Source: Campylobacterales bacterium (lineage in GTDB: Bacteria; Campylobacterota; Campylobacteria; Campylobacterales; Sulfurospirillaceae). From it: DNA of 64,000 nucleotides. The stretch spans positions 186,001 to 250,000 of the forward strand of contig JAFGFU010000013.1 in the NCBI GenBank assembly GCA_016930915.1. Direction: 5' to 3'. The notes beneath the pieces were generated by a model. The model was not told the origin of the DNA. It worked only from the letters and a program-made list of their open reading frames with translations, and searched no databases. Positions 1-64,000 of the stretch are shown one piece after another; the stretch's first letter is position 1; each line of letters starts with the position of its first letter. Made by a program: the position numbers and the translations under genes.

Positions 1-449
1 AAAACATTCGTAACACCTGGATCAAATCCACTGCCCAAAAGTGCCATAATACCCGCATCTTTAAAAGCTTTATCTCGTGCCCATTGCTCTTTATACTCAA
101 ATTTTGCCAAGTCGGGATGCTCATAGTTTGCGGTATCAAGGTAAGGCACTTTTGTTTTTACACACGCATCCATGATGGTCAAATCTTGATATGGAAGTGC
201 GATGTTTAGCACGAGTGCTGGCTTTACTTGTTCAATCAATGCGACCAGTGCGTCCACATCGTCCGCATCAATCGCTGCGGTTTCAATGTTTACATGTAAA
301 GACTCTTTAATCTCCGCTGCGATTTGGTCGCACTTTGATTTGGTTCTGCTTGCTAAGACGATTTTTGAAAACACGCCACTGTTCATTGCGCATTTTTTAG
401 TGACCACACGGCTCACGCCGCCCGCACCAATAATTAATACTGTTGCCAT
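1..449 (-). CDS. Carboxynorspermidine/saccharopine dehydrogenase-family protein, 3' part missing
   Basis: The gene starts at an ATG at 449-447 (minus) and runs out of the window on the left, so only about 149 N-terminal residues are visible. The start MATVLIIGAGGVSRVV is a Rossmann GxGGV nucleotide-binding loop; further on come ALVLNIALPYQD, VPYLDTANYE and GSGFDPGVTNVF, a pattern typical of the carboxy(nor)spermidine dehydrogenase branch of the saccharopine dehydrogenase family, used for spermidine-type polyamines in Campylobacterota. AAAAGGAAAA just upstream can serve as ribosome site. A copy of the TTACATGTAA palindrome (290-299) is read in frame as Leu-His-Val-Asn. The family is secure; the exact substrate is inferred. 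Confidence 0.8.
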   Translation of the reverse strand, partial: MATVLIIGAGGVSRVVTKKCAMNSGVFSKIVLASRTKSKCDQIAAEIKESLHVNIETAAIDADDVDALVALIEQVKPALVLNIALPYQDLTIMDACVKTKVPYLDTANYEHPDLAKFEYKEQWARDKAFKDAGIMALLGSGFDPGVTNV

Positions 450-491
450 GATTTTCCTTTTAGGTTTCATTATGAGGCTTCTTTAATAAAA

Positions 492-506
492 GCTATGCAC
501 CATAGC
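492..506 (-). terminator. Small hairpin followed by a T-rich run, in the leader of the gene starting at 449
   Basis: GCTATG-GTG-CATAGC is a perfect 6-bp stem with a 3-base loop, followed on the minus strand by TTTTATT. It could end rdgB transcription. Because it lies downstream of the proposed -10 at 524-529, it would also fall in the 5' leader of the next transcript. The stem is short, so termination strength is uncertain. Confidence 0.35.
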
Positions 507-523
507 CATTATCAAAAAAGCCT

Positions 524-529
524 ATTATA
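524..529 (-). promoter_or_regulatory. Probable -10 element of the gene starting at 449
   Basis: TATAAT on the minus strand, preceded by an AT-rich stretch as in Campylobacterota sigma-70 promoters, where the -35 is poorly conserved. It lies about 75 bases before the start codon, in the gap after the rdgB stop. Inference from motif and position only. Confidence 0.4.
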
Positions 530-548
530 TGTCTTGTTTATTACTGTT

Positions 549-1139
549 TTATTTCAAAGAGTTTATGACGATGTGCGCTAACTCCAACGCTCGTGCACGG
601 TGCGAAAAGGTTTTTTTCACGCTCTCGTCCAATTCACCTAGCGTTTTATCATAGCCGTAGGGCATAAACATCGGGTCATACCCAAAGCCGTTATTACCTC
701 TAGCTTCTGTTATTACATTGCCATGCATCCAGCCATGCACACAAAATTCACCCTTAGCACATACAAGAGCAATTGCTGCGGTGTAAAATGCGGGTGTTTT
801 TGCTACACCTTTTTCTTTCAAAGTTGCAATGAGTTTGTTTAAATTTGCTTCTGAAGTAGCTCCCACGCCCGCATAACGAGCACTGTAAATACCAGGTGTT
901 CCACCGAGTATGGGCACGCTAATGCCACTATCATCACTCAGCACCATAGCGTTTTTATCGCTCAGTTTTTCATACACGGCACGTGCTTTTATCAGCGCAT
1001 TTTCTTTAAACGTAACTCCCGTCTCTTCAATTTCAAAAGGCTCCATAATATCGCTGTATGCCACCACTTCATACTCGCTAATCCACGAGCGAAACTCTTT
1101 AACTTTGCCTTGATTGGACGTAGCTAATACAATTCTCAA
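549..1139 (-). CDS. rdgB: XTP/dITP pyrophosphatase (RdgB/HAM1 family)
   Basis: A 196-residue cytoplasmic enzyme that hydrolyses non-canonical purine triphosphates (dITP, XTP) to monophosphates and so keeps them out of DNA. Full family length with the expected motifs: the N-terminal phosphate-binding TSNQGK, the LSDDSG acidic motif near residue 68 followed by [24 protein letters not shown] near residue 150, and the C-terminal SHRARAL. The ATG at 1139 gives the family's usual start. It is followed, after about 100 bases, by the polyamine dehydrogenase-like gene and preceded by mltA, both on the same strand. Confidence 0.95.
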
Positions 1140-1187
1140 CGCTCATTCCCCCTGCTTATATACGCTTTTATTCTATCCATTTTTTGT

Positions 1188-2258
1188 TTAAAACTTCGGC
1201 TCCATAATCCACACTTCCAATGGCGCTTTAAGCTCACCAGCAACCCATTTGGCTCGTTCCCCATATCCCATAAACATATCCGCACGGTTTGGCCCCTTAA
1301 TCGCCCCACCCGTGTCTTGCGCAAAAACAAACTTTTCAACCTTATACTGAGGCGATTCACTCTTAAGTGCTAAAAGTGAGCCTAGAGGAATAAATGCTCT
1401 ATCCACTGCCACAGAACGCTCAGGCGTTAACACAACGCCCAAACTTCCCGTTGCTTTTTGCTCCATTTTGCGAAAGAAGACATAACTAGGGTTGGTATTT
1501 AAAAGTTCATCGATTTTAGAAGGATGCGCCTCAAGCCACGCTTTAATTTTCTGCATGGAGACCTCTTCAGGAGTTGCAAAAATTCCTCTATTGACCATCT
1601 CTCGTCCGAGTGATTTATACTTATGTCCGTTACTATCGGCGTAGCCTATAAACATCACTCGTCCATCTTCAAGCTCTACTCTGCCTGAGCCTTGTACTTC
1701 CATAAAAAAGAGATCTATTTTATCATCTACATAACACAAAATCTCTGCTTTCATCTTATGCTTGGCAATTTCTGCTCTCGTAAAATAAGGAACAACTTTC
1801 CCTTTTACTGAGCGCCCACGCATTTTTGCGTCATTTTCACCTACAATTTTAATCAAATCTTTGGGTTTGCCATAAACAGGATAAGCAAAGCGTTTACTCT
1901 TTTTCATACTTCCATGCAAAAGTGGTTCATAATAACCTGTAAGCATAGAGCGTTGCTCGTTGGGCTCAACCTTTTTAAGTACAAAAGCGTTTTGAAAAAA
2001 GGCTTTTGCATCCTTTACATGTAAAGATTGTTCACACACTTTTGCATAGACTTTTTGCGTCTGAGGAGCTTTACAATTCTCACGAAAAAGCATTAAAAGC
2101 TCATCAAAATTTTCCTCATGACTAAAGCGTTCAAAATGCTTATTTTGCTCTTGAAGCGTTACCACGAAAGCATCATCTTGTGATGTGGGAGAGAGTTTAG
2201 AAGCACAGCCAGAAAAAATTACCATCAATACTAACGAAGAAAAAATAAAATAGCGCAT
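1188..2258 (-). CDS. mltA: Membrane-bound lytic murein transglycosylase A
   Basis: A 356-residue lipoprotein that cleaves the glycan strands of peptidoglycan. Residues 1-20 form a signal peptide ending in a lipobox (IFSGC). The middle holds the MltA barrel domain (MLTGYYEPLLHGS, FFMEVQGSGRVEL, GYADSNGHKYKSLGREM) and the C-terminus the 3D domain with its aspartates (FAQDTGGAIKGPNRADMFMG). Length is normal. Anchoring in the outer membrane is inferred from the family. One TTACATGTAA palindrome (2015-2024) is read as Ser-Leu-His-Val-Lys in the less conserved N-terminal third. The 49-base gap to rdgB suggests possible co-transcription. Confidence 0.93.
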   Translation of the reverse strand: MRYFIFSSLVLMVIFSGCASKLSPTSQDDAFVVTLQEQNKHFERFSHEENFDELLMLFRENCKAPQTQKVYAKVCEQSLHVKDAKAFFQNAFVLKKVEPNEQRSMLTGYYEPLLHGSMKKSKRFAYPVYGKPKDLIKIVGENDAKMRGRSVKGKVVPYFTRAEIAKHKMKAEILCYVDDKIDLFFMEVQGSGRVELEDGRVMFIGYADSNGHKYKSLGREMVNRGIFATPEEVSMQKIKAWLEAHPSKIDELLNTNPSYVFFRKMEQKATGSLGVVLTPERSVAVDRAFIPLGSLLALKSESPQYKVEKFVFAQDTGGAIKGPNRADMFMGYGERAKWVAGELKAPLEVWIMEPKF

Positions 2259-2270
2259 TTACATCCATTG

Positions 2271-2293
2271 AAAAGAGGCACTAAAAGCGCCTC
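2271..2293 (-). terminator. Probable terminator of the small gene at 2300-2473
   Basis: GAGGC/GCCTC inverted repeat with an A/T-rich loop, followed on the minus strand by TTTTC. It sits between the stop of the 57-residue gene and the start of mltA. Confidence 0.45.
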
Positions 2294-2299
2294 ATTAAG

Positions 2300-2473
2300 T
2301 TAATTAAACCTTTTTTTAAGCGACGCAAGTTCTGCTTTAATCGCATCGAACTCTGCATAAATTTTGTCGTTTTCCATCACACTCCAGCGATTGAAACCAA
2401 TGTAATAAAGCGTAATAAAATACGCCAACACGCATCCAGCGAAACCTAAAATATGTGTAATATTAAATTCCAT
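2300..2473 (-). CDS. Small single-pass membrane protein, 57 residues
   Basis: ATG at 2473 with a good ribosome site (AAAGGAG, 6 bases before) and stop TAA at 2300. The translation begins MEFNITHILGFAGCVLAYF, one hydrophobic helix (about residues 7-26), then a charged amphipathic tail ending in FDAIKAELASLKKRFN, which could form a short coiled coil. No enzyme motif and no family I recognise. The gene is supported by its ribosome site, membrane-helix-plus-coil layout and following terminator hairpin, in what would otherwise be a 360-base gap. It may work as a small inner-membrane adaptor, but that is a guess. Confidence 0.65.
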   Translation of the reverse strand: MEFNITHILGFAGCVLAYFITLYYIGFNRWSVMENDKIYAEFDAIKAELASLKKRFN

Positions 2474-2621
2474 TACGACTCCTTTGTTTGAGTACTTTAA
2501 CTATTACGGATTATAACATAAAAGAAGCTTGAGCCAAGTTTGATTTTGAAATTTCATAGACTTTTCAAAGTTTAACAAAGGTAAAATCAACCGTGATTAA
2601 ATTTCGAGGAATAGTGTATTC

Positions 2622-3938
2622 ATGTTAAAAACCGTTTTCCCCCTAACCCTTATTATTTCGCTTCGTTTCTTAGGTCTTTTTATCGTCTTACCTGTGCTTT
2701 CTGTTTATGCGCTTCACTTAGAAGGTTCGAGTGAATTCTTAGTGGGCATTACCATTGGTGGATATGCCATTACCCAAATGTTTTTACAAATTCCCTTTGG
2801 GATACTCTCCGATAAAATTGGACGTAAAGTCAGCATTTTTATTGGCTTAGTTATCTTTATGATAGGCTCACTGGTGTGTGGTCTGAGTGAGAGCATTTAT
2901 GGCTTAATGGTAGGTCGTTTTTTACAAGGTGCTGGTGCGATTGGCGCTGTTGGAACAGCGATGATTAGTGATATGGTCAAAGAAGAAGTGCGTGCCAAAG
3001 CCATGGCAATTATGGGTGGAAGTATTGCGGCGAGTTTTGCGCTTTCCATGATGCTAGGCTCACTGATTGGTGGCTACTATGGTGTGGATAAACTCTTTTT
3101 TATGACCGCTCTTTTTTGTCTTTTAGCGATTATTATTCTCTACACTAAAGTTCCCAATCCTCCTAAAATTGTGCATCATTACGGTGCGGATGAGGCGGAG
3201 CTTAAACATATTTTTAAAGATAAAAATCTTATGAAAATGAACATCACCAACATGCTTCAAAAAGGGATGATGACCCTAGCGTTTATGGTGATTCCTATCA
3301 TTATGTTTAAAGAGTTTGGCTTTGAGAAAAAAGAGCTCTGGATGGTCTATCTGCCTGCCATGGTTTGTGGTGTACTTGCGATGGCACCTTCGGCTATTTT
3401 AGGAGAAAAGAAACACAAAGCCAAAGAAATGCTAATGATTGGCATTGTCTTTTTTGGTATCAGCTATGTGATGATGGGTTATGCCAAAAGTGCGCCATGG
3501 TTTATTGTAGGGGTTGTACTCTTTTTTATTGGTTTCAATATGCATGAACCGCTCATGCAATCCATGGCAAGTAAATACGCAAAGATTCATCAAAAAGGAG
3601 CAGCCCTTGGTGTTTTTAACTCTTTTGGCTATGCAGGAACTTTTATTGGTGGGGTATTTGGAGGCTTGTTTTTACAACACTTTGGCATTATGGAAATTGC
3701 TTGGGTTATTTTTATTGCCTGTATTTTGTGGCTTTTTCTCATAGCTTCTTTAAAAAATCCTAGTATCAATAAAAATCTTTACCTCCCCTTTGAAACCATT
3801 GATCTCACACGTATGCTACACCTCAGCCATGTGAAAGGGGTCGTGGAATGGTACAAAAACGAGAGTGAACAACTCTTAGTGGTCAAATACGACTCAGAAC
3901 TCACCGACAAAGAGACCATTTTAGCGGTTTTAGAATAA
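2622..3938 (+). CDS. Major facilitator superfamily transporter, YajR-like
   Basis: A 438-residue inner-membrane protein with 12 predicted helices. The MFS signature between helices 2 and 3 (GILSDKIGRKV) and the motif GRFLQGAGAIGAVG on helix 4 put it in the drug:H+ antiporter group. After the last helix there is a soluble C-terminal extension of about 60 residues (from NLYLPFETID to the end) with an alternating beta-alpha-beta look; YajR of E. coli carries a comparable ferredoxin-like domain there. The substrate is unknown. The stop is directly followed by the YqaA-like gene, suggesting co-transcription. Confidence 0.85.
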   Translation: MLKTVFPLTLIISLRFLGLFIVLPVLSVYALHLEGSSEFLVGITIGGYAITQMFLQIPFGILSDKIGRKVSIFIGLVIFMIGSLVCGLSESIYGLMVGRFLQGAGAIGAVGTAMISDMVKEEVRAKAMAIMGGSIAASFALSMMLGSLIGGYYGVDKLFFMTALFCLLAIIILYTKVPNPPKIVHHYGADEAELKHIFKDKNLMKMNITNMLQKGMMTLAFMVIPIIMFKEFGFEKKELWMVYLPAMVCGVLAMAPSAILGEKKHKAKEMLMIGIVFFGISYVMMGYAKSAPWFIVGVVLFFIGFNMHEPLMQSMASKYAKIHQKGAALGVFNSFGYAGTFIGGVFGGLFLQHFGIMEIAWVIFIACILWLFLIASLKNPSINKNLYLPFETIDLTRMLHLSHVKGVVEWYKNESEQLLVVKYDSELTDKETILAVLE

Positions 3939-4361
3939 TTGGAATTTTTCACTCTTTTTCTAAGTAGTTTTGCTTCCGCCACACTCTTACCAGTGGGAAG
4001 TGAAGCGCTTTTACTCTACCTTTTAAGTGAAAACCTTAGCGCCATTTTACTTTTAATCGTTGCTACACTGGGAAACACACTAGGCTCTTTTGCTAACTAT
4101 ATTTTGGGAAGGTACGCCACTAATTTTTGCTTGCGTAAAGGCTACATGAAAGAAAAACATCTCAGCAAAGCAACCCTTCTTTTTGAAAAATACGGTGCAT
4201 GGAGTTTGCTCTTTTCATGGCTTCCTATTATTGGCGACCCGCTCACCTTCGTGGCAGGAGTGGTACGTTATACGTGGTGGAAGTTTCTTATGATTGTGTG
4301 TTTTGCTAAACTGTCTCGGTATGTTTTTGTCTATCTTGGATTTTTGGCGGTAACACAATGA
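3939..4361 (+). CDS. YqaA/DedA-related small membrane protein
   Basis: 140 residues, read from a TTG codon immediately after the MFS stop. The pattern LPVGSEALLLYLL, ATLGNTLGSFANYILGRY and WLPIIGDPLTFVAGVVRY is that of the YqaA family, small relatives of the DedA/SNARE-associated (VTT) proteins thought to move lipid carriers across membranes. About four membrane segments. A TTG start is less usual, but no good ATG precedes the conserved N-terminus and the gene is translationally coupled to its upstream neighbour. Its end overlaps the next gene by four bases (ATGA). Confidence 0.8.
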   Translation: MEFFTLFLSSFASATLLPVGSEALLLYLLSENLSAILLLIVATLGNTLGSFANYILGRYATNFCLRKGYMKEKHLSKATLLFEKYGAWSLLFSWLPIIGDPLTFVAGVVRYTWWKFLMIVCFAKLSRYVFVYLGFLAVTQ

Positions 4362-4588
4362 ACACTCCTATCTCCTGCGCATTTTACGACCAACTCATGG
4401 TCGCTATGCAAAGAAAAATTCCTTCCACTATTGTCTATTTAGAAAACGAGCAAAGCACTACCATTAAAGATGTTGTTACAGAATTAATGATGATAGAGTA
4501 TGAAGAGTTTTTAATGCTAAAAGGTGGCAAAAAAATCAATCTTCAGACAATTTTTTCGTTTAATGGGAAGAGGCATAAAGAGAGGTGA
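4358..4588 (+). CDS. Rof/YaeO-like small protein, possible Rho-binding antiterminator
   Basis: 76 residues starting at an ATG that overlaps the yqaA-like stop. The order ISCAFYDQL...STIVYLENEQ...EEFLMLKGGKKINLQTIFSF resembles Rof (YaeO), a small beta-barrel protein that in E. coli binds termination factor Rho and inhibits it. The match is by eye on a short protein, so the family call is tentative. Being third in an operon with two membrane proteins gives no further hint. No palindrome inside, but one lies just downstream. Confidence 0.5.
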   Translation: MNTPISCAFYDQLMVAMQRKIPSTIVYLENEQSTTIKDVVTELMMIEYEEFLMLKGGKKINLQTIFSFNGKRHKER

Positions 4589-4590
4589 AT

Positions 4591-4606
4591 GCTTTACATG
4601 TAAAGC
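4591..4606. terminator. Inverted repeat between convergent genes, built on TTACATGTAA
   Basis: GCTTTACATGTAAAGC is a perfect 16-base palindrome lying in the 32-base gap between two genes that face each other. Position suggests a shared terminator, but without an internal loop or a clean T run the hairpin would be weak. The core is one member of the window-wide palindrome family. Confidence 0.4.
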
Positions 4607-4620
4607 GTAAAGCCCTATTT

Positions 4621-5232
4621 TTAGCTATTGCCAGCTCTTACCACGCCCTCAACTTTTCTATCATCCTGTTCTTTACCCACTCGTTTTGAAGTATCAAATG
4701 CAAGTTCATAGTACGCATTGCCATTGAATGCAAACTCTGCAATCACCTTTAAGCCAATTTTTCGTGTGTGCGCCTCGTAAGAGCGATGATTGATCTTATT
4801 GATGAAGGTGACAAGAATGGGGTATTTTTGTTGCATACGCTCAAGCGCAAAGTCAAAGAGTTTTTCCAAAACACCGCTACCTCTCACACGCTTATCGACA
4901 CACACGGGACCGTACTGATATGAGTTGTGAACACTGAGTGTTTGAGCTTGAAAAGTTAAATGGGGCAAATCCTCCATCATTACAGCAAAAATCGGCCAAG
5001 GAGACCAGTATTGCCATGAAGCAGACATCACATAAGCAACGATTTCACCTTCTTCTATAGCAACAAAAATGCCTTGCTCTTTTTCGATAATATCGCTTAG
5101 TTGTTCTTTGCTAAACGCAGTAGTGACAAAACCATCTTTTTTATCTTCTTCCAAAATGGTGTCAATTTGATACTTTGAATGAAGCGCAAAAATACCATCG
5201 ATGTCATGGAAATCTGCTATTTTTAATTGCAT
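4621..5232 (-). CDS. GNAT-family N-acetyltransferase
   Basis: 203 residues. The central acetyl-CoA segment reads YGPVCVDKRVRGSGVLEKLFDFA (R-x-x-G-x-G/A-type loop after strand 4) and is followed by NHRSYEAHTRKIG and VIAEFAF, the usual end of a GNAT fold. The N-terminus (KIADFHDIDGIFALHSKY) matches the first strand and helix of the fold. The substrate cannot be read from the sequence. The gene has its own 59-base gap to the Crp-type regulator upstream on the same strand. Confidence 0.8.
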   Translation of the reverse strand: MQLKIADFHDIDGIFALHSKYQIDTILEEDKKDGFVTTAFSKEQLSDIIEKEQGIFVAIEEGEIVAYVMSASWQYWSPWPIFAVMMEDLPHLTFQAQTLSVHNSYQYGPVCVDKRVRGSGVLEKLFDFALERMQQKYPILVTFINKINHRSYEAHTRKIGLKVIAEFAFNGNAYYELAFDTSKRVGKEQDDRKVEGVVRAGNS

Positions 5233-5290
5233 GGCATACTCCTAAAAAAGATACACCATTATAGTGCTATAAGCGTTCTTTGTCATTAAC

Positions 5291-5899
5291 CTAGGTTAAT
5301 TTCATCTCTTTTCGTATGCGTGAAAGTGCGACTTCCGTGATGCCAAGATACGAAGCAATGTGGTAATTTGCCACCACTTGCTCAATCATTGAATAGTCCT
5401 TTAGGAATTTTAGATAACGCTCTTTCGCACTCAAAAGCAAAAAATCCGCTTCCCTGCGCTCTTTTTTAACAATCAACCGCTCATATATGTGAAGCATCAA
5501 ATCGTTCCACTCTTTATGTTTTACACCAAGGGCTCTGAAGTCTTCATACGAAATACTCAATACCGTAAAGAAAGAGAGGGTTTCCACACAAAAAGGAGAG
5601 ACTTCGTCCTGCATTGACACCGAAGAAATGCTACTAAGCAAATGCCCTGGTTTTTCTGCAAACGATTTGTTAAACTCTTTGCCACTTTCGCTGATGTAGT
5701 AGTAGCGTGCCAACCCATCAATCAGAAAATAAAAATCTTTGACCTTATCTCCAATATCAAAAAGATGGGCACCTTTGGGAAAGGTTTTGAGGCTAAAGTA
5801 ACCTTTCGCCTCTTCCCATACAGGCGGTGAGATAGGTGATAGGTCGGAGAGAGTGTCATGCAATGTTGCAAGAGCGTTTTCAAGGGAAGAAGAGAGCAT
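5291..5899 (-). CDS. Crp/Fnr-family transcription regulator
   Basis: 202 residues with an N-terminal cyclic-nucleotide-type beta roll (FPKGAHLFDIGDKVKDFYFLIDG, residues about 35-60) and a C-terminal winged helix whose recognition helix is in IASYLGITEVALSRIRKE. There is no cysteine set for an Fnr Fe-S cluster near the N-terminus, and the phosphate-binding arginine of true cAMP receptors is not evident, so the ligand is unknown. ATG at 5899; a TATACAT sequence at 5914-5920 on the minus strand could be its -10. The regulated genes are not shown by the sequence. Confidence 0.85.
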   Translation of the reverse strand: MLSSSLENALATLHDTLSDLSPISPPVWEEAKGYFSLKTFPKGAHLFDIGDKVKDFYFLIDGLARYYYISESGKEFNKSFAEKPGHLLSSISSVSMQDEVSPFCVETLSFFTVLSISYEDFRALGVKHKEWNDLMLHIYERLIVKKERREADFLLLSAKERYLKFLKDYSMIEQVVANYHIASYLGITEVALSRIRKEMKLT

Positions 5900-6085
5900 A
5901 TTTGTTCAATCCTATGTATAATGATGTGTCAATGGAATCATTTTTGAATGATAACGCATTGTGTGTTAAAAGTTTGACCACTTTGTGATTGTTCATTGGA
6001 TGAAGAAGAAATATAAAGACGCTAAGATGTAATTGAAATGACTCGGTATCGTTTTATTTAATATAGGATTTTAAACACTCATTTC

Positions 6086-6118
6086 GTTTACATGTAAAGA
6101 AAATCTTTACATGTAAAC
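6086..6118. repeat. Two TTACATGTAA palindromes arranged as a long hairpin
   Basis: GTTTACATGTAAAGA and its exact reverse complement are separated by AAA, giving a 15-bp stem with a 3-base loop. Each arm is itself a palindrome. It lies 12 bases beyond the stop of the DsrE-like gene (minus strand) and can act as its terminator. On the plus strand it is followed by CACTTTTTTAC. The remaining gap from 5900 to 6085 shows no gene. Confidence 0.7.
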
Positions 6119-6129
6119 ACTTTTTTACA

Positions 6130-6564
6130 TTAGAAACTAATGTTTTGAAATGAAGCATCCACTAAATTTTTAGCGACCATTGGTGGTTTAGCAACACTCA
6201 CACCTTCCACCAAAACCGAAGCCTCTTTACCCGCTGTGGGTAAAAAGAGTGGACATACCTGTACCGATGCGCCCGCTTTGATTAAACCTTGAAGCGCACT
6301 TTTAGGATTAACGCTTTGACCATCACCACGCTTAACGCTTCCTGATTCAAACTCTTTGAGGGCTAAGTTACCCGCAGGACCGCACAAGGTAATGTTCACA
6401 ACTTTACTGTGATCTTTAAGTGCACTGGTGGAGAGTACCATTCCCATCATTTGAGTTTGGGTATCCCCAGATGTAATGAGAACATTTAAGCCCTTAACCT
6501 CTTGCGCACTCAAAGGCAACACCAACGCACCTGCGACAACCATGGATAATAAAACTTTTTTCAT
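6130..6564 (-). CDS. Exported DsrE-family protein
   Basis: 144 residues. MKKVLLSMVVAGALVLPLSAQ is a clear Sec signal peptide with cleavage after about residue 20, so the product is probably periplasmic. The mature part has the DsrE/DsrF-like fold pattern: VLITSGDTQTQMMGMVLSTSAL, then VVNITLCGPAGNLAL, then an LIKAGASVQVCPLFL stretch with the conserved late cysteine. DsrE proteins carry or bind sulfur on such cysteines; for this exported form the role is not known. ACGGTATG and GGAGACGG upstream provide the start context. Confidence 0.75.
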   Translation of the reverse strand: MKKVLLSMVVAGALVLPLSAQEVKGLNVLITSGDTQTQMMGMVLSTSALKDHSKVVNITLCGPAGNLALKEFESGSVKRGDGQSVNPKSALQGLIKAGASVQVCPLFLPTAGKEASVLVEGVSVAKPPMVAKNLVDASFQNISF

Positions 6565-6655
6565 ACCGTCTCCTTTAAAATTTTGGATTCACTATAGTAT
6601 AATAAAATCTTAAACAGTTATGCAAATGTAACAAAAAAAGAGAAATTTACCCTTT

Positions 6656-7153
6656 TTAATAGGTAAATTTTGCCCGAGAAGGAACAACCACGAGAAATCC
6701 TGCCAAAGCAAACAAGGTGAGATTCACCATTGTTGTAAAATCACCCGTTGTCAAGAAAACAACAATTCCCAAAATAGCGATACTCTCAAAAATAGCAAGA
6801 TGCACAAACATAAGCGTTACATAACGGGTTTTAAAGGTATTAAATTCCTCTTCCTTGCTCTCAAAGGTTTGAGCTAATACCTCTTTTACCATTTTGGCAT
6901 AGGCACTTTTAAAATGAAAAATTCCCACGCCTAAAACAACACCCGCAAAAAGATACGCCCATACAAGAAGATTGAGAGTGAGAAACAAAGTACTGCGCAA
7001 TATTTCAGGCGAATACAAGACGTTGATTCCACCTTGAGAGAGTAGCATATAGCAGACTAAAACATAAACAAACAACGCACTTACCATAGAAAACCAGATG
7101 AGCATCAGCGTTGTTAAACTTTTTTGAGAGGCATTAGAGATTTGAAAAGGCAT
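6656..7153 (-). CDS. Multi-pass membrane protein of unknown function
   Basis: 165 residues from the ATG at 7153 (MPFQISNASQ), chosen because CAAAGGAGTCAC lies right before it; a start at 7204 would add a peptide that is merely the translation of a TTACATGTAA palindrome. Four hydrophobic segments: about 12-38, 50-75, 110-130 and 138-158, with a short soluble loop (FKSAYAKMVKEVLAQTFESKEEEF) between the second pair. I recognise no family. Before the insertion described at 7208-8873 it would have lain directly downstream of moeA. Confidence 0.7.
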   Translation of the reverse strand: MPFQISNASQKSLTTLMLIWFSMVSALFVYVLVCYMLLSQGGINVLYSPEILRSTLFLTLNLLVWAYLFAGVVLGVGIFHFKSAYAKMVKEVLAQTFESKEEEFNTFKTRYVTLMFVHLAIFESIAILGIVVFLTTGDFTTMVNLTLFALAGFLVVVPSRAKFTY

Positions 7154-7207
7154 GTGACTCCTTTGGAGCATAAATGTTTTTACATGTAAGAAGCAAAGAG
7201 ACACGTA

Positions 7208-7258
7208 CCAGACGTTTACACGTCTAGTACAACAACGTGAACCCTCTCGCCTTTTTCA
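7208..7258 (-). pseudogene. Detached second copy of the moeA 3' end
   Basis: On the minus strand this region reads EKGERVHVVVLDV followed by TAA, matching the last residues of the intact MoeA (EKGERVEVVVLDV, TAA). Aligned as DNA, 45 of 51 bases equal those at 8823-8873, including the palindrome GACGTGTAAACGTC around the stop and a few bases beyond it. Nothing else of moeA precedes it, so it is a 3' remnant. It lies just beyond the stop of the RelE-like toxin. The two copies bracket the toxin-antitoxin and PutAbiC-like genes, the arrangement left when an incoming element replaces the 3' end of a target gene. Confidence 0.85.
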
Positions 7259-7271
7259 CGTTCATTTTCAC

Positions 7272-7520
7272 CTATTTATAATGATTGGTTAATGCAATGA
7301 TTTCGACTGTTTCAACATCAACGTAAATAAAAATGGCTCTATATTTTTTATCCAACCGAAACGAGTAAATAAGCCGCTCTTTTGGCTCTAAAATTTCCGT
7401 ATTTAATGAAGGATGAAAAGGATTGTTTTCAAAAAACATTTTTGCTTTTTGAAACTTTTTCGTTAGATTATGTTCTCTAAGATACGCTTCTAAATCACTT
7501 CTTATAGGTTTAATGTGCAT
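7272..7520 (-). CDS. RelE/ParE-superfamily toxin
   Basis: 82 residues with the small alpha/beta pattern of RelE-type mRNA interferases or ParE toxins: an N-terminal helical part (AYLREHNLTKKFQKAKMFFENNP), then FHPSLNTEIL, IYSFRLDKKYRAIFIYVD and the final strand VEIIALTNHYK. The arginine in RLDKKYRAIF and the terminal histidine are typical positions. It overlaps the end of the antitoxin gene by 11 bases, the usual antitoxin-first order. It lacks any TTACATGTAA, and it sits in the moeA-flanked insertion. Confidence 0.8.
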   Translation of the reverse strand: MHIKPIRSDLEAYLREHNLTKKFQKAKMFFENNPFHPSLNTEILEPKERLIYSFRLDKKYRAIFIYVDVETVEIIALTNHYK

Positions 7521-7749
7521 GGTAAACAGAACTTCTTTTCAAACCCTCTTCAAGCTCTTTTAAAAACTCATCGGAATAATTCTCTTTTTTAAAATCGCTC
7601 ATTACCGAATCCAAATCATCTTTTTGAAATTTTTTAAAGTACAGTTCCTTTTTGACAATCGTCTTTTTCACTTCCTCAATTTCATTGAGATTCATTTGCG
7701 AAATAAGCTTTAAAATATGCGGTAAGGTTATATCTACGGCTATTTGCAT
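7510..7749 (-). CDS. Antitoxin partner of the RelE/ParE-like toxin
   Basis: 79 residues from the ATG at 7749, which has AAGGAGA five bases before it; a GTG one codon earlier is possible. The sequence is helical and charged (LKLISQMNLNEIEEVKKTIVKKELYFKKF), ending in FLKELEEGLKRSSVYHAH. No ribbon-helix-helix or HTH signature is obvious, so the DNA-binding type is unclear. Assignment rests mainly on gene order and the 11-base overlap with the toxin. Confidence 0.7.
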   Translation of the reverse strand: MQIAVDITLPHILKLISQMNLNEIEEVKKTIVKKELYFKKFQKDDLDSVMSDFKKENYSDEFLKELEEGLKRSSVYHAH

Positions 7750-7833
7750 CACATCTCCTTTGTCTTAAATTGGCTTAATTATAACGTGTTTTTGAATGAA
7801 ATCTTAACTCAAAAAAGTTTTACATGTAAAGAG

Positions 7834-8790
7834 CTAATAATCACCATCTTGACTTTCCATTTTTTCTTTTTGCCTTTTATGTTCCAATAAAATACTTTCA
7901 TTTTTTCCAAAAGCACTTTCCGCATACCAAGTCAATTTTTTTTGAATTTCATCATTTAAAACTAAATGCTCAAAAAATTCAAATTGCTCCACAAGCGGTT
8001 TAAATCTTTGTTCACCAATGCTACCTAAACAATGGTAAAACAAAAACTCTAACTCTTCCTTAGATAATTGTGCTCTTAGTAGATTTACATAAAATTGCTT
8101 ATCATAAATTTGGCTATTGTCAATAAATTTAAGAATTTGATAGATTTGAATACAATAGGTACCCGTATATCCCTCATATTTTTCATTAAATGCATCGTAA
8201 TTTACTTCATATACTTTTTTTAATAAAACAATATACATTTTAATTGCTTCAAATGAAAAATATTTTCCTGTTTGAAAACGTAATTCACCACAAATATAAT
8301 TTTCCTCAGAATCATTTATTTCTACTTTAGACTTATCCATTTTACTAGCATACACAGTTGAATTACCTACTTGCATAGTCAAATGTTCTCTAGTTTGAAG
8401 AAATAAATTCATCAACTGAAAAAAAGTATTTTCAAATGATTGAAGCTTCATAGAATCATTTTGAATTTTAAAAGAGTCACTTTGCTCCTGCTGAGCCTTA
8501 CTTGATTTTGCTAATTCTTCTCGTGTGGCTTTTAGCTCTTCTCGTGAAAGTTCAAGTTCTTCTGTTTGGATTTTAATAGTATAAAGTATAGCAACTAAAC
8601 TAAAAAGTGCAAAAATAGGATTAAGTGTGCCTCCCATAAAATCACCAAATGTTCCCCAATCTTGTTGATTATGAGACAAGCCATAAGGAAAATGATAACC
8701 ATAAAAAGCCACTGTAGAGAAAAAAATAGCAAAAGCACCAGGAATAAGGTATTTCAATTTTGATAACTTATCTTTATTTGATTTGAACAC
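7834..8790 (-). CDS. PutAbiC-like putative phage abortive infection protein
   Basis: About 318 residues. Two N-terminal membrane helices (about 13-35 and 50-70), a charged coiled-coil stretch (EELELSREELKATREELAKSSKAQ), then the core beginning SFENTFFQLMNLFLQTREHL, which is characteristic of the putative phage abortive infection (PutAbiC) family. It is expected to stop phage spread by harming the infected cell from the membrane; the trigger is not known. I prefer the GTG at 8790, four bases after AAGGAG, over the TTG at 8793. The gene is more AT-rich than moeA and lacks TTACATGTAA. A palindrome copy (8800-8809) merges into its Shine-Dalgarno. Confidence 0.75.
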   Translation of the reverse strand: MFKSNKDKLSKLKYLIPGAFAIFFSTVAFYGYHFPYGLSHNQQDWGTFGDFMGGTLNPIFALFSLVAILYTIKIQTEELELSREELKATREELAKSSKAQQEQSDSFKIQNDSMKLQSFENTFFQLMNLFLQTREHLTMQVGNSTVYASKMDKSKVEINDSEENYICGELRFQTGKYFSFEAIKMYIVLLKKVYEVNYDAFNEKYEGYTGTYCIQIYQILKFIDNSQIYDKQFYVNLLRAQLSKEELEFLFYHCLGSIGEQRFKPLVEQFEFFEHLVLNDEIQKKLTWYAESAFGKNESILLEHKRQKEKMESQDGDY

Positions 8791-8822
8791 CAAACTCCTT
8801 TACATGTAAAAAAAGAGTTATG

Positions 8823-8873
8823 CCAGACGTTTACACGTCCAGCACAACCACCTCAACCCTCTCACCTTTTTCA
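8823..8873 (-). repeat. Intact-gene copy of the moeA 3'-end repeat
   Basis: The 51 bases at the end of moeA match 7208-7258 with six differences. The repeat covers the last codons, the stop and the palindrome GACGTGTAAACGTC. This is the copy joined to full-length moeA, so moeA stays functional after the insertion. Confidence 0.85.
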
Positions 8874-10045
8874 ATTTTTTGAACATCTTTCTCCACACGA
8901 AGCAAAGAGGGTTTATCCAAAAGATTGTTTAAAATGGCGCTACTACCCTCTTTTTTGCCTTCCAAATCCACTACCAATTCACCCTCGCAAAAACGAAGGT
9001 TACAGGCGGTAAATTCGACAAATTTGGAACGCTTTTTGTAAAACTCACCCATTTTAGCTTTGATGGTAGGCAGGGCAAAGTTTTGAGAGCGCATTTTACG
9101 CAGCAGTGGAGCGATAAACAAAAAGGTGCACACCGAAGCACTGTAGGGAAAGCCTGGGAGGGCATAGATGTATTTGTGTCCTGTTTTGACCACACGAATG
9201 TGACGCCCTGGTTTCATGTAAGAACCATCAATGATATTTTCGATTTTCATGTCAGTGAGAATGCTTTGCAAATAATCAAAATCCCCCACACTGCCGCCAC
9301 CCGTTGTCACGACGATGTCGCTCCACATCAACGCTTGCCTGAGCTGTTGCTCAATGACATCTCGCTCATCACGAATGAGTTTAAAGCGCATGGTTTCACA
9401 CCCCATTTGGCGCAAAATCGCTTCAACGGTGACATGATTTGAACTACGGATTTGGGCATACGAAGTTTTTGGCTCGCCAAAATCTAAGATTTCATTACCC
9501 GTAGAGAGAATGGCAATACGAGGTTTCATAAAAACTTCGACCTGAACCATGCCCAGTTCTGCCATCACCCCAATTTCTGCGAAACCAATTTTTGCACCCT
9601 TTTTAATGAGGACTTCACCCGCTTTATAGTTCTCACCCACAGGTCGCACCGCAAAGCCTTTGGGCACAGCAGAGGTAATGCGAATACTCTCGCCTTCCAC
9701 TTCCACATTTTCAATAGGGATAAGCGTATCTGTTCCTTCACTCATGAGTGAACCCGTAAAGGTTTTCACACACTGCCCTTGCGCAACGACTCCTGTGGTT
9801 TCACTCCCCGCAGGTACAAAAGCGTTTACATGTAACTTACCTAATTGTTGGTCACTAAAAGCGATGGCATAGCCATCCATCGAGGCGGTTTCATGGGTCG
9901 GGTTATTTTCAACAGCGACAATATCCACTGCCAAAAAGCGTCCTAAAGCCTCACCAATAAAAAGATTTTCAACACCAAATTGTGTGCTAATAGACGCCTC
10001 AAGCGCTCTGAGTGTTTCATCAAAAGGAGGAAAATTTTGACTCAT
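8831..10045 (-). CDS. moeA: Molybdopterin molybdenumtransferase MoeA
   Basis: 404 residues, normal length. MoeA inserts molybdate into adenylylated molybdopterin to make active Mo cofactor. Visible motifs: ETASMDGYAIAF near residue 52, PVGENYKAGEVLIKKG, ILSTGNEI near residue 183, VVTTGGGSVGDFDYL near residue 245, and MKPGRHIRV. The C-terminal domain (KGERVEVVVLDV) is intact but coincides with the duplicated 51-base repeat. It overlaps moaE by four bases and forms a moaD-moaE-moeA operon. One palindrome (9826-9835) is read as Lys-Leu-His-Val-Asn. Confidence 0.95.
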   Translation of the reverse strand: MSQNFPPFDETLRALEASISTQFGVENLFIGEALGRFLAVDIVAVENNPTHETASMDGYAIAFSDQQLGKLHVNAFVPAGSETTGVVAQGQCVKTFTGSLMSEGTDTLIPIENVEVEGESIRITSAVPKGFAVRPVGENYKAGEVLIKKGAKIGFAEIGVMAELGMVQVEVFMKPRIAILSTGNEILDFGEPKTSYAQIRSSNHVTVEAILRQMGCETMRFKLIRDERDVIEQQLRQALMWSDIVVTTGGGSVGDFDYLQSILTDMKIENIIDGSYMKPGRHIRVVKTGHKYIYALPGFPYSASVCTFLFIAPLLRKMRSQNFALPTIKAKMGEFYKKRSKFVEFTACNLRFCEGELVVDLEGKKEGSSAILNNLLDKPSLLRVEKDVQKIEKGERVEVVVLDV

Positions 10046-10488
10046 GCGTCCGCCTTTAAAAGCCCATGTCCTTGAAGCAAATGGGAACGATCTTTTGCAT
10101 AAACACGTTTCCCATCAATCAAATCGTACTTCCAAATAGGAGCATTGGCTTTAAAATCTTCCACAAAATCGTTAATCAGCTTTAAGGCGACTTTTCGTTT
10201 AGGTGAAACCACGGCAGAGATGTAACTAGAAGTATGATTGGGAACATCACCCCTAGCGTGTGCCATTAAAAGAATGGCATTTTGCGCCTTCGCTTTTTCT
10301 TGCCACGCATCAAACCAACTTTGCAAAATGGGCTCATAAATATCAAAACTAAGCCCCTCTATGCCATCTTCATCTCTCACAATACCCACAAAAGGAATAA
10401 ATGCACCATAGTTTTTATCGCAGATTTTATCGTACCACGTAGCCAAAATCTCTTTTACATGTAAAGAACCTTCATGTAATTCTAGCAT
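10042..10488 (-). CDS. moaE: Molybdopterin synthase catalytic subunit MoaE
   Basis: 148 residues. MoaE with thiocarboxylated MoaD converts cyclic pyranopterin monophosphate to molybdopterin. The motifs YGAFIPFVGIVRDEDGIEGLSFDIYEPIL, MAHARGDV, SAVVSPKRKVAL and PIWKYDLIDGKRVYAKD (containing the active-site lysine in the K-x-D-x-x-DG region) are all present. It starts three bases after moaD. The palindrome at 10455-10464 is in the first codons (GSLHVKE). Confidence 0.95.
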   Translation of the reverse strand: MLELHEGSLHVKEILATWYDKICDKNYGAFIPFVGIVRDEDGIEGLSFDIYEPILQSWFDAWQEKAKAQNAILLMAHARGDVPNHTSSYISAVVSPKRKVALKLINDFVEDFKANAPIWKYDLIDGKRVYAKDRSHLLQGHGLLKADA

Positions 10489-10491
10489 GCT

Positions 10492-10713
10492 TCAGCCTCC
10501 ACACACTGGAGGTAAAAGGGAGATTTTATCCTCAGAAGCAATAGGCATGTTTAAATCACACACCAAAGTATCATTGACCGCAACAGCGCAAATTCCTAAC
10601 CACTCTTGAAGTTCCTTGTCCTCTTTAAAATAGTCTTTGAGTTCATTCAAATTTGAGATATCCACATCAAGGCTAGGACGCCCAATCGGCCCCAAAAATT
10701 CAACTTTTGCCAC
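10492..10713 (-). CDS. moaD: Molybdopterin synthase sulfur-carrier subunit MoaD
   Basis: 73 residues with the ubiquitin-like fold pattern and the essential C-terminal Gly-Gly (LLPPVCGG), where the thiocarboxylate is formed. MAKVEFLGPIGRPSL and VAVNDTLV match MoaD strands. It is the first gene of the moaD-moaE-moeA run. The palindrome at 10726-10735 lies just before its ribosome site (AAAAAGGAA). Confidence 0.92.
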   Translation of the reverse strand: MAKVEFLGPIGRPSLDVDISNLNELKDYFKEDKELQEWLGICAVAVNDTLVCDLNMPIASEDKISLLPPVCGG

Positions 10714-10785
10714 AATGATTCCTTTTTACATGTAAGAATTTAAAACGAGGAAAAAAAGAAGATAAGACCTCTCTTTTTATACTTT

Positions 10786-11775
10786 TTAGATAGGTAATAT
10801 TCGTATATTTTTACTTAATTTCTCTTGTAAAACAGATTCGATGGCAAAAAGCGTGCCTGTTGAACTGCTCGCACAGCCACTACACGCACCCAAATAGCGG
10901 ATATAAACGTCTGTGACCTTATCATCACCTTCTTTGATGTCAAGAATTTCAAGGTTTCCCCCATCCATGACAAGCATTGGGCGGATATTTTCATCAATGG
11001 CCGCTTCAATCTGTTGGAATTTTTTGACCACCGTTAAGTCATCAAAATTGACACTGCTGTGCCCTTCAATTTGCGCATTAGAAATCGCCAATAAACGGTC
11101 ATGCTCCATCTCCGCTCTAGTGTCTCGCAAAATATCAACCAAGTAGTACTCTTTCTCTTCATGCCCACCAGGCTTCACACAGGATTTACAAAACGCTCCT
11201 GCTTTGGTGTAGTTGGTAATCTCTTCTACGGTGGTGAGGTTATTAAGGCGAATCACCTCTTTAATCGTTCCAAGGCTCACTCGTGCACACTCACAGACGA
11301 TAATCTCATCTTCAAACGAAGCCGCATCCACACCTTTAAAGGAAGCTGCAGCAGCCTTAATGACATCGTATGCCATCACCGAACAGTGCATTTTTTGAGG
11401 TGGAACTGCTGGAATATCAGGGTTATCACGCATCGCTTTTTCAACATCAATATTGGTGATTTTAACCGCTTCAGAAACCGTTTTGCCAATACACAGCTCT
11501 GCCATCGTGTCAGAACTTGCAATGGCGGTACCACAGCCAAAACTTTTAAATTTCGCTGCTTTTATCATTTCGGTTGCTTCATCAACAATCCAGTAAAGTC
11601 TCACCGCATCACCACAGCTCTCCGCACCAAAGTCTGCGACAACAAGCTTTCCGCCCATATTTTTAGCGTCTTCTTCGGTGAGTTCTCCCATATTTTTGGG
11701 ATTGTTCATCAAATCTTGTACTTTTTGGCTGTACTCTTCCCAAATAGAGCCACCAATTAAACTATTTTTTCCCAT
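10786..11775 (-). CDS. nifU: Fe-S cluster scaffold protein NifU
   Basis: 329 residues with three modules: an IscU-like N-terminal domain (DFGAESCGDAVRLYW, SFGCGTAIASSD, KMHCSVMA with three conserved cysteines), a Bfd-like [2Fe-2S] domain (VCECARVSLG and CKSCVKPGG), and a C-terminal Nfu domain (LVMDGGNLEILDI, LGACSGCASS). In Campylobacterota this NIF-type pair is the general Fe-S assembly system, not a sign of nitrogen fixation. It follows nifS by 43 bases with a TTACATGTAA (11795-11804) in the gap. Confidence 0.95.
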   Translation of the reverse strand: MGKNSLIGGSIWEEYSQKVQDLMNNPKNMGELTEEDAKNMGGKLVVADFGAESCGDAVRLYWIVDEATEMIKAAKFKSFGCGTAIASSDTMAELCIGKTVSEAVKITNIDVEKAMRDNPDIPAVPPQKMHCSVMAYDVIKAAAASFKGVDAASFEDEIIVCECARVSLGTIKEVIRLNNLTTVEEITNYTKAGAFCKSCVKPGGHEEKEYYLVDILRDTRAEMEHDRLLAISNAQIEGHSSVNFDDLTVVKKFQQIEAAIDENIRPMLVMDGGNLEILDIKEGDDKVTDVYIRYLGACSGCASSSTGTLFAIESVLQEKLSKNIRILPI

Positions 11776-11818
11776 TTTCTATCCTTTAAAATCTTTACAT
11801 GTAAAACACATGAGAGCG

Positions 11819-13075
<1,257 letters not shown>

Positions 13076-13102
13076 TTATATATTAAAAAATACTAAAGAA
13101 AT

Positions 13103-14407
13103 CTAAGCAATAATCTGTTTTAACTCAGCAATGGTTGCATCAAACTCAAACACCTCTTCTGGGGATTGCTGTAAAAAACCATTCATCTTCTCTTTTTTGC
13201 TAATGGCTAAATCAAGCTCTTTATCGTTGCCTTTCTCATAAGCTCCAATACGAATCAATACCTCATTTTCTTTTAAAATAGAGCTTAAACGCTTAAACCG
13301 CATCGCTGCTTTTTTATGCTCCCCATCAATCACGTCCCCCATCACCCTCGAAGCACTATTTTGAATATTAATCGGTGGATAAATACCATAATCTGTCAAT
13401 TCTCTACTTAAAACAATATGCCCATCAAGAATACTACGAGATTGATCCGCAATAGGGTCACTTAAATCGTCACCCTCCACCAAAACGGTAAAAAAAGCGG
13501 TAATGGAACCTTTACCTTCTTCTTTTCCCGCACGCTCCATCAGTTGTGGCAAAAGGGATAAAACCGAAGGCGGATACCCTTTAGAAGTAGGCGGTTCACC
13601 CAATGCTAGCCCAATCTCTCGTTGCGCCATGGCAAAACGGGTCACGGAGTCCATCATAAAGAGAACATCTCTACCCTGATTTTTAAAATACTCTGCCACA
13701 CTCATCGCACTAAAAGCACCATATTTTCGCATGAGAGGAGAATCATCACTGGTCGCTACAATGATAACCGTATTTTCAAGATTACCCCCTAAGTTTTTCT
13801 CAATAAACTCAGGCACCTCACGCCCACGCTCACCAATCAACGCCACCACTTTAATGGGCGCTTCAGAACCTCTGACAATCATACCCATGAGCGTTGACTT
13901 GCCTACACCACTCCCTGCAAAAATGCCCATTTTTTGACCTTTTCCACAGGTTAAAAGTCCATCAATGGTTTTAACACCCACACGAAATGGCTCTGTAATA
14001 AGCCCCCGCTTCATTGCATCCATTGGCGCTTTCATAATGGGTGCTTGTGCGCTTGCACCTATCGTTCCTTTGCCATCTTTTGGACGAATAAAAGGGTCAA
14101 CCACTCGACCCAAAAGCTCTTCACCTACAGGAATCATCATCCCTTGTTCACTGATAAAAACTTTATCTCCAATTTTAAACCCCTCGATAAATCCAAAAGG
14201 GGAGATAAAAAAAGCATTGCGATCCACTTCGGTAACCATGCCTAACTCATTTTTATCACTGTCCAAAGAGACGATATTAACAATGTCTCCTATGCTTGGG
14301 CGCAAACCACACGCCTCAATCGTGGTAGAACTAATTTTAGTAATTGTACCAAACATAGGGGAAAGACTTTTTGCTTGCAGTTTATGTCTGAGGCGTTGCA
14401 GTGGCAT
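13103..14407 (-). CDS. fliI: Flagellar export ATPase FliI
   Basis: 434 residues. The ATPase that energises the flagellar type III export gate. Walker A GIFAGSGVGKSTLMG near residue 162, LIGERGREVPEF, Walker B region DVLFMMDSVTRFAMAQREIGLALGEPP, and the lid segment DGHIVLSRELTDYGIYPPINI are characteristic. The start [11 protein letters not shown] overlaps the folE stop by one base (TAATG). It is isolated from other flagellar genes here, as is usual in Campylobacterota, where flagellar genes are scattered. Confidence 0.95.
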   Translation of the reverse strand: MPLQRLRHKLQAKSLSPMFGTITKISSTTIEACGLRPSIGDIVNIVSLDSDKNELGMVTEVDRNAFFISPFGFIEGFKIGDKVFISEQGMMIPVGEELLGRVVDPFIRPKDGKGTIGASAQAPIMKAPMDAMKRGLITEPFRVGVKTIDGLLTCGKGQKMGIFAGSGVGKSTLMGMIVRGSEAPIKVVALIGERGREVPEFIEKNLGGNLENTVIIVATSDDSPLMRKYGAFSAMSVAEYFKNQGRDVLFMMDSVTRFAMAQREIGLALGEPPTSKGYPPSVLSLLPQLMERAGKEEGKGSITAFFTVLVEGDDLSDPIADQSRSILDGHIVLSRELTDYGIYPPINIQNSASRVMGDVIDGEHKKAAMRFKRLSSILKENEVLIRIGAYEKGNDKELDLAISKKEKMNGFLQQSPEEVFEFDATIAELKQIIA

Positions 14408-14982
14408 TAGTAACGATTTGCCTGTGGTGCATTAATAATATCAAAAAACTCTTTTCGAGTATCTGCCTTTAAAAAAAGTCCTCGAAGTGCAGATGTCGTA
14501 GTATTGGAATGGGTTTTTTCCACGCCTCGCATCTCCATACACATATGGCGTGCTTGAATGACCACACCAACCCCTTTAGGTGCGATGACATCATCAATCG
14601 CTTTGGCAATTTGTTCAGTCAATTGTTCTTGAATCTGTAAGCGTCTTGCAAAAATATCCACCATACGAGGAATTTTAGAAAGACCTACTACTTTTCCATT
14701 GGGAATATACGCTACATGTGCTCTTCCAATAATCGGTAAAAGATGGTGTTCACACATAGAGTAAAATTCAATATCTTTAATTAAAACCATCTGATTATTG
14801 TCGCTCTCAAAAAGAGCCTCACCTAAAACTTCATTAGGGCTTTGATGGTATCCTTGTGTCATATATTCATACGCTTTAAATACCCGAGAAGGCGTCTTTA
14901 TAAGTCCTTCACGTTCTGTGTTTTCACCGATAATTTCAAGCATGGTTTTCACCGCGTGTTCAAACTCTTCTTTTCGTTGCAT
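14407..14982 (-). CDS. folE: GTP cyclohydrolase I (type IA)
   Basis: 191 residues. Converts GTP to dihydroneopterin triphosphate for folate and queuosine-type pathways. Zinc ligands appear in [32 protein letters not shown] and in [13 protein letters not shown]. Full length. Upstream of fliI with coupled translation; the two functions are unrelated, so the pairing is only an operon convenience. Confidence 0.95.
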
Positions 14983-15110
14983 ACTGATTCACTTTTATTA
15001 AAATTAAGACGACATATTTTATCTCTATTTTGCTTTTTAATGGATAAAAAGCGACTTAAAAGCAATTTTTTGGTATATTTGAGCAAAATTTTATATCGAA
15101 AAGGGATTTT

Positions 15111-16406
15111 ATGCAAATTAAAGTTAACCGTACTAATAGTGCCAATGCTGCTGTTGAAGCAACTATTTCACCTGCACTTTTACAAAAAAAAGAAGAGAAA
15201 CTGATCACTTCGGCTGCTTCTAATATGAAAGTTGATGGTTTTAGAAAAGGAAAAGTTCCTGCACATATCGTAAAAGCACGTTACGGTAAACAACTCAAAG
15301 ATGATGCCCAAACAGAAGCACTTAGAGACCTTTATACTCAAGCACTAAGCGAACTCAATGTAACTGCTGAGCTTGTTGTTGGTGAGCCTAGTTTCTCAAA
15401 ATTTGAAGAAAAAGATGGTGGTTTAGAGCTTGTCATGAAACTTTCATTTAAACCAAGTGTCAATGTAGAAGGATACAAAGAGTGCATTCCTGAGTACAAA
15501 ACACCTAAAGTGACCAAAAAAGAAATTAGCGAAAGACTTGAAAAAACATTAGCATTGATTGCTGAGCTTAAAACTGTTGAAGAAAAAAGAGCTGTTAAAT
15601 CAGGTGATTTCGTTGTGATTGATTTTGAAGGCTTTTTAGATGGTGTCGCATTTGAAGGTGGTAAAGTAGAAGGATACACCCTTGAAATTGGTAGTAACTC
15701 TTTTATCCCAGGGTTTGAAGATGGCGTTATTGGGATGAAAGCAGGAAAAAGTAAAGATATTGAAGTCACATTCCCTGAAAACTATGGCAACAAAGAACTT
15801 GCAGGTAAACCGGTTATCTTTAAAGTAACGCTTCATGAAATCAAAGTCAAAGATATTCCAGAAACTCCAAGTGAAGAAATGATTAAAAAACTGCTTCCAG
15901 GTGTTGAAAATGCTTCTTTAGAAGTATTAGAAGAGCAAATTGAAACAGAAATTCGTAATGAAAAACTGGCAAAACTTTTCAATGAAGAAGTTAAACCAAA
16001 ATTTGTTGAAAATGTATTAGAAAAAATCATCCTAGATCTTCCAGAGAACATTGTCGATCAAGAAATTGATCTTCAAATGAGAGGTGTTTTTGGAAAAATG
16101 GATGAAGCAACCATTAAAGAGTACTCTGAAAACCCAGAAAAAATTAAAGAAAAAAGAGAAGAGTTTAGAAATGATGCTGAGAAAAGTGTTAAATTAACCT
16201 TTATCGTCGATGAGCTTGCACGTCAAGAAAATATTATTGTAAACGACCAAGAAGTTCTTCAAATGATCTATTTTGAGGCAATGCAACAAGGTGCAAATCC
16301 AAAAGAATATTTAGAATTCTACCAAAAACAAGGTGTTCTTCCAGCGATTAAAATGTCTATCATTGAAGAAAGACTTTTCAACCAGCTTTTCACAAAAGGT
16401 AAATAA
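15111..16406 (+). CDS. tig: Trigger factor
   Basis: 431 residues. Ribosome-associated chaperone and prolyl isomerase. The N-terminal ribosome-binding signature is seen as [19 protein letters not shown] (residues about 42-60), the FKBP-type domain as [22 protein letters not shown] and [29 protein letters not shown], followed by a long helical C-terminal chaperone domain. It starts at the ATG at 15111 with AAAAGGGAT before it and is coupled to clpP by a one-base overlap. No TTACATGTAA between 11.8 and 18.9 kb, a notable gap for this window. Confidence 0.96.
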
Positions 16407-16996
16407 TGAGCTACTATGTTCCTGTCGTTGTAGAAAAAACAGGCAGAGGAGAGAGAAGTTATGACATCTATTCTCGCCTTTTAAAAGACCGTATTATTAT
16501 GCTAAGCGGTGAGATTAATGATGTTGTCGCCTCTTCGATTGTGGCACAACTCCTTTTTTTAGAAGCAGAAGATCCTGAAAAAGATATTTATCTCTACATC
16601 AACTCTCCTGGTGGTGTCATTACCAGTGGTTTCAGTATTTACGATACGATGAATTACATTAAACCAGATATTAGTACAATTTGTATTGGTCAAGCTGCTT
16701 CAATGGGGGCATTTTTACTCAGTGCTGGAACAAAAGGGAAGCGTTATGCGCTCCCTAATGCTCGGATTATGATTCACCAACCTTTAGGTGGTGCACAAGG
16801 ACAAGCGACCGACATCGAAATTCAAGCCAAAGAAATTTTACGTATGAAACAAGTACTCAATGAAATTTTGGCAAAAAATTGTAATCAAAAATTGCCAAAG
16901 ATTATCAAGGATACTGAACGAGATTTTTTTATGAGTGCAGAAGAGTCGTGTGAGTATGGATTAATCGATAAAGTACTTGATAAAAGTTTTAAATAA
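16406..16996 (+). CDS. clpP: ATP-dependent Clp protease proteolytic subunit
   Basis: 196 residues. Serine protease barrel that works with ClpX/ClpA. The catalytic serine is in [14 protein letters not shown] near residue 98, the histidine in [19 protein letters not shown], and the aspartate later in [10 protein letters not shown]. The order tig-clpP is common. The gene starts in the overlap with tig and is followed 21 bases later by a GGDEF protein gene and def. Confidence 0.97.
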
Positions 16997-17017
16997 AAAG
17001 TGATAAAAAGGTAAGCA

Positions 17018-18109
17018 ATGGTTCGTTTTAACAAAGAAAAAGGAAATGTGGGTGTGTATAATATCGATACCAAAGATGATGTCATAGAGCAAGCACCACC
17101 ACCTCCAGCTCTTAAAGAGCCTATTGCAACCTCTTCATCCAACAATGAACTTGAAAAATTTGCTGCACTTGTCTTAAAAGTAATGGGAGATGAAAGTATT
17201 CCTCCCACCCCATCAAACTTTCAAATTTATTTTGACAAACTTCTAGAAAGTAAACCTAGTGCTTTTAAAAAACGTATTAATGATTTTTTAGAACTGGAAA
17301 ATAATAACAATGACGAAAGTCATGCTCGTATAGAACAAGAAATTAAAGAAGGATTTGCACAAATTAAAAATATTATGCAAGTCGTTTCTACGGTTTATCG
17401 AAACCTCAACGTGATGCAAGATATTATTAAAAAGCGATCAGCTCAACTTGAAACCAACCCTAGTTTTCTTGCAACCCAAAATATCATTTCATCTTTAACA
17501 GAAGATCTCAATAAAATGTTTGCATTAACCGCCAAACAAATTGATCTTTTAAAAGGCTATTACCAAAAGACAACAACTATTTTACAAGAAGTTGATAACC
17601 AATCGATATTTGATGCTAAATTTGGTATTTATAATAGACGCTACCTTGTAAAATCTATGAAAGATGAAATTAAACTCATCAAAACCTATGCCCATCCAAG
17701 TACCCTTGTCTTAGCACGGGTTAAAGAGAGCTCTTTGGAAAAAATTGCAAGCAAAAAAGAGAAGGATACCATTATACGTAACATCGCCAAATTGTTACTC
17801 AAAACATCTCGTAGAAGTGATGTAGTTGCTCATTTTGGGGATGGAACATTAGCGATGATTTTAAAACATACTGATTTATCTTCTGCAAAAAAAGCGTGTG
17901 ATCGCATTAGTGAACTAGTCTATCAAACCAGTTTTTTTGTGGGAACTTCAGAAATTGAAACAGATATTGAACTTGCTATTACATCCCTTGATACGGAGCA
18001 TAGTGTTGAAGAATTCCTTGCAACCACACTGGAAGGATTACCAAAAACAGGAAGAAAATTAACCCCTTATATGGTTTGCACTCCTTTACATGAAAGTGAA
18101 ATAGAATGA
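17018..18109 (+). CDS. GGDEF-domain protein with degenerate active site
   Basis: 363 residues. The N-terminal 200 residues are acidic and helical with no membrane segment (ALVLKVMGDESIPPTPSNFQIYFDKLLE, then coiled-coil-like NIMQVVSTVYRNLNVMQDIIKKRSAQLE). The C-terminal 160 residues have the GGDEF fold (YNRRYLVKSMKDEIKL, KLLLKTSRRSDVVAHFGDGTLAMIL), but the signature GG(D/E)EF is replaced by FGDGT, so cyclase activity is unlikely. The RxSD inhibitory-site-like residues RRSD are kept, so it may bind c-di-GMP or act as a scaffold. The link to clpP and def is by operon position. The start ATG at 17018 follows AAAAGGTAAGCA. Confidence 0.85.
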   Translation: MVRFNKEKGNVGVYNIDTKDDVIEQAPPPPALKEPIATSSSNNELEKFAALVLKVMGDESIPPTPSNFQIYFDKLLESKPSAFKKRINDFLELENNNNDESHARIEQEIKEGFAQIKNIMQVVSTVYRNLNVMQDIIKKRSAQLETNPSFLATQNIISSLTEDLNKMFALTAKQIDLLKGYYQKTTTILQEVDNQSIFDAKFGIYNRRYLVKSMKDEIKLIKTYAHPSTLVLARVKESSLEKIASKKEKDTIIRNIAKLLLKTSRRSDVVAHFGDGTLAMILKHTDLSSAKKACDRISELVYQTSFFVGTSEIETDIELAITSLDTEHSVEEFLATTLEGLPKTGRKLTPYMVCTPLHESEIE

Positions 18110-18621
18110 TCCGTGAGATACTTGTTTACCCCAATAAAATACTCAGAGAAACATCAAAAGATGTAATACATTTTGATGCAACCCTTCATGAATTACTAGA
18201 TGACATGTATGAAACGATGGTAGCAAAAGAAGGTATTGGGCTTGCAGCCATTCAAATTGGTGTGGCACTCAATGTTCTTCTCATTAACTTAGTGGACGAG
18301 CAAGGGCTTCAGAAAAAAGAGAATCTTTACGAAATTATAAATCCTCTTATTGTTGAAAAAGATGGCTCTACTGTCTATCAGGAAGGGTGTTTGAGCGTAC
18401 CTGGGTATTACGATGAAGTAACCCGAGCAGAGCATATTAAGCTTCGTTATTATGATCGTATGGGCGTGATGCATGAAGAAGAGTTTAGCGATCTAATGGC
18501 AATTGCCGTACAGCACGAAATGGATCATCTTAAAGGGCATCTTTTTATTGAAAAACTCTCTTATCTAAAACGTAAAAAATTTGAAAAAGAGTGGAAAAAA
18601 AAGTACAAAGCAGGTAAATAG
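18106..18621 (+). CDS. def: Peptide deformylase
   Basis: 171 residues. Removes the N-formyl group from new proteins. All three motifs are present: GIGLAAIQIGV (GxGxAAxQ), EGCLSVPG (EGCLS, the metal cysteine) and QHEMDHLKG (HExxH, metal histidines). It overlaps the preceding GGDEF gene by four bases (ATGA) and is followed after two bases by yifB. Confidence 0.97.
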   Translation: MIREILVYPNKILRETSKDVIHFDATLHELLDDMYETMVAKEGIGLAAIQIGVALNVLLINLVDEQGLQKKENLYEIINPLIVEKDGSTVYQEGCLSVPGYYDEVTRAEHIKLRYYDRMGVMHEEEFSDLMAIAVQHEMDHLKGHLFIEKLSYLKRKKFEKEWKKKYKAGK

Positions 18622-18623
18622 TT

Positions 18624-20159
18624 GTGAAAGAAGCCGTTGAACTCTCCAGAGTGAAACATGCCAAATGTGCGACATTATACGGCAATAAAGCCCATGAAGT
18701 TGCCGTTGAGTCCACACTGGTGAGAGCCCTTCCTGGCTTTAGTATTGTAGGCATGGCAGATCAATCGATTCAGGAGTCACGTGAGCGTATTAAATCTGCA
18801 CTTTCGAGCATTCGCTTTGAATTTCCCTCTCAAAAAATCACCATTAATCTCTCACCCTCGGACTTAAAAAAAGAGGGAAGCCACTTTGATCTGGTCATTG
18901 CACTGCTTATTGCTATTCAAAAAGAGCGTTTTACATGTAACGATTTTTTTATTTTTGGTGAATTAGGGCTGGATGGAAAAATTAAAAAAACCAATGCCAT
19001 TTTTCCCATTATTCTTTCCTTAGCAGCACACATCCCAAATCTTCGTGTTTTAGTACCAAACGCACTACTTCCAAAAATCGAGCAAATCCCGCATATTCAA
19101 GCGTTTGGTGTTGAAACCCTGCACGAGGCAGTTCTTTTTTTTAAAGAAAAACGCTATCAAGCAGAACAAGCTAAACTAGTGCGCCCTTTGTGCGAAAACA
19201 GCCTTGACATCCAAGGAAAATCCTATTTCTACGCTAGCGAATTTCCTTTTGATTTTAGCGATGTATTAGGACAACACCGAGCCAAACGTGCTTTGATGAT
19301 TGCCGCTGCTGGGATGCATAACCTTCTTATGGAAGGAAGTCCTGGGTGTGGTAAAAGTATGAGTATTAAGCGCTTACGCTATATTTTACCCCCTCAGAGC
19401 ATTGAGGAAATTTTAGAATCCAATGCCTATTATTCTTTGCACGAAGAGGAGCGTGAACTAAGCCCTCTTCGCCCTTTTCGCTCTCCCCACCATACTTCCT
19501 CACGACCCTCTATTTTTGGTGGAGGAAGTACCCATGCCCAAGCGGGTGAAATTGCTTTAGCGCATAATGGTGTGCTTTTTTTTGATGAATTTCCCAACTT
19601 CTCAAAAGCCGTCTTAGAGAGTTTACGAGAGCCATTAGAAGATCACCGTGTGCTTATTTCTCGTGTCAATACCAAAATAAGTTACGCCACGAAATTTCTC
19701 TTTGCTGCGGCTCAAAACCCTTGCCCTTGTGGCAATCTTTTCAGTAAAATCCATGAATGCCGTTGCTCTGAAGTCGAAATCAATCGCTACAAAAACCGCA
19801 TTTCTGAGCCCATTATGGATCGCATTGATCTGTACATTCAAATGAGTGAAGAGCACTCCAAAGAGCAAGGACTTAGCTCAAAAGAGATGTTTGCACACAT
19901 CCTAGAAGCCTTTAAAATGCAAAAAAATCGTGGACAAAAAGAGCTTAACGGCAAACTCAATGAACACGATACCCTTTTCTTTTGTGTCTTGGATGAGAGA
20001 GCAAAAGAGCGTTTGGAAATGGCACAAAATCATTTAGGGTTGAGCCAACGCAGTGTGCATAAAGTTTTACGTATGGCTCGCACTATCGCCGATTTAGCGC
20101 AAAAAGACCTCATCGAACAAGAACATCTCATTGAAGCTTTAAGTTTTCGCAAACGCTAG
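18624..20159 (+). CDS. YifB/ComM family Mg-chelatase-like ATPase
   Basis: 511 residues from a GTG two bases after the def stop. N-terminal Lon-like fold (GFSIVGMADQSIQESRERIKSALS), then the Mg-chelatase AAA+ domain: Walker A EGSPGCGKSMS near residue 237, GEIALAHNGVLFFDEF as Walker B, and a zinc-type CPCGNLF...CRC segment, with the Mg-chelatase C-terminal domain at the end. ComM is a branch-migration helicase that promotes integration of DNA taken up by transformation; this is an orthologue by domain order. The palindrome at 18931-18940 is read as Phe-Thr-Cys-Asn. Confidence 0.93.
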   Translation: MKEAVELSRVKHAKCATLYGNKAHEVAVESTLVRALPGFSIVGMADQSIQESRERIKSALSSIRFEFPSQKITINLSPSDLKKEGSHFDLVIALLIAIQKERFTCNDFFIFGELGLDGKIKKTNAIFPIILSLAAHIPNLRVLVPNALLPKIEQIPHIQAFGVETLHEAVLFFKEKRYQAEQAKLVRPLCENSLDIQGKSYFYASEFPFDFSDVLGQHRAKRALMIAAAGMHNLLMEGSPGCGKSMSIKRLRYILPPQSIEEILESNAYYSLHEEERELSPLRPFRSPHHTSSRPSIFGGGSTHAQAGEIALAHNGVLFFDEFPNFSKAVLESLREPLEDHRVLISRVNTKISYATKFLFAAAQNPCPCGNLFSKIHECRCSEVEINRYKNRISEPIMDRIDLYIQMSEEHSKEQGLSSKEMFAHILEAFKMQKNRGQKELNGKLNEHDTLFFCVLDERAKERLEMAQNHLGLSQRSVHKVLRMARTIADLAQKDLIEQEHLIEALSFRKR

Positions 20160-20167
20160 GAGAAGCC

Positions 20168-21565
20168 ATGCATTACGCCTATGAAGAGACCCATACTTTG
20201 GATGAGCGTTGTTACGCACACTTTGCACTCAGCCCTGAAATTTTAATGGAACATGCAGGATTAGCCCTTGCCTCTGAAGTGAAAAAACAACTTACATGTA
20301 AAAAAAATGCTCTTTTTATCTGTGGTATAGGCAATAATGGTGCGGATGGTATGGTTGCAGCACGTCTTTTGCATGGAAAATATACGGTTGCAATTTACCT
20401 CCCTTTTGCCCCCAAATCGCCTTTGGCACAGCTTCAACTGGAGCGTGCAAAAAAGATAGGTGTACCTATTGTTGAGACGCTAATAAACGCCGATGTTTAC
20501 ATCGATGCCCTCTTTGGCTCAGGGCTAAATCGTCCTTTGGACAGCGTTACATGTAAACTACTTGAAAGCATCAATGCCAAAGAAGGGTATAAAATTGCCT
20601 GCGATATGCCCAGTGGTATTCTCAATGATTTAAGTCTTAGTCCCACCATTTTTCACGCCCACGAAACCATTACTATGGGCGCTTTAAAACTTTGCCTTCT
20701 CAATGACACCCTAAAAGATGCGGTAGGGAAAATCCGTGTTGCCTCTTTAGGCATAACACGCAAAGTCTATGAAGTGCCTTCACCTTTTTTTGTGTTAGAA
20801 AAAAAAGACCTCAAACTCCCTTTTCGTACTCAAAAAAATAGCAACAAAGGCTCTTTTGGTCATGTAGCGATTCTTCAAGGCACGAAAGAAGGGGCTGCCC
20901 ATTTAGCAGGTATAGGCGCTTTTCATTTTGGTGCAGGATTGGTAAGTCTTATTGGTGAGAAAATAAAAAAACTCCCCGTTTATCTTATGCACACGCCCAC
21001 GCTTCCCAAAAATGCTTCGGTCATTTTAGCAGGCATGGGGCTGGAAATGCCTTTTGATGCAACATGGGTCAAAAATCTTTTGCTTTCAAACGATTTACCG
21101 CTTGTCATTGATGCATCCTTATGTTACCATGAACTCATAGTAGAGCTTTTAAACTCTCAAAAACCACTCGTCCTCACACCCCATCCCAAAGAATTTAGCT
21201 CTATTTTATCCTTTACATGTAAAGAAAAAATACGTGTTGAAGAGATTCAATCTAACCGCTTTTTCTATGCAAAACAATTTAGTGAAACATTTCCCCATGT
21301 GGTCTTAGTGCTCAAGGGAGCAAACACTATCATTGCGCACAAGGGTGAACTTTTTATCAATACCTATGGCACGCCCTCCCTTGCTAAAGGAGGCAGTGGC
21401 GATGTTTTAGCGGGAATGATTGGCGCCTTGATTGCACAAGGTTATTCCCTAAAAGATGCTGCCATTCACGCCTCTTTAGCGCATGCCCTCGTTTCGAAAA
21501 AACTTACATGTAATAATTTTGCACTTACCCCGCTTGATATTTGTAAAGGTCTTAAATGCTTATAA
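20168..21565 (+). CDS. nnr: Bifunctional NAD(P)H-hydrate epimerase / dehydratase
   Basis: 465 residues repairing hydrated NAD(P)H. N-terminal epimerase (YjeF_N): MEHAGLALASEV, CGIGNNGADGMVAARLL, and DALFGSGLNRPL. C-terminal ADP-dependent dehydratase (carbohydrate kinase-like): GSFGHVAILQGTKEGAAHLAG, LVLTPHPKEFSSIL, and GTPSLAKGGSGDVLAGMIGAL. Unusually the gene contains four TTACATGTAA copies (20292, 20547, 21213, 21504), all in the Thr-Cys frame (LTCKK, VTCKL, FTCKE, LTCNN). Overlaps purN by 10 bases. Confidence 0.93.
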   Translation: MHYAYEETHTLDERCYAHFALSPEILMEHAGLALASEVKKQLTCKKNALFICGIGNNGADGMVAARLLHGKYTVAIYLPFAPKSPLAQLQLERAKKIGVPIVETLINADVYIDALFGSGLNRPLDSVTCKLLESINAKEGYKIACDMPSGILNDLSLSPTIFHAHETITMGALKLCLLNDTLKDAVGKIRVASLGITRKVYEVPSPFFVLEKKDLKLPFRTQKNSNKGSFGHVAILQGTKEGAAHLAGIGAFHFGAGLVSLIGEKIKKLPVYLMHTPTLPKNASVILAGMGLEMPFDATWVKNLLLSNDLPLVIDASLCYHELIVELLNSQKPLVLTPHPKEFSSILSFTCKEKIRVEEIQSNRFFYAKQFSETFPHVVLVLKGANTIIAHKGELFINTYGTPSLAKGGSGDVLAGMIGALIAQGYSLKDAAIHASLAHALVSKKLTCNNFALTPLDICKGLKCL

Positions 21566-22134
21566 AAAAAATCGCTATTCTCTTTAGTGGAACAGGCAGT
21601 AACCTTGAAAAACTGCTTGAATTTCTCTATCAAACATCTTTTGAACACGCCAAAATAGAAGTTGCCCTCACCATTTGCAATCGCCCTGACGCACAAGGTA
21701 TTGAAAAAGCCAGACGTTTTGGTCTTGAACCACTGATTATCGACCACACACGCTATGCTAGCCGTGAAGCCTTTGATGAAACTCTGGTGCAAGCTATCGC
21801 CCAAAGTGGTGCTGAACTTACCGTCTTAGCAGGCTTTATGCGTATTTTAACCCCCATTTTTACACACAATGTCAAAGCGATCAATTTACATCCATCATTA
21901 CTTCCACTTTTTAAGGGTGGCAGTGCTATAAAGGATAGTTTTGATTCGCCCATGAAAGTTGCTGGTGTTAGCGTACATTATGTCAGTGAAGAGCTCGATG
22001 GTGGTGATATCATTGCACAACGCTGTTTTGAGAAGAGTGAAAGCATGAGTTTTGAAGCTTTTGAAGATAAAATTCATGCGATAGAACATGAATTATTACC
22101 CCAAACTGTAAAAAATTTACTTGATAGGAAGTGA
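21556..22134 (+). CDS. purN: Phosphoribosylglycinamide formyltransferase
   Basis: 192 residues. Uses 10-formyl-THF to formylate GAR in purine synthesis. [14 protein letters not shown] at the N-terminus, the catalytic triad region [10 protein letters not shown] and [21 protein letters not shown] (Asn, His), and [19 protein letters not shown] (Asp) are all seen. It overlaps nnr at the start and thiG at the end (ATGA). Confidence 0.96.
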
Positions 22135-22928
22135 ACATGAACGATATTTTAAAAGTTGGCAATATTGAATTTGCAAGCCGTTTGATTGTAGGAAGTGGGA
22201 AATACCCCGATTTTCAAACCACAAAAGATGCCACACTAGCCAGTGGGTCTAAACTGATTACCGTAGCAGTTCGACGGGTCAACATTACTAACCCTAATGA
22301 AGAGAATTTAATGGACTATTTCAAAGATACAGACATTAAACTCTTACCAAATTCAGCTGGATGCACTACTGCTGAAGATGCCATTACGCTTTTTAGAATG
22401 GTGAAAGAAGCCACAGGGCTTAATTTGATTAAACTAGAAGTTATCGGTGATACCGCAAAAACCCTCTATCCTGATGTTATGGAAACCCTTAAGGCATGTG
22501 AAGTTTTAGCCAAAGATGGCTTTACGATTATGACCTACACCAATGATGACCCCATTATGGCAAAACGCCTTGAAGATGCAGGAAGTGCCGCCATTATGCC
22601 CCTTGCCTCACCCATTGGTAGTGGACTAGGTATTCAGAACCGTTACAATGTCCTTTTCATTAAAGAAGCCGTAAAAATTCCTGTCATTGTTGATGCAGGT
22701 ATTGGATGTGCTAGCGATGCGGCTATTGCGATGGAAATCGGAGCAGATGGCGTATTAACCAATACGGCTATTGCTCAAGCAAAAAATCCAATTTTAATGG
22801 CTGAAGCCATGAAACATGCGGTCATTGCAGGACGCAATAGCTTCCTTGCAGGACGTATTGCAAAAAAGCCTTTTGCAACCGCTAGTTCGCCTACAGAAGG
22901 GCTTATAGAGTTCCAATATAAGGCATAA
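22131..22928 (+). CDS. thiG: Thiazole synthase ThiG
   Basis: 265 residues. Builds the thiazole ring of thiamine from deoxyxylulose phosphate, dehydroglycine and ThiS thiocarboxylate. [11 protein letters not shown] near the start, the Schiff-base lysine region [56 protein letters not shown] are hallmark segments. The other thi genes are not in the window. The next features are the tRNA promoter and cluster. Confidence 0.97.
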
Positions 22929-22937
22929 TTTTTTTTC

Positions 22938-22966
22938 TTGACAAAAGGCTGGAATTTAGATAGAAT
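22938..22966 (+). promoter_or_regulatory. Strong sigma-70 promoter of the tRNA cluster
   Basis: TTGACA (22938-22943), a 17-base spacer, then TAGAAT (22961-22966). Full consensus -35 boxes are rare in Campylobacterota, so this is a convincing strong promoter about 40 bases before the tRNA-Pro gene. The start would be near 22973, probably giving one transcript for all five tRNAs. Confidence 0.8.
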
Positions 22967-23005
22967 TTCAGCCTTAAAAAGACGAACTTAAGTTTTTTTA
23001 AATGT

Positions 23006-23083
23006 CGGGGCGTAGCGCAGTCTGGTCAGCGCACCTGGTTTGGGACCAGGGGGTCGAAGGTTCGAATCCTTTCGCCCCGACCA
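23006..23083 (+). tRNA. tRNA-Pro (anticodon TGG)
   Basis: Acceptor stem CGGGGCG pairs with CGCCCCG, the anticodon loop reads TTTGGGA with TGG, the T-arm contains GGTTCGAATCC, and the 3' CCA is encoded. First gene of the cluster. Confidence 0.95.
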
Positions 23084-23115
23084 TTTTCCAAAAAATTTAA
23101 TAATGTTATTATTAT

Positions 23116-23193
23116 GGTGAGTGTAGCTCAGTCGGTTAGAGCATCAGGTTGTGGTTCTGAGGGTCGTGGGTTCGATCCCCATCACTCACCCCA
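23116..23193 (+). tRNA. tRNA-His (anticodon GTG)
   Basis: GTGAGTG/CACTCAC acceptor stem with the extra 5' G (position -1) opposite C73, the histidine hallmark. Anticodon loop TTGTGGT contains GTG, T-loop GGGTTCGATCCCC, CCA encoded. Confidence 0.95.
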
Positions 23194-23214
23194 TTGTTTT
23201 TTGGAGCGGTTTAT

Positions 23215-23291
23215 GCGCTCGTAGCTCAATTGGATAGAGCAACGGACTTCGGATCCGTAGGTTGTAGGTTCGACTCCTGTCGAGCGCACCA
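23215..23291 (+). tRNA. tRNA-Arg (anticodon TCG)
   Basis: GCGCTCG/CGAGCGC acceptor stem, anticodon stem ACGGA/TCCGT with loop CTTCGGA, T-loop GGTTCGACTCC, CCA encoded. Confidence 0.93.
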
Positions 23292-23307
23292 CCCAAACCG
23301 AGAAGAT

Positions 23308-23384
<77 letters not shown>

Positions 23385-23431
23385 CCTTTTAAGACGGAGC
23401 TTCAGCTTCGCAAAATTTACTACTGTTATGT

Positions 23432-23516
23432 GCGGATATGGTGAAATTGGTAGACACGCCAGACTTAGGATCTGGTGCCGAGAGGCATGGGAGTTCGAGT
23501 CTCTTTATCCGCACCA
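23432..23516 (+). tRNA. tRNA-Leu (anticodon TAG)
   Basis: GCGGATA/TATCCGC acceptor stem, anticodon loop CTTAGGA with TAG, a class II variable arm (TGCCGAGAGGCA), T-arm GAGTTCGAGTCTC and encoded CCA. Last gene of the cluster. Confidence 0.95.
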
Positions 23517-23531
23517 TCCCTATTTTAGGGA
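23517..23531 (+). terminator. Probable end of the tRNA transcript
   Basis: TCCCTA-TTT-TAGGGA, a perfect 6-bp stem right after tRNA-Leu, followed by CTTTC. Short and without a long T run, so strength is uncertain. Confidence 0.45.
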
Positions 23532-23577
23532 CTTTCAAACAAATTTCTTCACTTCTTTTTACTACTATTAAAAATTT

Positions 23578-23597
23578 AGGGTACGCTACAGGGTACG
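23578..23597 (+). repeat. Direct repeat AGGGTACG ... AGGGTACG beyond the tRNA cluster
   Basis: Two copies of AGGGTACG separated by CTAC within a gene-free AT-rich stretch about 60 bases after tRNA-Leu. Short direct repeats near a tRNA 3' end can be relics of recombinase binding, but no integrase is present. The rest of 23532-23739 holds nothing I can support. Confidence 0.4.
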
Positions 23598-23739
23598 GTT
23601 TTAGAATTTACTATAACAACTTTGTACACTTATTAAATTCATACCAAAACTCATTTTAAAAAAAATATGAACATACTTTATGATTTAAGATCAGCTTTTA
23701 ACGCTTTAATTGAATCAAATGATTTCCCTTCTCGCTTCT

Positions 23740-23994
23740 CTAATCTTTGTTCATTTTATCTGTCGGTATCAATATTTGTAAATCTAAAATATCGTTACAT
23801 TGATTACATTGAAAAAAAGAAGAACCCTTATAAAAACCATTTGAAGCAACTTTATGTATATACTTACCCTTGTGACAAGCCACGCACAAATTAGAGATAA
23901 TATATTTACAGTTTAGATCTTCACATCGTAAATATTGATTATCCCTTGAATAAACAATTTTTTTCTCACACAAAGGGCATTGCGTTGTTTTCAT
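23740..23994 (-). CDS. Small zinc-ribbon protein
   Basis: 84 residues with four cysteine pairs: TTQCPLCEKK, LRCEDLNC, NLCVACHKG and FQCNQCND. That spacing suggests two zinc ribbons of the rubredoxin/topoisomerase zinc-finger type. No catalytic part. The regular cysteine pattern supports a real gene although the ribosome site is weak and the region is AT-rich. It lies alone between the tRNA cluster and the stress-protein gene and is probably accessory. I do not recognise a named family. Confidence 0.55.
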   Translation of the reverse strand: MKTTQCPLCEKKIVYSRDNQYLRCEDLNCKYIISNLCVACHKGKYIHKVASNGFYKGSSFFQCNQCNDILDLQILIPTDKMNKD

Positions 23995-24083
23995 GATTAA
24001 CTATTGCCTCGCTTTTAACTCTTCCATTTTTGGTTTAAAGCCATTTACAAATTTTAAACATAAAAGCACCCCTTATTCACACA

Positions 24084-24111
24084 CTTCTTGCAAAAAACAT
24101 TTTGCAAGAAG
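24084..24111. other. Perfect 12-bp hairpin in the accessory gap
   Basis: CTTCTTGCAAAA and TTTTGCAAGAAG form a 12-bp stem with a 4-base loop (AACA). No T run follows on either side, so it is not a standard terminator. It lies about 90 bases before the universal-stress-protein gene and could be a binding site or an element remnant. The gap 23995-24200 otherwise holds no gene. Confidence 0.5.
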
Positions 24112-24200
24112 TCAACTAAAATCCTTTTATCCTAAAAAACTTTTTTTTGTAGTAAAATTAAATGAAGGCTCTTGTTAAAGCCTATTATAAAGGAGATACT

Positions 24201-25010
24201 ATGAAATTCACACTTTTAGTCGCAACGGATTTTTCGCAAAACACTCCTCATGTTTTAAAAAAAGCGGTGCAGATAGCTGATAGTATTGGTGCATCTATGC
24301 ATGTGCTTCACGTGGTTGAAAATTCCTTTTTTACACTTAAAAATAAAGCATATATCACTATGCGATGTTTAGAAAAAATTCACGAAGCGATTCCCTTATT
24401 TGATGATCAAAAATTTCACTGCCTTGAAGGTGAACTAAAACTAACTATTGCAACAGTTGCACAAGAAATTCAAGCCGATATAATCGTTATTGAAGAGAAT
24501 CAAAATAAATACATTGTTGAAAAGATTTTTATTGGCTCAGATATGCAGAATATTATTAAAAAAGTAAACAAACCCGTCCTTGTTTTTAAGAATAACAATT
24601 TTTCAAATTACCAATCCATTCTTATCCCAACAGATCTTTCCAAAGACTCAGCACTATTCATTCAAAACGTAGCACACTTTTTTCCCAAAGCGCGCCTAAG
24701 TTTGCTTCATATTTGGAGAGTTCCTGTGGAGTTTCGCCTCAGTCTTTATGGTCTGGATAGAGAAGATATTGCGGAGTTTAAAAAACGTTGCTTGGCTGAT
24801 AGCAAAGCTGAATTGGAGGCATTTGTTCAAAGCAATCATCTCCCAAAAGAACGTATCAGTACTTTACTTCGTGAAGATTTAGATTTTGAAACGCTCAAAG
24901 AAATTAGTCCTGAACTTGTTGCCATACACACCACAGGGGCAATTAGCCTTTTCGCTTTTAATATTCTTAGAGAATCTATGGCAGATGTGCTTATTCATAA
25001 AATTGAATAA
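24201..25010 (+). CDS. Tandem universal stress protein (two UspA domains)
   Basis: 269 residues from the ATG at 24201, chosen because AAAGGAGATACT directly precedes it (an in-frame ATG at 24162 has no such site). Two UspA domains in tandem: the first from FTLLVATDFSQNT to NKPVLVFKN (about residues 3-130), the second from SILIPTDLSKDSA to the end. The ATP-binding G-x-x-G-x-x-x-x-G-(S/T) motif is only partly kept (FIGSDMQNIIKKV in the first), so nucleotide binding is uncertain. The architecture is as in UspE. Own terminator follows. Confidence 0.88.
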   Translation: MKFTLLVATDFSQNTPHVLKKAVQIADSIGASMHVLHVVENSFFTLKNKAYITMRCLEKIHEAIPLFDDQKFHCLEGELKLTIATVAQEIQADIIVIEENQNKYIVEKIFIGSDMQNIIKKVNKPVLVFKNNNFSNYQSILIPTDLSKDSALFIQNVAHFFPKARLSLLHIWRVPVEFRLSLYGLDREDIAEFKKRCLADSKAELEAFVQSNHLPKERISTLLREDLDFETLKEISPELVAIHTTGAISLFAFNILRESMADVLIHKIE

Positions 25011-25014
25011 TCTT

Positions 25015-25036
25015 AGGGGCTTTAAAGCCCCTTTTT
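25015..25036. terminator. Bidirectional rho-independent terminator
   Basis: AGGGGCTTTAAAGCCCCT is a perfect GC-capped stem followed by TTTTC on the plus strand. It separates the stress-protein gene from the converging NosL operon and can serve both. Confidence 0.85.
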
Positions 25037-25037
25037 C

Positions 25038-26174
25038 TTACTTATCTTGTGCGTACACTAACGCTTCGCTAATCTTATCAAAACTTAAAATTTCACTGCC
25101 TTTATGGTCTTTTAAAAAACTCTGTGCACTTTTAAGTGTTGCAAAGGGGATAAACTCTTTGCCCATCGGTCCATAGGTATCACTGCCTATCACATAAAAC
25201 GCTTTTTTGCCATCAATCGCCTCTTGCGTATAATAATCACTGACCAAAATCGTATAGGCTTCATCATTGAGTTTGGTATAGTTGCCCCATTTGGAAGGGT
25301 TATGGTAAAACTTCAGCAAATCTTTGACCCCATCAAATGCATGACTCATTTTTTTGCCATTTTCTTCATAACTCATGCGTGCCGCCCATTTGGGATATTT
25401 ATAGACAAACATCCCACACACAGGACATTTTTCACCTTTTTCAACATGAATCACACTTTTATGCGTATGATTATGCTCTGCAAAACGCAAAATTTCCCAC
25501 AAATAGAGTGAAACCGCTTGAAGCTCTTTTTCTTCCAACTCACCACAGAGTTTTGTTTTTTTCAAAGAAAATTTTAACTCACTAATCGTATTAAAATCAT
25601 GCAGATGAATCTTCTCTTTATCACACGCTTTATGGTAAATCTTCTCACCCATAGGGTACATACCCTTTTGCTTTTTCTTAATAAACTCATCCACATCATC
25701 GTTTAAAGAGGCTTTGGCTTTGGCAAATGCATTTTCAAAACGCCCCAACTCTCCGCCATGCTCTTTTATAAACGCTAGCGCATCTGCCTCTTTTGCAAAC
25801 GCCAATTTACTCACCTGACTCATGGTGCCAGGTACTTTTGAGCCAATGACATAAAATGCCTCTTTCGCATCAATCAGCTTCTCGCTCACCACATCCGTGA
25901 CCACCACTTTTACAAGGCGTGATTCTATCGCCTCCCAATCTGCAGCCAAACAACGAATCGAGCAGTACTGCTTAGCCGTACCATCGCTCAAAATTGCCCC
26001 GTGTGAGGTTTTATAGTATTGCTTTAGATTCATACCACAAATGGGGCAGTAGAGCTTATCGTCCCCTTTTTGAATCAACTCTGGCTCATGAGATGCTACC
26101 TTACTAAACTCCTGCGCATACATCATCGTTCCTAAAAAAAGTCCTAAACAGACCATTATCCATCGTTTTACCAC
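25038..26174 (-). CDS. Exported double NosL-domain protein
   Basis: 378 residues. Signal peptide MVKRWIMVCLGLFLGTMMYAQ. Two NosL-type domains, each opening with a CxxCGM metal motif: CPICGM at 43-48 with QYCSIRC soon after, and CPVCGM near residue 250. Each ends in a FYVIGS (T/K)xxGxM repeat (FYVIGSKVPGTMSQ; FYVIGSDTYGPMGKEFIPF). Between them is a helical segment with KACDKEKIHLHDF. NosL proteins are periplasmic Cu(I) chaperones for nitrous oxide reductase; no nos structural gene is present here, so the metal's target is unknown. Last gene of a six-gene operon. A palindrome (26187-26196) sits before its ribosome site. Confidence 0.85.
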   Translation of the reverse strand: MVKRWIMVCLGLFLGTMMYAQEFSKVASHEPELIQKGDDKLYCPICGMNLKQYYKTSHGAILSDGTAKQYCSIRCLAADWEAIESRLVKVVVTDVVSEKLIDAKEAFYVIGSKVPGTMSQVSKLAFAKEADALAFIKEHGGELGRFENAFAKAKASLNDDVDEFIKKKQKGMYPMGEKIYHKACDKEKIHLHDFNTISELKFSLKKTKLCGELEEKELQAVSLYLWEILRFAEHNHTHKSVIHVEKGEKCPVCGMFVYKYPKWAARMSYEENGKKMSHAFDGVKDLLKFYHNPSKWGNYTKLNDEAYTILVSDYYTQEAIDGKKAFYVIGSDTYGPMGKEFIPFATLKSAQSFLKDHKGSEILSFDKISEALVYAQDK

Positions 26175-26200
26175 CTTTTCTCCTTTTTACATGTAAAGAT

Positions 26201-26710
26201 TTATTGTCCATCTAAAAGCTGTTTTCTTATTCGAGGGTCACTCAAGTTTTCACCTCTGAGCATACGAAGGCGCATTTCTTCAAAATCTATAAAACCCTCT
26301 TGCACACGCTCATATGCGCCAAAACCATACTGCATGGGCGTCTCATCTATGAGGGAATACCATGCGCTAAACCCATCAATATAGCGCTTACTATCACGAC
26401 TAAAGACCCACAGTTTTCCTCCTTCTAACGAAATTTTCTGCTCTTTTTGCCACAAAATAAAACAGCCAATATCATCAAAAAAGTGTGTTTTTCCCTGAGA
26501 GGTTACAAACTGAGCCGTATCTTTTTTGCCCACCAAATACATATGGCACTGCGGACACTGAAGGGTATTGTCTTTAAATTCAAGAGGGGTTTTCGCTTTG
26601 TTGACCACTTCATCTGGCTTTTGGTTTATCTTAAAGTAGTACCCAAAAATCACCATCAGAGCAATCAGGGGAAAACCGATTAAAATCAATGTAGATTTTT
26701 TCATAACCAA
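26201..26710 (-). CDS. Membrane-anchored NosL-like protein
   Basis: 169 residues. One N-terminal helix (LILIGFPLIALMVIFGYYF) anchors a periplasmic domain beginning LQCPQCHMYLVGKKDTAQFV, a CxxCxM site of NosL type, followed by THFFDDIGCFILWQ and WYSLIDETPMQYGFGAYE, the family's second half. The Gly of CxxCGM is His here. It overlaps the 8-TM protein gene by 10 bases. Presumed partner of the double NosL protein. Confidence 0.8.
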   Translation of the reverse strand: MVMKKSTLILIGFPLIALMVIFGYYFKINQKPDEVVNKAKTPLEFKDNTLQCPQCHMYLVGKKDTAQFVTSQGKTHFFDDIGCFILWQKEQKISLEGGKLWVFSRDSKRYIDGFSAWYSLIDETPMQYGFGAYERVQEGFIDFEEMRLRMLRGENLSDPRIRKQLLDGQ

Positions 26711-27663
26711 ACCCCATTTTTAAGAAAATAGACCACCACATAAGCACTCACCATCACCACATACAGGCTATTAAAAAAAAGAGAGAAACGCATCGCCCTT
26801 AAAATGAACCCTTTGGTCAATGTTGCAATAACAACCCCACATATGCCATAAAAGGTTCCTAAAAAGAGTGCGGCATATAAAAAATATCCCACGCCATAAT
26901 AATCACTCTGCAACAGACAAAAAGGGCAATGGTGGGTTGGAAGTTCATACACATAGGTGCTAAAAAAAAGTATCAATGAGACGATGGCAAAAAAGAGAAA
27001 AAGGAGATTGCTAAAGAGATACACCGCACCGTTTTTTACCATAAATCCCACGAGCATTAAAATAAAAGAGGCATAAAACAAAGAGACAATCATCCAATTT
27101 TCCATTAAAAAGAGAAAGGAAAGCGAGGATTGGGTTGAGGCTGAAAAAAGTGTGCCGCAGCAACTGACGATTTTACTGATATTTAAAGAGGTGAAAAAAA
27201 GAATTTCAAGCACAATTTCTGCGACAAAAAAGAAAAAAGCTATCCCAAAAAAGAGTGATTTTTGCCTAACATACGGCTGTAATTCACTTTCAACGTCTCT
27301 TACATGTAAAAGGAGCCAAAAGCCAAACAGGTAGAGATTGAGCAGTTTAAAAAGCAGTAAAAAAAGCCCAAAATCAACCGAATTCACAACCCCTGCCGCA
27401 CACATCGCCCCTGTAATAATCCCTGAGAGAGTATCGCACGTATAAATAAAAAATAAAAAAAGCGGTACTTTGAGCATAAAAATATATTTGATAATCAGCC
27501 CAACGAGATAAGACTCTTTTTCTAAACGGTACTGAAGCAGAGTCGTAGCCTCACTATCCCAAGACCAATAGAGTTTTAAGGAAAGCACAAACGCAATACT
27601 GGAGAAAAAAAGAAACAAGCCATCCAGCATTAAAATAGCAATAATTTCAGGCGTTAAAGTCAT
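26701..27663 (-). CDS. Eight-helix membrane protein with cysteine motifs, unknown function
   Basis: 320 residues, about eight hydrophobic helices. Notable polar features are MCAAGV near residue 88, SCCGTLFS near residue 168, and THHCPFCLLQSDYYGVGY near residue 245, a His-His-Cys-x-x-Cys motif at a membrane face that could bind a metal or act in thiol redox. I do not recognise a named family. Overlaps on both sides (10 bases with the NosL-like gene, 4 with the ABC ATPase gene) show tight coupling with a transporter and metallochaperones. One palindrome is read as Leu-Leu-His-Val-Arg (27300). Confidence 0.75.
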   Translation of the reverse strand: MTLTPEIIAILMLDGLFLFFSSIAFVLSLKLYWSWDSEATTLLQYRLEKESYLVGLIIKYIFMLKVPLFLFFIYTCDTLSGIITGAMCAAGVVNSVDFGLFLLLFKLLNLYLFGFWLLLHVRDVESELQPYVRQKSLFFGIAFFFFVAEIVLEILFFTSLNISKIVSCCGTLFSASTQSSLSFLFLMENWMIVSLFYASFILMLVGFMVKNGAVYLFSNLLFLFFAIVSLILFFSTYVYELPTHHCPFCLLQSDYYGVGYFLYAALFLGTFYGICGVVIATLTKGFILRAMRFSLFFNSLYVVMVSAYVVVYFLKNGVWL

Positions 27664-28328
27664 GAAAGCATCACTCCATTTTTAAGCTCAATCTGCTGGT
27701 CAACAAAAAGAAGATTAAAAAATTGTGAATCATGTGTTGCGATAAGCAAGGTCACACCACTCTTTTTTAAATCATACATGGTTTCAATAAACTGCTCGGA
27801 TAACACCGCATCAAGATTGGCGGTTGGCTCATCGGCAATAATAATTTTAGGCTCATTCACAAGCGCTCTTGCAATGGCAACACGTTGTTGTTCTCCCCCT
27901 GAGAGATGCCTGCACAAAGCGCTGGATTTATGGGAAATAGCGCACAATTCCATCACCTCTTCTACTCTTTTTTCCATAACCTGCGCACTTAAATTCTCTG
28001 GAATCAAAGGCAATGCAATATTATCTCGCACACTCAGGGTCGCAATCAAATGGTAACGCTGAAAAATAACCCCTATGTTTTCCCGTCTAAAATGTGCACT
28101 AAAAGGCTCCATCAACTTCGAAATGCGTTTTCCATCCACCACCACATCACCCGTAGTAGGTTTGCTAAGTCCTGCAATTAAAGAGAGAATCGTGCTCTTT
28201 CCACTCCCACTCGCCCCTTTTAAAATCACACACTCACCTGCTTTTACATGTAAAGAAATATCCCTAAGCGCATCGATGCGTTGCGCTTCTGTTTCATAGC
28301 ATTTGCAAACGTTTTTGAGCACAATCAT
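27660..28328 (-). CDS. LolD/MacB-type ABC transporter ATPase
   Basis: 222 residues. Walker A LKGASGSGKSTIL near residue 40, Q-loop FQRYHLIATLSV, signature LSGGEQQRVAIARAL, Walker B PKIIIADEPTANLD and the H-loop TH. The set is that of the MacB/LolD/FtsE group, which works with FtsX-like permeases as mechanotransmission rather than ordinary uptake. Its permease is the next gene upstream in the same operon, overlapping by four bases. The palindrome at 28244 falls in SLHVKAGE just before Walker A. Confidence 0.93.
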   Translation of the reverse strand: MIVLKNVCKCYETEAQRIDALRDISLHVKAGECVILKGASGSGKSTILSLIAGLSKPTTGDVVVDGKRISKLMEPFSAHFRRENIGVIFQRYHLIATLSVRDNIALPLIPENLSAQVMEKRVEEVMELCAISHKSSALCRHLSGGEQQRVAIARALVNEPKIIIADEPTANLDAVLSEQFIETMYDLKKSGVTLLIATHDSQFFNLLFVDQQIELKNGVMLS

Positions 28329-29506
28329 CGAAGCACCTCATCCGCATCTAACATCGCCGCTCTCCATGAGGGAATCATCACAGAACCGATATACACAGGC
28401 ACACTCAGTAAAAAAAGCAAGACAATCATAGGCATATTAAAATAAAACGGCAATTCAAAAGAGGGTTTTAGGGTTGAATACCCTACAAAAAGAGAACGCA
28501 ATAAAGGGGCTTCCCAAAAAAAGACATACGCCATAGAAAGCGCTAAAGCGAGTAAAAAAGCACCGAAACAGAGAATGAAACTCTCATAAAAACGCTCTTT
28601 TAAAATATCATCCATGCTCCACCCTAATGCCTTTAAAATGCCAATTTCTCTCTTCTCTTCTGAACTTAAACCGCTGAGCTTATCGTAAATAATCATAAAA
28701 AAGGTAAACGCACTCACCACAAAAAGGCTGAGAAAAAAACCACTTTTATAATCAAAAATATTCTGATAACTCACACGAATATCCTCTTTTGTGACCACAC
28801 GCATATCAGGATAGAGCTGATTGATTTTACTCACAATCGTAGGAATTTCTTCAGGATTGGAAACCTTTACCACCACATCCGTCGCTTCATTTTCTGGCAT
28901 TCCAAAAATTTCATACGCACTCTTTTTGGGAAGTAAAATCATATCGTTTGCTTGAAGGGAAATATCGGCATTAAAACTCCCCATAATGTGCATACGCTTC
29001 CATTTTCCATCCGCAGTGACAAAGTTGAAAAAATCTTGATAATAATTCTCTTCCAAAATCTTCTTCACACCCGCTCCTACAATCATACCACTCTCTTTTT
29101 CCAAAGCCTTCACATCGTATGCATCGACCACTTTTTGCAAACTCTCTTTATAACTTTGCTCAAACGCATCAATGCCCACAACCGAAAAATTAACCCCTGC
29201 AACTTTAAAATAATAATACCCCCACACACGAGGAATCACAGAAGCCACCCCCTCAATTTCTAAAAGTGGCTCTACTCTCTTTAAGGGAACATTGACCTGT
29301 TTCCCCGCTTGTAAACGTTGAAGCGTAAGCTCAGGCAAATGCGCAACACTGACATTAAGCTCATGTTTAATAGCATCGGAAATAAATAAAACAGACGCCA
29401 ATAAAAAAATAAGAAAAGTTAATATAAGAAAAACAAAAAGTGTTTTTGCCCCTTTTCGTATCAAAGAAAAAAGCGCAAATTCAAGAAGATAAAGATTAAA
29501 TTTCAT
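28325..29506 (-). CDS. FtsX/MacB-type ABC permease
   Basis: 393 residues with one N-terminal helix (about 20-42), a periplasmic domain of about 210 residues, and three C-terminal helices, the MacB/LolC topology. The cytoplasmic coupling segment reads SSEEKREIGILKALGWSMDDILKERFYESF. The final PSWRAAMLDADEVLR is the usual end of such permeases. The cargo is not evident. Partner of the ATPase gene it overlaps; the NosL proteins in the operon suggest metal-related envelope work. Confidence 0.9.
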   Translation of the reverse strand: MKFNLYLLEFALFSLIRKGAKTLFVFLILTFLIFLLASVLFISDAIKHELNVSVAHLPELTLQRLQAGKQVNVPLKRVEPLLEIEGVASVIPRVWGYYYFKVAGVNFSVVGIDAFEQSYKESLQKVVDAYDVKALEKESGMIVGAGVKKILEENYYQDFFNFVTADGKWKRMHIMGSFNADISLQANDMILLPKKSAYEIFGMPENEATDVVVKVSNPEEIPTIVSKINQLYPDMRVVTKEDIRVSYQNIFDYKSGFFLSLFVVSAFTFFMIIYDKLSGLSSEEKREIGILKALGWSMDDILKERFYESFILCFGAFLLALALSMAYVFFWEAPLLRSLFVGYSTLKPSFELPFYFNMPMIVLLFLLSVPVYIGSVMIPSWRAAMLDADEVLR

Positions 29507-29817
29507 GGCTCCACTCTCCCAGCACTCGTTGAGACGTACGGAGCATAGTGGTAAACAAACGTTGATGGAAAATACTCCAAAAGCTCAGGCGAGTCACCAA
29601 AAATGGAAAAAACATCACTTAAACTTCGATGCCTTACATAACGAGTTTCCCCCACTAAACTCAAATCAGGCAAACCCACATGGGCGATAAAAAGAGCTTT
29701 TTTATTCACTGCTTCTTGTGTCATACTGCGTGTGCTATAAAGATACCAAAACTCTACCACCACAAAAAAACTTAGACATATAAAAAACCCTATAAGAAAA
29801 AAAGTACTTCGTGCCAT
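29503..29817 (-). CDS. Small membrane-anchored protein heading the NosL-ABC operon
   Basis: 104 residues. One N-terminal helix (STFFLIGFFICLSFFVVVEFWYLY) then a short exported domain (KKALFIAHVGLPDLSLVGETRYVRHRSLSDVFSIFGDSPELLEYFPSTFVYHY). No cysteines in the soluble part and no family I recognise. Overlaps the permease gene by four bases, so it is probably first in the transcript. The 157-base gap upstream to the divergent YccF gene should hold both promoters. Confidence 0.7.
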   Translation of the reverse strand: MARSTFFLIGFFICLSFFVVVEFWYLYSTRSMTQEAVNKKALFIAHVGLPDLSLVGETRYVRHRSLSDVFSIFGDSPELLEYFPSTFVYHYAPYVSTSAGRVEP

Positions 29818-29974
29818 TGACGTATAAATCCTTCAAAAAATATTCATCCTATTAAAAAACATAAGTGTAACATTTTAATCTTCATATGCAAATTTAGTGT
29901 TAAACAAGACTTTACATGTAATGCTCCTTTAATCAAATTCAAGTACACTACTTCCTAAAATGCAAGGAGGAATG

Positions 29975-30412
29975 ATGCGATTACTTGGCAACATCATCTG
30001 GTTTATTTTTGGCGGTGTTTTTATGGGTCTTTCGTGGTGGTTTTTTGGACTGATTGCACTCATAAGTATCGTCGGCATTCCATGGGCAAAGGCCTGTTTT
30101 GTCATCGGTCAATTTACCTTTTTTCCCTTTGGCAAAGAAGCCATTAGCCGAAAAGCACTGCACCAAAAAGAGGACATAGGCACAGGAACGCTAGGCTTTA
30201 TTGGCAATGTGATTTGGCTTATTTTTGCTGGGGTGTGGTTGGCTATTGGGCACATTTTATCCGCATTTGCATGTGCTATCACCATTATCGGCATTCCCTT
30301 TGCGATTCAGCATCTCAAACTCATCGGTATCTCTTTAGCACCCATTGGCATGACCATTGTCGATAAAGAAGTCGCCGATACACTGTATCAAAAAGAAAGA
30401 GAGTTGAAATGA
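29975..30412 (+). CDS. yccF: YccF-family inner-membrane protein
   Basis: About 145 residues. AAGGAGG lies before a double ATG (29972, 29975); the start MRLLGNIIWFIFGG is the family's. Two repeated YccF (DUF307) units: GNIIWFIFGGVFMGLSWWFFGLIALISIVGIPW and GNVIWLIFAGVWLAIGHILSAFACAITIIGIPF, each one hydrophobic hairpin ending in GIP(W/F). Function unknown. Overlaps the next gene by four bases. A palindrome lies upstream at 29912. Confidence 0.85.
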   Translation: MRLLGNIIWFIFGGVFMGLSWWFFGLIALISIVGIPWAKACFVIGQFTFFPFGKEAISRKALHQKEDIGTGTLGFIGNVIWLIFAGVWLAIGHILSAFACAITIIGIPFAIQHLKLIGISLAPIGMTIVDKEVADTLYQKERELK

Positions 30413-31719
30413 ACCATCTAAAATTTGTATTTTTTGGCGTAGGTGCAGTCAGCAGTGTTATGGCTCAGGCGTTATTTGAACTCTCCTCAAAGATGAAAGA
30501 AGGGGGAGCAACATTTGTATTTGTTGTAAGAAATCCATCCGTCATTCAAAAATACTTCTTTGCACACGATAAACTTCTTGAAGTTTCAAGCTTTTTGGAG
30601 ACTTCAGAATTTGAGAATATTTTCTCAAACCCTTTACACTATGAGCGCTATTTTAACGATGCTACGGTTTTTATCAATGCCTCCATTCCAGCGTTTAATC
30701 AACCCATTATGAAGCTAGCTCTCTTTTTTAAAGCCCATTATGCTGATTTGGCGAGCGATATTTATTCACATAAAATTCTAGAGACTTTGGCGTTTGAACA
30801 AGAAGGACTCCGCGAAGAGTTTGAAAAAAATGCTCTTTGTGCGCTCATCAATCTTGGCATTTCACCAGGCATCACCAATCTTTTGATAGGCGAGCGAATT
30901 GAGCATTTTCACAACCTTCCCCATAAAACCAAAATCAAAAAAATTGAGATATTTTTACTCGAAGACATTCGTTCAAAACAACTTGTTTTTTCATGGTCGC
31001 CCAGTGTTGCCATAGAAGAACTCTCCTTTAAACCCGCATTTTTTAACGAAAATAAACTGCAAAGGGTTGAGCCATTTTCTAACGATTTATCCTATGAGTT
31101 TCCTTATTTTAAAGGCGAGGTTGATGTTTACCCTGTGTTTCAAGAAGAGATTATCTCCTTAAAGCAAAGTTATCCCGATATTTCTGAAATACGCATGTAT
31201 GTTGGAGGCAATGAAATAGAATTGATGAAAAATCTCTATCAGCTCAATCTGCTTTCGCACAAATATTGCTTTGGGTATGAGGATTCGCAAGCATCTATTA
31301 ATACCATCATCAAAGAGGTCATCCCAAAGATGAAATCACCCGATGTCATAGCGTTCTATGTCAAGGAGAAGATTATTAAAGCAGCACAGTTTTGTGCCGT
31401 AGCGGAACTGAGTTTAGAAATCTGCCTTGGCGAGCACAAAGTCCACTCAAACGAACTGGTCGGTGTGCTGTTTGATAGCTACCTAGACCTTGCCAATACA
31501 CCCTACGCAGGTGCGACGTATGTCTCCTACCCCACGGGTATTGGGGCTGCTTTAACGCTTTTTTACACACTGGTTGATGAAAAAAAGATGTACGGGGTTA
31601 TTCCTAGCGAAAAGCTTCCAGCCCTCTTTGGCAATACATGGTGCGAGATGCTTAAAAGAGAACTAAGCATTTACAAAATTGGCTTGTTTCATCTGATGTC
31701 TCAAAGTGAAGGAAATTAG
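30409..31719 (+). CDS. Saccharopine-dehydrogenase-like NAD(P)-binding protein
   Basis: 436 residues. Begins FVFFGVGAVSSVMAQAL, a Rossmann G-x-G-x-x-S loop, and later has INASIPAFNQPIMKLALFFKAHYADLASDIYS and LINLGISPGITNLLIGE, which correspond to the catalytic-site stretches of the saccharopine dehydrogenase family. The C-terminal half carries the alpha/beta dimer domain with ISPG-type and GIGAALTLFYTL segments. It is not the same as the polyamine dehydrogenase at 1-449, from which it is clearly diverged. The substrate is unknown. Confidence 0.8.
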   Translation: MNHLKFVFFGVGAVSSVMAQALFELSSKMKEGGATFVFVVRNPSVIQKYFFAHDKLLEVSSFLETSEFENIFSNPLHYERYFNDATVFINASIPAFNQPIMKLALFFKAHYADLASDIYSHKILETLAFEQEGLREEFEKNALCALINLGISPGITNLLIGERIEHFHNLPHKTKIKKIEIFLLEDIRSKQLVFSWSPSVAIEELSFKPAFFNENKLQRVEPFSNDLSYEFPYFKGEVDVYPVFQEEIISLKQSYPDISEIRMYVGGNEIELMKNLYQLNLLSHKYCFGYEDSQASINTIIKEVIPKMKSPDVIAFYVKEKIIKAAQFCAVAELSLEICLGEHKVHSNELVGVLFDSYLDLANTPYAGATYVSYPTGIGAALTLFYTLVDEKKMYGVIPSEKLPALFGNTWCEMLKRELSIYKIGLFHLMSQSEGN

Positions 31720-31767
31720 GGGTGGGGTGATTGGGCACTTATGTTTACTAATTAGCTTTTTATAATG

Positions 31768-31781
31768 TTTCTTGGTAAAAT
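31768..31781 (+). promoter_or_regulatory. 14-base sequence shared by both genes of the ATPase/STAS-like module (left copy)
   Basis: TTTCTTGGTAAAAT, about 30 bases before the ATPase start. The exact reverse complement is at 33168-33181, so each copy points toward the module. It contains TG-G-TAAAAT, an extended -10 pattern, so it may be a promoter; alternatively the pair marks inverted ends of a small inserted segment. Confidence 0.45.
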
Positions 31782-31810
31782 GTGATTAAACTAAATCGTA
31801 TGAGAGACCA

Positions 31811-32692
31811 ATGCCAAATTACACATACAATGGAACATTAGAACTCAAATTCTCTAATATTCAAGAACAAATAGACTTTTTTTCAGAATCAAATTTTTCA
31901 GATATGTCTAGTGATATTTCATGGTCAGAACCTATCGGTACTGTCATGTTAAAGGCTCATGCCGAGGCACATGGGATTTCTGTTGAAACAATTCCTTGTA
32001 ATAGCTATATGAGAAATATGCTTACATTTGGTATTAACCACCAGCCAACCAAACCTACATACACACCTGTTGTACAAATTATTAGCCGCTCTCAAACTGA
32101 ACACATTAGAAACGCTCTTGTATCAACCATCATGCGCAATTTCTCAGCCATATCTCCAACTAACCAAACTGACTTACGAAAATATCTCAATCATATGTTT
32201 AGCGAGCTATTAAATAATGTATCGGATCATTCATTTAGTGATATTGGCGGTTTTGCAATGGCGCAATATTATGAAACCCACAAAAAAGTACAGTTTGCGA
32301 TTGCAGACAAAGGATGTGGTTTTTTAGCCAACATTCAGGCTAAATTTCCAGAGATTCAAACTGAAGAAGAAGCCATTTTAAAAGCTCTGGGAAAAGCTGT
32401 GACTGCTTCAAAAAATTATGTGTACGGACAATCAAGAAATGCTGGTTATGGGCTTTATACACTTGAGACTATTCTAAATCACTCTAAAGGAAGCCTTATT
32501 ATTATTTCCAATGATACAATGCTCAAAATGACAGAAGGAGAAAAAATTATTTATAAATTGCCTCTTTCTTGGAATGGCGTCGTTGTAGCATTTGAGTTTT
32601 TTGAAGAAAATACAAATTATGATTTTGAACAAATTCAACGTATTTGGGGAGCTGTTGAAGAAGGAGAAGAGGAAGAAGATTTCTTCCTCTAA
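31811..32692 (+). CDS. GHKL-type ATPase (histidine-kinase/anti-sigma-like), stand-alone
   Basis: 293 residues. An N-terminal alpha/beta domain (residues 1-90) with no recognised match precedes a GHKL ATPase domain: N-box MFSELLNNVSDHS near residue 137, G1 box IADKGCGFL near residue 180, and G2 box NAGYGLYTLE near residue 222. There is no phosphorylated histidine or dimer domain, so it is not a sensor kinase; the form is closer to RsbW/SpoIIAB-like switches. The tail is highly acidic (VEEGEEEEDFF). AT-rich, no TTACATGTAA. It converges with a STAS-like gene five bases away, suggesting a two-protein switch. Confidence 0.75.
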   Translation: MPNYTYNGTLELKFSNIQEQIDFFSESNFSDMSSDISWSEPIGTVMLKAHAEAHGISVETIPCNSYMRNMLTFGINHQPTKPTYTPVVQIISRSQTEHIRNALVSTIMRNFSAISPTNQTDLRKYLNHMFSELLNNVSDHSFSDIGGFAMAQYYETHKKVQFAIADKGCGFLANIQAKFPEIQTEEEAILKALGKAVTASKNYVYGQSRNAGYGLYTLETILNHSKGSLIIISNDTMLKMTEGEKIIYKLPLSWNGVVVAFEFFEENTNYDFEQIQRIWGAVEEGEEEEDFFL

Positions 32693-32697
32693 AAGCA

Positions 32698-32994
32698 TTA
32701 TGCAGAAATTTTTCTGCTTTCTCTTATTACTAAATTCAATAAAGATTTAATTTCTGCCGTTGCATTATTGAGCATAAGTTTATTTTTAATTAAATCAACG
32801 CCGTATGCTCTTACAAGAATTCCAACAATCTCATCTGCAAACGAATGAGATACGCCAGTCATACCGACAAAGTCAAGCGTTACTTTGTCACCTTTTTCTA
32901 AATTTATTTTCAGAGCTTCCCTAATTTTAACGCCACTGTCTCGTGAGCCAGCATAGTCAAAACCACCAATTTCATTTTTTACATTGATGACCAT
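32698..32994 (-). CDS. STAS-like (DUF4325) protein
   Basis: 98 residues from the ATG at 32994, which has AAAGGAG six bases before it; an upstream in-frame start at 33042 lacks one. FDYAGSRDSGVKIREALKINLEKGDKVTLDFVGMTGVSHSFADEIVG is the DUF4325 STAS-like signature (G-R-x-x-G-x-x-I-R, LDF, FADE). Such proteins occur beside or fused to GHKL ATPases, and by analogy with SpoIIAA/RsbV may be the switch partner. Here the partner gene is convergent, an unusual arrangement. Confidence 0.8.
   Translation of the reverse strand: MVINVKNEIGGFDYAGSRDSGVKIREALKINLEKGDKVTLDFVGMTGVSHSFADEIVGILVRAYGVDLIKNKLMLNNATAEIKSLLNLVIRESRKISA
32702..32717 (+). terminator. Terminator-like hairpin after the ATPase gene
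   Basis: GCAGAAA-TT-TTTCTGC followed by TTTCTC on the plus strand. It lies inside the last codons of the opposing STAS-like gene, so the two genes share this stretch. Modest stem of seven base pairs. Confidence 0.4.
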
Positions 32995-33167
32995 AATAGC
33001 TCCTTTCATTATAAAAATTTCAACACTTTTTAAGGTGTGCACAACGAATTATAACACAAAAGCAACCAAAATAGTTGAAATTATTATCTCAAAACCAGGA
33101 ATTAGCAAAGGCTAGCTCAAAGCTAAATTTTTAATTTTTAACAGTCCAATTCAAAAAACAAATTCAA

Positions 33168-33181
33168 TTTTACCAAGAAAA
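33168..33181 (-). promoter_or_regulatory. 14-base sequence shared by both genes of the ATPase/STAS-like module (right copy)
   Basis: Reads TTTCTTGGTAAAAT on the minus strand, identical to 31768-31781 on the plus strand, and points to the STAS-like gene 174 bases further on. The rest of 32995-33263 is AT-rich and gene-free, with a minus-strand TATAAT near 33050 and a palindrome copy at 33186. Confidence 0.45.
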
Positions 33182-33263
33182 ATCTTTACATGTAACTTCC
33201 TCTTTTTTCTTCCTTCTAACCTTTTCTGTGATAGAGTGTGCGTGAAATTTTCAAGGAAAAACC

Positions 33264-34133
33264 ATGCGTTATTTAGTGGCGGTTACGTTTATTTGGGCGT
33301 TTTCATTTAGTTTTATTGGCGAGTTTTTAGCGGGTTCTATTGATAACTATTTTGCGGTACTCATTCGTGTATGTATCGCTTCGCTTATCTTCTTACCCCT
33401 CACCCGTTTTCGTGGTATTCCAAAAACCTTAGCACTTAGAATTATGCTTATTGGTAGCGTTCAAATCGGTCTCATGTACCTCTTTTTCTACCACTCTTTT
33501 GGCTACCTTAGTGTACCTGAGGTGATTTTATTTACCATTTTCACCCCCATGTATGTCACCCTTGTGTATGATGGCTTAAAAGCGCAATTCAAACCCCTCT
33601 ACCTCATCAGCACGGGTGTGGCGGTTTTGGGAGCGTACATCATTCGCTACCATGCCATCAGTGCGGAATTTATCACAGGATTTTTACTGGTTCAAGGAGC
33701 CAATCTCTCCTTTGCCATTGGGCAAAGTGGTTATAAAAAAGTGATGGAGTCCTACCCCACACTCTCTCAAAAAGAGATTTTTGGCTATTTTCATTTTGGT
33801 GCCTTTTTCGTCAGCCTTATCGCCTTTTTACTCTTTGCCAACCTCGAAAAAACCTCCCCTTCTTTGCTTCAATGGGGTGTTTTACTCTGGCTAGGCTGTG
33901 TTGCCTCAGGTCTAGGCTATTTTTGGTGGAACAAAGGGGCGTGTGAGGTGGATGCAGGTGTTTTAGCGATTATGAACAATGCTTTGGTGCCTGTTGGACT
34001 CTTCATGAATCTTCTTTTGTGGGGAAGTAAAACCAACCTCATCTTACTTTTTATCGGCAGTGTAGTCATTGGTTTTTCACTCTGGTTACACCACTTTTTT
34101 ATGCGTTATTACGCACGTCAAAAAGATTTTTAA
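33264..34133 (+). CDS. EamA-family (DMT superfamily) transporter
   Basis: 289 residues and ten predicted helices in two EamA repeats, beginning MRYLVAVTFIWAFSFSFIGEFL. FYHSFGYLSVPEVILFTIFTPMYV and GYFWWNKGACEVDAGVLAIMNNALVPVGLFM are the helix 3-4 and helix 8-9 regions where DMT exporters keep small and polar residues. Likely exports amino acids or other metabolites, but the substrate cannot be told. AAGGAAAAACC precedes the ATG. A palindrome follows the stop at once (34137). Confidence 0.88.
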   Translation: MRYLVAVTFIWAFSFSFIGEFLAGSIDNYFAVLIRVCIASLIFLPLTRFRGIPKTLALRIMLIGSVQIGLMYLFFYHSFGYLSVPEVILFTIFTPMYVTLVYDGLKAQFKPLYLISTGVAVLGAYIIRYHAISAEFITGFLLVQGANLSFAIGQSGYKKVMESYPTLSQKEIFGYFHFGAFFVSLIAFLLFANLEKTSPSLLQWGVLLWLGCVASGLGYFWWNKGACEVDAGVLAIMNNALVPVGLFMNLLLWGSKTNLILLFIGSVVIGFSLWLHHFFMRYYARQKDF

Positions 34134-34332
34134 TCTTTACATGTAAAGGCTAAAGACCTCTCATAGTTTCCTCGAACATTACGCTCTTTAAACACATGAA
34201 TATTGTGCTAACTTGGAAAATTTAGATAAAATAAAAACCTTATGTTCTATCCATACGGTGCTCTTTTAGGAGCTAACACGAAACGTAAAGACTTTTACTC
34301 TTTAGACGTCGAAATAAATAAAAGAGAAAAAA

Positions 34333-35352
34333 ATGAAAATTGCACTCCTTATGAGTGGGGGCGTGGACTCTAGCTACTGCGCTTATCTGCTTAAAAATGA
34401 AGGTCATGAGGTTGTGGGGATTTACCTCAAACTCCATGATGATGACAAAAAACATGCGGTTAATATCGCCAATATCGAAAAAGTAAGCCAGCATTTGGGC
34501 ATTGAAGCACACATCATTGATGCCAAAGCGCTCTTTAAAGAGCATGTCTATGATTACTTTGTGCGCTCCTATGAACAGGGCTTAACACCCAATCCATGCG
34601 CCTTTTGTAACCCTAAGATGAAGTTTGGCTTTGCGCTTGAGAAAGCCCTAGAATTGGGGTGTGAAAAAATCGCCACAGGGCATTATGCCAGAGTGAAAAA
34701 TGGGTATATTCAAGAGGCGTTGGATAAAGGCAAAGACCAGAGTTACTTTCTTTTTGGATTAAAAAAAGAGGTGATTGAAAAGATTATTTTCCCCCTAGGA
34801 GAAATGAAAAAAGAGGAGATCAAACCCATTGCTCTTGAAAAATTACCGTGGCTTGGCAGTTTAGAGAGTTATAAAGATTCGCAAGAGATTTGTTTTGTCA
34901 CCGACACTTACATTGAAATCCTCCAAAAACACCTCAATGTCGACCAGAAGGGACTTGTTAAAGATACCAGTGGGAAGGTGATTGGTGAACACAAAGGCTA
35001 TATGCACTATACCATCGGCAAACGAAAAGGCTTAACCATCAACGGTGCACATGATCCGCATTTTGTCGTGGGCATTGACGCTAAAACAAATACCGTGATT
35101 GCAGGCAAAAAAGAGGAGTTACTCCAAAAACGTATGGTAGCGCAAAACTTCTCTTTAGGCAAGGATTTTAAAGAGGGAACGTATGGCGTCAAAGTGCGCT
35201 ACCGAAGCCCGCAAATCAAGGCGCACGTGAAAATAGAGGGTGATAAAATCATTGCCGAACTAGAAGAAGGTGTGTATGGCTTAGCCAGCGGTCAAGCCCT
35301 TGTGGTTTATACGGATGATTTAGTCTTAGGCGGAGGCTGGATAGAAGCGTAA
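34333..35352 (+). CDS. mnmA: tRNA-specific 2-thiouridylase MnmA
   Basis: 339 residues. Thiolates U34 of tRNA-Lys/Glu/Gln. PP-loop [15 protein letters not shown] near the start, the first catalytic cysteine in [14 protein letters not shown] near residue 90, ATGHYARV, and the second cysteine in [10 protein letters not shown] near residue 190 are all kept. NifS in this window is a plausible sulfur donor. The 200-base gap upstream holds TAGATAAAAT near 34223 as a possible -10, and no convincing gene. Confidence 0.95.
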
Positions 35353-35365
35353 AAAGTCTAACGTG

Positions 35366-35387
35366 CAAGCTTTACATGTAAAGCTTG
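35366..35387. repeat. 22-base palindrome between convergent genes
   Basis: CAAGCTTTACATGTAAAGCTTG is perfectly self-complementary and holds a TTACATGTAA core (35372-35381). It fills the short gap between the mnmA stop and the GGDEF gene stop, so it may act as a shared terminator although it lacks a T run. Confidence 0.5.
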
Positions 35388-35389
35388 TA

Positions 35390-36823
35390 CTAGGCAACAA
35401 CGACTTGGTCTTTCCCTGCTTTTTTCGCTGCATAAAGGGCATTGTCTACTTTATGAACCAACCCGTCTTGGCTCTCCAAATGGTTAAACATCCCTACGCC
35501 GATACTCACGCTCAGTGCTCTTTTTAAAATACTTTCTAACACAGCATCTTTTTTAATGTGCTCACGAAGCGTCTGCGCAATCTCCTCTGCGGATTCAATG
35601 GAAACCCCAATCAAGACAATCGCAAACTCTTCACCTCCCCAGCGTGCCACGATATCTGATGAACGCACATTTTCCTTTAAAAGTTGCGCTATTCTCACCA
35701 GAACTTCATCCCCAACCAAATGTCCAAAGGTGTCATTGACCTCTTTAAAATCATCCACATCAATTAGCATCAATGCCAATGATGCATTGCCCTTATGATA
35801 AAGTTTAGATAATCGTTCAAATTGCTCATTGAACTCTCTACGGTTGCACAGCTTAGTGAGTGCATCTTCACTCGCCAATTGTACCAACTGTTTTTGATAG
35901 ATATTAATCGTATAGACAATAATCATAATAACAAGCAGTGTCACCAAAACAGAAATGAGCAAATTAGCGTAAAAGGTTTTTTGCAAGGTACTTAAATACT
36001 CTTTTTTATTAATCTCCACAAAAAGATGGAGTTTGAGTTTGTCGATGTATTTGGTGTTTAAAAGGTATTCACCCTCTTTATCTTTGTACTCAAATTGCGT
36101 CTGTTTTCTGCTAAAAATCGCCTCTCTAAGCTCACTAAGCCCTGCAATATTGGCGATATTTCCCCTTTTATTCAATCCCTGTGAGTAGAGCATAAGCTCT
36201 CCTTTAGGGTCAATAAAATAGACATCGTATTTGTATTTACTCTTAAAAGAATTAAGCATCTCCTCGATGTTTAGGAGTTTCACACCCACCCCTGTCACCC
36301 CAATCATCTCATTTTTATAATTCATGACCTTGTAGTTAATAAACATAATGAGCGCATCACTTAAATTCGCATTGTAGTCTAAATTAATCTCATATACCTC
36401 AGGCTGATTTTTAAAACGAAAGTACCACGCATCCGCACTATTTTTTTCATTGACCACATCAATAAATCCACGAGGGTGATAGTAGTGTTTGGTCACATCT
36501 GAGACTAAAAATGTGGTAAAAATGTCATATTTTTGCTGAATTTCGGTAAGATAGCGCACAATGCCATTCATGTTGCCCTCACCCTCCATAATCCAATCCC
36601 GCATAAAGGTATCATGCGCCATTAAAGAGGAAACAAGCAGTGGCTCAATCATACGTTGTTGAATTTCGGTGTAGATGTTATCTACTGAGAGAGGTAAAGA
36701 GGTGTTTTGGAGTTGCGCTTGGGTTTCATTGACACTTTTCATATAATTCAACAAAGAACCTAAAACCGAAACCCCTAATAACAGAGCCGCTATCGTTACA
36801 ACCACTTTTGTTTTTAACCGCAT
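35390..36823 (-). CDS. Membrane diguanylate cyclase with periplasmic Cache-type sensor
   Basis: 477 residues from the ATG at 36823, preceded by AAGGAGTTCCTT. Helix 1 near residues 5-25, a periplasmic region to about 290 with a double-Cache pattern (VDNIYTEIQQRMIEPLLVSSLMAHD, TTFLVSDVTKHYYHPRGF, MIGVTGVGVKL, YDVYFIDPKGELML), a second helix (ANLLISVLVTLLVIMIIVY), then a GGDEF domain with intact ARWGGEEFAIVL and the inhibitory RSSD site five residues before it. So it should make c-di-GMP and be product-inhibited. The signal is unknown. Confidence 0.93.
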   Translation of the reverse strand: MRLKTKVVVTIAALLLGVSVLGSLLNYMKSVNETQAQLQNTSLPLSVDNIYTEIQQRMIEPLLVSSLMAHDTFMRDWIMEGEGNMNGIVRYLTEIQQKYDIFTTFLVSDVTKHYYHPRGFIDVVNEKNSADAWYFRFKNQPEVYEINLDYNANLSDALIMFINYKVMNYKNEMIGVTGVGVKLLNIEEMLNSFKSKYKYDVYFIDPKGELMLYSQGLNKRGNIANIAGLSELREAIFSRKQTQFEYKDKEGEYLLNTKYIDKLKLHLFVEINKKEYLSTLQKTFYANLLISVLVTLLVIMIIVYTINIYQKQLVQLASEDALTKLCNRREFNEQFERLSKLYHKGNASLALMLIDVDDFKEVNDTFGHLVGDEVLVRIAQLLKENVRSSDIVARWGGEEFAIVLIGVSIESAEEIAQTLREHIKKDAVLESILKRALSVSIGVGMFNHLESQDGLVHKVDNALYAAKKAGKDQVVVA

Positions 36824-36882
36824 AAGGAACTCCTTAGAATGCACGATTATAACACAAAATGATTTCAGCCTATTGCTTGATA

Positions 36883-37110
36883 TTACAGCAAAGCTCCAAT
36901 CTCCTCAGCGCTCAACACTCTTCCGCTACTCAGTACTTTACCATCAACGACGAGCGCAGGTGTAGAGGTCACACCATAGTTCATAATTTGCATAATGTCT
37001 TCCACTTTCACAATTTCTGCAAATACGCCCTTTTGAGCTACCGCTTTTTTTGCGTTTTCATACAAGGAAATACACTTCGCACACCCTGTTCCTAAAATTT
37101 CGATTTTCAT
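36883..37110 (-). CDS. Small thioredoxin-fold redox protein
   Basis: 75 residues: IEILGTGCAKCISLYENAKKAV with a CxxC site, then STPALVVDGKVLSSGR with the cis-proline, the pattern of the short archaeal-type thioredoxin/redox-active disulfide family (MTH895-like). Cytoplasmic. It overlaps the exported rhodanese gene by four bases and ends the ArsC operon; it could reduce ArsC or the rhodaneses, which is inference. Confidence 0.85.
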   Translation of the reverse strand: MKIEILGTGCAKCISLYENAKKAVAQKGVFAEIVKVEDIMQIMNYGVTSTPALVVDGKVLSSGRVLSAEEIGALL

Positions 37111-37568
37111 TTTTTCTCCTTTAACGTTTTTAGTTCATCCATATACTCTTTAGCATTCTCACCCCTCAAAAAATCAGCCGTTTTCAAAAGTCCATCGTTT
37201 AAATAGACCGCCTTATAGCCCTTAAGGGTTAAATAAAGCCTTGCCATATTGGAGCGGTCGTTGTGTGGACATGCCGTAACAATGAGTTTATCTTTTGGCA
37301 GTTCCTGATAGCGTTTGGGAAGTTCATTCAACGGGATGTTGAGCGAGCCTGCAATATGCCACGCCGCATACTCCTCTTTAAAGCGAATATCCACCAACAC
37401 CGCTTTTCCCTCTTCCACAAGGGCTAGCATATCGGGTGTTCTGATTTTCATCGCACTTCGCTCTTCATAACCAAAGCCTTGCAAATAGGCATCAAAACTT
37501 ACCTCTTTAAGCACTTGCGCTTGCAAAAGTCCCACCAACACCAAAAAAACTCCAATGATTTTTCTCAT
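37107..37568 (-). CDS. Exported rhodanese-like protein
   Basis: 153 residues. MRKIIGVFLVLVGLLQAQ is a signal peptide, so the single rhodanese domain should be periplasmic. AVLVDIRFKEEYAAWHIAGSLNIPLNELP and the active-site loop VTACPHNDRSNMARLYL (cysteine then RS) are seen. It closely parallels the cytoplasmic rhodanese at 39292-39657, even in LNELP and ELPKDK, so the two are paralogues placed in different compartments around two membrane permeases. Confidence 0.88.
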   Translation of the reverse strand: MRKIIGVFLVLVGLLQAQVLKEVSFDAYLQGFGYEERSAMKIRTPDMLALVEEGKAVLVDIRFKEEYAAWHIAGSLNIPLNELPKRYQELPKDKLIVTACPHNDRSNMARLYLTLKGYKAVYLNDGLLKTADFLRGENAKEYMDELKTLKEKK

Positions 37569-37577
37569 CGTTTCCCC

Positions 37578-38537
37578 TTATAAAATCGCATTAAAAACAT
37601 AGCCCACCAACAAAATACCAAACCCCACAATGCCAAAAAAGAGACCAATCAGCTTCACATGTAAAATGCGCTTTAAAATCATCGCCTCAGGCAAAGAGAG
37701 GGCGGTAACCGCCATCATAAAGCTTAGCGCACTGCCCAAAAGCATTCCTTTACTGGTTAAAACTTCAACCAAAGGCATCACCCCTGCGGCATTTGAGTAC
37801 ATGGGAATGCCAAGCAGAACCGCCAAAGGCACAGCATACCACGCATCACCACCCGCATAGCGTGCAATAAAATCCGCAGGAATATAGCCGTGAATAAACG
37901 CCCCCATACCCACACCAATCAGCACGTAAAGATAAATTTTTATGAAAATATCTTTGGTATAGACCCACGCATCGTTGATACGCTTCATTACATGTAAACG
38001 GATGTGTACCTCTTCTAAATCTCCGCTCATAGGGGTTACAGGAATAAGTACGTATTTTTCTAGCTTACATTTTCCAATGATAAATCCACCTAAAATCGCC
38101 ACCAAAAGACCAAAACCAATATAAATTGCCGTCACTTTCCAGCCAAAAAGCCCAAAAAGCATCGCAATGGCAATTTCATTATTGAGCGGTGCTGAAATCA
38201 AAAAGCTAAAAGTAATGCCCATAGGAATACGTGCTTGCATAAAACCTAAGAACAAAGGAATCGCCGAACAACTGCAAAACGGGGTAATAATGCCAAAAAG
38301 TGCGGCTAAGACATTGCCACTCAACTCACTTTTACCTTGCAGATAGACCCTCACCTTTTCGGTGTTAAAGTAGGTGCGCAAAAAACTGACCCCAAAAATA
38401 ATCGCTACTAAAAGCATGTAAATTTTCAGCGTATCGTAGAGAAAAAAATGGACGGCTTCGCCTAGCTGTGAGCCTTTAAGAAGCCCTAGCCCATCAAAAA
38501 CCATTACAGCACTGACCTGCTCCCACCAATCAAACAT
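37578..38537 (-). CDS. ArsP-type permease (DUF318 family)
   Basis: 319 residues, about eight to nine helices. The motif FCSCSAIPLFLGFMQARIPMG near residue 85 and LISAPLNNEIAIAMLFGLFG mark the ArsP_1 permease family; the second repeat includes GIPMYSNAAGVMPLVEVLTSKGM. ArsP of C. jejuni exports methylated or organo-arsenicals; other members act in other metal(loid) or thiol transport. The operon with ArsC supports arsenic, with rhodaneses leaving sulfur open. A palindrome (37988) is read as Arg-Leu-His-Val. Confidence 0.85.
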   Translation of the reverse strand: MFDWWEQVSAVMVFDGLGLLKGSQLGEAVHFFLYDTLKIYMLLVAIIFGVSFLRTYFNTEKVRVYLQGKSELSGNVLAALFGIITPFCSCSAIPLFLGFMQARIPMGITFSFLISAPLNNEIAIAMLFGLFGWKVTAIYIGFGLLVAILGGFIIGKCKLEKYVLIPVTPMSGDLEEVHIRLHVMKRINDAWVYTKDIFIKIYLYVLIGVGMGAFIHGYIPADFIARYAGGDAWYAVPLAVLLGIPMYSNAAGVMPLVEVLTSKGMLLGSALSFMMAVTALSLPEAMILKRILHVKLIGLFFGIVGFGILLVGYVFNAIL

Positions 38538-38551
38538 CTTTATATCCTTTT

Positions 38552-39289
38552 TTAAACTATCAATGAATACATCATTTTAAACCCAATGAGATACAACGAA
38601 AAAGCAATAAACTTTCTAGTATCTTCCACACTGAGTTTAAACACCATAATATAATTCCCAAGCACACCACCAAGAGCAGCTGCTAGAGCTACAACGCCTA
38701 AAAGTATCCAATCAATTTCAATCAGATAAACATACGTTAAAAAAGCAGCAAGGGTTGAAAAAGGAATCATAAAACTTACCGTTATAGCCGTTTGCTTTGC
38801 GTCATACCCTAAATAAATCAGTAAAGGGATAATCATCGCTCCACCGCCAATGCCTAAAAGTCCGCCTAAAAAACCAACCACTCCCCCCATAAATACCATA
38901 AACCATGCGGATGTAAACCGAACACTGCCTTGTTTTTTTTGCACCAACATCATCGTCGCACTAAAAAGCAGAAAAAAAGCAAACCCAAGCTTGACATAAT
39001 GCACATCAATCTGCGTCGACACATAAGCACCCAAAGGAGAACATGCCACAGACATGAAAACAAACGGCAATGTACGCTTCACATCAATGCTTTTGCGAAG
39101 CACATTCATAATGGATGCGCCAATCGTTGAAGCCGTGTTAGCAAATAAACCAACTGCCTTAGCAATATCAAATCCAACCCCTAAAAAACTAAGCATCGGA
39201 ATCAACGCAACAGCAGAACCCGTCCCTCCAATAGAAAAGAGAGTGGAGATAATCAATGTCACTCCAAAATAAAGCGCATATTCCATCAT
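38552..39289 (-). CDS. TauE/SafE-type sulfite/sulfur exporter
   Basis: 245 residues, about eight helices in two repeats. GGTGSAVALIPMLSFLGV near residue 21 and GFLGGLLGIGGGAMIIPLLIYLG near residue 140 are the two TauE signatures. Family members export sulfite, sulfoacetate or other sulfur anions. Three bases separate it from the rhodanese gene upstream. Confidence 0.88.
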   Translation of the reverse strand: MMEYALYFGVTLIISTLFSIGGTGSAVALIPMLSFLGVGFDIAKAVGLFANTASTIGASIMNVLRKSIDVKRTLPFVFMSVACSPLGAYVSTQIDVHYVKLGFAFFLLFSATMMLVQKKQGSVRFTSAWFMVFMGGVVGFLGGLLGIGGGAMIIPLLIYLGYDAKQTAITVSFMIPFSTLAAFLTYVYLIEIDWILLGVVALAAALGGVLGNYIMVFKLSVEDTRKFIAFSLYLIGFKMMYSLIV

Positions 39290-39291
39290 TA

Positions 39292-39657
39292 TTATTCCAA
39301 AGAAAGGTCTTTAGCCTTACCACCTTTAAGACGACTCATTAAAGCAAGAAGACCGCAAGAGAGGATTTTTGCATCAAACCCTTTCACACACAAATACTGC
39401 TTAGCAATATTGGAACGACACGATTCAGGACAGGCACATACGATAATTTTATCTTTAGGCAGTTCATCAAGTCTATCAGGTAATTCATTCAAAGGAATGT
39501 TACATGTAAAAGGAAGTCCCCACACGTGATGCTCAAAACCATAGCGCACATCCAGTAAAATCGCCTCACCGCTGTTATACATCGCTATAAAATCATCAGC
39601 GTCTATATTGTCCCGTACGATCACTTTCATATCAAGGCTACGAATATAACTGTCCAT
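39292..39657 (-). CDS. Cytoplasmic rhodanese-like protein
   Basis: 121 residues, no signal peptide. EAILLDVRYGFEHHVWGLPFTCNIPLNELP and the active loop VCACPESCRSNIAKQYL (C-x-x-x-C-R-S) form one rhodanese domain; the second cysteine in the loop is notable and could form a disulfide or metal site. Paralogue of the exported rhodanese two genes on. A palindrome copy (39500) provides the FTCN of the domain. Confidence 0.88.
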   Translation of the reverse strand: MDSYIRSLDMKVIVRDNIDADDFIAMYNSGEAILLDVRYGFEHHVWGLPFTCNIPLNELPDRLDELPKDKIIVCACPESCRSNIAKQYLCVKGFDAKILSCGLLALMSRLKGGKAKDLSLE

Positions 39658-39668
39658 TTTCTCTCTCC

Positions 39669-40070
39669 CTAGTGAATAAGTTTTTCTTTGATAATTGGTA
39701 AAAGTTCCGCTTCTATCGCTTTACATGTAAGAATAAACGCCCCATAATCTTTGCCATCAGGATCAGAAAATCCGACATGGATTTTAGGAATAGGACGAGG
39801 GAACATCGGGCAGGTTTCATGGGCATGGTCGCACACGGTCACCACCAAATCAAAGTTTACATGTAAAACCTCGTCCAGCGTTTTAGAATGGTACGAGTCC
39901 TTCCAAATACCCTCTTCTTCTAAAACCCTTTTCGCATACGCATTGACCTTGCCCGTCGCTTTTACCCCAGCACTTTGCGCCTCAATCCCTTCTAATTTAG
40001 CATTGACCAACGCTTCTGCGATAATGCTTCGACAACTGTTTCCCGTACATAAAATCAGAACTTTTTTCAT
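39669..40070 (-). CDS. arsC: Thioredoxin-coupled arsenate reductase (LMW phosphatase type)
   Basis: 133 residues. P-loop VLILCTGNSCRSIIAEAL (C-x5-R-S), then VVTVCDHAHETCPMFP with the second and third redox cysteines and DPDGKDY. This is the Trx-type ArsC that reduces arsenate to arsenite. First gene of a six-gene operon with an ArsR-type operator over its promoter. Two palindrome copies fall inside (39721 as LTCK, 39857 as VLHVN) and one just before the ribosome site (40083). Confidence 0.93.
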   Translation of the reverse strand: MKKVLILCTGNSCRSIIAEALVNAKLEGIEAQSAGVKATGKVNAYAKRVLEEEGIWKDSYHSKTLDEVLHVNFDLVVTVCDHAHETCPMFPRPIPKIHVGFSDPDGKDYGAFILTCKAIEAELLPIIKEKLIH

Positions 40071-40101
40071 TTAAAAACCTTTTTACATGTAAGAATGCAA
40101 A

Positions 40102-40131
40102 AGCATACCATAATTTCACACAACATATCAA
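40102..40131 (-). promoter_or_regulatory. Promoter of the arsC operon
   Basis: On the minus strand TTGATA (40131-40126), an 18-base spacer and TATGCT (40107-40102) preceded by TGG, an extended -10. The -35 lies inside the operator palindrome at 40115-40154, so repressor binding would block polymerase. Confidence 0.6.
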
Positions 40132-40154
40132 TATATCTTGATATGTTGTGTGAA
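40115..40154. promoter_or_regulatory. ArsR/SmtB-type operator, perfect 17-bp inverted repeat
   Basis: TTCACACAACATATCAA and its exact reverse complement are separated by the six bases TATATC. The inner part ATATCAA-n6-TTGATAT fits the binding sites known for ArsR/SmtB repressors. It lies between arsC (45 bases on) and the divergent coiled-coil gene (66 bases on). No arsR gene is in the window, so the repressor would act from elsewhere. Confidence 0.75.
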
Positions 40155-40219
40155 TGCATCCTGTTTGCAACGCTTTTTGGGTACAATAAATTTTAAAACA
40201 CTCAACATATGGATTTATT

Positions 40220-41509
40220 ATGGAAGAACCGATAGAAAATTTTGAAAATATCTCCTTGTCTTTTCATGAAGTTGAAGAAAAAGTGGACGCCTTCTTGCAA
40301 AATTTTCCTCTAGAAGAGCATAAAATTCACGACGCTTTATACGGCTTTGAAGATAGCCTTTTAACAGAAATTATTGCCCTTTTAAATGCATGCAAGCTCC
40401 CCAAACACTACGCTTCATATAAAGATTTTTTGCGTGAAAAACTCATCAAACATTTAGCCCTTGAACCCAATGATTTAATTATTTTTGTAGAAGGTGGCAT
40501 TTATATTAAACTTTTTTTTAAACTTGAAACCAACGAGGAAGAGAGTGCAGAGCGAAGGGCTTGTGGGATTGAGCCTGAAACGCTTGAAGCATACAAACAC
40601 CAATTTTTCCCTAATGATGAATACAAACAAAATATCTTTGGACTTCTTCATTGCGTCATTGAAGAAACACTCTCGTTTAGAAAAATTACCCCTGCACACT
40701 TTAAACGTATTTTTATTCCAACCTTAGTCAATACCGTAGAAATTGTGGTCATTAGCCAAACTCCATTAGAAGATTTAAAAACTATTCGAGGCTTTACCTT
40801 TTATCTTTTACGTGAGCTCTTTGACGATTTAATGCTACACATTGCGCAAGATATTCTCTTTCATTTTTCAAACGGTGATAAAAAAGCAATTGAATTTTTA
40901 AGTGCATTTAGTGTGCATGAAACCATTGACAGCAATGGCAAACGCCATAAACCAAACCCCATCCTAGATGAGAGCAATCATGCATGGAACATTACCACCA
41001 TTCGTTCCACCATGCTTCAACACAAAAAAGCCAAACAAGCCCTTTACGATAAAAAAAATGCGCTTATCACCATGAAAAAGAAACTAGAAACATTAAAGTT
41101 AGATCAAAAAGAAATCCTGCAAGAATTCAATGTTCTACAAAATGTCACACAAACGATTGAAGAAAAAATACTTCAAATTCATCGCACCATTACGAAGTTA
41201 GAAGAGAGTAATGCAGAAGAAGTTACATTTAGTGAAAACGGTGTTGAAACGGTTATTCCACGAAATGTTCTTATCGCAAAACTGTTTAAAAAAGAAGATT
41301 CTTTTTTAAGTGAAAAAACAAAAACACGCAAAAATTCTGAAGAGACTCAGATGCGCTTAAGCAATAAAAACAAAGAGATTGAAATGTGGGAAAAACGCTA
41401 CGCTGAGGCGAAAGCATTTGTAGAAACTTCTGAAAAAAATACCCATCCGCTTGATAAACAGTATGAAAGAATTCAAAGGGCTTTAGCTAAAACCCTTGCT
41501 TCACGCTAA
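40220..41509 (+). CDS. Coiled-coil protein of unknown function
   Basis: 429 residues, no signal peptide or membrane helix. Residues 1-240 are a mixed helical domain (FHEVEEKVDAFLQNFPLEEHKIHDALYGFED, LLHCVIEETLSFRKITPAHFKRIFIPTLVNTVEIVVISQTPLEDL); from about 280 on come heptad-rich segments (HKKAKQALYDKKNALITMKKKLETLKLDQKEILQEF, and a second near residue 370). No recognised family. It is divergent from the arsC operon and shares the operator region. It converges with the MreB-like gene; a structural role is only a guess. Confidence 0.7.
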   Translation: MEEPIENFENISLSFHEVEEKVDAFLQNFPLEEHKIHDALYGFEDSLLTEIIALLNACKLPKHYASYKDFLREKLIKHLALEPNDLIIFVEGGIYIKLFFKLETNEEESAERRACGIEPETLEAYKHQFFPNDEYKQNIFGLLHCVIEETLSFRKITPAHFKRIFIPTLVNTVEIVVISQTPLEDLKTIRGFTFYLLRELFDDLMLHIAQDILFHFSNGDKKAIEFLSAFSVHETIDSNGKRHKPNPILDESNHAWNITTIRSTMLQHKKAKQALYDKKNALITMKKKLETLKLDQKEILQEFNVLQNVTQTIEEKILQIHRTITKLEESNAEEVTFSENGVETVIPRNVLIAKLFKKEDSFLSEKTKTRKNSEETQMRLSNKNKEIEMWEKRYAEAKAFVETSEKNTHPLDKQYERIQRALAKTLASR

Positions 41510-41511
41510 AT

Positions 41512-42522
41512 TTAGACACCAAAAAGTGTGCTGTAACGCGCCTCTTCTATTGCACGACCTGCCCCTAAAATAATATTATGCAAGGGATTTTCCACAGGAT
41601 TCACTGCAATTTCTAACCTTGAAGAGAGGTAAGCATCTAGCCCTTTCAGCATAGAAGAGCCACCTGTTAGTAAAATACCCTGATCGTAAATATCAGATGC
41701 AAAGACAGGAGGAAGCTCCGAGAGCATCGTGTGTGTGAGAGCCACAATTTTATCGGCAATGGGAAGAATCGCTTGATGCACATCTTTTGAATGAACAATA
41801 AATGTTTCAGGGAGGCGTGTCACCAAGTTTTTCACACTAATAGACATTTGCTGCTCTTCTTCTTTAAAAAGATTGCCTAACTCTTGTTTAATTTTCTCTG
41901 CCTCATTAGGCGAAATCAGTACCCGTTTGGTTGCTTTAAAATGTTCAATAATTGCTTCATCAAGATCATTACCTGCGATACGAAGCGATTTTGACATCAC
42001 AATACCATTAAGAGAAATAAGCGATATATCACTCACGCCTGCTCCCACATCTAACACAAGAACCCCTTGAGGTCGCTCAATAGCATGGGCAGAACCAAGA
42101 GCCGCGGCAAAAGGGTCTTTAAGTAACCTAACGCTTTTTGCCCCTCCTTCACGCCCTGCTTCAATGACGGCATTGCGCTCCATCACATTCAAATCACTTG
42201 GAACACTCACCACAATATGGGGTTTCAAAAAACTTTTACGAGAAATTCGTGAAATGACCTCTTTAATATACGCTTTGGCTACTGTTAAATTAGAAATAGC
42301 GCCCCGTGAAAGGGGTTGCATAATTTCAATGTATTTTGGGTTTTTCCCCACCATACGTTTAGAATTCATCCCACAATCAAAAAAAGAACGCTTATTGCGA
42401 TCAAAAGCAATAGACGTTGGCTCTTCTAAAATAATCCCTTTGCGGGGCTGATACACTAAGGTATTGTTCGTGCCTAAATCAATAGCAAACGCATAGGTAG
42501 GAGATTGCATTAACGAAAACAT
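41512..42522 (-). CDS. Divergent MreB-family actin homologue
   Basis: 336 residues. Phosphate 1 FAIDLGTNNTLVYQP, PLSRGAISNLTVAKAYI, LKDPFAAALGSA, phosphate 2 LVLDVGAGVSDISLI and the adenosine motif LLTGGSSMLKGLDAYL give the MreB/actin fold. It departs from canonical MreB in several motifs (VGAGVSD rather than IGGGTTE), and no mreC follows, so I think this is a second MreB-like paralogue. It abuts the TerC gene with a one-base overlap. Confidence 0.85.
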   Translation of the reverse strand: MFSLMQSPTYAFAIDLGTNNTLVYQPRKGIILEEPTSIAFDRNKRSFFDCGMNSKRMVGKNPKYIEIMQPLSRGAISNLTVAKAYIKEVISRISRKSFLKPHIVVSVPSDLNVMERNAVIEAGREGGAKSVRLLKDPFAAALGSAHAIERPQGVLVLDVGAGVSDISLISLNGIVMSKSLRIAGNDLDEAIIEHFKATKRVLISPNEAEKIKQELGNLFKEEEQQMSISVKNLVTRLPETFIVHSKDVHQAILPIADKIVALTHTMLSELPPVFASDIYDQGILLTGGSSMLKGLDAYLSSRLEIAVNPVENPLHNIILGAGRAIEEARYSTLFGV

Positions 42523-43265
42523 TACACCTCTTTTTTTAGAACTGTTTGTTTAGTCTGTTTTTTTCTACTGTAAATATTAATGGACTCAACCGCCAACGAA
42601 AATGCCATAGCAAAATAAACATACCCTTTAGAAATATGTAAATCTAATCCCTCCGCGATCAATGTAACACCCACTAAAATCAAAAACGAAAGTGCTAAAA
42701 TTTTAATGGTTGGATTCGCATCAATAAAGTTAGAAATGCTTTTACTCGCCACCATCATTACCGCCACAGCAATCACCACAGCAATAATCATAATCAGCAC
42801 ATCATTCACCATTCCCACAGCCGTAATAACTGAATCTAATGAAAAAACAATATCTAAGACCGCAATTTGAATCAAAACGTTAAAAAAGTTACGTGAACCT
42901 TTTTTGAGTTCCCTCTCTTCTTCTCCTGCATTTTCAATCCCATGATGAATCTCTGTGGTTGATTTAGCCAACAAAAACAATCCACCAATAATCAAAATAA
43001 GATCACGCCCTGAAATCTCTTGCGCTAAAATGGTAAAAAGAGGCGTGGTTAATTTCATAATCCAAAAAAGTGACAATAAAAGCAAAATACGAGTCAGCAT
43101 AGCAAGCGCCAAACCAAAAATTCTTCCCTTATCTCTTTGGTGTTCTGGCAGTCTTCCCACTAAAATGGCAATGAAAATAATATTATCAATTCCCAACACA
43201 ATTTCAAGGGCAGTCAGTGTCAATAATGCGATAAGAGCCTCTAACGTAAACAACGATTCTATCAT
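42522..43265 (-). CDS. TerC-family membrane protein
   Basis: 247 residues, about seven helices. The acidic motif LEIVLGIDNIIFIAILVGRLPEHQRDKGR near residue 20 and VLDIVFSLDSVITAVGM near residue 140 are the paired TerC signatures. Members export manganese or take part in metal supply to exported enzymes, or in tellurite resistance. ATG at 43265, upstream of the MreB-like gene. Confidence 0.9.
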   Translation of the reverse strand: MIESLFTLEALIALLTLTALEIVLGIDNIIFIAILVGRLPEHQRDKGRIFGLALAMLTRILLLLSLFWIMKLTTPLFTILAQEISGRDLILIIGGLFLLAKSTTEIHHGIENAGEEERELKKGSRNFFNVLIQIAVLDIVFSLDSVITAVGMVNDVLIMIIAVVIAVAVMMVASKSISNFIDANPTIKILALSFLILVGVTLIAEGLDLHISKGYVYFAMAFSLAVESINIYSRKKQTKQTVLKKEV

Positions 43266-43382
43266 GCTTTTTTATCCTATTTTTTGTTTTATTTTATCCC
43301 ATTTAATGTATAAATCTTCTTAGCACATTATCTTGTTAAGCTAGCTATGGTTATAATTTTTCACCTCAAAAAAGGAGTCTTC

Positions 43383-44048
43383 ATGATTTTTGGAAAGATA
43401 GATTATATTAATCTACTTCCGTTTCACGTTTTTTTGAAACAATCTTCCCTCCCCAGTGCCTTCAAACGTTCATGTGAACATCAAAAGAATGTCCCTGCTA
43501 TGATCAACCACAAATTACGTAAACGCCAAGTCGATGCAGCCTTTATCTCCAGTATTCAAAGCAAGCGCAAAACAATTACCCCACTGAATGCGGGAATTGT
43601 GGCAAAAAAAAATGTCAAAAGTGTCATCATCAAAAAAGGGGTGGCAAAACGAGACCCCGCCTCTGCTACGTCGAATATGCTAGCATGTGTCTTGGGAATT
43701 GAGGGGGAAGTGTTTATTGGAGATCGCGCACTCAAACTCTACCTTGAAGAGCCTGAAGCCTATATCGATTTAGCACAAATATGGAATGAAAAATACCATC
43801 TCCCTTTTGTCTTTGCACGATTTTGTATCAATCAACATACAACCTTTTATAAAAACCTCGCAACACAATTTACACGCAAACCTATTAAAATCCCCCGTTA
43901 CATTTTGCAACAATACGCTAAAGAACGTGGCATTAACGAACAGGATATTTTAGATTATCTCAAACTCATCAGTTATACTATGGGGAAAAAAGAGCAAAAA
44001 GCCCTCTCTATTTTTTTAAAAAAAGCAAATCAAATCTCAAGGAATTAA
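43383..44048 (+). CDS. mqnA: Chorismate dehydratase MqnA (futalosine menaquinone pathway)
   Basis: 221 residues from the ATG at 43383, which follows AAAGGAGTCTTC; an upstream in-frame start at 43347 has no ribosome site. GKIDYINLLPFHVFLKQ, VDAAFISSI, DPASATSNMLACVLG, FIGDRAL and DLAQIWNEKYHLPFVFARF match MqnA, which begins the futalosine route to menaquinone, the one used by Campylobacterota. It is directly followed by gdhA. Confidence 0.88.
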   Translation: MIFGKIDYINLLPFHVFLKQSSLPSAFKRSCEHQKNVPAMINHKLRKRQVDAAFISSIQSKRKTITPLNAGIVAKKNVKSVIIKKGVAKRDPASATSNMLACVLGIEGEVFIGDRALKLYLEEPEAYIDLAQIWNEKYHLPFVFARFCINQHTTFYKNLATQFTRKPIKIPRYILQQYAKERGINEQDILDYLKLISYTMGKKEQKALSIFLKKANQISRN

Positions 44049-45404
44049 ATGAGTGATTTTATTGAAAGTGCCCTCAAAGCAACCCAACACAGTACCCCTG
44101 AACAACATGAGTTTTATCAAGCTGTCAAAGAAGTTTTAAGTTCTCTTGAACCTTTACTTGTTTCAGATTCACGATACACACAGCACAATATCCTTGAACG
44201 CCTCATCATCCCTGATCGACAGATTATTTTTCGGGTTCCATGGATGGACGATAAAGGGCAAATTCGCACCAACATCGGCTATCGTGTCCAATTTAGCAAT
44301 GCTATTGGACCTTACAAAGGTGGACTTCGCTTTCATCCCAGCGTGAATTTAAGTATTATCAAGTTCTTAGGATTTGAGCAGATTTTCAAAAATTCACTCA
44401 CAGGACTGGCTATTGGCGGAGGAAAGGGTGGCAGTGATTTTGACCCTAAAGGAAAGAGCGAGGGTGAAATTATGCGCTTTTGCCAATCCTTCATGATAGA
44501 ACTCTCCAAACACATCGGGGAGACCATCGACGTTCCAGCGGGTGACATTGGTGTGGGAGGTCGAGAAATTGGCTATATGTTTGGTATGTACAAACGCCTT
44601 ACCAACCACTATGAAGGAATCTTGACAGGCAAAGGCATTAATTGGGGTGGTTCACTCGCACGCACGGAAGCCACAGGATTTGGCTCAGTTTATTTTGCAG
44701 AAAATATTTTAAACAAACAAGGTGAAACCTTAAAAGGCAAAACATGTACAATATCAGGTGCAGAAAACGTTGCCATTTACACCATTCAAAAACTCTATGA
44801 ATTAGGTGCACTTCCTGTGACATGTAGCGATTCTAAAGGGATGATTTACGACAAAAATGGTATTCATTTAAACTCACTCAAAAGCATTAAAGAGGTAGCG
44901 AGAAATGATTTGAAAGAATATCTCAAAGTCCATCCGCATGCAACCTATATCCCACGAAGCGACTACAAAGAAGGTACCAATGCCATTTGGAGTATCCCCT
45001 GTTTTGCGGCTTTCCCAAGTGCAACGCAAAATGAGCTAAACCTAGAAGATATCAAAACACTCCACCATAATGGATGTCGTTTGGTCAATGAAGGTGCCAA
45101 TATGCCAAGCACCCTTGATGCCATTACTTACATGCAAAAAAATGGAATTTTATTTGGACCAGCCAAAGCAGCTAACGCAGGCGGTGTAGCAACCAGTCAA
45201 CTGGAGATGAGCCAAAACGCCAGTATGCAAAAATGGAGTTTTGCTGAAGTGGATAATAAATTACGCCACATCATGAAACACATTTTTGACCTCTCTTATG
45301 CTACTTCCAAAGAATTCGGCGATGAAGGAAACCTTATGTTAGGAGCCAATATTGCAGGGTTTAGAAAAGTTGCCGATGCCTTAATTGACCAAGGCGCTGT
45401 GTAA
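44049..45404 (+). CDS. gdhA: NADP-specific glutamate dehydrogenase
   Basis: 451 residues. Assimilates ammonia into glutamate. NAIGPYKGGLRFHPSVNLSIIKFLGFEQIFKNSLTGLAIGGGKGGSDFDPKGKS (the glutamate-binding region with the catalytic lysine), DVPAGDIGVGGREIGYMFG, and ISGAENVAIYTIQKL for dinucleotide binding are canonical. No gap after mqnA. A classical terminator follows. Confidence 0.96.
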   Translation: MSDFIESALKATQHSTPEQHEFYQAVKEVLSSLEPLLVSDSRYTQHNILERLIIPDRQIIFRVPWMDDKGQIRTNIGYRVQFSNAIGPYKGGLRFHPSVNLSIIKFLGFEQIFKNSLTGLAIGGGKGGSDFDPKGKSEGEIMRFCQSFMIELSKHIGETIDVPAGDIGVGGREIGYMFGMYKRLTNHYEGILTGKGINWGGSLARTEATGFGSVYFAENILNKQGETLKGKTCTISGAENVAIYTIQKLYELGALPVTCSDSKGMIYDKNGIHLNSLKSIKEVARNDLKEYLKVHPHATYIPRSDYKEGTNAIWSIPCFAAFPSATQNELNLEDIKTLHHNGCRLVNEGANMPSTLDAITYMQKNGILFGPAKAANAGGVATSQLEMSQNASMQKWSFAEVDNKLRHIMKHIFDLSYATSKEFGDEGNLMLGANIAGFRKVADALIDQGAV

Positions 45405-45405
45405 T

Positions 45406-45427
45406 AAAACGGGCTTTTGCCCGTTTT
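45406..45427 (+). terminator. Rho-independent terminator of gdhA
   Basis: AAAACGGGC-TTTT-GCCCGTTTT: 9-bp stem with a 4-base loop and a T-tail. The T-tail runs into a TTACATGTAA copy at 45426-45435. Confidence 0.88.
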
Positions 45428-45524
45428 ACATGTAAAGATTTTCTTCCTCTCTCTTTTATCCACTCCATGCAACGCCAATCTAATCCAACTATGAGTATAA
45501 TGAGGAAAAAGAAATTTTAAACGG

Positions 45525-48500
45525 ATGAAGTGGGCTTTTATGAAGAAATTTCAAGACCTCAATATTAAAACAAAACTGATTATTATCTTTATTTTTATTA
45601 AAGTGATTCCTGTTTTACTTGTCTCATTTATTGCACTTTTTGGTATTAATCAGCTTTTTTCTTTTTTTAATACCAATAGTTTAGCCATTAAAAAAACTGC
45701 TCAAGAGGTTATCACTTCTACGGCGACCATTGCGATTGAAGATAGCATTTTAGCCTTAGATAAAAAATCACAAAATTCGCTTGAAATTCTCTCAAACCAA
45801 ATTGCACAAGCGGTGGCAAATTTTCTGTATGAACGAGATCATGACCTTCTTTTCTTAGCCCAATCAAAGCCAAGCAGTGAGCTGTACCAAACATTTTTAG
45901 AAACAAAAAAACGCTATATTATGGATGTCGATACACAAAAATATACATACGATGTCACAGAAAAAAAATGGGTTTACCAATCAGATAATGCCGTCGAGAA
46001 ACATTTTCACGAAGCACAGCTTCTTGACAACAAGCGAGAATTTCAGCGAATTGATCCAAAACCATTTCACTCCAAAGCCATTCCCCTCTATAAAGAAATT
46101 AGCTTTTTGGATTTAGAAGGCAATGAGCAAATCAAAACCTCCTCCCTGAATCCACATAAAGTCAATGTTGCCCGAAAAGCTAACACTTATTTAAAAGCAG
46201 AGAACTATTTTGAGTATCTGCCTTCTTTAAATAAAAATGAAATTTATGTTTCTGAGGTAATAGGAAAATATGTGCCTAGCCGTATTATTGGAACATTTTC
46301 ACCCGAAAATACCAAAAAAGCAGGCATTGCATTTGAGCCAGAAAATCACGCATATGCAGGCAAAGAAAACCCTAAAGGTAAACGCTTTGAGGGCATCATT
46401 CGCTTTGTCACACCTGTATATAAAAGTGAAAAAAAGATAGGCTACCTCTCTTTAGCACTCGATCATCGACACATTATGGAATTTACCGATACCATTGATC
46501 CACTCGCCTACTCCAAAACAGATATTCCTGATGCAGGTGAGGGAAATTACGCCTTTATGTGGGATTATAAAGGCAGAAGTATTTCTCATGCAAGGGATTA
46601 TTTTATTGTAGGCTTTGATGACACTACAGGCGAATATGCCATCCCATGGCTCAGCCAAGACCTCACTAATGCTTTTAATAAATCCAATACTTCCAATATT
46701 CACATTTTTTTAAAAAGCTATCCACTTTTTCATGAACAAAGTTTAGAGAAAAAACCTAACTTAGAGCAGATTAAAAAAGGAGAATTAGGGCTTGATTGTC
46801 GTTACCTTAACTTTGCCCCACAATGTCAAGGCTGGATGCAACTCACGGAGAACAGCGGTCTTGGCTCGTTTATTATCTTTTGGAGCAATGTTTGGAAACT
46901 TACCACTGCAGCAACCATCCCCTACTACACAGGACAATACGGCTCAACGCCCAGGGGTTTTGGCTTTGTCACCATTGGTGCGAATGTGGATGAGTTTCAC
47001 AAGGCTGCCAATTCAACTAAACAAGATTTAGATAAAGTGGTACAAAGTAAACTAAGAGAAATCGATACCATGATGCAGCTTGCAGAGACCGAAACAAGCA
47101 AGCATGTTAAAAGTGTTATGGATGAACTCACCTACTCAACCCTTTTACTGATCTTTTTAATGATCTTTATTGCGATATGGCTCTCAAACCATCTACGCAA
47201 ACGCTTAGATGCACTGCTTAAAGGTTCTTCTGAATTTGCAAAAAACAACTTAACCTATAAAATTGAAGCCAATTCAGACGATGAAATTGGAAAACTCGCT
47301 CACGCATTCAACAAAATGGCACGCTCACTAAAAGGCTACATGGACACAACCATGACACTCAATGCCTCTTTGGAAAAAAAGGTACAAGAGCGTACGGCAG
47401 AACTTTCAAACCTCAACAAAACCATTCAAGAACAGCTTGATATCAAAGAAGAGCACGAAGAAAAACTCGAAATCTTTGCCAAAATTTTTTCAAACACCAT
47501 TGAAGCCATTGCTATTACCAATTTAGAAGGGAATATTCTTCAAATTAACGATGCCTTTACCACAATGACTCACTATAAAGCCCATGAAATTCTAGGACAG
47601 AACATACGCCTATTGCGCTCCTATAAACATCCAGATTCCCTTTATAAAGAGATGTGGGAAACAGTACTTTGTAAACAAAAAGCATGGCAAGGCGAAGTAT
47701 GGAATAAAAAGAAAGATGGCACACTCTACCCAGCCCTTCTTATCATTCACCCCATTGTTAATCGTGAAAATCAGATTACCTATGTTGTTTTCATTCAACA
47801 CGATATTAGCCTTTTAAAACAAAATGAACAAAAACTGCACCAACAAGCTTACTATGATCCCCTTACCAAACTAGCCAACAGAGCCTTAGCGTATGATAGG
47901 TTACAACATGCTATTGTCAATGCAAAAACACATAATCACCTCGTCAGTATTCTCTTTTTAGATTTAGATAAATTTAAAAACATTAATGACACGCTTGGGC
48001 ATGACATTGGCGATTTATTATTGATTGAAGTCGGGAAAAGAGTTCAATTCATTTGTTCACCAAACGACACGGTTTGCCGTTTGGGTGGGGATGAATTTTT
48101 AATTATCCTAGAAGATTTAACCCACTATGAAAAAGCAATTACCATAGCAAAAGAAATTATTGCCTCTTTAAGTAAACCTTTTTATTTAGAAAACAAAATT
48201 ATCTCAACCTCTACCAGCATTGGCATTACGTACTATCCTAACGATGGTGATAACATAAAAGTTCTTCTTAAAAATGCAGATATCGCAATGTACCGCTCAA
48301 AAGCAAGAGGTGCTGGTTCTTATGAAATTTACACACAAGAGTTAAGTGACCTTATCAAAGAGATGGTTAAACTCGAAGAAAGGCTTAAAAAAGCTATTGA
48401 AAGAAATGAATTTTTAATGCATTATCAACCCATTTACGACCTACACAAACAAAAGGTGATTGGGTTTGAAGCATTAATGCGTTGGAATTATAAAGGCACA

Positions 48501-49139
48501 CTTTATTATCCAGATTCTTTTTTACATGTAATAGAAGAGAACAAAATGATTATCGAAGCGAGCAGAGCACTGTTAGTTTCCATTTTCTCTTTTATCAAAA
48601 AGCTCAACGACACGTTTCAAAAAGATTTTTTTATCTCTGTAAATGTTTCACCTGTGCAATTTGGAGTTGATTCTTTTCATGATAATCTCATTGAAGCTCT
48701 TGAAATTTCAGCCTTAGAACCAAAATATGTCTGTTTAGAAGTCACCGAAAACCTCTTTTTAGAAAATATTCAAGAAGTCTCTACTAAACTAGCACGCCTG
48801 CAATCGTATGGCTTTAGTATTGCCTTAGATGATTTTGGCACTGGTTACTCCTCTTTAAAATATTTAAAAGTACTCCCGATTAATAAACTAAAACTCGATC
48901 GTATCTTTGTTCAAGAATTACCTCATTCAAAAAATGATGTAGCCATTACCCAGTCTGTTTTAGCATTAGGTCAAAATTTTAATGTTCAAGTCATTGTTGA
49001 AGGCGTTGAAACGAAGGAGCAATGCACGTTTTTAGAAGAAAATGGCTGTCAGTTTATTCAAGGGTATCTTATTTCAAAACCCATGTCAGAGGAAAATGTC
49101 ATCTCTTTTTTAACAAAAGAGGCAGAAGAAACATTGTAA
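45525..49139 (+). CDS. Large membrane sensor: periplasmic domain-HAMP-PAS-GGDEF-EAL
   Basis: 1204 residues (1199 if started at the ATG at 45540). Helix near 25-48, a periplasmic part of about 490 residues containing FMWDYKGRSISHARDYF and a cysteine-bearing LNFAPQCQGWMQLTENSGLGSF segment that I recall from sensors of other anaerobes, a second helix near 540-560, HAMP, coiled coil, PAS (IEAIAITNLEGNILQINDAF), GGDEF (CRLGGDEFLIIL intact) and EAL with all key residues (FEALMRW, EVTEN, LDDFGTGYSSLKYLK, KLDRIF, EGVET). Potentially both makes and degrades c-di-GMP. Ligand unknown. One palindrome (48522). Confidence 0.92.
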   Translation: MKWAFMKKFQDLNIKTKLIIIFIFIKVIPVLLVSFIALFGINQLFSFFNTNSLAIKKTAQEVITSTATIAIEDSILALDKKSQNSLEILSNQIAQAVANFLYERDHDLLFLAQSKPSSELYQTFLETKKRYIMDVDTQKYTYDVTEKKWVYQSDNAVEKHFHEAQLLDNKREFQRIDPKPFHSKAIPLYKEISFLDLEGNEQIKTSSLNPHKVNVARKANTYLKAENYFEYLPSLNKNEIYVSEVIGKYVPSRIIGTFSPENTKKAGIAFEPENHAYAGKENPKGKRFEGIIRFVTPVYKSEKKIGYLSLALDHRHIMEFTDTIDPLAYSKTDIPDAGEGNYAFMWDYKGRSISHARDYFIVGFDDTTGEYAIPWLSQDLTNAFNKSNTSNIHIFLKSYPLFHEQSLEKKPNLEQIKKGELGLDCRYLNFAPQCQGWMQLTENSGLGSFIIFWSNVWKLTTAATIPYYTGQYGSTPRGFGFVTIGANVDEFHKAANSTKQDLDKVVQSKLREIDTMMQLAETETSKHVKSVMDELTYSTLLLIFLMIFIAIWLSNHLRKRLDALLKGSSEFAKNNLTYKIEANSDDEIGKLAHAFNKMARSLKGYMDTTMTLNASLEKKVQERTAELSNLNKTIQEQLDIKEEHEEKLEIFAKIFSNTIEAIAITNLEGNILQINDAFTTMTHYKAHEILGQNIRLLRSYKHPDSLYKEMWETVLCKQKAWQGEVWNKKKDGTLYPALLIIHPIVNRENQITYVVFIQHDISLLKQNEQKLHQQAYYDPLTKLANRALAYDRLQHAIVNAKTHNHLVSILFLDLDKFKNINDTLGHDIGDLLLIEVGKRVQFICSPNDTVCRLGGDEFLIILEDLTHYEKAITIAKEIIASLSKPFYLENKIISTSTSIGITYYPNDGDNIKVLLKNADIAMYRSKARGAGSYEIYTQELSDLIKEMVKLEERLKKAIERNEFLMHYQPIYDLHKQKVIGFEALMRWNYKGTLYYPDSFLHVIEENKMIIEASRALLVSIFSFIKKLNDTFQKDFFISVNVSPVQFGVDSFHDNLIEALEISALEPKYVCLEVTENLFLENIQEVSTKLARLQSYGFSIALDDFGTGYSSLKYLKVLPINKLKLDRIFVQELPHSKNDVAITQSVLALGQNFNVQVIVEGVETKEQCTFLEENGCQFIQGYLISKPMSEENVISFLTKEAEETL

Positions 49140-49158
49140 AGCAGGATTTTCCTGCTTT
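49138..49158. terminator. Terminator hairpin between the GGDEF-EAL gene and upp
   Basis: AAAGCAGGA-TTT-TCCTGCTTT, a perfect 9-bp stem in the gap between convergent genes; it merges directly with a TTACATGTAA copy (49157-49166). Confidence 0.8.
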
Positions 49159-49172
49159 ACATGTAAAGAGTG

Positions 49173-49808
49173 TTACGATGCACCTTGCGTATTAAAAACT
49201 CTATCTCCAGCATCACCAAGACCTGGAACGATATAGCCATTTTCATTTAACCCATCATCAATACATGCGGTATAAACAGGTACATCTGGATGTATCTCAG
49301 CAAAACGCTTTAATCCTTCAGGCGCTGAAACAAGGGATAAAAAGCGAATATCTTCTACCCCTTTTTTCTTTAGAAAATTCACCGCATCAATAGCCGTGCC
49401 ACCCGTTGCGAACATAGGATCAATAATAATTGCAATACGCTCTGTATGATCAGCTGGGAGCTTCGCATAATAAAATTCTGCTTCAAGCGTTTTTTCATTA
49501 CGTTGAAAACCTAAAAACCCAACACTGGCATCAGGAATCAATTTAAAAACGCTGTCTAACATACCAAGTGCTGCCCGAAGAATCGGGCAAATCATAATTT
49601 TAGTATCCAATTTTTGAGCATTTGCCACAGCAACAGGCGTTTGAACACAAACATTGCGTAATGGTAAATCTCTGGTTGCCTCAAACAACATCAAGTATGA
49701 GATTTCATCCACCAAAAGTCGAAACTGAAAGGGCTCTGTTTTCTCATCTCTTAAAATCGAGAGTTTATGCTCAATCAGAGGGTGTTTGATGACATGGACA
49801 TTTTTCAT
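49173..49808 (-). CDS. upp: Uracil phosphoribosyltransferase
   Basis: 211 residues. Salvages uracil to UMP. The PRPP loop IIDPMFATGGTAIDAVNFLKKKG near residue 128 and the uracil-binding C-terminus NENGYIVPGLGDAGDRVF are distinctive. One base after the malic enzyme gene. The order matches C. jejuni as I remember it. Confidence 0.96.
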   Translation of the reverse strand: MKNVHVIKHPLIEHKLSILRDEKTEPFQFRLLVDEISYLMLFEATRDLPLRNVCVQTPVAVANAQKLDTKIMICPILRAALGMLDSVFKLIPDASVGFLGFQRNEKTLEAEFYYAKLPADHTERIAIIIDPMFATGGTAIDAVNFLKKKGVEDIRFLSLVSAPEGLKRFAEIHPDVPVYTACIDDGLNENGYIVPGLGDAGDRVFNTQGAS

Positions 49809-51083
49809 TTATTTAATCTCAGCATCAATAATTTCTTGAAGATCTCTTTTGTATAAACCAATATCGAAATCTTCCACACGAGCCACACCATCATTAATTG
49901 CAGCTTCTGCAACCGCTGCACTTACCCATACTAATACACGTCTATCAAATGGTTTTGGAATAATATAGTTATACCCAAATTTCAAATCTTCACCATTATA
50001 CGCTGCTTTAACATACTCAGGTACTTCTTCTTTAGCCAATTTTGCCAATGCAACTGCTGCTGCCATTTTCATGCCCTCAGTCACTTTAGTGGCTTTCACA
50101 TCCAACGCCCCTCTAAAGATAAAAGGGAAACCTAAAACGTTATTGACCTGATTTGGATAGTCACTTCTGCCTGTACCCATCATCACATCATCTCTTACCG
50201 CATAGACTTCTTCTGGTAAGATTTCTGGTGTTGGATTTGCTAGAGCAAAAATGATTGGGTAAGGATTCATAGACTTAACCATGTCCTGAGTCACAACACC
50301 AGGAGCGGAGAGACCTAAGAACATATCCGCACCACGCATTGCATCTTCTAGGGTTCTATCGCTTGTTTCAAGGGCAAATTCTGCTTTATATTTGTTCAGA
50401 TCTGTTCTACCTGAATGAATCACGCCTTTGGTGTCAATCATCACAATGTTTTTAGCACCTAAGAGTTTATACATTTTTGCACATGCAATACCAGCTGCTC
50501 CTGCACCAGAGACTACAATTTTCATCTCTTCGATTTTTTTGCCACTGATTTCAAGCGCATTAATTAAACCTGCACTCGTAATCATTGCTGTTCCATGTTG
50601 GTCATCGTGCATAACAGGAATATTCACACATGCTTGAAGTTTTTGTTCAATATCAAAACATTTAGGCGCTTTAATATCTTCAAGGTTAATACCACCAAAC
50701 GTTGGAGAAAGGGCTTTACAAATCTCGACGATTTTATCGGCGTCATGTTCGTCTAATTCAATATCAAAGGCATCAACATTGGCAAATTTTTTGAAAAGAA
50801 CAGACTTTCCTTCCATAACAGGCTTACCCGCAATCGCACCAATATCGCCTAAGCCTAAAACCGCTGTACCATCAGAAATAACCGCAACAAGATTTCCCTT
50901 GTTGGTATATTGATACGCCAATTCATTATCTTTTTCAATCTCTAAACATGGATGCGCAACACCTGGGGTGTATGCCATAGACAAATCTCGGGCTGTATCA
51001 CAACGTGATTTCACGTTAATCTCGATTTTTCCACCTATGTGGTACGCTAAAGATTCCTCTTTGGTTACTTTTCCTTTACTCAC
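49809..51083 (-). CDS. Malic enzyme (malate dehydrogenase, oxaloacetate-decarboxylating)
   Basis: 424 residues, the short bacterial form without the PTA domain. [15 protein letters not shown] near residue 38, [55 protein letters not shown] and the nucleotide loop [15 protein letters not shown] are seen. Converts malate to pyruvate with NAD(P); cofactor preference not readable. It lies between gltX and upp. Confidence 0.95.
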
Positions 51084-51085
51084 AC

Positions 51086-52477
51086 CTAACTCCTTTTAAA
51101 AGATATTAATTTTTGGATTCTCTCTATCACGCTGGCATAACCAATAATCTCTAAAACTTCAAAAATAGAAGGGCTCACTGAGCTACCTACCATCGCAATA
51201 CGAATGGCTTGCGCTAAATCTTTAAGTTTTAGACCACGCTCTTCTAAAAATGCTTTCGTAAATGTTTCAAATTCACTCGCTTCTTGAAGCATTTTTTCAT
51301 TTTTTAATGCCTCAAAATAGTGCTCTAAAATAACTACTGCATCATCATTTAGAAACTTTTCAACTGCCTTTTCATCGTAACACATTGGTGCTTCTAAAAT
51401 CTGCTTCGCTAAGTGTGCAAACTCCACTAAGGTTTTTGCTCTCTCTCTTAGTGCATCAATCAGTAACTCTTTTTTTACATGTAAAGATAAATCAACATCA
51501 AAAAAGCGTAATTCTTCAATTAAACGCTCATAACTTGCTTGTTTAATATAATGCGCATTGAGCCACACCAATTTCTCTTGATTATATGCGGATGCTGATT
51601 TATTAATGTTGTTAGGATCAAATAATGCCTTCATCTCGTCAAAAGAGAAAATCTCTTGATCACCATGACTCCACCCTAACCGAATCAGAAAATTTAAAAG
51701 TGCTTCAGGCAAATACCCTTCACGTTTGTACTCCATGACATCCACAGCGCCATCACGTTTTGAGAGTTTTTTGCCTTCAGGATTTAAAATCATTGGCACA
51801 TGGTAAAATTTAGGAACATCAAAGCCTAAAGCCTGATACAAAATAATCTGTTTAGGAGTATTGGAGAGATGGTCATCGCCACGAATCACTTCATTCACGC
51901 CCATCAGCGCATCATCAATCACGACCACAAAATTATACGTTGGCGTACCATCACTACGTGCAATAATAAAATCATCTAACATATCGCTGGCATTAAAAGA
52001 GACTTCACCTTTGACACCATCGACAAACGAAATAACACCACTTGTTGGCGCTTTAATACGAACCACAGGCTCAACCCCCGCAGGTGGCATTCCTGTAAAA
52101 TCACGGTAACGCCCATCGTAACGAGGGCGCTCTTTACGTGCCATTTGTGCCTCACGAAGAGCGTCTAACTCTTCTTTACTCATATAACATTTGTAGGCTT
52201 TTCCCTCATCTAAAAGCTTTTGAACATAACGTTTATACAGATCAAATCGCTCAGACTGATAAACAATCTCACCTTCATGAGCAAGACCAACCCATTTAAA
52301 CGCTTCTACAATCGCCTCTGCGGCTTCTTTGGAGTTTCGAGCCAAGTCTGTATCTTCAATACGAAACAAAAACTTTCCACTATTTCTTTTTGCCCAAAGA
52401 TAACTATAAAGTGCCGTTCGAAGTCCACCAATGTGCAAATACCCTGTAGGACTTGGGGCAAAACGTGTCACAACCAT
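51086..52477 (-). CDS. gltX: Glutamyl-tRNA synthetase
   Basis: 463 residues, class I. HIGH-type motif [18 protein letters not shown] at the N-terminus, [13 protein letters not shown], and the KMSKS equivalent [15 protein letters not shown] near residue 240. Campylobacterota often have two GltX, one charging tRNA-Gln as well; which this is cannot be told. A palindrome (51475) is read as Ser-Leu-His-Val-Lys in the C-terminal helical part. Confidence 0.95.
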
Positions 52478-52670
52478 ACTATCAAACCTTTTAAAATTAT
52501 GTATAAATTATGTATCATTTTGTTACGCAATGAACAAAATTTTTATAAAAAACCCTACGAAAAAACATCTTTTTAATTTAATTTATTCAAAAAAATGTTA
52601 TCATTTGTAGCTTCTTATATTTAATACGTAGTGATTATATAGAGAGTTTTCTTAAAACAAAGGATTATTA

Positions 52671-53522
52671 ATGAAGATTAAATTAAAGGTGTTAACTTTC
52701 GTAACTTTGGGCGCAACCCTTCTTTTATCCCCTGCAAACGCTGGAACCGTTGATGGAATTTCTCTTATTATCAACAAAGAGCCCATTACACTTTACGATG
52801 TATTTAAGTATTCACAACGCTTTAACCTTTCAAAAAAAGAGGCTTTAGATATTCTCGTACAACAAAAACTTGAAGAGTCTGAGATCAAAAAACTAGGCAT
52901 TAATATTGAAAATTTTGAAGTCGACCAATATATTGAAAAATTAGCAGCCAACAACTCTATGAGCCAAACTGATTTTATTGCCATGCTTAAATCTAAAAAT
53001 ATTGACATTTATGAATACAAAGATGAACTCAAAAACAAACTTAAACGTGACAAGCTCTATCAAAAAATTGTGAACACAAAATTACAACAAATGGGTGATG
53101 GTGAACTTAAAGCATACTACAATGAGAATCTTCATGAATTTTCACAAGCCAGTGGTTTTGATGTGACCATTTACACCAGTGCAAATCAAGAGAGTCTTAT
53201 AGCATTAAGACAAAATCCTATGAGTACCTTCAAAGATGTTGAACTGAAAGAGGGAAGTTTTCAAGCGGGAAAAGTTGATGCAAATCTTGCAACACTCCTC
53301 AATAAAACCGCTACCAATACATTTTCTACGATTGTTAAATCAGATCAAAATTATGTCATGTTTTATGTCAAAAATAAACACAATGCACAGACGGTATCGT
53401 TCGATGATGCTAAAAATTATATTCAAGCTAAATTGTCTGAGGGAAAAGAGCAAAAAGCGATTCAAGAGTATTTTGAAAAACTCAAATCTTCTGCAAATAT
53501 TAAAGTGGTACGTTTACCATAA
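52671..53522 (+). CDS. Exported SurA-like chaperone
   Basis: 283 residues. Signal peptide MKIKLKVLTFVTLGATLLLSPANAG. Then a SurA N-like helical domain (INKEPITLYDVFKYSQRFNLSKKEALDILVQQKLEESEIKKLGI) and a reduced parvulin-like part (LKAYYNENLHEFSQASGFDVTIYTSANQESL). It matches the position and layout of C. jejuni Cj1289, described as a SurA-like periplasmic chaperone; the prolyl isomerase site looks degenerate. Divergent from gltX. Confidence 0.85.
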   Translation: MKIKLKVLTFVTLGATLLLSPANAGTVDGISLIINKEPITLYDVFKYSQRFNLSKKEALDILVQQKLEESEIKKLGINIENFEVDQYIEKLAANNSMSQTDFIAMLKSKNIDIYEYKDELKNKLKRDKLYQKIVNTKLQQMGDGELKAYYNENLHEFSQASGFDVTIYTSANQESLIALRQNPMSTFKDVELKEGSFQAGKVDANLATLLNKTATNTFSTIVKSDQNYVMFYVKNKHNAQTVSFDDAKNYIQAKLSEGKEQKAIQEYFEKLKSSANIKVVRLP

Positions 53523-53531
53523 GTAGTTTTA

Positions 53532-53560
53532 AAAGGGTCGCTCTTTTAGCGACCCTTTTG
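53532..53560. terminator. Bidirectional rho-independent terminator
   Basis: AAAAGGGTCGCT-CTTTT-AGCGACCCTTTT: 12-bp stem with A-rich and T-rich flanks, between the convergent SurA-like and accC genes. The strongest terminator in the window. Confidence 0.93.
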
Positions 53561-53562
53561 TA

Positions 53563-54894
53563 TTAATAACGAGAAAGATAGTTTGTATCGAATTTATTGT
53601 CAATAAAATCTTCATTATCCATCATATTTAAGTGAAAATCTCGAACCGTTTTAATTCCCTCAATTTGTAACTCACTGAGTGCTTGTTTCATCTTTTTAAT
53701 GGCACGGGTTCTATCTTCACCCCACACAATGAGTTTTCCAATCATGGAGTCATAATGAGGTGGCACAGAATAGCCTTGATACGCATGTGAATCCATACGT
53801 ACATTGCGACCACCAGGAATAATATACTTGGTGATTTTTCCTGGACTTGGGATAAATTTAACAGGATCTTCTGCTGTAATACGACACTCAATCGCATGAC
53901 CTTTGAAAGTGAGTGCGCTTTGGTCAAACAGTTTTTCACCCTCAGCCACACGAATCATCCACTCAATGATGTCAATACCACTCACCATTTCACTAACACA
54001 GTGCTCGACTTGAAGACGTGTATTCATTTCCATAAAATAGAAGTTTTTATCTGCATCTAAAAGAAACTCAAAGGTGCCTGCATTTTCATAACCGATGTAC
54101 TTGGTTGCTTTCACAGCGACTTCGTGCAAACGTGCTCTGGTTTTATCATCCAACGCAATCGCAGGGGATTCTTCAATTAACTTCTGATGACGTCTTTGCA
54201 TAGAACAGTCACGCTCCCCAATATGAACTACATTGCCAAAAGAGTCACCAATCACTTGCACTTCAATGTGGCGTGGATTTTTAATGTATTTTTCCATATA
54301 CAGCGTGCCATCGCCAAACGCACTTAAAGCTTCGCTTTCAGCCGCAAGAAACGATTTTTCCAAATCTTCCATTTTTTCAACCACACGCATACCACGACCG
54401 CCACCACCTGCACTCGCTTTTACAATGACAGGAAGCCCAATTTGCTCTGCAAGTTTTTTAGCCTCATTAACATCTTTTAATGCACCATCGCTTCCTAAGA
54501 TAACAGGTACACCTGCTTTTTTCATCACTTCTTTGGCTTTTGATTTATCGCTCATTAAAACCATAGAATCTACAGAAGGTCCAATAAATTTAATATTGTG
54601 GTGTTGGCAAATCTCCACAAAGGTTTGATTCTCACTTAAAAAACCATACCCTGGGAAAATAGCATCACACCCACTAATTTCTGCTGCGCTGATAATTGAG
54701 GGAATACTGAGATAACTCTCACTCGATTTTGCCCCACCAATGCAAATACTGGCATCAGCATGTTGAAGATAAAGCGCATCTTTGTCCGCTGTTGAATAAA
54801 CCGCAATGGCTTGCTTCCCCATCTCTTTGATGGTTCTTATTGCACGAAGCGCGATTTCCCCACGATTGGCAACAAGAATTTTCTCAATCTTCAT
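53563..54894 (-). CDS. accC: Acetyl-CoA carboxylase biotin carboxylase subunit
   Basis: 443 residues. LVANRGEIALRAIRTIKEMG at the start, the ATP-grasp glycine-rich loop IVKASAGGGGRGMRVVEKM near residue 160, ERDCSMQRRHQKLIEE and FYFMEMNTRLQVEHCVSEMVSGIDIIEW are diagnostic. With AccB it carboxylates biotin for malonyl-CoA synthesis. One-base overlap with accB. Confidence 0.97.
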   Translation of the reverse strand: MKIEKILVANRGEIALRAIRTIKEMGKQAIAVYSTADKDALYLQHADASICIGGAKSSESYLSIPSIISAAEISGCDAIFPGYGFLSENQTFVEICQHHNIKFIGPSVDSMVLMSDKSKAKEVMKKAGVPVILGSDGALKDVNEAKKLAEQIGLPVIVKASAGGGGRGMRVVEKMEDLEKSFLAAESEALSAFGDGTLYMEKYIKNPRHIEVQVIGDSFGNVVHIGERDCSMQRRHQKLIEESPAIALDDKTRARLHEVAVKATKYIGYENAGTFEFLLDADKNFYFMEMNTRLQVEHCVSEMVSGIDIIEWMIRVAEGEKLFDQSALTFKGHAIECRITAEDPVKFIPSPGKITKYIIPGGRNVRMDSHAYQGYSVPPHYDSMIGKLIVWGEDRTRAIKKMKQALSELQIEGIKTVRDFHLNMMDNEDFIDNKFDTNYLSRY

Positions 54895-55370
54895 TAAACT
54901 TTCTCCACCATGAAAATTGGCATATCAAACTCAACGGGTTGTCCATCTGCAACTAAAATATCTAAGATTTTGCAGTCAAACTCTGCTTCAATTTCATTCA
55001 TAATTTTCATCGCTTCAATAATACCAATTGGCTGACCTTTACGGATCACATCGCCGACTTTTGCAAACGCAGCAGCTCCAGGAGCTGGAGATTTATAAAA
55101 TGTTCCCACCATGGGAGATTTGATGCTTAATCCAGCAGGTGCCGCATTAACACTGGCTTCTCCACTGCTAAGAGGTACAGAGCTTGCTACAGGTGCTGAA
55201 GCTGCCACAGCAGGTGCCATCGGCGCAGATACCATCGGTGTACCGTGCACCACAGTAGGCTCAAAACCTTTTTGTAACTCAATACTAAAATCACCCTCTT
55301 TGATTTTTAGTTTTGTGATGTCACTTTTATCAAAAAAACGCATTAACTCTCTAATTTCATTTTTATCCAT
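54894..55370 (-). CDS. accB: Biotin carboxyl carrier protein
   Basis: 158 residues. N-terminal MDKNEIRELMRFFDKSDITKLKIKEG, an Ala/Pro/Val-rich flexible linker (about residues 38-82), and a C-terminal biotinyl domain with SPMVGTFYKSP and the biotinylated lysine in IIEAMKIMNEIEAE. Adjacent to accC, the usual pair. Confidence 0.97.
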   Translation of the reverse strand: MDKNEIRELMRFFDKSDITKLKIKEGDFSIELQKGFEPTVVHGTPMVSAPMAPAVAASAPVASSVPLSSGEASVNAAPAGLSIKSPMVGTFYKSPAPGAAAFAKVGDVIRKGQPIGIIEAMKIMNEIEAEFDCKILDILVADGQPVEFDMPIFMVEKV

Positions 55371-55418
55371 TGAATTCTCCTAATAATTTGCCATCTTTTG
55401 GCATAACATAAAGTGTGT

Positions 55419-55424
55419 TATAAT
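55419..55424 (+). promoter_or_regulatory. Probable -10 of dcd
   Basis: TATAAT, 47 bases before the dcd ATG, in the 100-base region between divergent accB and dcd. The complementary strand holds TATTAT nearby that may serve accB. Motif-and-position inference. Confidence 0.45.
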
Positions 55425-55470
55425 ACCATACTAAAGATATACACTCACTTAATAATATAAAGGTAATTTT

Positions 55471-56031
55471 ATGGGTTTGAAAGCAGACAGTTGGATACGT
55501 GAAAAATCGCTTAAAGAGCGTATGATAGAGCCTTTTTGCGAAGAGCAAGTGGGCAAAGATGTGGTCAGTTACGGTGTGAGCAGTTATGGGTATGATATTC
55601 GAGTGGGACGTGAGTTTAAAATCTTCACCAATGTCAATTCAACCGTGGTTGATCCCAAAGAATTTGACGATAAAAATGTCATTGATTTTACAGGAGATAT
55701 TTGTATTGTCCCACCAAACTCATTTGCCTTAGCACGTACGGTTGAGTACTTTCGTATTCCAAAAAATGTCCTTGCAATTTGTCTAGGGAAAAGTACCTAT
55801 GCACGTTGTGGCATCATTGTAAATGTAACCCCATTTGAGCCAGAGTTTGAAGGACACATCACCATCGAAATTTCAAATACTACGCCATTGCCTGCTAAAA
55901 TTTATGCCAATGAAGGCATTGCGCAAGTGCTCTTTTTAGAGGGTGATACCGAATGTGAAACCACCTATAAAGATAAAAAAGGAAAATACCAAGGTCAAAC
56001 AGGTATTACCTTGCCACGTATTTTAAAATAA
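55471..56031 (+). CDS. dcd: dCTP deaminase
   Basis: 186 residues. Makes dUTP from d[74 protein letters not shown] (catalytic Glu region) and the C-terminal [14 protein letters not shown] are the family's. AAAGGTAATTTT precedes the ATG. Followed after six bases by a GNAT gene. Confidence 0.96.
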
Positions 56032-56037
56032 ATTTTT

Positions 56038-56676
56038 ATGGCGTTACATGTAACGATTTTAACCACCCAAAATGTCTTAGCGTTTGATGGCTTTTATGCC
56101 ATCTACACAGAGGCATTTCCGCTTAGCGAACAAAAAAGTAAAGAGACTCTTTTAGCCATGCTCGATGCTTCTTTTTACACCATTTATTTAGCGTATCATG
56201 ACGAAAAAATAGTCGGATTTTGCATTATGTACCATCCTCAAAATACTGATTTTTTTCTTCTTGAATACATTGCCATTACCCCACACATTCAAGCCAAAGG
56301 CTTAGGCTCTTTTTTGCTAAAAGAGAGCATTGAATTGCTCTTTGAAAAAGAGGGAATTCGCCCCATTCTCATTGAAATCGACTCGCCCGAACATGCCTCT
56401 TTCGAGCAGGAAATCCGTGAAAAAAGAGAGCGGTTCTACCGTAAAATGGGAGCTTTAAAAATCAAGCCTTTTGATTATATTTTACCGCTTCACAGTGATG
56501 AAACACCACCTCCTATGAAACTTTTACTGTTGCATTACCCCTACGCAACACTTGAAAAAGCGACCCTCAAACGATGGCTTGAAACCTTATATAATGGCGC
56601 ATACAACTGTCCCAAAGATGACCCTCGCATTGCACAGATGCTTGCTGATACACCCTCTTATTTTAAGTTTGACTAA
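56038..56676 (+). CDS. GNAT-family acetyltransferase
   Basis: 212 residues. MYHPQNTDFFLLEYIAITPHIQAKGLGSFLLKESIEL gives the Q-x-x-G-x-G acetyl-CoA loop near residue 83. The N-terminus (FDGFYAIYTEAFPLSEQKSKETLLAML) and FYRKMGALKI near residue 135 complete the fold; a C-terminal extension of about 60 residues follows. Substrate unknown. The start codon area is itself a palindrome copy (MALHVTIL, 56044-56053). Confidence 0.8.
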   Translation: MALHVTILTTQNVLAFDGFYAIYTEAFPLSEQKSKETLLAMLDASFYTIYLAYHDEKIVGFCIMYHPQNTDFFLLEYIAITPHIQAKGLGSFLLKESIELLFEKEGIRPILIEIDSPEHASFEQEIREKRERFYRKMGALKIKPFDYILPLHSDETPPPMKLLLLHYPYATLEKATLKRWLETLYNGAYNCPKDDPRIAQMLADTPSYFKFD

Positions 56677-56696
56677 AAAAAAATACAATACCTAAA

Positions 56697-57194
56697 TTAT
56701 TTTTTATTTCTCACCCAACGTATTCTGTATGCAATCCCTTGAGTATGGGCATCTACACTACCCTGTATAAAATCCATCGTATAAAACAATGAAGGCATCT
56801 CTTTAATCTCTTCATTACTCAAATACGTTGTTCTACTCCAATACATAGACTCCCCTTCATCAGAGTCTATATCAGGAAAAATAGTACTATCAATAGGATA
56901 ATCTTTACACGCTACATCCACTAAACTTGCAAGTTCATCAATACTCGGTAAACGCCATTTTTTATTAGTTTGTTCTATTTTCCTAGCTTCTTTTAATGTT
57001 AAAAGCTCTATCTCACCAACACATCCAACACCATTTTTCCAAGACATCCCATGCGTACATCGACTCCAAATTAGCCCTGTTTTTTTATCATATACTTCCG
57101 CATTATTTTGCACTAAAGAGAAACTTTTAGTGCATTTTGCGGACATAGTTTGAACAAAAAAAATTAAAAAAAAGAGGCAAACCATACTTTTCAT
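56697..57194 (-). CDS. Exported DUF1566-type protein
   Basis: 165 residues. Signal peptide MKSMVCLFFLIFFVQTMSA. The mature part reads VYDKKTGLIWSRCTHGMSW, LTLKEARKIEQTNKKWRLPSIDELASLVD and YWSRTTYL...YRIRWVRN, the DUF1566 (Lcl C-terminal-like) pattern of the C-type-lectin-related fold. AT-rich, without a palindrome, unlike its neighbours. It abuts the rRNA methyltransferase gene with a two-base gap. Role unknown. Confidence 0.75.
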   Translation of the reverse strand: MKSMVCLFFLIFFVQTMSAKCTKSFSLVQNNAEVYDKKTGLIWSRCTHGMSWKNGVGCVGEIELLTLKEARKIEQTNKKWRLPSIDELASLVDVACKDYPIDSTIFPDIDSDEGESMYWSRTTYLSNEEIKEMPSLFYTMDFIQGSVDAHTQGIAYRIRWVRNKK

Positions 57195-57196
57195 AA

Positions 57197-58369
57197 TTAC
57201 TTCTCAACCCTCAGCAACAACCCATTCAAATAAAACGAAGCACTTGCGTTAATCAAGCACGGGTGGTCTGCGTCTTGTTGCATCTGCTCTAAAAGTACGT
57301 ATTGCACTTTTAAATCATGTGAAACTTCCATCGCAATTTCTAAGAGCTCTTTGCGTCCCACATGATGCGAACAGGAGAAAAATCCAATCAACCCGCCATC
57401 TTTTACTGCTTTGGTGCTTTCCATCAACAAATGTTTAAAGCCTCGTTTAGCACCCACAGCTTGCTCTTTGGTTTTGGCGAAGGATGGTGGGTCAATGATG
57501 ACCATATCGAAGCTGTTTTTGTATTTTTGCTCTTTTAAAAAGGTGAAAACATCCTTTACATGTAAAGATTCACTCACGAGTTCATTGTGTTCTAAATTGG
57601 TTTTGGTTTGCGCAATAGCAGAGTCGGAGGCATCGACAAACACGCACTCTTTAGCTCCTGCATGCAGTGCGTAAATGCCAAAACCCCCTGCGTTGCAACA
57701 CAAGTCTAAAACCTTATCATTTTCTTTAATGTACTGTGCACACATGCTTCTATTTTTGCGCTGGTCAAGGTAAAAGCCTGTCTTTTGCGCATCTTCAATG
57801 TCCACTAAAAAACGTAAACCGTTTTCCTTGAGTTCAAACTGCACACAAAGCTCCCCAAAAAGTGTGCCGTTTTTATCTTCAAGCCCTTCAATTTCTCTCG
57901 AATGAAGGTCTGATTTTTCAACCATCCACGTGGGATTTAAAAACTGTTTAAGCGTGCTGATGATGAGCTCACGATACACTTCCATGCCTGCAGTGTTGAT
58001 TTGAATGGCAAGATTTTCACCGTATTTATCGACAATGAGTCCTGGTAAAAAATCGGCTTCGGAGTGAATAAGCCGTACAGCATTGGTCGTTTTCAAAAGC
58101 GCTTCACGTTTTTTAATAGCATTTTTAATGCGGTTATGAAAAAACTTTTTACCAATCTCTTCTTTACCAAAACTGAGCACTCTTGCAAAAATAGCGCATT
58201 TGGGATTGACATAAGCGGTTCCTAAAAAACCATCTTTTTTAGAAAAGAGTGCGACCACTTCACCGCTTTGAAACTCTTCTTTGTTGGAGTCGATTTCGTT
58301 GGAATAAACCCATGGGGTAAAACGTCTAAGTTTTGGAACAACGGAGTGTTTGATATAGACTTTATTCAT
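57197..58369 (-). CDS. Class I SAM-dependent rRNA methyltransferase (RlmI-like)
   Basis: 390 residues. N-terminal PUA-like part (VYIKHSVVPKLRRFTPWVYSNEID), a middle RNA-binding region, and a C-terminal Rossmann methyltransferase: GFYLDQRKNR, KVLDLCCNAGGFGIYALHAGAKECVFVDAS (SAM loop) and DMVIIDPPSFAKTKEQ (catalytic DPPSF). By analogy with RlmI it should make m5C in 23S rRNA. A palindrome (57556) is read as Ser-Leu-His-Val-Lys-Asp. Overlaps the hydrolase gene by eight bases. Confidence 0.88.
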   Translation of the reverse strand: MNKVYIKHSVVPKLRRFTPWVYSNEIDSNKEEFQSGEVVALFSKKDGFLGTAYVNPKCAIFARVLSFGKEEIGKKFFHNRIKNAIKKREALLKTTNAVRLIHSEADFLPGLIVDKYGENLAIQINTAGMEVYRELIISTLKQFLNPTWMVEKSDLHSREIEGLEDKNGTLFGELCVQFELKENGLRFLVDIEDAQKTGFYLDQRKNRSMCAQYIKENDKVLDLCCNAGGFGIYALHAGAKECVFVDASDSAIAQTKTNLEHNELVSESLHVKDVFTFLKEQKYKNSFDMVIIDPPSFAKTKEQAVGAKRGFKHLLMESTKAVKDGGLIGFFSCSHHVGRKELLEIAMEVSHDLKVQYVLLEQMQQDADHPCLINASASFYLNGLLLRVEK

Positions 58370-59144
58370 TAAAATTTCCTAATATTTTTTGAAGCTCTTC
58401 ACAAAAAGAGGGATGGGTAAGCACATCGCCGTGCGTCGTATTTGAAAAGCTTACATGTAAAGGTGTTTGGGGTATGGCTTCAATGAGTTTTTCAAGGTGG
58501 TAGCGTGGAATGGTCGCATCGTTTTGCACCTCCATAATCGCAATAGGTGCGCTCACAAAAGCCACATAACGCACACTTTCAAACGTATGTTTTAACAAAA
58601 AACGTATGGGAAACATCGGATACTTTTTCTGTGCCACAGAGACAATGGAGTCATACGGGGTTAAAAGCACCAAACCATCATTCACCCTTTTGGATGCCAA
58701 AAAACTTGCCACCCCACTGCCCAAACTTCGCCCCATAATCACCACTTTTCTACCCCGTGCGTAGGTGTCATAAATTTTCAGTGCATCGCTAAAAAATGCC
58801 TCCTCACTGGGTTTTCCGCCACTTTTTCCATAGCCTCTATAATTAAACGCAATCACATCATAGCCTTGCAAGGCTTTTACATGTAAGACAAAACGGGTAG
58901 CATCGTCTGCATTACCACCAAAGTAAAGGAGCAATCCTGCATTGCTCTGTTCATCTTTACGTAAAATCCCTTCTAAAACAACATTTTCATTTACATGTAA
59001 CGCTAATGGCTCTAGGTTTTCGCCTTGTGGGGCGGGTTTTTCTTCAATGAGATGTGCCGCAAAAATCTGTTTCTCTTGGGTAAAATAAAGATACCCCATC
59101 GCTCCCACATAGAGTACCACCACGCCCATTAAAACCTTAATCAT
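58362..59144 (-). CDS. Membrane-anchored alpha/beta hydrolase
   Basis: 260 residues. N-terminal helix MIKVLMGVVVLYVGAMGYLYF, then an alpha/beta-hydrolase: LLLYFGGNADDATRF (oxyanion region), VIAFNYRGYGKSGGKPSEEAFFSDAL, and the nucleophile elbow VIMGRSLGSGVASFLA; the histidine lies in NTTHGDVLTHPSF. Relatives (ABHD13/BEM46 type) are putative lipases or thioesterases. Three palindrome copies (58451, 58877, 58991), all in the Leu-His-Val frame. Overlaps by four bases with the next methyltransferase gene. Confidence 0.82.
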   Translation of the reverse strand: MIKVLMGVVVLYVGAMGYLYFTQEKQIFAAHLIEEKPAPQGENLEPLALHVNENVVLEGILRKDEQSNAGLLLYFGGNADDATRFVLHVKALQGYDVIAFNYRGYGKSGGKPSEEAFFSDALKIYDTYARGRKVVIMGRSLGSGVASFLASKRVNDGLVLLTPYDSIVSVAQKKYPMFPIRFLLKHTFESVRYVAFVSAPIAIMEVQNDATIPRYHLEKLIEAIPQTPLHVSFSNTTHGDVLTHPSFCEELQKILGNFNE

Positions 59145-59728
59145 ACCCCCTCCTTCTTCAAAAACACGGTAAAATCCCCCTCCATATACCCCTCGTACAT
59201 TTGCACTTCGTAAGCAAAATCGCTCACATACGCTTCAATTTCTTCGGGTAAAAAGTAGTTAAAATGCCCCTCACGCTCTTCACCCCTTAAGAGATTAAAA
59301 ATAAATCCCTGATTGCACGCCTCAAAACAACGGCGAATGAAGGTAAAGGTCTCCTCACGGCTTAAAATATTCATCGACCCGCTGGCAACGTAAAAATCCG
59401 CCAACGCAAGGCTATCGTTTAAAACATCACACTTAACACAGTGCTGTTTGGTACGTTTTTGTGCGACAAAAAGTGCTTCTAAAAGCACATCATACCCCGT
59501 ATATGCCCTAGGAACGGTGCCTTTTTGTTGTAAAAAAAGGTAAAAATCACCAAAACCACACCCCGCATCAATCACACTGCTGTGCTGTAAATAGGGCATT
59601 AAAAGCTCATAAATCACTTCAAAACGGATATGCTGTGAGCCCTTAGAGTTCCAATTCAACCCACGGGCAGTACACCCGTAGCGTTTCATAGCATTTTGGT
59701 AAAAGCGTTGGTTGTTAATACGAGGCAT
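59141..59728 (-). CDS. SAM-dependent methyltransferase
   Basis: 195 residues. SSVIDAGCGFGDFYLFLQQKG is the SAM-binding motif I near residue 58, followed by AYTGYDVLLEALFVAQKRT, KCDVLNDSLALADFYVASGSMNIL and a C-terminal helix/strand set. The N-terminus (INNQRFYQNAMKRYGCTARGLNW) is a helical lid. Substrate unknown. It lies between flaC and the hydrolase gene, so flagellar or glycan substrates are possible but unsupported. Confidence 0.8.
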   Translation of the reverse strand: MPRINNQRFYQNAMKRYGCTARGLNWNSKGSQHIRFEVIYELLMPYLQHSSVIDAGCGFGDFYLFLQQKGTVPRAYTGYDVLLEALFVAQKRTKQHCVKCDVLNDSLALADFYVASGSMNILSREETFTFIRRCFEACNQGFIFNLLRGEEREGHFNYFLPEEIEAYVSDFAYEVQMYEGYMEGDFTVFLKKEGV

Positions 59729-59755
59729 CAGAAGAAGGTGAAAAAAGAGGCACGT

Positions 59756-60478
59756 TTAATTTAAAAGTGCCAGAATACTTTGTTGCATCAAATTGTTCTG
59801 ATGCACTTGGGCAAGCGTTGAGCTGGTCAGTTTTATCTCATCACTATTGAGTTGGGCGATTTTTTCTTCCATTGGTTTTTCTGCAATCTGCGCATTAGCA
59901 CTGCTTAAATTGGTAATTGTAGTCAGCGAATTGGTAATCTCACTCATAGCACTATTGATACTACCGCCTGCGGTTTGGCTCAAACTGCTCAAATTTTCTC
60001 TAAAATTGGCAATGCCTTCTTGATCATCCACCGAAAGTTCTGAGAGTCCTGAAACTTCAAGTCCATATGTACTTGAGAGCATATTTTGCCCATTGTACGT
60101 GGTTTGCTCCGTAATGTCTTGCATCGCCCCTTGAATAGCACTAAATTCTTCTTGCACCATCGCTCTTTGATCATCGTTCAATGAAGCGCTGTTGTAGCGT
60201 ACGGAGAGTTCATTCAACCTGTCTGTATTGGATTGAAGGGCTTGGAGTGAGCTATCGGCAATTTGGTACATGCTTACCGTTTCATTGGCATTTTGGACAC
60301 TTTGGGTGAGCGAAGAGATTTGAGAAGAGAGCGCATCGGAGATGACAAGGTTGGCACTATCCACGCCTTGAAGCTCTTTCATCGCACCAATTTTTTCTAA
60401 AGTGGCAGAGGTATTCTCTTTGTTTTGTGAAATAAGATTGAGAATTTGGGTATTGGAACTGCTTGAAATTTTCATCAC
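59756..60478 (-). CDS. flaC: FlaC-type short flagellin, secreted through the flagellar export system
   Basis: 240 residues (239 from the ATG at 60475). Only the conserved flagellin ends are present: GVDSANLVISDALSSQISSLTQSVQNANETVSMYQIADSSLQALQSNTDRLNELSVRYNSASLNDDQRAMVQ in the N-terminal D0/D1 region, TYNGQNML, and a C-terminal helix ending NNLMQQSILALLN. The variable central domains are missing. In C. jejuni FlaC of this size is exported but is not a main filament part. The adjacency to pse genes fits flagellin glycosylation. Start context: GGGGCATGTG before ATGATG. Confidence 0.88.
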   Translation of the reverse strand: MMKISSSSNTQILNLISQNKENTSATLEKIGAMKELQGVDSANLVISDALSSQISSLTQSVQNANETVSMYQIADSSLQALQSNTDRLNELSVRYNSASLNDDQRAMVQEEFSAIQGAMQDITEQTTYNGQNMLSSTYGLEVSGLSELSVDDQEGIANFRENLSSLSQTAGGSINSAMSEITNSLTTITNLSSANAQIAEKPMEEKIAQLNSDEIKLTSSTLAQVHQNNLMQQSILALLN

Positions 60479-60568
60479 ATGCCCCTTACTTAAAGATGTC
60501 TTTATTATACTACTCCTATCATACTCTTGTCAAATAGAGTGCGGAATTAGAATTGCTTTTTAAAATAA

Positions 60569-62696
<2,128 letters not shown>

Positions 62697-62700
<4 letters not shown>

Positions 62701-63389
62701 ACATTGCTATTATCCCCGCACGAGGGGGAAGTAAGCGCATTCCTCGTAAAAATATCAAGGAGTTTTGCGGTAAACCCATCATCGCTTACAGTATTGAAAC
62801 TGCCCAAAAAAGCGGACTGTTTGATAAAATCATCGTCAGTACCGATGATGAAGCCATAGCGGGTGTCGCACGTTTTTATGGAGCCGAGGTTCCTTTTATG
62901 CGACCTCGTGAACTCAGTGATGATTTTACGGGTACAGGAGCAGTGGTAGAGCACGCACTTCAGACCTTAAAAAAAAGAGGTGAAAGCTATGATTTTGCGT
63001 GTACGATTTATGCGACTGCGCCTCTTTTAGAGCCTTGTTATCTTATAGAAGGGTTTGAAAAACTTCATACGAGCGATGCAGTATTTTCTTTTTCCGCAAC
63101 CTCTATGCCCTTTCCCATCTGGCGTACCTTTAAAATCACGCCAAATGAGCGCTGTGAAATGTTTTGGAAAGAAAATTTTTCAAAGCGTTCTCAAGATTTA
63201 GAAGAAGCGTATCAAGATGCAGGAGAATTTTACTGGCACAACCTTCACAAAACTGCACATGATGTGATGTTTGGAGGAGAGAGTATTCCTATTATTTTAC
63301 CCCGCCATTTGGTACAAGACATCGACACGCCTGAGGATTGGACAAGGGCGGAGCTGATGTATAAGGTACTGCATGAAAACACTCATTAG
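62697..63389 (+). CDS. pseF: Pseudaminic acid cytidylyltransferase PseF
   Basis: 230 residues from the ATG at 62697 overlapping the pseC stop. MNIAIIPARGGSKRIPRKNIKEFCGKPIIAYSIETA is the CMP-sugar synthetase signature, with IIVSTDDEAIAGVA, YATAPLLEPCYLIEGF and DIDTPEDW. Activates the finished sugar with CTP for glycosylation. The end overlaps pseG by 17 bases. Order pseB-pseC-pseF-pseG is typical. Confidence 0.95.
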
Positions 63390-64000
63390 AGCGGACAGTT
63401 CTAGCACCATTGGTCTTGGACATATCATGCGAGACCTTGTTTTTGCCAAAGAACTTGAAGGCGAAGTGCTCTTTGCCTGCCAAAATTTAGAGGGCAACAT
63501 TATCGAGCAGATTCCCTATGAGGTTAAACGCCTCACTTCTAACGATGTGGGCGAGCTTATCGCACTGATTCACTCTTTACATGTAAACCTTTTAGTCATC
63601 GACCATTACGGCATTGACGTCTCTTTCGAGCGAAAAATCAAAGAGGCGACGGGAGTAAGGATTTTAAGCGTTGATGACACCTACGCAAAACACTATTGCG
63701 ACATTCTTCTCAACCCAAACCTAAGTGCAGATGCTTCACGCTACGAGGGGCTTGTTCCAAAAGGGTGCGAACTTCGTTGTGGAGTGCCCTTGATACGAGA
63801 AGAATTCCATACAGAAAAAACAATTCAGCGTGAAAAAATCTACGATGTGTGCATTGCGATGGGTGGCAGTGATGCGGGGCATCTCTCCCAAAAAATAGCC
63901 CAAATTTTACCCAACAACAAGCGCATTGCCATTCTCACAACCACTGCCAATGCACATCTTAAAGCGTTGAAATCTTTTGTGGCAGATACGCCTAACATCG
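63373..64000 (+). CDS. pseG: UDP-2,4-diacetamido-2,4,6-trideoxy-beta-L-altropyranose hydrolase PseG, 3' end missing
   Basis: The ATG at 63373 opens an uninterrupted frame to the end of the window (about 209 residues visible). RADSSSTIGLGHIMRDLVFAKEL is the PseG N-terminus (GxGH), LVIDHYGIDVSFERKIK and ILSVDDTYAKHYCDILLNPNL follow, and CIAMGGSDAGHLSQKIAQIL begins the UDP-binding C-terminal half. It removes UDP from the fourth pathway intermediate. A palindrome (63577) is read as Ser-Leu-His-Val-Asn. Starts 17 bases inside pseF. Confidence 0.92.
   Translation, partial: MKTLIRADSSSTIGLGHIMRDLVFAKELEGEVLFACQNLEGNIIEQIPYEVKRLTSNDVGELIALIHSLHVNLLVIDHYGIDVSFERKIKEATGVRILSVDDTYAKHYCDILLNPNLSADASRYEGLVPKGCELRCGVPLIREEFHTEKTIQREKIYDVCIAMGGSDAGHLSQKIAQILPNNKRIAILTTTANAHLKALKSFVADTPNI

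Follow-up and report, generated by a model that had tools for sequence, protein, structure and literature searches.

A conserved Campylobacterota operon joining NosL domains, an FtsX-type ABC pair and a Cys/His membrane protein: a candidate module for periplasmic copper delivery

What would an operon with three NosL domains do in a genome in which nosZ is not found? The question is raised by six genes within the window (the whole stretch of 64,000 nucleotides that was analysed), all on the minus strand and running from 29817 to 25038, in a Sulfurospirillum-type Campylobacterota genome (G000; 2.23 Mb, 99% complete). An earlier note on this DNA had read them as one operon without nosZ, nosD, nosF or nosY. 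The open reading frames and the DNA letters confirm the genes, their strand and the lack of these four nos genes in the operon, and the absence of nosZ extends to the whole genome, in which no TIGR04246 match was obtained. The genes, in operon order, are:

p6, 29503..29817, minus strand: 104 aa, signal-anchored periplasmic protein, first gene of the operon, without Pfam family
p5, 28325..29506, minus strand: 393 aa, FtsX/LolC-type permease with a large periplasmic domain
p4, 27660..28328, minus strand: 222 aa, ABC ATPase of FtsE/LolD/MacB type
p3, 26701..27663, minus strand: 320 aa, 8-TM Cys/His membrane protein, without Pfam family
p2, 26201..26704, minus strand: 167 aa from ATG, N-terminally anchored divergent NosL with a CPQCHM site
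p1, 25038..26174, minus strand: 378 aa, exported double NosL with CPICGM and CPVCGM

Five of these genes, p6-p5-p4-p3-p2 (the cassette), are joined by stop/start overlaps, as had been claimed. The overlap, previously given as 4-10 bases, is exactly 4 bases (ATGA) at each of the four successive junctions when p2 is read from its ATG, the start taken here; the TTG start in the list of open reading frames is at 26710. Gene p1 starts 26 bp past p2 with its own AAGGAG-type ribosome site in front. In close relatives, five of the six genes are found in unchanged order, and three of these relatives have all six in exactly this arrangement, in one of them interrupted by a contig end. Chance is therefore excluded, and the six genes are a real, conserved Campylobacterota set. 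All reading frames are intact and omega is 0.05-0.34 over all six genes, i.e. they are under purifying selection, and the operon is thus not a decaying leftover. Synonymous divergence from G015, a genome of the same clade, is lower for p1 (0.39) and p2 (0.71) than for p3-p5 (1.2-1.7), a pattern suggestive of recombination between parts of the operon.

The count of three NosL domains holds, two by direct family match and one by more distant evidence. The Pfam NosL domain (PF05573) is found twice in p1 (6.7e-53; 178.9 bits against a cut-off of 24), the structure matches of p1 are NosL 7osf and 7og7, and p1 is the sole NosL gene by PF05573 in the host genome. The marks by which NosL membership was judged, a CXM/CXXCXM motif and a second conserved Met, are both present in p1; this Met is kept in 39 of 43 relatives at M118 and in all 43 at M337. 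CXXCXM is the motif of clade II NosL and is thought to bind Cu(I) (PMC6530538). Cys 184 and Cys 210 of the p1 linker are invariant across the 43 relatives. The p2 of the window lies below the Pfam NosL cut-off; it is assigned as a third, divergent NosL because hhalign places its profile on NosL domain 1 of p1 (probability 92%), NosL chains head its PDB matches (E 0.017), and its relatives reach Pfam NosL at 4e-5 to 1e-3. By sequence, the signal peptide of p1 is of the ordinary type and p2 is anchored by a transmembrane segment; no lipobox Cys is seen in either. In most Sulfurospirillum species p1 is a stand-alone gene, and only in the window clade of four does it follow the cassette; the tie between p1 and the cassette is therefore partly lineage-specific.

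The 8-helix Cys/His membrane protein, p3, is borne out by an AlphaFold2 model (pLDDT 85, in line with eight helices) and by alignments A1 and A3, in which C88, C168, C169, H244, C246 and C249 are invariant. These residues would lie in the loops between helices 2/3, 4/5 and 6/7 on the predicted periplasmic side, an orientation taken from the model and the charge spread of the loops, and the cluster resembles either a metal relay or a site of thiol redox chemistry. No family above cut-off was obtained for p3 in Pfam or NCBIfam, and no match to PDB sequences at E up to 1. Fold searches with the full protein and with TM4-7, for which the model is of low confidence, returned generic helical bundles only, with no VKOR, DsbB or NrfD-like protein among the matches listed. 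Two p3 proteins, the only ones among the members scanned, each have a match to Pfam VKOR (PF07884), with E near 0.002, that stops at the CXXC and lies under the cut-off of 27.5 (best 18.8 bits by hmmscan, 22.0 bits in the genome search); one of the two is the best VKOR match in 80 Campylobacterales genomes. An identity of p3 with NosB is ruled out by a separate gene in the nosB place of the same operon at L036 and L040, assigned there by its place after nosZ and not by a family match.

The remaining three genes comprise the ABC pair and p6. Pfam identifies p4 as ABC_tran (4.5e-37) and p5 as FtsX (2.7e-11), and p5 has a weak PDB match, 5xu1_M. The best NCBIfam matches of p4 are FtsE and LolD and the best curated match of p5 is TIGR02212 (lolCE), all below the curated cut-offs (lolCE 36.7 bits of 362, LolD 200 of 308, MacB 169 of 966). 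The pair fits an FtsX-domain permease with a separate FtsE-like ATPase, which agrees with the earlier statement that it is not NosFY; relatives also carry NosFY as separate genes in the same operon. In the FtsX class (LolCDE, MacB, FtsEX) cytoplasmic ATP is coupled to motion outside the membrane. No MacA membrane-fusion or TolC-like partner was recognised beside p4-p5 at the loci examined. For p6 no family was found in Pfam or NCBIfam; its conserved pattern in the 13-member alignment A4 is ..LPDLSL..E..YVRHRSLSD.FS.F..SPELLEYFPSTFVY and its omega is 0.29-0.34.

The genomic surroundings of the set in other genomes, for which a search of the cluster and of co-occurring metalloenzyme genes had been proposed, point to two enzymes. 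Protein p3 is present in 46 of 60 relatives and in 455 stretches of the genome collection. It lies at most 17 kb from nosZ in 16 of the 23 genomes with both, and all 17 mccA genomes carry it. NosZ and MccA are periplasmic copper enzymes (PMC7558416). The tie to nosZ is one of physical linkage, and as such strong; nosZ presence alone is a poor predictor of p3 (Fisher 0.22), and in some nosZ genomes the cassette is absent or elsewhere. In Sulfurospirillum relatives the cassette is frequently enclosed by the nos operon, the order being nosZ, nosB-place gene, nosD, nosG, nosC genes, nosH, nosF, NosL-like gene, cassette, nosY, nosL (L036, L040, L044, L066, L089-L091, L093, L096, L105), and it lies next to nos genes, in the same or the opposite direction, at L103, L106, L110, L114, L132, L135, L143, L144, L148, L152, L157 and L166. 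It also stands alone in several genomes, including genomes without nosZ. Wherever the assembly of an mccA genome allows linkage to be seen, p3 is within the mcc operon, as a diverged copy of 34-39% identity; the locus reads mccA, mccB, mccC, mccD, CcsA1 haem lyase, TPR gene, double-NosL gene and then the diverged copy (L026, L027, L035, L037, L039), and the p2 Cys pair is lost in the mcc-type copies aligned. With kinship ignored, NosL is present in all of the 39 good genomes that have p3 and missing from 9 of the 12 that do not (Fisher 7e-8).

In a maximum-likelihood tree, the six mcc copies form one clade (support 100/99), while the copies inside nos operons, those next to them and those that stand alone are intermixed. 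The window copy groups with those of G022, G013 and G015, next to Sulfurospirillum copies from inside nos operons. A bin labelled Acidobacteria (L154) carries the module as well, which could be transfer or mis-binning. In Sulfurimonas the recurrent genes before the cassette appear to have housekeeping roles, resembling PrmC and HtpX by their sequence starts, and they are therefore set aside as functional evidence. The earlier note had offered regular occurrence of the cluster inside nos operons as the finding that would make it a known part of N2O respiration. The five-gene core does recur in and beside the nos operons of relatives; it also occurs in mcc operons and alone without nosZ, and is therefore more than a component of N2O respiration.

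In the host itself the client is harder to name. The window operon adjoins no copper enzyme gene, mccA is absent from the genome search, and the multicopper oxidase domain Cu-oxidase_3 and the cupredoxin domain Copper-bind gave no match in the genome; ccoN/cbb3 oxidase is the only copper enzyme present among those tested. A DsbD_2 membrane protein adjoins the p2-like gene in other modules, and the host DsbD_2 protein directly upstream of ccoNOQP is 41-50% identical to it. On these two grounds the client of the module in the host is probably cbb3 cytochrome c oxidase. The case is weak, as ccoN is found in 10 of 14 relatives without p3, and cbb3 assembly therefore does not require the module; co-occurrence of cbb3 with p3 is uninformative since ccoN is nearly universal.

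Taken together, the six genes probably encode a module that uses ATP to deliver copper, in the periplasm, to respiratory copper enzymes. Cu(I) would be bound there by the two NosL domains of p1 and probably by that of p2. Through p4-p5, of the FtsX mechanotransmission type, cytoplasmic ATP would move a periplasmic domain, and this motion may power the docking of the chaperones at p3 and p6, or their transfer or release there. With five Cys and one His on its periplasmic face, p3 could relay metal, or it could be the thiol/disulfide partner by which the Cys sites are kept reduced. The clients would be NosZ and MccA in relatives, with cbb3 oxidase the likeliest in the host. NosDFY works with NosL for NosZ, and the proposed role of p4-p5 is drawn by analogy with it. 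The gene content, its conservation, the linkage to nosZ and mccA, the purifying selection and the lack of nosZ and mccA in the host are observed directly; the identity of the metal in the host, the direction of transfer, the roles of p3 and p6 and the client are what we infer here. A broader version is tentative, and we would sooner doubt than assert it: in Campylobacterota, one Cu(I)-insertion machine powered by ATP and separate from NosDFY would be of general use, being plugged into different periplasmic copper enzymes, namely NosZ, MccA or, where neither exists, cbb3 oxidase, with p3 as the first of a membrane family passing Cu(I) or electrons via a periplasmic Cys/His cluster.

Other functions can be read from the same parts. 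Copper (or thiol) detoxification, in which the FtsX ABC pair and NosL would deal with surplus copper in the periplasm as MacB pumps do, by export or sequestration, would suit the MacB/LolCD class of p4 and p5, the Cu(I) buffering expected of NosL and the stand-alone modules of several genomes. We consider it unlikely, given that p5 and p4 are separate genes and not a MacB fusion, that a MacA or TolC-like partner was not recognised at the loci examined, and that insertion into nos and mcc operons is a sign of a role in biogenesis. Somewhat less probable again is a dedicated Lol-like machine in which p4-p5 pull anchored NosL from the inner membrane to the place of client assembly. Such a machine would agree with lolCE and LolD as best matches, and PDB titles term the solved NosL of the NosDFYL complex a lipoprotein; the signal peptide of p1 and the transmembrane anchor of p2, neither with a visible lipobox Cys, speak against it, and the Cys cluster of p3 would be left unexplained.

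A further reading is a thiol-redox module, with p3 as a distant VKOR-like thiol:quinone oxidoreductase by which NosL-type CXXC proteins are oxidised or reduced, and metal handling secondary. The two VKOR matches ending at CXXC favour it; they are under cut-off and confined to two of the p3 members scanned, the fold searches gave no VKOR structure among the matches listed, and a thiol enzyme alone accounts neither for the NosL domains nor for the nearness to nosZ and mccA, so that we give it the same low standing as the Lol-like machine. The operon could also be the relic of a lost nos operon, retained by chance after loss of nosZ, since the four window-clade copies nest with nos-internal Sulfurospirillum copies and nosZ was not found in any of the four genomes (G022 only 88% complete). 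Intact frames under purifying selection make a relic highly improbable, and the window clade has additionally joined p1 to the cassette. Delivery of copper to respiratory enzymes is the preferred reading.

To our knowledge, the copper route to periplasmic respiratory enzymes has been worked out for a few chaperone pairs only. If the reading is true, and one cassette moves among nitrous oxide reductase, sulfite reductase and stand-alone loci, these enzymes would share a part of their copper supply, and that part would be driven by ATP. This would help to predict which N2O-reducing Campylobacterota work under copper limitation.

The earlier note had suggested an undescribed route for metal insertion. 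A single copper-insertion machine, with a non-NosFY ABC pair and invariant Cys/His in p3, stands as the reading of the locus; the word undescribed does not, as the core was already drawn, as five unnamed white ORFs, in the nos cluster of S. cavolei in 2016 (PMC4794192). The order there is the same (hypothetical, ABC permease, ABC ATPase, two hypotheticals, corresponding to p6-p5-p4-p3-p2). In S. cavolei UCH003 (L036/L117) the cassette is inside the nos operon, each gene being 48-60% identical to its counterpart in the window; the window copy lacks neighbouring nos genes and has the double-NosL p1 downstream. The parts of PMC4794192 consulted assign no function and do not mention mcc or stand-alone copies. 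No function assigned to the cassette was found in the papers searched, and an earlier description in the main Wolinella mcc/nos papers is possible. Found in both nos and mcc operons and drawn in 2016, the cassette is therefore neither nos-specific nor unseen.

Among known systems, the operon shares with NosDFYL a NosL chaperone and an ABC transporter for a periplasmic copper enzyme. It differs in that NosY is an ABC-2 permease (ABC2_membrane_2 in relatives) and p5 is FtsX, in having no NosD, and in that NosFY have genes of their own next to the cassette in relatives. The mcc/sir sulfite reductase operon, which comprises MccA, PPIase, NrfD and the CcsA1 haem lyase, has p1-p5-p4-p3-p2 downstream of mccA-mccD-ccsA1 in relatives (L026, L027, L037, L039); compared with the window copy, this version is a clade of its own, lacks the p2 Cys pair in aligned copies, and has no detected p6. 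With the LolCDE/MacB type VII ABC systems the operon has in common an FtsX-domain permease and an FtsE/LolD-like ATPase, and it departs from them in its one permease gene, in falling below all curated cut-offs and in having no recognised MacA/TolC partner. It is accordingly filed with NosL-dependent copper-site assembly, outside NosDFY, LolCDE and MacB.

Synonymous divergence from G015, a relative in the clade of the window, is much lower for p1 (double NosL) and p2 (anchored divergent NosL) than for p3 (eight-helix Cys/His protein), p4 (ABC ATPase) and p5 (FtsX permease), which suggests gene conversion or recombination within the operon. The two parts compared are as follows.
25038-26704, minus strand: low-divergence part, p1 and p2
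26701-29506, minus strand: compared part, p3 to p5

Two relatives each carry a nos-internal and a stand-alone cassette in which p3 is near-identical, G014 (loci L040/L041) and S. diekertiae G023 (L043/L096). Such near-identity within each genome points either to a recent duplication or to gene conversion between the nos-internal and stand-alone sites.

p5 and p4 are separated in some marine Campylobacterota (loci L160, L125 and L140), and a subgroup of Sulfurospirillaceae has, in place of p2, an unrelated anchored protein of 153-157 aa with a C-x6-C motif, for which no Pfam family was found. In L084 and L085, a Fer4_5 polyferredoxin membrane part is fused to a C-terminal NosL domain (domain scan of the L084 copy); the fusion may be a Cu(II) reductase that brings along its own chaperone.
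L160:4854-9333: MmeI-type restriction-modification gene and neighbours lying between p5 and p4
L125 and L140: opposite-strand genes lying between p5 and p4
L127:4713-5186, L109:9877-10338 and L137:10954-11427: p2-replacing C-x6-C protein
L084:5759-7582 and L085:7253-9082: Fer4_5-NosL fusion protein, about 608 aa

Within the window there are 21 copies of a 12-bp palindrome, TTTACATGTAAA, against approximately 0.02 expected, and the whole genome has 681 (reversed control, 0).
26186 and 28243, window: two of the 21 TTTACATGTAAA sites

Copy numbers are 566-785 in several same-genus relatives, 144 in S. cavolei and 0 in each of five further genomes from the same family or order. A limited literature search returned no report of such a palindrome for Sulfurospirillum. 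TTTACATGTAAA resembles HIP1, the highly iterated palindrome of cyanobacteria.

Follow-up and report, generated by a model that had tools for sequence, protein, structure and literature searches.

A conserved, mobile pair of convergent genes predicted to encode a variant of the VapKSC/CapKS class of kinase-STAS switches

Gene content and transcription signals of the locus

The window (the whole 64-kb stretch of DNA analysed here) carries two convergent genes, which we call K and S. K (31811-32692, + strand) encodes a protein of 293 residues with a putative VapK-like N-terminal domain followed by a GHKL kinase domain, an assignment based on matches to HATPase_c and phrog_3364 and on a SpoIIAB-like fold. 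S (32698-32994, - strand) encodes a DUF4325 STAS-like protein of 98 residues, assigned through Pfam and the VapS structure PDB 9z7o. The genes lie tail to tail with 5 bases separating their stops, just as a first-pass annotation of this DNA had read them. For S we preferred the ATG at 32994 over the starts at 33042 (the listed open reading frame) and 33009, because AAGGAG precedes it and two relatives keep the same start. The neighbours of the pair are a saccharopine-dehydrogenase-like gene (30409-31719) and an EamA gene, and no recognised defence gene was found beside it in the list of open reading frames or in Pfam searches of the flanks.

An exact 14-base inverted repeat had also been reported around the pair, and both copies are present: TTTCTTGGTAAAAT occurs at 31768-31781 on the + strand (left arm) and at 33167-33180 on the - strand (right arm), each pointing inward. 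The two genes had further been called AT-rich and free of TTACATGTAA. Their GC contents are 34.8% and 33.7%, compared with 39.0% for the window, and no TTACATGTAA lies between the arms, the copy at 33186 being just beyond the right one. As a separate observation, this palindrome is found at 42 places in the 64 kb (for example 290, 6088, 34137 and 63577) and recurs in related genomes; a literature search with the string returned papers that are unrelated by title among the matches listed.

Terminator-like hairpins lie 3' of K within the end of S (32702-32717, +) and 3' of S within the end of K (32668-32690, -), and the region of the pair holds 4 terminator-like sites compared with 0.9 in shuffled sequence. 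Placed inside the end of the opposite gene, such hairpins would limit antisense overlap of K and S. Upstream of S, TGTTATAAT (33048-33056, -) is kept in two relatives (loci L020 and L021) and was judged against the extended -10 consensus; it is a better candidate than the right arm of the repeat for the promoter of S, and probably is that promoter.

The inverted repeat and the edges of the mobile module

The repeat had been put down either to the termini of an inserted segment or to a promoter element common to the two genes, and neither explanation withstood comparison with relatives. Loci L020 and L021 (genomes G005 and G016) carry the pair at a chromosomal site different from that of the window, and alignment with them by blastn and MAFFT delimits a conserved mobile module of ~1.34 kb (31750-33090) that is 93% identical to L020 and 86% identical to L021. 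The left arm lies inside this module, which begins 18 nt ahead of it; the right arm lies outside, 76 nt beyond the module's end. Its left edge agrees with L020, where the flank of other genomes ends at 3151-3166 and the module starts at 3165. The left arm is identical in both relatives, at a nearly equal distance from K, and the right arm occurs in neither; it is also missing around the same EamA gene in stretches from four relatives. A site without the pair, which the first-pass annotation had proposed to look for, exists in G013, where the neighbours are the same and the left flank matches up to 31724. The match to the right flank resumes near 33183 in G013 and near 33175, inside the right arm, in G022. 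Because the module ends at 33090 and the flanks resume at ~33175-33183, the interval from 33091 to ~33175 is filler, seen only in this genome.

An inserted element with the repeat at its ends would fit the rarity of the sequence, as the only two exact copies of TTTCTTGGTAAAAT in the 2.23-Mb genome (37 contigs; reversed control 0) flank the pair and point inward, and it would fit the position of the right arm at the point where homology to the EamA leader of relatives begins. Such an element is hardly credible given that the module shared between the two sites begins before the left arm and stops at 33090, that relatives have the left arm only, and that window-wide the repeat is no commoner than chance: exact inverted 14-mers 200-2000 nt apart, ACATGT palindromes aside, number 2 in the window compared with a simulated mean of 1.1, and TTTCTTGGTAAAAT with up to 2 mismatches has 3 matches in the window compared with 2.9 expected. 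Restricted to these two upstream regions, the repeat has P ~0.001, a value uncorrected for the window's many gene pairs. A transposable element with terminal inverted repeats was ruled out in the same way, the right arm being outside the mobile segment.

The alternative in which the arms bind one regulator, or both act as promoters in this lineage, draws on their inward-pointing, extended -10-like sequences and on a -35-like GTTACA located 18 nt before the hexamer of the right arm. We regard it as very unlikely, because the right arm lies 173 nt before the S start and is not conserved, because the conserved promoter-like site TGTTATAAT is nearer to S, and because promoter-like sites in the region are no commoner than in shuffled sequence. 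The 14-mer is not a sequence of many promoters, an objection that had been foreseen: the 24 genomes of the genus hold 12 exact copies in 10 genomes (reversed control 5), of which 3 are left arms, 1 is a right arm and 8 lie elsewhere, so that 4 are at this module. The left arm contains TGGTAAAAT, which resembles the extended -10 consensus, and is best read as the probable promoter of K. Judged by these alignments, the arms do not delimit the mobile unit and are not conserved together, and the repeat is not part of the switch discussed below.

Identity of the K and S proteins

Two DNA-damage-responsive kinase-STAS switches, VapK-VapS-VapC and CapK-CapS, have recently been described (PMC13373217, EMBO J, June 2026). 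VapKSC of Escherichia sp. E4736 consists of the kinase VapK, the STAS antitoxin VapS and the PIN RNase VapC, and protects against a phage. The tail of VapS blocks VapC, a block abolished by the substitution of S48 with Glu, and VapS without its tail fails to neutralise VapC. CapK is activated by single-stranded DNA (ssDNA), for which W68 is needed, and phosphorylates CapS; CBASS, Bub and other operons are under the control of these two. VapK, according to the same paper, has no N-terminal HTH (all PMC13373217). The words "convergent", "orientation", "SSB" and "acidic" are absent from PMC13373217, and a literature search for VapKSC found no paper beyond it; DUF4325 is mentioned in two further papers.

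K matches HATPase_c of Pfam with E=4.5e-4, below the cut-off of the family, and phrog_3364 with E=1.1e-31. When a structural model of K (of modest quality, with pLDDT 62 from a five-row alignment) was compared with solved folds, SpoIIAB entries took ranks 1-5 with Z scores of 12.2, 11.9, 11.9, 11.6 and 11.6, followed by RsbW-type chains at 9.4 and by histidine kinases from 8.9 down. S matches DUF4325 above the Pfam cut-off (E=3.9e-13). Escherichia VapS (PDB 9z7o) is its one plausible PDB relative by sequence, found with E=0.0027 by S alone and with 1.5e-6 by a profile of seven S proteins of the convergent family described below. In the fold ranking of the S model (also modest, with pLDDT 71 from a three-row alignment) RsbV, RsbS and stressosome chains stand high, with Z scores of at most 5.9 and unrelated folds close; the VapS chain is absent among the fold rows shown, from which we draw nothing. 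The SpoIIAB-like model of K and the VapS match of S agree with the earlier suggestion that the two proteins are the halves of a partner switch.

Other profile collections gave less. PADLOC-DB labels both K (E 3e-6) and S (7.6e-7) as "DrmA", and since the two match different parts of this 1750-residue profile, a DISARM system was not inferred. A search of NCBIfam with K and S gave just weak matches to unrelated families.

A family of convergent K-S pairs

Searches for K used the single protein against 199 relatives and profiles against 397 phylum genomes and 398 order genomes, these sets overlapping. The best matches are 11 K proteins, the window included, every one of which is encoded convergently with an S (DUF4325) gene (genomes G000, G005, G016, G082, G116, G130, G150, G306, G469, G500 and G523; E <=1.3e-75 for all 11 in the profile search of the 398 order genomes). 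Stop codons overlap by 4 nt in 7 of the 11 pairs and are separated by 5, 9, 6 and 0 nt in G000, G005, G016 and G082. The closest named relative of the pair, at 94% identity, is in Sulfurospirillum sp. UBA1314 (L019), the sole locus from its contig scan. The next-best classes of K are arranged otherwise: both genes on one strand with S first (G202, G274 and G373; the S-before-K type), K-S-PIN operons (G004, G015, G033, G254, G261, G339 and G460), and a type IIG restriction-modification (R-M) gene followed by K-S (G028, and G031 with a putative enzyme of this type).

That the two families occur together had been made a point to check, and they do. DUF4325 gave 33 matches in 30 of the 397 phylum genomes (one, on contig C49 of G373, was left out and two others were covered via L121 and L021), and an open reading frame matching the K profile is present at 23 of 30 DUF4325 loci. 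The other 7 comprise three S genes without K and four with other neighbours. Same-strand K-S pairs without an adjoining PIN gene were seen on a Pseudomonas plasmid, a Leptospira plasmid and Bacteroides and Marinitoga phages. Scans of viral contigs with the K of a Bacteroides phage and of a Coprococcus phage gave 5 and 2 loci, respectively; scans of viral contigs with A1, A2, the L109 K and the L105 vapK product gave no confirmed relative.

In the K tree the convergent proteins group with those of the S-before-K type in a single clade (support 97/99) apart from vapK (100/99), and the convergent K alone form one side of a branch with weak support (54/14). In the S tree the convergent S form one clade (93/88), which includes an orphan S of G075, apart from vapS (99/99). 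We read the K-S pair as a distinct, conserved and mobile variant of the recently described class of kinase-STAS switches.

Conserved residues and protein tails

The ATP-site residues N136, D166, G168, G212 and G214 of K are invariant in all 11 convergent K proteins. The N-terminus of K aligns with the vapK rows, and W38 (codon 31922-31924, +), also invariant in 11 of 11, falls in the column where the VapK-like rows have W or F. We infer from this alignment that W38 is equivalent to W68 of CapK and F54 of VapK.

The last ten residues of K (32660-32689, +) form an acidic-aromatic tip that resembles the end of single-stranded DNA-binding protein (SSB). The window tail, EEGEEEEDFFL, is similar to the SSB end of the same genome, DIDINDDEIPF, and each of the first nine convergent K tails is an acidic run that ends in a single aromatic residue or in two aromatics plus Leu. 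These nine tails were seen before the rule was written that we used for counting (at least four D/E in the last ten residues, a last residue F, Y, W or L, and an aromatic among the last three), so that the two loci found later are its only blind test. The rule selects 9 of the first 9 convergent K compared with 1 of 236 background proteins (at least 120 residues, from the window and 30 loci, in one pass), and both later K proteins, ending in KIDEEDDDFF and EEEEEEEDIF. Among other types it selects 2 of 3 S-before-K, the single G464 and 2 of 2 R-M-linked proteins, along with 1 of 6 vapK, none of the 4 proteins whose type includes a small protein as third component, and 1 of 5 phage or plasmid proteins. 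Residues 267-293 of the K model have pLDDT below 50. The SSB tip is known as a docking site for repair proteins (PMC7145534, PMC7913777), and by analogy the K tip may dock in the same manner or may cover K's own DNA groove. Neither this tail nor W38 is in itself proof that K binds DNA.

For S, the column of VapS S48 (chain residue 66 by our own count from the ungapped alignment and the chain length) falls on His50 of the window protein and on Gln in other genera, so that a phosphorylation site must be a neighbouring residue. In all 11 convergent S proteins this column (His or Gln at 50) is flanked by Ser or Thr at 49 and by Ser at 51, which makes S51 (codon 32842-32844, -), or S49, the candidate phospho-acceptor. 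In the S of G274, of the S-before-K type, these three positions are Ala-His-Ala, which rules out phosphorylation at this spot. The window S has no extra C-terminal residue, as is the case for 9 of the 11 convergent S (the other two have 2 and 4), compared with 15-19 in all seven vapS rows.

Comparison with known switches

Similar to VapKSC, the pair has a predicted kinase with a GHKL domain and a separate small DUF4325/STAS partner. The N-domain of the window K, which aligns with the vapK rows, may be STAS-like as in VapK, and W38 is a candidate for the aromatic residue at the proposed ssDNA column. It differs in that S is without the C-terminal inhibitory tail of VapS and has His or Gln instead of Ser/Thr in the acceptor column, in the SSB-like tip of K, which is rare among vapK rows, and in the convergence of its genes, vapKSC being a single same-strand operon. 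No VapC-like PIN gene lies beside the window pair. A VapC profile of six rows, which found 2 of 2 controls, matched nothing in the nine convergent genomes searched (all except G500 and G523), and a VapC partner acting in trans was ruled out on this result.

The pair could in principle be what is left of a vapKSC operon after loss of VapC, perhaps kept as an antitoxin against the vapKSC of others. One hot spot discussed below does hold K-S in some genomes and vapKSC in G004, and the lack of VapC in the genome would fit such a loss. We consider this origin unlikely, because the convergent S proteins form their own clade that is not nested in vapS, because they are missing the tail of 15-19 residues without which VapS is reported not to neutralise VapC (PMC13373217), and because the convergent layout and the ATP-site residues are retained between genera.

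CapKS likewise combines a GHKL kinase with a STAS substrate and is often near R-M systems. Unlike CapK, the window K has no N-terminal HTH, as judged by the Pfam search and by its alignment with the vapK rows, and S, which at 98 residues ends with its STAS domain and is too short to hold an HTH beside it, is without the winged HTH of CapS. CapKS also differs in its immune operon: since K and S converge and the flanks are the saccharopine-dehydrogenase-like and EamA genes, no immune operon lies downstream of the window pair in the same direction. By these comparisons the pair is neither VapKSC nor CapKS. SpoIIAB/SpoIIAA, RsbW/RsbV and RsbT/RsbS share the STAS partner and provide the best solved folds for the GHKL domain, and the window K differs from their kinases by an extra N-terminal domain of ~80 residues; the pair is also without a phosphatase or sigma factor gene, no adjoining sigma gene being recognised in the list of open reading frames or by Pfam. 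DUF4325 genes beside type IIG R-M genes or in operons of ATPase, STAS and small protein (L074, L076, L073, L078 and others) likewise pair an ATPase with DUF4325 and differ in same-strand order and in belonging to other K subfamilies.

Genomic context and the proposed switch

The pair is present in 3 of the 24 genomes of the genus. In G005 and G016 it lies between copper/cation efflux-like genes (by our own reading of the sequence) and a response regulator, a site whose anchoring gene occurs in 16 of the 24. Among 11 genomes in which the cargo of this site was viewed, G005 and G016 have K-S, G004 has vapKSC (L026) and G014 has DarT/DarG (L161, 2026-3390; Pfam DarT 3.2e-14, PADLOC DarG 1.6e-83); no defence gene was recognised in the cargo of the other seven. 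At the site of the window, G013 has a PIN_3 gene and a DUF6364 gene. Integrase pieces adjoin the pair in G116 and G130. In 3 of the 11 convergent loci, and only there, a restriction system is present: K directly follows type I hsdM-hsdS in G469, G523 and G500 (L100, L186 and L187), with hsdR beyond S in G469 and G523 and with a 4-nt overlap between the hsdS stop and the K start in G500. Type I R-M, vapKSC, DarT/DarG and PIN genes thus occur at K-S loci or sites, a defence context of the kind in which the first-pass annotation had proposed to search for the pair. From these positions, the pair appears to spread as ~1.34-kb cargo of defence hot spots and to be sometimes attached to type I restriction genes. 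As a separate observation, the saccharopine-dehydrogenase-like neighbour is reduced to pieces in G013 (L069, around 5304-5390).

A PP2C phosphatase was considered as a further component because a PP2C-kinase fusion lies beside K in G082; it was set aside because no other locus has one. The gene next to that fusion looks by eye like one of nitrate assimilation.

These data bear on whether the pair could instead be a general stress or sigma-factor switch of the RsbT/RsbS or RsbW/RsbV kind, working with a chromosomal partner and unrelated to phage defence. Such a role would be in keeping with SpoIIAB, RsbW, RsbV and RsbS as the closest solved folds and with the 8 of 11 loci that have no adjoining restriction system. 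We find it doubtful, as the pair is patchy and mobile, with two sites in the genus and integrase pieces beside two of its relatives, and as its nearest relatives in sequence are VapK and VapS and not Rsb proteins.

On balance we favour the reading that K and S form a stand-alone partner-switch module carried as defence cargo, in which K is the kinase, S its substrate and ssDNA the switching signal. K would be a serine/threonine kinase of the SpoIIAB/VapK kind, an activity suggested by analogy with these proteins, and S its STAS-domain substrate. By the same analogy, here with VapK and CapK, ssDNA, whether a product of damage, of phage replication or of restriction, would bind the groove between the N-domain and the GHKL domain beside W38 and activate K. 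Activated K would then phosphorylate S at S51 or S49, and phosphorylated S would free or capture a partner. This partner would be encoded outside the module and would not be a VapC of the vapKSC kind. A role in defence is suggested by the company the pair keeps at its sites.

A more specific proposal, which we put forward tentatively, is that the convergent pairs constitute a third, effector-less class of ssDNA-sensing kinase/STAS switches arranged tail to tail, in which the K tip docks on SSB-binding repair proteins or mimics ssDNA. As a mimic, the tip would occupy the DNA groove of K and block it until displaced by genuine ssDNA. A switch of this class would signal damage from restriction or replication directly to a host protein, with no dedicated toxin in between.

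The 2026 work on VapKSC and CapKS established that kinase-STAS pairs are able to relay DNA damage to a toxin or a promoter (PMC13373217). The convergent family looks like a switch of this kind to which neither output is attached, and its partner, once found, would reveal how damage from restriction or replication is passed on to host physiology. Through the SSB-like tip, such kinases may have a simple means of finding or sensing ssDNA.

Other DUF4325 systems

The searches also brought up DUF4325 genes of other kinds. A separate system occurs in several genera (L073, 7247-8278; L078, 6214-8012; L134, 345-2200; L136, L113 and others) and combines an ATPase with a long basic N-terminus and an S with a PGPRY...SGEEFR-like motif; at several loci its third gene encodes a small protein whose N-terminus includes a hydrophobic stretch. 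In G016, which also has a convergent pair, L126 (1468-2511, -) encodes a K-S-type fusion of 347 residues, with an HTH-like start (by eye) followed by a GHKL ATPase and DUF4325. In L121 of G261 (878-3083) a GSR-type S is followed without interruption by a shortened K, a vapS and a PIN gene, and the locus looks as if vapKSC was built into an S-K operon. GSR-type S genes stand without a recognisable adjoining K at L132, L133 and L118 (G286, G355 and G075). Finally, L107 of G350 (640-942) consists of broken K-like pieces with in-frame stops, a decayed copy.
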